This document shows positions 1-8,350 of a DNA stretch of 8,350 nt, one piece after another. The notes below the pieces were generated by a model. The model saw only the letters and a list, made by a program, of their open reading frames with translations, searched no databases and was not told the DNA's origin. Within the stretch, counting starts at the first letter, position 1, and each line of letters begins with the position of its first letter. The translations under genes were made by a program, and so were the position numbers. The stretch is from NCBI GenBank assembly GCA_030633015.1, contig DAOVTR010000055.1:1-8350 (forward strand). Reading direction: 5' to 3'. This DNA comes from Bdellovibrionales bacterium. Its GTDB lineage: Bacteria; Bdellovibrionota; Bacteriovoracia; Bacteriovoracales; Bacteriovoracaceae.

Positions 1-2229
1 ATTGAAATCTTAATTGGTTTTTTTGATTATCTTCGAAAAGCACTCGCGACTGTAATGGAAAAACACACAGATGAAGAATTTACTGAAGAAGCAAACAGTT
101 TTATCATAAAATTAAACGGATTAATTGATGATACTAAAGGTAAACAACCTCATAAAAAAGATGAAACCAAAATAACACCTCAAAGTAGTAGTTCAAAACT
201 TCCACAATTAAGCCAAGCTGCAATTGAATCACTAAAAGAACTTGGCGCAAGCGCACAACTTGACCCAGAACTACTTAAAGAATTAGAATATCAAGAAGAA
301 GTTCAAGATATGCCTGACAAAAAAGATGAAGAAACAAGTCCGGTTCTAAATATCGAACCTATACCAGAGACGGTTACCGAAATAAAAATCTCGTTACCCG
401 AAGAAACCTCAATTAAAGAAGAAACAACTGCAGACAATGAAGTCCCCAATAATATCTCATCACTAATTGACGATGAAGCCTTAAAAATATTTTATATAGA
501 GGTTAATGAACTTTTAGATGATATTGAAAATAATTTAATGATATTAATTAACGATCTTACAAAAACTGATCTATTTCAAGATATTTTCAGATCAGTACAT
601 ACCTTAAAAGGAAACTTTGGACTTTTCGACTTTGCAGAACTTCAAGACTTTGCACACAAAGCCGAAACCATAATGGATAAATTAATTAATAATAAAATTG
701 AAGTTAATTCTCAAACCATAGAAGACCTTGTCTCTTTTACAGATCACCTCAAAGAAGGAGTTGATTTTTCAACTAATAATAATCTCAAATCCTGGGATAA
801 GGAAAAACATTTAACTTTATTAGATAAATATTTAAATGAAACTATTCAACCTGAAAAAGGCAATATTATGCAAAATAAGAATGATGATCAAAAAGAAATT
901 AAACTAAATATTTCTAACGAACCAGAGCCACAGTCTGATCCACTGCCAGAGCAAAACAATACGCCGTCGCCAGCCACATCTACTGAAAACAAAGAGAAAA
1001 AAAACACATCTACTGAGACTGAAATAGTAAAAAAAGACATTAGAATCGATACACAAAAACTAGATTATTTAAATGATATAGTTGGTGAACTACTAATTGC
1101 AAAAACTATGATTTTCAAAGATATTGACTTTACTAATAAAAGAGGAGAGCAATTAAAAAAATCTTTTCACTTTTTCTCAAAGGTACTAAACGAACTTCAA
1201 GATACCTCAATGGCAATGAGAATGATTCCGGTATCATCTCTATTTAAAAAAATGGTAAGAATTGTTCATGACATTAGCAAAAAAACTAATAAAAAAGTTA
1301 AAATTGAATTTTTTGGAGAATCAACTGAAGTTGATAAGTCACTAATTGATGTAATAAATAATCCACTACTGCATATGCTTAGAAACAGTGTAGATCATGG
1401 AATTGAAGAAACTGAAGAAGATAGAATAAAAGCAGGCAAGCCTCGCGAAGGTAAAATTAGGGTTGGAGCTGTTCATGAGTCAGGAGAAGTATGGATCATT
1501 GTATCTGATGATGGAAGAGGATTAGACAAAGATACGATTCTTAAAAAGGCTAGTGAAACGGGACTAATTGAAGGAGATGGATCACAATTAACAGATCAAG
1601 ACATTTATCAATTAATTTTTGCACCTGGATTTTCTACTGCAAAAGAAGTTTCTGACATTTCGGGGCGAGGCGTAGGAATGGATGTTGTCATACAAAACAT
1701 TCAAAAGATGAAAGGAAGAATTGTTATCGACAGCAAACAAGGTGCTGGAACAACGTTTACAATAAAAATACCTTTAACCCTGGCAATCATTGATGGAATG
1801 CTTGTAAAATGTGGTAATTTTAAATACACAATCCCAATTGAATCAATTAAAGAATCAATCAAAGCAAAAGATAAAGAAATAGATCAAATAACCCAAGGGC
1901 AACAACTTATCAAAATTAGAAATAGAATGATACCAATTGTTAGGCTAAACCAAATACATAAAATAAAAAATGCAACGGAAGACATTGAAAAAGGTATCTT
2001 AATGATAGTGGAAAGTAGAGGGAATACAGTTGCACTACTTGTTGATAAACTGTTAGGCCAACATCAAACAATCATCAAAAGCCTTCCTAGTTATTTCGAA
2101 CATATTAAATTAAATTATATTAATGGAATCTCAGGTTGCTCAATTCAAGGAGATGGTGAAGTTGGATTAATTCTAGATGTTGCAACCCTTATTGAAAAAG
2201 TTCAGGAACGAGAAAATATAAAAAATTAA
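1..2229 (+). CDS. cheA: Chemotaxis histidine kinase CheA with two Hpt regions (5' end outside window)
   Basis: CheA autophosphorylates a histidine in its Hpt domain and passes the phosphate to CheY and CheB in the receptor array at the membrane. The reading frame is open to base 1. The first in-frame ATG (55) has no Shine-Dalgarno site, and the codons before it read like the last helix of an Hpt domain (FFDYLRKAL), so the gene starts upstream. Counting residues from that ATG, a complete second Hpt domain lies at about 140-250, with the HTLKG phosphorylation motif at His182 (bases 598-600). An acidic, Pro/Thr-rich linker follows, then the dimerisation region (about 328-395). The ATPase domain has its N-box (LLHMLRNSVDHG, 438-449), G1 (DDGRGLD, 485-491), F-box (FAPGFST, 522-528) and G2 (GRGVGMD, 537-543). 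A CheW-like domain runs from about 580 to the end. cheR follows after 25 bases. The family assignment is firm; the first Hpt histidine is not visible. Confidence 0.95.
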   Translation: MEILIGFFDYLRKALATVMEKHTDEEFTEEANSFIIKLNGLIDDTKGKQPHKKDETKITPQSSSSKLPQLSQAAIESLKELGASAQLDPELLKELEYQEEVQDMPDKKDEETSPVLNIEPIPETVTEIKISLPEETSIKEETTADNEVPNNISSLIDDEALKIFYIEVNELLDDIENNLMILINDLTKTDLFQDIFRSVHTLKGNFGLFDFAELQDFAHKAETIMDKLINNKIEVNSQTIEDLVSFTDHLKEGVDFSTNNNLKSWDKEKHLTLLDKYLNETIQPEKGNIMQNKNDDQKEIKLNISNEPEPQSDPLPEQNNTPSPATSTENKEKKNTSTETEIVKKDIRIDTQKLDYLNDIVGELLIAKTMIFKDIDFTNKRGEQLKKSFHFFSKVLNELQDTSMAMRMIPVSSLFKKMVRIVHDISKKTNKKVKIEFFGESTEVDKSLIDVINNPLLHMLRNSVDHGIEETEEDRIKAGKPREGKIRVGAVHESGEVWIIVSDDGRGLDKDTILKKASETGLIEGDGSQLTDQDIYQLIFAPGFSTAKEVSDISGRGVGMDVVIQNIQKMKGRIVIDSKQGAGTTFTIKIPLTLAIIDGMLVKCGNFKYTIPIESIKESIKAKDKEIDQITQGQQLIKIRNRMIPIVRLNQIHKIKNATEDIEKGILMIVESRGNTVALLVDKLLGQHQTIIKSLPSYFEHIKLNYINGISGCSIQGDGEVGLILDVATLIEKVQERENIKN
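975..1016 (+). repeat. In-frame direct repeat in the CheA linker
   Basis: The 12-mer CACATCTACTGA occurs at 975-986 and again at 1005-1016, exactly 30 bases (ten codons) apart. It encodes a repeated Thr-Ser-Thr-Glu in the low-complexity linker between the second Hpt domain and the dimerisation domain. It looks like a small internal duplication in a region under little sequence constraint. Confidence 0.6.
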
Positions 2230-2254
2230 TTATAACTAAAACATTGTTTAATTT

Positions 2255-3085
2255 GTGAATTATGATTCCAAACCCAATATTTATTCTCTAGAAAATCTTA
2301 TTAAAAAACATTTTGGTATATCTATTCCTAAAGAAAAAATTGATATAGTAAAAGAAAAAATATCCCCATTTCTTTCTAAATATAAATGCAAAAATTATAC
2401 CGAGCTTTTTTTAAAGATTGATTCAAGCAATAATGATGACATCCTACTCGATATTGCAAACGCAATTACAACAAACTATACATATTTCAATAGAGAAGAA
2501 CCTCATTTTGATTATTTATCCAACAATGTTTATCCATCCTTAATCAGAGATCTTAAAAGAAAAAATGATTTAGATCTACGCATTTGGTGTGCAGCCTGTT
2601 CTACTGGTGAAGAAGCTTACACTCTATCAATGAACTTACGAGATTTTTTAAAATCAGATTATAATGAATGGAAGGCGGGTATTCTTGCCACTGATATTTC
2701 AACTCGAGCACTTTCAGATGCACAGCGTGGATATTACTCTAAGGAACAACTTCTTTATCTTAGCCAAAGCAGGATAAACAAGTATTTCATTAAAATAGAT
2801 GATCAAAATTATAAAATTAAAGAAGATATCAAATCTGATATACTTTTTAAACAATTCAACTTGAGATCAGAAGTTTATCCATTTACAAAACTATTTCATA
2901 TTGTTTTTTGTCGTAATGTAATGATATATTTTGATGAAGAAATTATAAACTATGTTGTAAATAAAATAGCAGATAATTTAACGCCCCAAGGTTATCTTTT
3001 TGTAAGTAATTCAGAGTCGCTTGGAAGAAAAAATAAAAGATTTAATTATATTGCACCAGGAATATATAGGAAAAAAATATTATGA
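2255..3085 (+). CDS. cheR: Chemotaxis receptor methyltransferase CheR
   Basis: CheR transfers methyl groups from S-adenosylmethionine to glutamates of chemoreceptors, which resets kinase activity during adaptation. The 276 residues match the usual length and have both family domains: an N-terminal helical part (about 1-85) and a Rossmann-type methyltransferase. Visible motifs are TTNYTYFNRE (residues 68-77), the SAM-binding stretch IWCAACSTGEEAY (usual form W-S-A-G-C-S-T-G-E-E), ATDISTRAL, FCRNVMIYFD and a final SNSESL. The start is GTG: an in-frame TAA lies just upstream (2249-2251) and no methionine codon follows within the N-terminal domain. I see no good Shine-Dalgarno site, so translation is probably coupled to cheA, whose stop lies 25 bases upstream. 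The stop overlaps the start of cheB (ATGA). Confidence 0.95.
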   Translation: MNYDSKPNIYSLENLIKKHFGISIPKEKIDIVKEKISPFLSKYKCKNYTELFLKIDSSNNDDILLDIANAITTNYTYFNREEPHFDYLSNNVYPSLIRDLKRKNDLDLRIWCAACSTGEEAYTLSMNLRDFLKSDYNEWKAGILATDISTRALSDAQRGYYSKEQLLYLSQSRINKYFIKIDDQNYKIKEDIKSDILFKQFNLRSEVYPFTKLFHIVFCRNVMIYFDEEIINYVVNKIADNLTPQGYLFVSNSESLGRKNKRFNYIAPGIYRKKIL

Positions 3086-4128
3086 CAGATGAAAAAATTA
3101 AAGTATTAGTTGTAGACGACTCTGCTGTTGTACGACATATACTTGAAAAAGGAATCAATCAACACCCTGATTTAATAGTAGTTGGAACCGCTGTTGATCC
3201 ATTTGATGCTCGAGATAAAATACTTTCTTTAAGGCCTGATGTTGTTACCCTTGATATTGAAATGCCTAAAATGACCGGCGTTGATTTTTTAGCACAACTA
3301 CTCCCACAATATCCTATTCCTGTTATCATGGTAAGCTCTCTAACCAAGAGAGGTAGTAATATTACAATGAAATCACTGGAAATAGGTGCCGTAGATTTTA
3401 TTAGTAAACCAAAAGGAGATGTTCAAGGTGGTCTTGCATCCGTTATGGAAGAATTATGTGAAAAAATAAAAATCGCAGCGGTAATTGATATTGAAAAATT
3501 AATGTTGAGTAGAAAAAGGGAATCAAAGGTTATAACTAAAACTTCTATCCTTGATAAGACAAAAATTATTGCAATGGGTGTCTCTACTGGTGGACTCGAA
3601 ACAATGAAATATATTCTCAGTAATCTTCCACATAATATGCCTGGAATTGTTTTAACTCAGCACATGCCTGCAGGATATACAAAAAGTTATGCTGAGACAC
3701 TTAATGACTTCACAGACTTATATGTTGTTGAAGCAAAAAATGGTGACAAAATTCTTCCTGGAAAAGTTCTCGTTGCTCAAGGTGGACTACAGATGACCGT
3801 TGCGGGAAGTCCAGGAAATTATTATGTTAACTGCTTGAAAGGCGAAAAAGTAAATGGGCACTGTCCATCAGTGGATGCACTTTTTAATTCAGTGGCCACT
3901 CATGTCGGAAGAAATGCAATTGGTGTAATTTTGACAGGCATGGGAAAAGACGGAGCAGAGGGGTTACTTAAGATGAAAAATAAAGGATCTTTTACAATAG
4001 CCCAAAGCGAATCAACATGTATTGTTTTTGGAATGCCTAGAGTAGCAATTGATATCGGTGCCCAAAGTGACATTCGTGACCTAGAACAAATTCCCACTGC
4101 TTTAATGAAAAAACTATCAATATCTTAA
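3082..4128 (+). CDS. cheB: Chemotaxis response regulator / protein-glutamate methylesterase CheB
   Basis: CheB removes receptor methyl groups and deamidates receptor glutamines, and is switched on by phosphate from CheA. The 348-residue protein has an N-terminal receiver domain with acidic Asp12-Asp13, phosphoacceptor Asp58 (VVTLDIEMPKMTG), Ser85-Ser86 and Lys109 (FISKPKG). A short linker leads to the methylesterase domain from about residue 160. The catalytic triad is visible as Ser168 (GVSTGG), His194 (TQHMPAG) and Asp290 (TGMGKDGAEG). The family stretch CPSVDALFNSVA is also present. ATG overlaps the cheR stop (ATGA), with AGGAAA at 3068-3073 eight bases upstream, so both coupling and an independent ribosome site are likely. 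All catalytic residues are intact. No terminator is evident right after the stop; the RNA-like element follows. Confidence 0.96.
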   Translation: MTDEKIKVLVVDDSAVVRHILEKGINQHPDLIVVGTAVDPFDARDKILSLRPDVVTLDIEMPKMTGVDFLAQLLPQYPIPVIMVSSLTKRGSNITMKSLEIGAVDFISKPKGDVQGGLASVMEELCEKIKIAAVIDIEKLMLSRKRESKVITKTSILDKTKIIAMGVSTGGLETMKYILSNLPHNMPGIVLTQHMPAGYTKSYAETLNDFTDLYVVEAKNGDKILPGKVLVAQGGLQMTVAGSPGNYYVNCLKGEKVNGHCPSVDALFNSVATHVGRNAIGVILTGMGKDGAEGLLKMKNKGSFTIAQSESTCIVFGMPRVAIDIGAQSDIRDLEQIPTALMKKLSIS

Positions 4129-4131
4129 AAT
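4102..4131 (+). promoter_or_regulatory. Possible promoter for the 4138 RNA element
   Basis: TAAAAT at 4126-4131 is one mismatch from the -10 consensus. An 18-base spacer separates it from TTAATG (4102-4107), a poor -35 matching three of six bases. Transcription would start seven bases after the -10, at 4138, which is exactly the first base of the closing stem of the RNA candidate. The match is tempting, but AT-rich DNA gives such hits by chance. Confidence 0.3.
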
Positions 4132-4137
4132 AAGCTA

Positions 4138-4237
4138 GTGCCATTATGCTCACCTCTTTATGTGCGATAGGACCGGGGCCAATTAAGCCGGATTACTATA
4201 TGTAATTCTAGCTGGTTAAGTGTTTTATTTCTGGCAC
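4138..4237 (+). ncRNA. Candidate structured RNA or 5' leader element, class unknown
   Basis: The 100 bases are closed by a perfect 6-bp stem, GTGCCA (4138-4143) with TGGCAC (4232-4237). Inside is an 11-bp hairpin: 4186-4191 (AGCCGG) pairs with 4212-4217 (CTGGTT), and 4192-4196 (ATTAC) pairs with 4202-4206 (GTAAT) around a five-base loop. A five-base bulge (4207-4211) lies on the 3' side. A G/C-rich run at 4170-4180 is free for further or alternative pairing: 4171-4174 could pair with 4214-4217, and 4175-4178 with 4153-4156. The block has 43 G+C per 100, against 16 of 93 in the bases that follow, a common signature of structured RNA in AT-rich genomes. I could not match it to c-di-GMP, SAM, TPP, cobalamin, glycine, fluoride, ZTP or guanidine riboswitches. 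It could be a cis leader of the 4331 gene or a free small RNA. A 19-codon ORF (4146-4205) is the main alternative. Confidence 0.45.
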
Positions 4238-4263
4238 AGTAATTGAATATTTATATGGAAAAT

Positions 4264-4287
4264 AAACTTAAAACGGATTTTAAGTTT
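4264..4287 (+). promoter_or_regulatory. AT-rich hairpin or palindromic operator upstream of the 4331 gene
   Basis: AAACTTAAAA (4264-4273) and TTTTAAGTTT (4278-4287) form a perfect 10-bp stem around a CGGA loop, 26 bases after the RNA candidate. Only two pairs are G-C, and just one further T follows before AAT, so it would be a weak terminator. It may instead be a protein-binding palindrome or a switching hairpin of the leader. Confidence 0.4.
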
Positions 4288-4330
4288 TAATTACTAGGAT
4301 TGTAATTAATAACTATTAAAGGATTTAAAT

Positions 4331-4669
4331 ATGAAAACATTTCATTTACTCGTTTTAGCAGCGTTTCTAATTTTTGCAGCAAGCTCTTATGCTCGCCTTC
4401 CGCAGCCAGATGATACCATATTGGCGCCTGTTGTTTTTTTAAATCAACAAGCAAATTTAGTAGCAATTGAAACTATTGATGGCGAAATATTCAAAGTTGA
4501 AGATATTCTAACCAAAGACTTAATATCTGCCATACAAAATGATCTGGCAATTGAGCTTTCAAGCGGTATTATCCTCTACTCCGAAGAAATTGACTTTCTT
4601 CTTTTTGAAAATATAAAGAAAAGAGTAGAACAATACAAAAAAGTTGCCCGAATTCCTCATGAATTTTAA
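4331..4669 (+). CDS. Small exported protein of unknown function
   Basis: I do not recognise this family. The 112-residue product has a clear Sec-type signal peptide: Lys2, a hydrophobic core from about 5 to 17, and a likely cleavage after Ala21 (SSYA|RLP). This leaves a mature protein of about 91 residues. The mature part begins with a proline-containing segment (RLPQPDD), has a short beta-like stretch (APVVFLNQQANLVAIET), and ends in a charged helical tail. There is no cysteine after the signal, so it is not a lipoprotein. AAAGGAT at 4318-4324 is a reasonable ribosome site seven bases before the ATG. It lies 202 bases after cheB, downstream of the RNA candidate, and is closed by its own terminator, so it is probably a single-gene transcript. 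It most likely acts in the periplasm. Confidence 0.85.
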   Translation: MKTFHLLVLAAFLIFAASSYARLPQPDDTILAPVVFLNQQANLVAIETIDGEIFKVEDILTKDLISAIQNDLAIELSSGIILYSEEIDFLLFENIKKRVEQYKKVARIPHEF

Positions 4670-4673
4670 TTAT

Positions 4674-4714
4674 AAAAAAGGGCAGTTTTAACTGCCCTTT
4701 TTTTATTTTTTTTT
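4674..4714 (+). terminator. Intrinsic terminator after the 4331 gene
   Basis: GGGCAGT (4680-4686) and ACTGCCC (4691-4697) form a perfect GC-rich stem with loop TTTA. The stem can extend through the A-tract at 4674-4679 and the T-run at 4698-4704. Seven Ts, one A and nine more Ts follow. It begins five bases after the stop codon and separates the small exported protein from the FecR-domain gene. Confidence 0.93.
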
Positions 4715-4751
4715 ATAACATTAATCAAACATTAAAATTGTTGGAGTTAAA

Positions 4752-5588
4752 ATGATTAAAGTTATATCCCGTTTAATACTAATATTTCTAATCTTTAATA
4801 TCTCATCATATGGACAATCCTTAAAGCTTGATCCCAAAACATCCATGGCAGTTCCAACCTACCTCGGAAAAGTAATACTACTTCGTGGAGATGCCACAAA
4901 AATCAACAAAAAAGGTAATGATAGTATTTTAAGAAAAAATGAAAAAATATATATTGGAGATACGATAAAAACGGAAAATAAAACAATTATTAAAATTAAA
5001 ATGAACATGATTGATGATAGTATTTTTACAATTGCAAGCAATTCAGTCTTCGAATTTAATTCATCAAGTTTTACAAAAGATAAAGATCGAAGAACAGTTT
5101 ATAACTTTATTAAAGGAAAAATGAAGGCTCACTTTCCAAACAAATCAAAACCTGGAGAAATAAAAATAAATCTAGGAAAAAATGTTTCCCTTGGGGTAAG
5201 AGGAACAATTGTACTATCTAATCTTAGAAAAAATCAAGTAGATCAAGATGTTTTACAAGTAGCACTTTTAAAAGGAAAAATTAATTTAAAAAATAAATTA
5301 AGCAACAAAACAAATATCTTAAATCCGAAATCGCACTTGATTGCAATTTATGGAAAAGAAGGTAATTCTGAAAAACTCTTAACTCTAAATGATCAAGCAA
5401 TTAAAAATCTTATGAATAAAGAAACTGATTCTTTTTTGAAATACTACTATACACAAAAAGAGTTATCCTTAAAAAATGGGTTAAAAACAAAAACAAATCA
5501 TAGAAAAAAGTCCAAAGATCAGAAGAATTGGAAAAACTCCCTTAAAGAGTTAAATAAAAGATTGAATGAATATAATAATGAAGACTAA
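4752..5588 (+). CDS. Exported FecR-domain protein
   Basis: The 278-residue product starts with a signal peptide (hydrophobic 7-18, likely cleavage near Gly21/Gln22), placing it in the periplasm or outer envelope. Residues about 37-182 read as a FecR domain (PF04773 type). They include GKVILLRGDA (39-48), a KIYIGDTIKT strand pair, a -DDSIFTIASNSVFEF- segment, FIKGKMKAHF, the characteristic GVRGT (148-152) and a repeated VALLKGKINL. The C-terminal 80 residues are Lys/Asn-rich and helical, with no recognised domain. The best-known FecR is a membrane anti-sigma regulator of iron uptake; this protein lacks a transmembrane anchor beyond the signal and has no sigma factor or TonB receptor beside it. 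It is therefore more like the stand-alone exported FecR-domain proteins, whose role is poorly defined. GGAG at 4743-4746 supports the ATG. It converges with the next gene, with one base between the stops. Confidence 0.85.
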   Translation: MIKVISRLILIFLIFNISSYGQSLKLDPKTSMAVPTYLGKVILLRGDATKINKKGNDSILRKNEKIYIGDTIKTENKTIIKIKMNMIDDSIFTIASNSVFEFNSSSFTKDKDRRTVYNFIKGKMKAHFPNKSKPGEIKINLGKNVSLGVRGTIVLSNLRKNQVDQDVLQVALLKGKINLKNKLSNKTNILNPKSHLIAIYGKEGNSEKLLTLNDQAIKNLMNKETDSFLKYYYTQKELSLKNGLKTKTNHRKKSKDQKNWKNSLKELNKRLNEYNNED

Positions 5589-5589
5589 T

Positions 5590-6105
5590 CTAACTTGCTT
5601 TTTTTATCTCGTTATTTAAACTTTTATTAACATTCTCATTTATAAATGTATTATCTTGCAATTTAACTCTTTTTTTAAGATAAAGATTAAATGCTTCTGG
5701 AATTTCTTGAAAGAAATCTGATTTTCTAAACTGTAATTGAGATAAATTATCATTACTAGCTGACTGAACTAAATATTTTTTAAGATTATAAAGAGGACCT
5801 GCAATTCTATGAGATAATAGTAATCCTGACAGCGAAAACACAAAAAAAACAATTAATCTTGTTACAAAAAATATATTATGCATCAATCCTTGCTGTTGAG
5901 AAATAAGCTGAAAATAAATATGATCTGGTGGAAGATTAAAATCTTTTCCATGCTGTATTAACGTATTAAAAAAATAAATATCTGCAATGTAAAATGCAAT
6001 TAATGAAAAAACAACTCCTGCGGCCATGTACCCGATAAACCTTAATTGAAAAGAAGGATTAATCAATAACCTTCTTCTTCTCTCTCTTTTTTTTAAAACT
6101 TTCAT
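5590..6105 (-). CDS. Two-TM membrane protein with HAMP-like linker, no output domain
   Basis: The 171-residue protein has a basic cytoplasmic start (six Arg and three Lys in the first 12), then NPSFQLRF and a membrane helix at about 23-46. A short periplasmic loop of about 30 residues follows, then a second helix at about 77-98. The sequence SHRIAGPLYNLKKYL (98-112) after the second helix is the hallmark of a HAMP-like linker common in deltaproteobacterial and Bdellovibrionota membrane proteins. The rest is polar and helical. There is no methyl-accepting, kinase or cyclase domain, so the HAMP stops short of any output. It could be a small sensor or scaffold acting through a partner, or a remnant of a larger receptor. 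The start lacks a clear ribosome site; a later start at Met27 would delete part of the first helix. Convergent with the FecR-domain gene. Confidence 0.8.
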   Translation of the reverse strand: MKVLKKRERRRRLLINPSFQLRFIGYMAAGVVFSLIAFYIADIYFFNTLIQHGKDFNLPPDHIYFQLISQQQGLMHNIFFVTRLIVFFVFSLSGLLLSHRIAGPLYNLKKYLVQSASNDNLSQLQFRKSDFFQEIPEAFNLYLKKRVKLQDNTFINENVNKSLNNEIKKAS

Positions 6106-6142
6106 TAAGACTTATTCGGAATGTAATCTAAACTCTTAAGAT

Positions 6143-6173
6143 AAAAAATGCCGTACTAATCCAGTATGTTTTT
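6143..6173 (-). terminator. Possible weak terminator between the two small - strand genes
   Basis: On the - strand, 6168-6163 (CATACT) pairs with 6157-6152 (AGTACG) around loop GGATT, forming six pairs with one G-U. It is followed by GCA and six Ts (6148-6143). On the + strand the same stem is followed by five Ts, so it may work both ways. It lies 9 bases past the stop of the 104-residue gene. Confidence 0.4.
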
Positions 6174-6176
6174 CAA

Positions 6177-6491
6177 TTAATTCAATTTTTTCTTAATATC
6201 AACACTTCTTTTTTTTACAGATTCAATAATTAAATCCATCTCATCTTCTGATAGTAAATTTTTATCATCTAATTTTTCACCTGCGTCTTCAATCAACTCT
6301 GCAAGATGCTCAATATCATCATGATTAAAACCGTTAGCAATACCAATATTCAAAATAAGATTTTCAAAATGAAGTGCCTGAAACTCTACAACCAAATACT
6401 TGATCTTCTGCTTAAAATCCATTTTACCGAGTAAGACTTCATCATCTAACTCTAATAAAAGATCATCTATCTCTCTTTCTAATTCTTTCAC
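6177..6491 (-). CDS. Small acidic helical protein of unknown function
   Basis: I do not recognise this 104-residue protein. It is highly charged and acidic at both ends, with leucine-rich heptad-like spacing (residues 1-22 and 60-85) suggesting an all-helical or coiled-coil cytoplasmic protein; no signal peptide or membrane segment is seen. The start is GTG, chosen because a perfect AGGAGG lies at 6497-6502 with a five-base spacer. A strong promoter lies 28 bases upstream. The ribosome site sits inside an inverted repeat, TTGCT/AGCAA (6492-6496 and 6509-6513), which could hide it. The gene is in the same direction as umuDC, but its own promoter right behind the umuC stop argues for independent and probably high expression. 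It might work with the downstream membrane protein, but the hairpin between them leaves this open. Confidence 0.85.
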   Translation of the reverse strand: MKELEREIDDLLLELDDEVLLGKMDFKQKIKYLVVEFQALHFENLILNIGIANGFNHDDIEHLAELIEDAGEKLDDKNLLSEDEMDLIIESVKKRSVDIKKKLN

Positions 6492-6518
6492 TTGCTCCTC
6501 CTACATGTAGCAAAAAAG

Positions 6519-6546
6519 CTTATAACCTTTATGAAATAGATGTCAA
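6519..6546 (-). promoter_or_regulatory. Sigma70-like promoter of the 104-residue gene
   Basis: On the - strand a perfect -35 (TTGACA, 6546-6541) is separated by 16 bases from TATAAG (6524-6519), five of six matches to the -10. Transcription should start near 6511-6512, giving a leader of about 20 bases that carries the AGGAGG site. The -35 lies only four bases after the umuC stop codon. This is the best promoter in the window. Confidence 0.75.
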
Positions 6547-6550
6547 CCAG

Positions 6551-7813
6551 CTAATGCACAGGAGGTAATTCATTCCAACTAGATACATATCGAGGTGATT
6601 TAAATCCTTGATTAATCCGAACTGAAGATTTCTGAACTCCACTAGAAGCAAACTTTAAAATATTATCTCCATGCATACTATTAATTTTATCAATTATTTC
6701 CATCAATTTTTGATCACTCTTGCTCTCTACAGCAGTGAACATATCTAATTGGCAATGTTCTAAATTGTAAATGTCATATAATCTTATACCTATTTTTTTA
6801 TATCTCATGCCACTTCTATATTTATTTTTAACAATTTCAAGTGCACTTTTTAAAAGCACTCTAGTATCATTTGTACTTTCTAAAACCTTTTTCCTATCAT
6901 TAAAAAAATAACTATTTAAATCATGAAGCCCAGTCATGGCAAAAACCTCAACTCCACAACAAATTGAATTCTGTAATCTAAGCTTGCTTGCAGATGATGA
7001 TATATATAAAGAGACATACTCTATAAAATCATCCATTGTTTCAACAGGAGTTGAAAAACTTCTTGAACACATTATTTCTTTTTTATTGTTTGTTTTTAAC
7101 AAAATGGAAAAACAAACAATTCCATTTAATTCTGATTTAATCTGCATGCCTGTTTTGCCTAGTGATCTTCCTATTAATTTAATATTATTAAACTTCTTAA
7201 ATTCATAAGCATTTTTAATTCCTAAAATATTTAATTTTATGGATTGTTTTTTTCCTATACCCCAAATCTCTCCCACTAAGATTGACTCTAGAATATTTTT
7301 ATTGTTATTATCACCCAAAATACAGCATACTCCTTTATATATTTGGCGTTTTTTAGCCATATTATTTGCAATTTTAGCTAGTGTTTTAGTTGGAGCAATT
7401 CCGACACTAACAGGAATTCCTACGTCTTTTTCAACTGTTTTTTTTATAATATTTCCAATTTCTTTCCAGTTAGTATCAATTTCTCTGATTTTTATTTCTA
7501 AAAAGGCTTCATCTATAGAATATATTTCAATATCAGAACTAAACTCTTTTAGGGATTCCATAACTCTGTTTGAAATATTTGTATATAATGGAAAATTTGA
7601 TGAAAAAACTGAAACACCATTTTTCTTACACAACTCTTTTATTTTAAAAAAAGGAGCAACCATTGGAATATTTAACTTTTTTGCCTCGGAAGTTCTCGCA
7701 ATTACGCAGCCATCATTATTACTTAATACAATAACCGGGCTATCGTTTAAATCTGGTCGAAATAATCGCTCACAACTGCAAAAAAAAGAGTTACAATCAA
7801 CAAGAATAATCAT
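6551..7813 (-). CDS. umuC: UmuC, Y-family translesion DNA polymerase V catalytic subunit
   Basis: UmuC, with processed UmuD, forms polymerase V, which copies past DNA lesions. The start is set at 7813 (MIILVDCNSFF), where the family's conserved N-terminus begins; the 27 extra residues possible upstream only read through umuD in another frame. This gives 420 residues, the normal length. Visible motifs are catalytic Asp6, Phe11 at the steric-gate position (Tyr in E. coli UmuC), the palm stretch SNNDGCVIAR (31-40), catalytic Asp101-Glu102 (YSIDEAF), VSVGIAPTKTLAKIANNMAKK, and the helix-hairpin-helix around WGIGKKQSIKLNILGI. A beta-clamp motif QLDMF (355-359) follows, and a C-terminal SPRYVSSWNELP as in the DUF4113 tail. 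It appears intact and active. The start lies inside umuD (17-base overlap) with only a weak GGAAA (7828-7824), so translation is probably coupled. Confidence 0.96.
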   Translation of the reverse strand: MIILVDCNSFFCSCERLFRPDLNDSPVIVLSNNDGCVIARTSEAKKLNIPMVAPFFKIKELCKKNGVSVFSSNFPLYTNISNRVMESLKEFSSDIEIYSIDEAFLEIKIREIDTNWKEIGNIIKKTVEKDVGIPVSVGIAPTKTLAKIANNMAKKRQIYKGVCCILGDNNNKNILESILVGEIWGIGKKQSIKLNILGIKNAYEFKKFNNIKLIGRSLGKTGMQIKSELNGIVCFSILLKTNNKKEIMCSRSFSTPVETMDDFIEYVSLYISSSASKLRLQNSICCGVEVFAMTGLHDLNSYFFNDRKKVLESTNDTRVLLKSALEIVKNKYRSGMRYKKIGIRLYDIYNLEHCQLDMFTAVESKSDQKLMEIIDKINSMHGDNILKFASSGVQKSSVRINQGFKSPRYVSSWNELPPVH

Positions 7814-8207
7814 TAGTGTTAAATTTCCGAGCAAGGCCAGTAACGGCCCCGAAAAGTATATAGTCTTGAAAATCTCTAGCAATAATATCTTCACATCTTG
7901 GATTTATTGATCTTAAAATAATCTGATCATCATCTTTAATATATTGCTTACACATAAATTCACCTTCAATTGAAGCAACTATTACTTGGCCTGATTTAAC
8001 CTCTTTAGACCTATCAACAATCAAAACATCATCACTCATAATTAGTGGCTCCATGGAGTATCCCTTAGCTTTAAAGAAAAATGTAGAGTGTGTTTTTTTA
8101 ATAAAAAACTCATCAAGAGATTGATATGAGCTTTTATGATCTTCAGACAGGCCGAAAAGTCCACAATTAGCCACTTGGGAAGAGATTACGATTTTATTGT
8201 TTTTCAT
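7797..8207 (-). CDS. umuD: UmuD, self-cleaving LexA-like subunit of DNA polymerase V
   Basis: The product is 136 residues against 139 in E. coli. It is a serine-lysine self-protease of the S24 family: cleavage stimulated by the RecA filament yields UmuD', which joins UmuC. The cleavage site reads Cys15-Gly16 (VANCGLFG), the nucleophile is Ser51 (GYSMEP) and the base is Lys87 (FMCKQY). The distance from cleavage Cys to Ser is 36 residues, the same as Cys24-Ser60 in E. coli, which supports the assignment. The N-terminal arm before the cleavage site is only 15 residues, too short for a DNA-binding domain, so this is UmuD and not LexA. An in-frame TAA lies 15 bases before the ATG with no other likely start between. 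No Shine-Dalgarno site fits, and the -10 box ends seven bases before the ATG, suggesting a leaderless mRNA. Confidence 0.95.
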   Translation of the reverse strand: MKNNKIVISSQVANCGLFGLSEDHKSSYQSLDEFFIKKTHSTFFFKAKGYSMEPLIMSDDVLIVDRSKEVKSGQVIVASIEGEFMCKQYIKDDDQIILRSINPRCEDIIARDFQDYILFGAVTGLARKFNTNDYSC

Positions 8208-8214
8208 AGCTCTA

Positions 8215-8243
8215 AGTATAACTTACGCACTACTTACGCACAA
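8215..8243 (-). promoter_or_regulatory. umuDC promoter, probably leaderless
   Basis: On the - strand TTGTGC (8243-8238) and TATACT (8220-8215) are separated by exactly 17 bases. The -10 matches five of six consensus bases and the -35 three, as in regulated promoters. The predicted start falls at 8207-8208, at or one base before the umuD ATG. Confidence 0.6.
8221..8241 (-). repeat. Two 10-bp direct repeats inside the umuDC promoter (candidate operator)
   Basis: On the + strand ACTTACGCAC occurs at 8221-8230 and again at 8232-8241 with one base between. On the - strand this reads GTGCGTAAGT twice, an 11-bp period close to one helical turn. The pair covers the whole promoter spacer and part of the -35, where a bound protein would block polymerase. 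It differs from the E. coli LexA box and from the TTAC-N3-GTAA box I recall for Bdellovibrio. Confidence 0.6.
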
Positions 8244-8282
8244 GCGGCAATTTAATTGAGAGCTATTTAAATTAAAACTATT

Positions 8283-8306
8283 TATTCTCGTCCCATATTG
8301 AGAATA
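8283..8306. repeat. Inverted repeat upstream of umuD
   Basis: TATTCTC (8283-8289) and GAGAATA (8300-8306) are perfect complements around ten bases. No T-run follows on either strand, so it is not a terminator; a protein-binding palindrome or chance are the options. The rest of 8242-8350 shows only AT-rich DNA and a possible gene start at the edge. Confidence 0.4.
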
Positions 8307-8322
8307 TATACAGTAGGAGTAA

Positions 8323-8350
8323 GTGAGAGAGTTGTTGGTAGAAACTTATC
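8323..8350 (+). CDS. Possible start of a divergent gene, cut by the window edge
   Basis: A GTG at 8323 opens a frame that runs to the window end, directly after an in-frame TAA (8320-8322). AGGAG at 8315-8319 lies only three bases upstream, closer than is normal, so a later start is possible. Nine codons are too few to name a product. Confidence 0.2.

Follow-up and report, generated by a model that had tools for sequence, protein, structure and literature searches.

Which part, if any, of the sequence between cheB and the small gene that follows it in a Bdellovibrionales bacterium acts as RNA? The stretch analysed, 8,350 nucleotides long and here called the window, carries the gene order cheA-cheR-cheB, a 112-aa exported protein, a FecR-like protein (so named through a homolog) and more genes, cheB being the last gene of cheA-cheR-cheB. 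A sequence-only reading had proposed that a G+C-rich block at 4138-4237 is a new structured RNA, possibly a leader of the small gene. The question is framed by four features:

3082..4128, plus strand: cheB, response regulator plus methylesterase (Pfam PF00072 and PF01339).
4129..4230, no strand assigned: spacer or upstream region, which holds most of the G+C-rich block.
4331..4669, plus strand: small exported protein of 112 aa, of an undescribed family present in 29 of 129 related genomes.
4674..4703, plus strand: intrinsic terminator downstream of the small gene, with 13 pairs and a T tail.

The same gene order was found in one relative only, Bdellovibrionales bacterium RIFOXYD12_FULL_39_22 (locus L001, genome G001), with CheB 68%, the FecR-like protein 44% and the small protein 27% identical to those of the window. 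When the two intergenic regions are aligned, common to both are TTCTGGCAYARYAATTGAA and portions of what follows downstream, and the shared 16/19 match was equalled in 9 of 1000 shuffle pairs. By eye, the small gene is absent after cheB in the six other loci read among cheB-based relatives (L146-L151, cheB 45-61% identical), stands upstream in none of the 29 other loci read among FecR-based relatives (L001's own locus being L089), and does not adjoin cheB in 14 ortholog loci read with their neighbourhood (L246-L259).

The small protein belongs to no Pfam or NCBIfam family above cut-off. A two-sequence profile of it gave hits in 31 of 129 class-level genomes, two of which were dropped as non-members. 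Three of the 32 profile hits were removed, namely L272 and L275 (partial, a different protein, and without the promoter-like element described below) and L276, a second copy in genome G058 with the same element and protein as L249; the remaining 29 ortholog loci, in 29 genomes, together with the window make up the set of 30 leaders used throughout. The product of 4331-4669 and its 29 orthologs have a family core of about E-T/L-x-x-G-E ... I-E-L-x-x-G-x-I-x-Y-P-E-E-V/I, and members often end in APHxDD-like tails. In many genomes the gene lies near one for a channel-like membrane protein (names by eye).

The composition of the G+C-rich block is as first described: a recount gives 43 G+C in 4138-4237 versus 16 in 4238-4330, in a window of 30% G+C overall where 43 is reached by 1.9% of 100-nt windows (step 10). 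Its pairings also lie where they had been put, GTGCCA (4138-4143) and TGGCAC (4232-4237) being exact complements whose 6-bp closing stem is present in the predicted minimum-energy fold, and the arms of a bulged hairpin falling at 4186-4196 and 4202-4217. The proposal that the block is a structured RNA did not hold up. Its fold of -24.8 kcal/mol compares with -21.8 +/- 3.2 after shuffling (z -0.93), and 40 of 200 shuffles were equally stable; a slightly wider interval, 4130-4245, gives z -0.69, and a 6-bp stem with at least four G-C pairs arises in 11% of shuffled blocks. In L001, whose contig has 38% G+C, the 100-nt stretch that ends at the promoter element common to both contains 41 G+C, and about the same stretch folds with z -0.01. 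The best 19-mer shared by the block and L001 matches at 11/19, which is chance level, shuffles mostly giving 11-12. No Rfam covariance model matched the block above gathering score. With 87-130 nt of upstream sequence per locus, a complement of TGGCAY occurs upstream in one of 28 loci, which is the window itself; the relatives vary and the closing-stem pairings are lost, an outcome that the sequence-only reading had itself named as speaking against the block.

Candidate copies of the block in other genomes were rejected as short, mostly AT-rich matches: blastn over 129 genomes, with six candidates scored per genome, gave 15 short matches at E <=0.01, one of them wholly within the block (28 nt, E 0.002). 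Nothing was found in plasmids, and phages gave three weak matches (47 nt, E 0.05). A sigma28 promoter at 4144-4170 was likewise set aside, its -35 misfitting by eye. The 7-mer CGATAGG at 4165-4171 of the window recurs upstream of two flagellin genes (L186, L196). It is similar to the -10 of the FliA motif, reported for Bdellovibrio as CCGATA in PMC3627812; a -35 was not found by eye.

A structured RNA special to the organism's close kin, either leader or sRNA, would account for the unusual G+C step and the perfect closing stem, and its transcript could start at the -10-like CGATAGG; with a fold no better than shuffles, no Rfam match, no counterpart in syntenic L001, the stem in a single locus of 28, one of 15 short blastn matches wholly inside it and no -35 seen by eye, we consider it very improbable. 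The block could also be the end of the cheA-cheR-cheB transcript, with the 4186-4217 hairpin and a T-rich stretch serving as a weak terminator. It does sit between cheB and the new promoter-like element, and TGTTTTATTT comes after the hairpin, but the terminator scan gave no call there; this explanation, which is compatible with the CsrA-leader explanation given below so that both can hold, appears possible but rather doubtful. Our best reading is that for the most part the block goes untranscribed, as upstream sequence, or belongs to the 3' sequence of cheB, and no conserved structure was found in it; the spacer 4129..4230 may contain sites for activators or a weak 3' end of cheB, both putative. 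The block is ordinary sequence and its striking arm is a promoter half-site, TGGCAC at the 3' side of the closing stem being the -24 half of a promoter-like element:

4231..4247, plus strand: sigma54-type -24/-12-like promoter element, CTGGCAC-N5-TTGAA, with a counterpart in 29 of 29 ortholog loci.
4258, plus strand: predicted start of transcription, 19 bp past the motif centre.

A -24/-12-like element stands before the small gene in all 30 loci, recognised by pattern in 28 and by eye in L262 and L263. Its -24 half, TGGCAY (4232-4237 in the window), lies 5 nt before the -12 half and is kept in 29 of the 30, L262 having TGGCCT, and the -12 pentamer is TTGTA in 19, TTGAA in six, TTGGA in two, ATGTA in one and GC-bearing in two. 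The GC at -13/-12 that marks sigma54 promoters is replaced by GA in the window. Six of the 17 pattern matches in G001 fall outside frames of at least 80 aa, four with TTGCT, one with TTGCA and one, at the small-gene locus, with TTGAA; all five other TTGAA/TTGAT matches fall within reading frames. Because the intergenic matches of that genome are otherwise TTGCT or TTGCA, GA at -12 is to be read as a deviation. In each of eight genomes the -24/-12 pattern occurs far more often than its reversed control (27 versus 3 in G136, for example), and RpoN was found in all four related genomes searched.

The TTGTA form has a precedent in Escherichia coli, where pspA (TTGGCAC-N5-TTGTA) and pspG (TTGGCAT-N5-TTGTA) are listed as sigma54 promoters marked experimentally confirmed in PMC4591121, which also supplies the rule, 19 bp after the motif centre, by which the start was placed. 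The 19 leaders with TTGTA at -12 resemble these two promoters as they are listed there; the window itself has TTGAA. Given GA rather than GC at -12 together with the pspA/pspG precedent, we term the element sigma54-type, its membership of the class being unproven. The psp genes differ in another respect, since pspA and pspG are reportedly PspF promoters and a PspF-like activator is without evidence here.

TTGGCAY-N5-TTGTA is overrepresented in the 129 genomes, with 297 matches versus 63 for a control pattern. In a sample made of the first match of each of 30 genomes (one of them, L303, being ortholog locus L254 again), 23 of 30 loci lie outside reading frames of at least 100 aa. A 6-bp GGA hairpin is present in three of these 23, which ties the hairpins described next to the small gene and not to the promoter class. 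At L279, L281, L282, L285, L286, L290 and L298-L302 the element stands 27-44 nt ahead of a gene, and the beginnings of the encoded proteins often resemble, by eye, those of exported proteins or lipoproteins; a psp-like sigma54 regulon of such genes in Bdellovibrionota is possible.

Between the predicted start and the small gene lies a leader of 73 nt, 4258-4330, consisting of two tandem GGA-loop hairpins and then a GGA in the Shine-Dalgarno sequence:

4264..4287, plus strand: hairpin 1, with a stem of 10 bp and the loop CGGA (GGA at 4275-4277); folded in the window, its position and its pairing conserved, with compensatory changes.
4288..4308, plus strand: hairpin 2, with a stem of 7 bp and the loop TAGGATT (GGA at 4297-4299); folds in the window and in L001.
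4318..4323, plus strand: Shine-Dalgarno AAAGGA, third GGA at 4321-4323; identified by sequence, unpaired probability 0.85-0.95.

The predicted start would thus fall six nt before hairpin 1. The loop GGAs at 4275 and 4297 have an unpaired probability of 0.99, and the spacing is 22 nt from loop 1 to loop 2 and a further 24 nt to the Shine-Dalgarno GGA, AAAGGA ending 7 nt before the ATG; this placement of a GGA in the Shine-Dalgarno was established in the window. L001 likewise folds into two tandem hairpins with GGA loops followed by a Shine-Dalgarno with GGA. By eye, two complete pair swaps and a single G-U change set its stem 1 apart from that of the window, and the core of stem 2 is identical; a two-sequence alignment of window and L001 was discarded, as it misaligned hairpin 2. 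Shuffling yields two-hairpin leaders in 37 of 5000 cases from the window leader and in 5 of 5000 from that of L001, and among 9770 90-nt windows from the window and related loci eight contain two GGA hairpins, four of the eight being the small-gene locus (window, L001 and two further records of the same place). The earlier idea of a cis-regulatory leader before the signal-peptide gene survives in part: a conserved leader exists, and hairpins are indeed present between block and gene, within 4258-4330, but the place and the pairings were wrong, the block lying upstream of the promoter-like element.

It is in 4258-4330 that compensatory changes preserve the base pairs of the RNA. In each leader we took, blind to pairing, the first GGA lying 18 nt or more beyond the element; its distance from the element is 21-31 nt in all 30 leaders and 24-31 nt in 29. 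Over six loop geometries, 5.53 of the 6 positions flanking this GGA pair, versus 4.12 when the 3' sides are re-dealt among leaders (highest of 2000 re-deals, 4.63), and 20 leaders pair at 6/6. In a fixed geometry, with GGA-anchored 17-mers forming 27 distinct rows, 80.9% of cells are paired versus 51.3% after shuffling; the covariation score of the anchored stem is 0.675 versus 0.192 (0/500 shuffles), slid controls reaching at most 0.335, and 50 cells are changed on both sides versus 18.6 (0/500). Further pair types number 20 versus 15.3 (8/500). The count of pairs with a double change, 6 versus 5.3 (224/500), is uninformative, being no higher than shuffled because all columns vary. Unanchored MAFFT alignment with RNAalifold gave no consensus pair for the leaders, probably because their loop lengths differ and MAFFT does not register them; the stem counts above are those of the GGA-anchored set.

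Perfect GGA hairpins of at least 6 bp occur in the first 65 nt of 23 of 30 leaders, versus 1.5 expected; six leaders have none of 5 bp and seven none of 6 bp, and imperfect versions are seen by eye. The start codons of L254, L255 and L268 were placed 3 nt off, but they lie beyond the 65-nt segments used for hairpin 1. Loop-capable GGAs average 2.13 per leader versus 0.39, and 24 of 30 leaders have two or more; L258 has its first GGA in the stem and the next in the loop. When ten loop trinucleotides were tried, GGA came top (21 of 28 leaders), followed by the overlapping AGG (18) and then GAA (10). These counts bear on the possibility that the tandem hairpins are conserved for some end other than CsrA, whether to stabilise the 5' end, to bind a GGA-recognising protein of a different kind or to make the ribosome-binding site subject to regulation. 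Their place at the transcript's predicted 5' end would equally suit a stabilising stem-loop; the stems, however, vary widely while the loop GGA is kept as the top trinucleotide, and a stabiliser needs no GGA, all of which makes such a function unlikely in our judgement.

In our best reading, a sigma54-type promoter drives a tandem-GGA leader that is repressed by CsrA, an arrangement we regard as likely, with CsrA binding and the transcription start inferred. Transcription would start near 4258 from the promoter at 4231-4247, and the leader would then display GGA in two hairpin loops as well as in the Shine-Dalgarno; a CsrA dimer holding the loop sites could bridge to the ribosome-binding site and block translation, and FliW, whose gene adjoins csrA in a relative, may lift this repression. 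According to PMC7652899, the CsrA/RsmA binding site is a GGA in a hairpin loop (ANGGAN in RsmE structures), and a second site at the Shine-Dalgarno allows one CsrA dimer to block translation. Judged from sequence, the loops of the window leader are probably docking sites for CsrA. The 10 bp of hairpin 1 exceed most SELEX CsrA ligands, which mostly have four or fewer pairs in the same source.

Genes for the proteins that this model calls for were looked for in relatives. In G001, csrA and then fliW follow flgK and a flagellin-like (FlgL-type) gene. CsrA matches were found in 33 of 39 related genomes searched, 32 of them over cut-off, including all eight ortholog-bearing genomes among the 39. 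The closest solved structure by CsrA sequence is 5dmb, aligned over residues 2-74, which we take to be the complex of CsrA with FliW.

The nearest known counterpart is the flaA leader of Campylobacter jejuni, where, according to PMC4894983, two adjacent GGA stem-loops lie 21 nt apart and FliW antagonises CsrA. The window leader resembles it, as described there, in having adjacent GGA stem-loops close to the start codon (spacing 22 nt against 21), a structure kept by compensatory changes, and both CsrA and FliW encoded in relative G001. Unlike flaA, whose second loop GGA covers the ribosome-binding site according to that account, the window has its Shine-Dalgarno GGA as a third, separate site; flaA is a FliA-dependent flagellin gene, whereas the window has what looks like a sigma54-type promoter, and its small gene encodes an uncharacterised exported protein; and CsrA binding is shown for flaA but predicted for the window leader. 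The glgC leader of E. coli, another CsrA target described in PMC7652899, concerns a different gene and regulatory context, and FliW is reported there to be absent from Gammaproteobacteria. Regulatory RNA from the same broad bacterial group includes, according to PMC3627812, a massively expressed ncRNA with a c-di-GMP riboswitch in Bdellovibrio bacteriovorus; in the window, by contrast, Rfam riboswitch models give no match. At permissive thresholds, Rfam returned chance or terminator-like matches only, with none over gathering score, for the window and 11 ortholog loci. The leader is of a known type, and 4258-4330 itself is outside every Rfam family.

From five related genomes, 30 of 36 flagellin matches were examined; two of these loci had no start, which leaves 28 leaders. 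At least two GGA-loop hairpins are present within 110 nt before the ATG in four of the 28 (L175, L176, L178, L198), and 16 lack any GGA-loop hairpin of at least 5 bp. By their sequence these four are possible further CsrA targets, and as such they support the CsrA reading without proving it. In L175, L176 and L178 the GGA-loop hairpins include one around the Shine-Dalgarno. Three other flagellin leaders, L188, L190 and L195, have by eye a different G-rich segment in common about 80 nt before the ATG, around GCAGTA-GC..TTG and then AGTTCCA; it has no Rfam match up to E 1 and is possibly another structured leader.

By analogy, the leader might even be a dedicated CsrA platform, a stress-induced psp-like transcript that titrates CsrA and so couples stress to a CsrA-FliW flagellar checkpoint in Bdellovibrionota. 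This would involve a TTGTA-form promoter, an envelope stress inducer and up to three or four GGA sites per transcript, and titration of CsrA is reported for the C. jejuni flaA leader; we hold it to be a speculative and quite improbable extension of the CsrA reading.

Among the papers listed by searches of the open literature, none studied CsrA in Bdellovibrio under CsrA, RsmA or FliW and none gave a CsrA target in Bdellovibrionota, and the word 'CsrA' is absent from PMC3627812. Against this background the leader offers a predicted CsrA target that is open to testing and backed by phylogenetic evidence, in a group with predatory bacteria among its members. A plausible false lead has been corrected on the way, the supposed RNA stem being a promoter half-site, and the findings suggest that sigma54-like promoters carrying TTGTA at -12 form a set. 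They also define an exported-protein family, carried by 29 of the 129 related genomes, whose regulatory leader stays the same although its gene neighbours differ.
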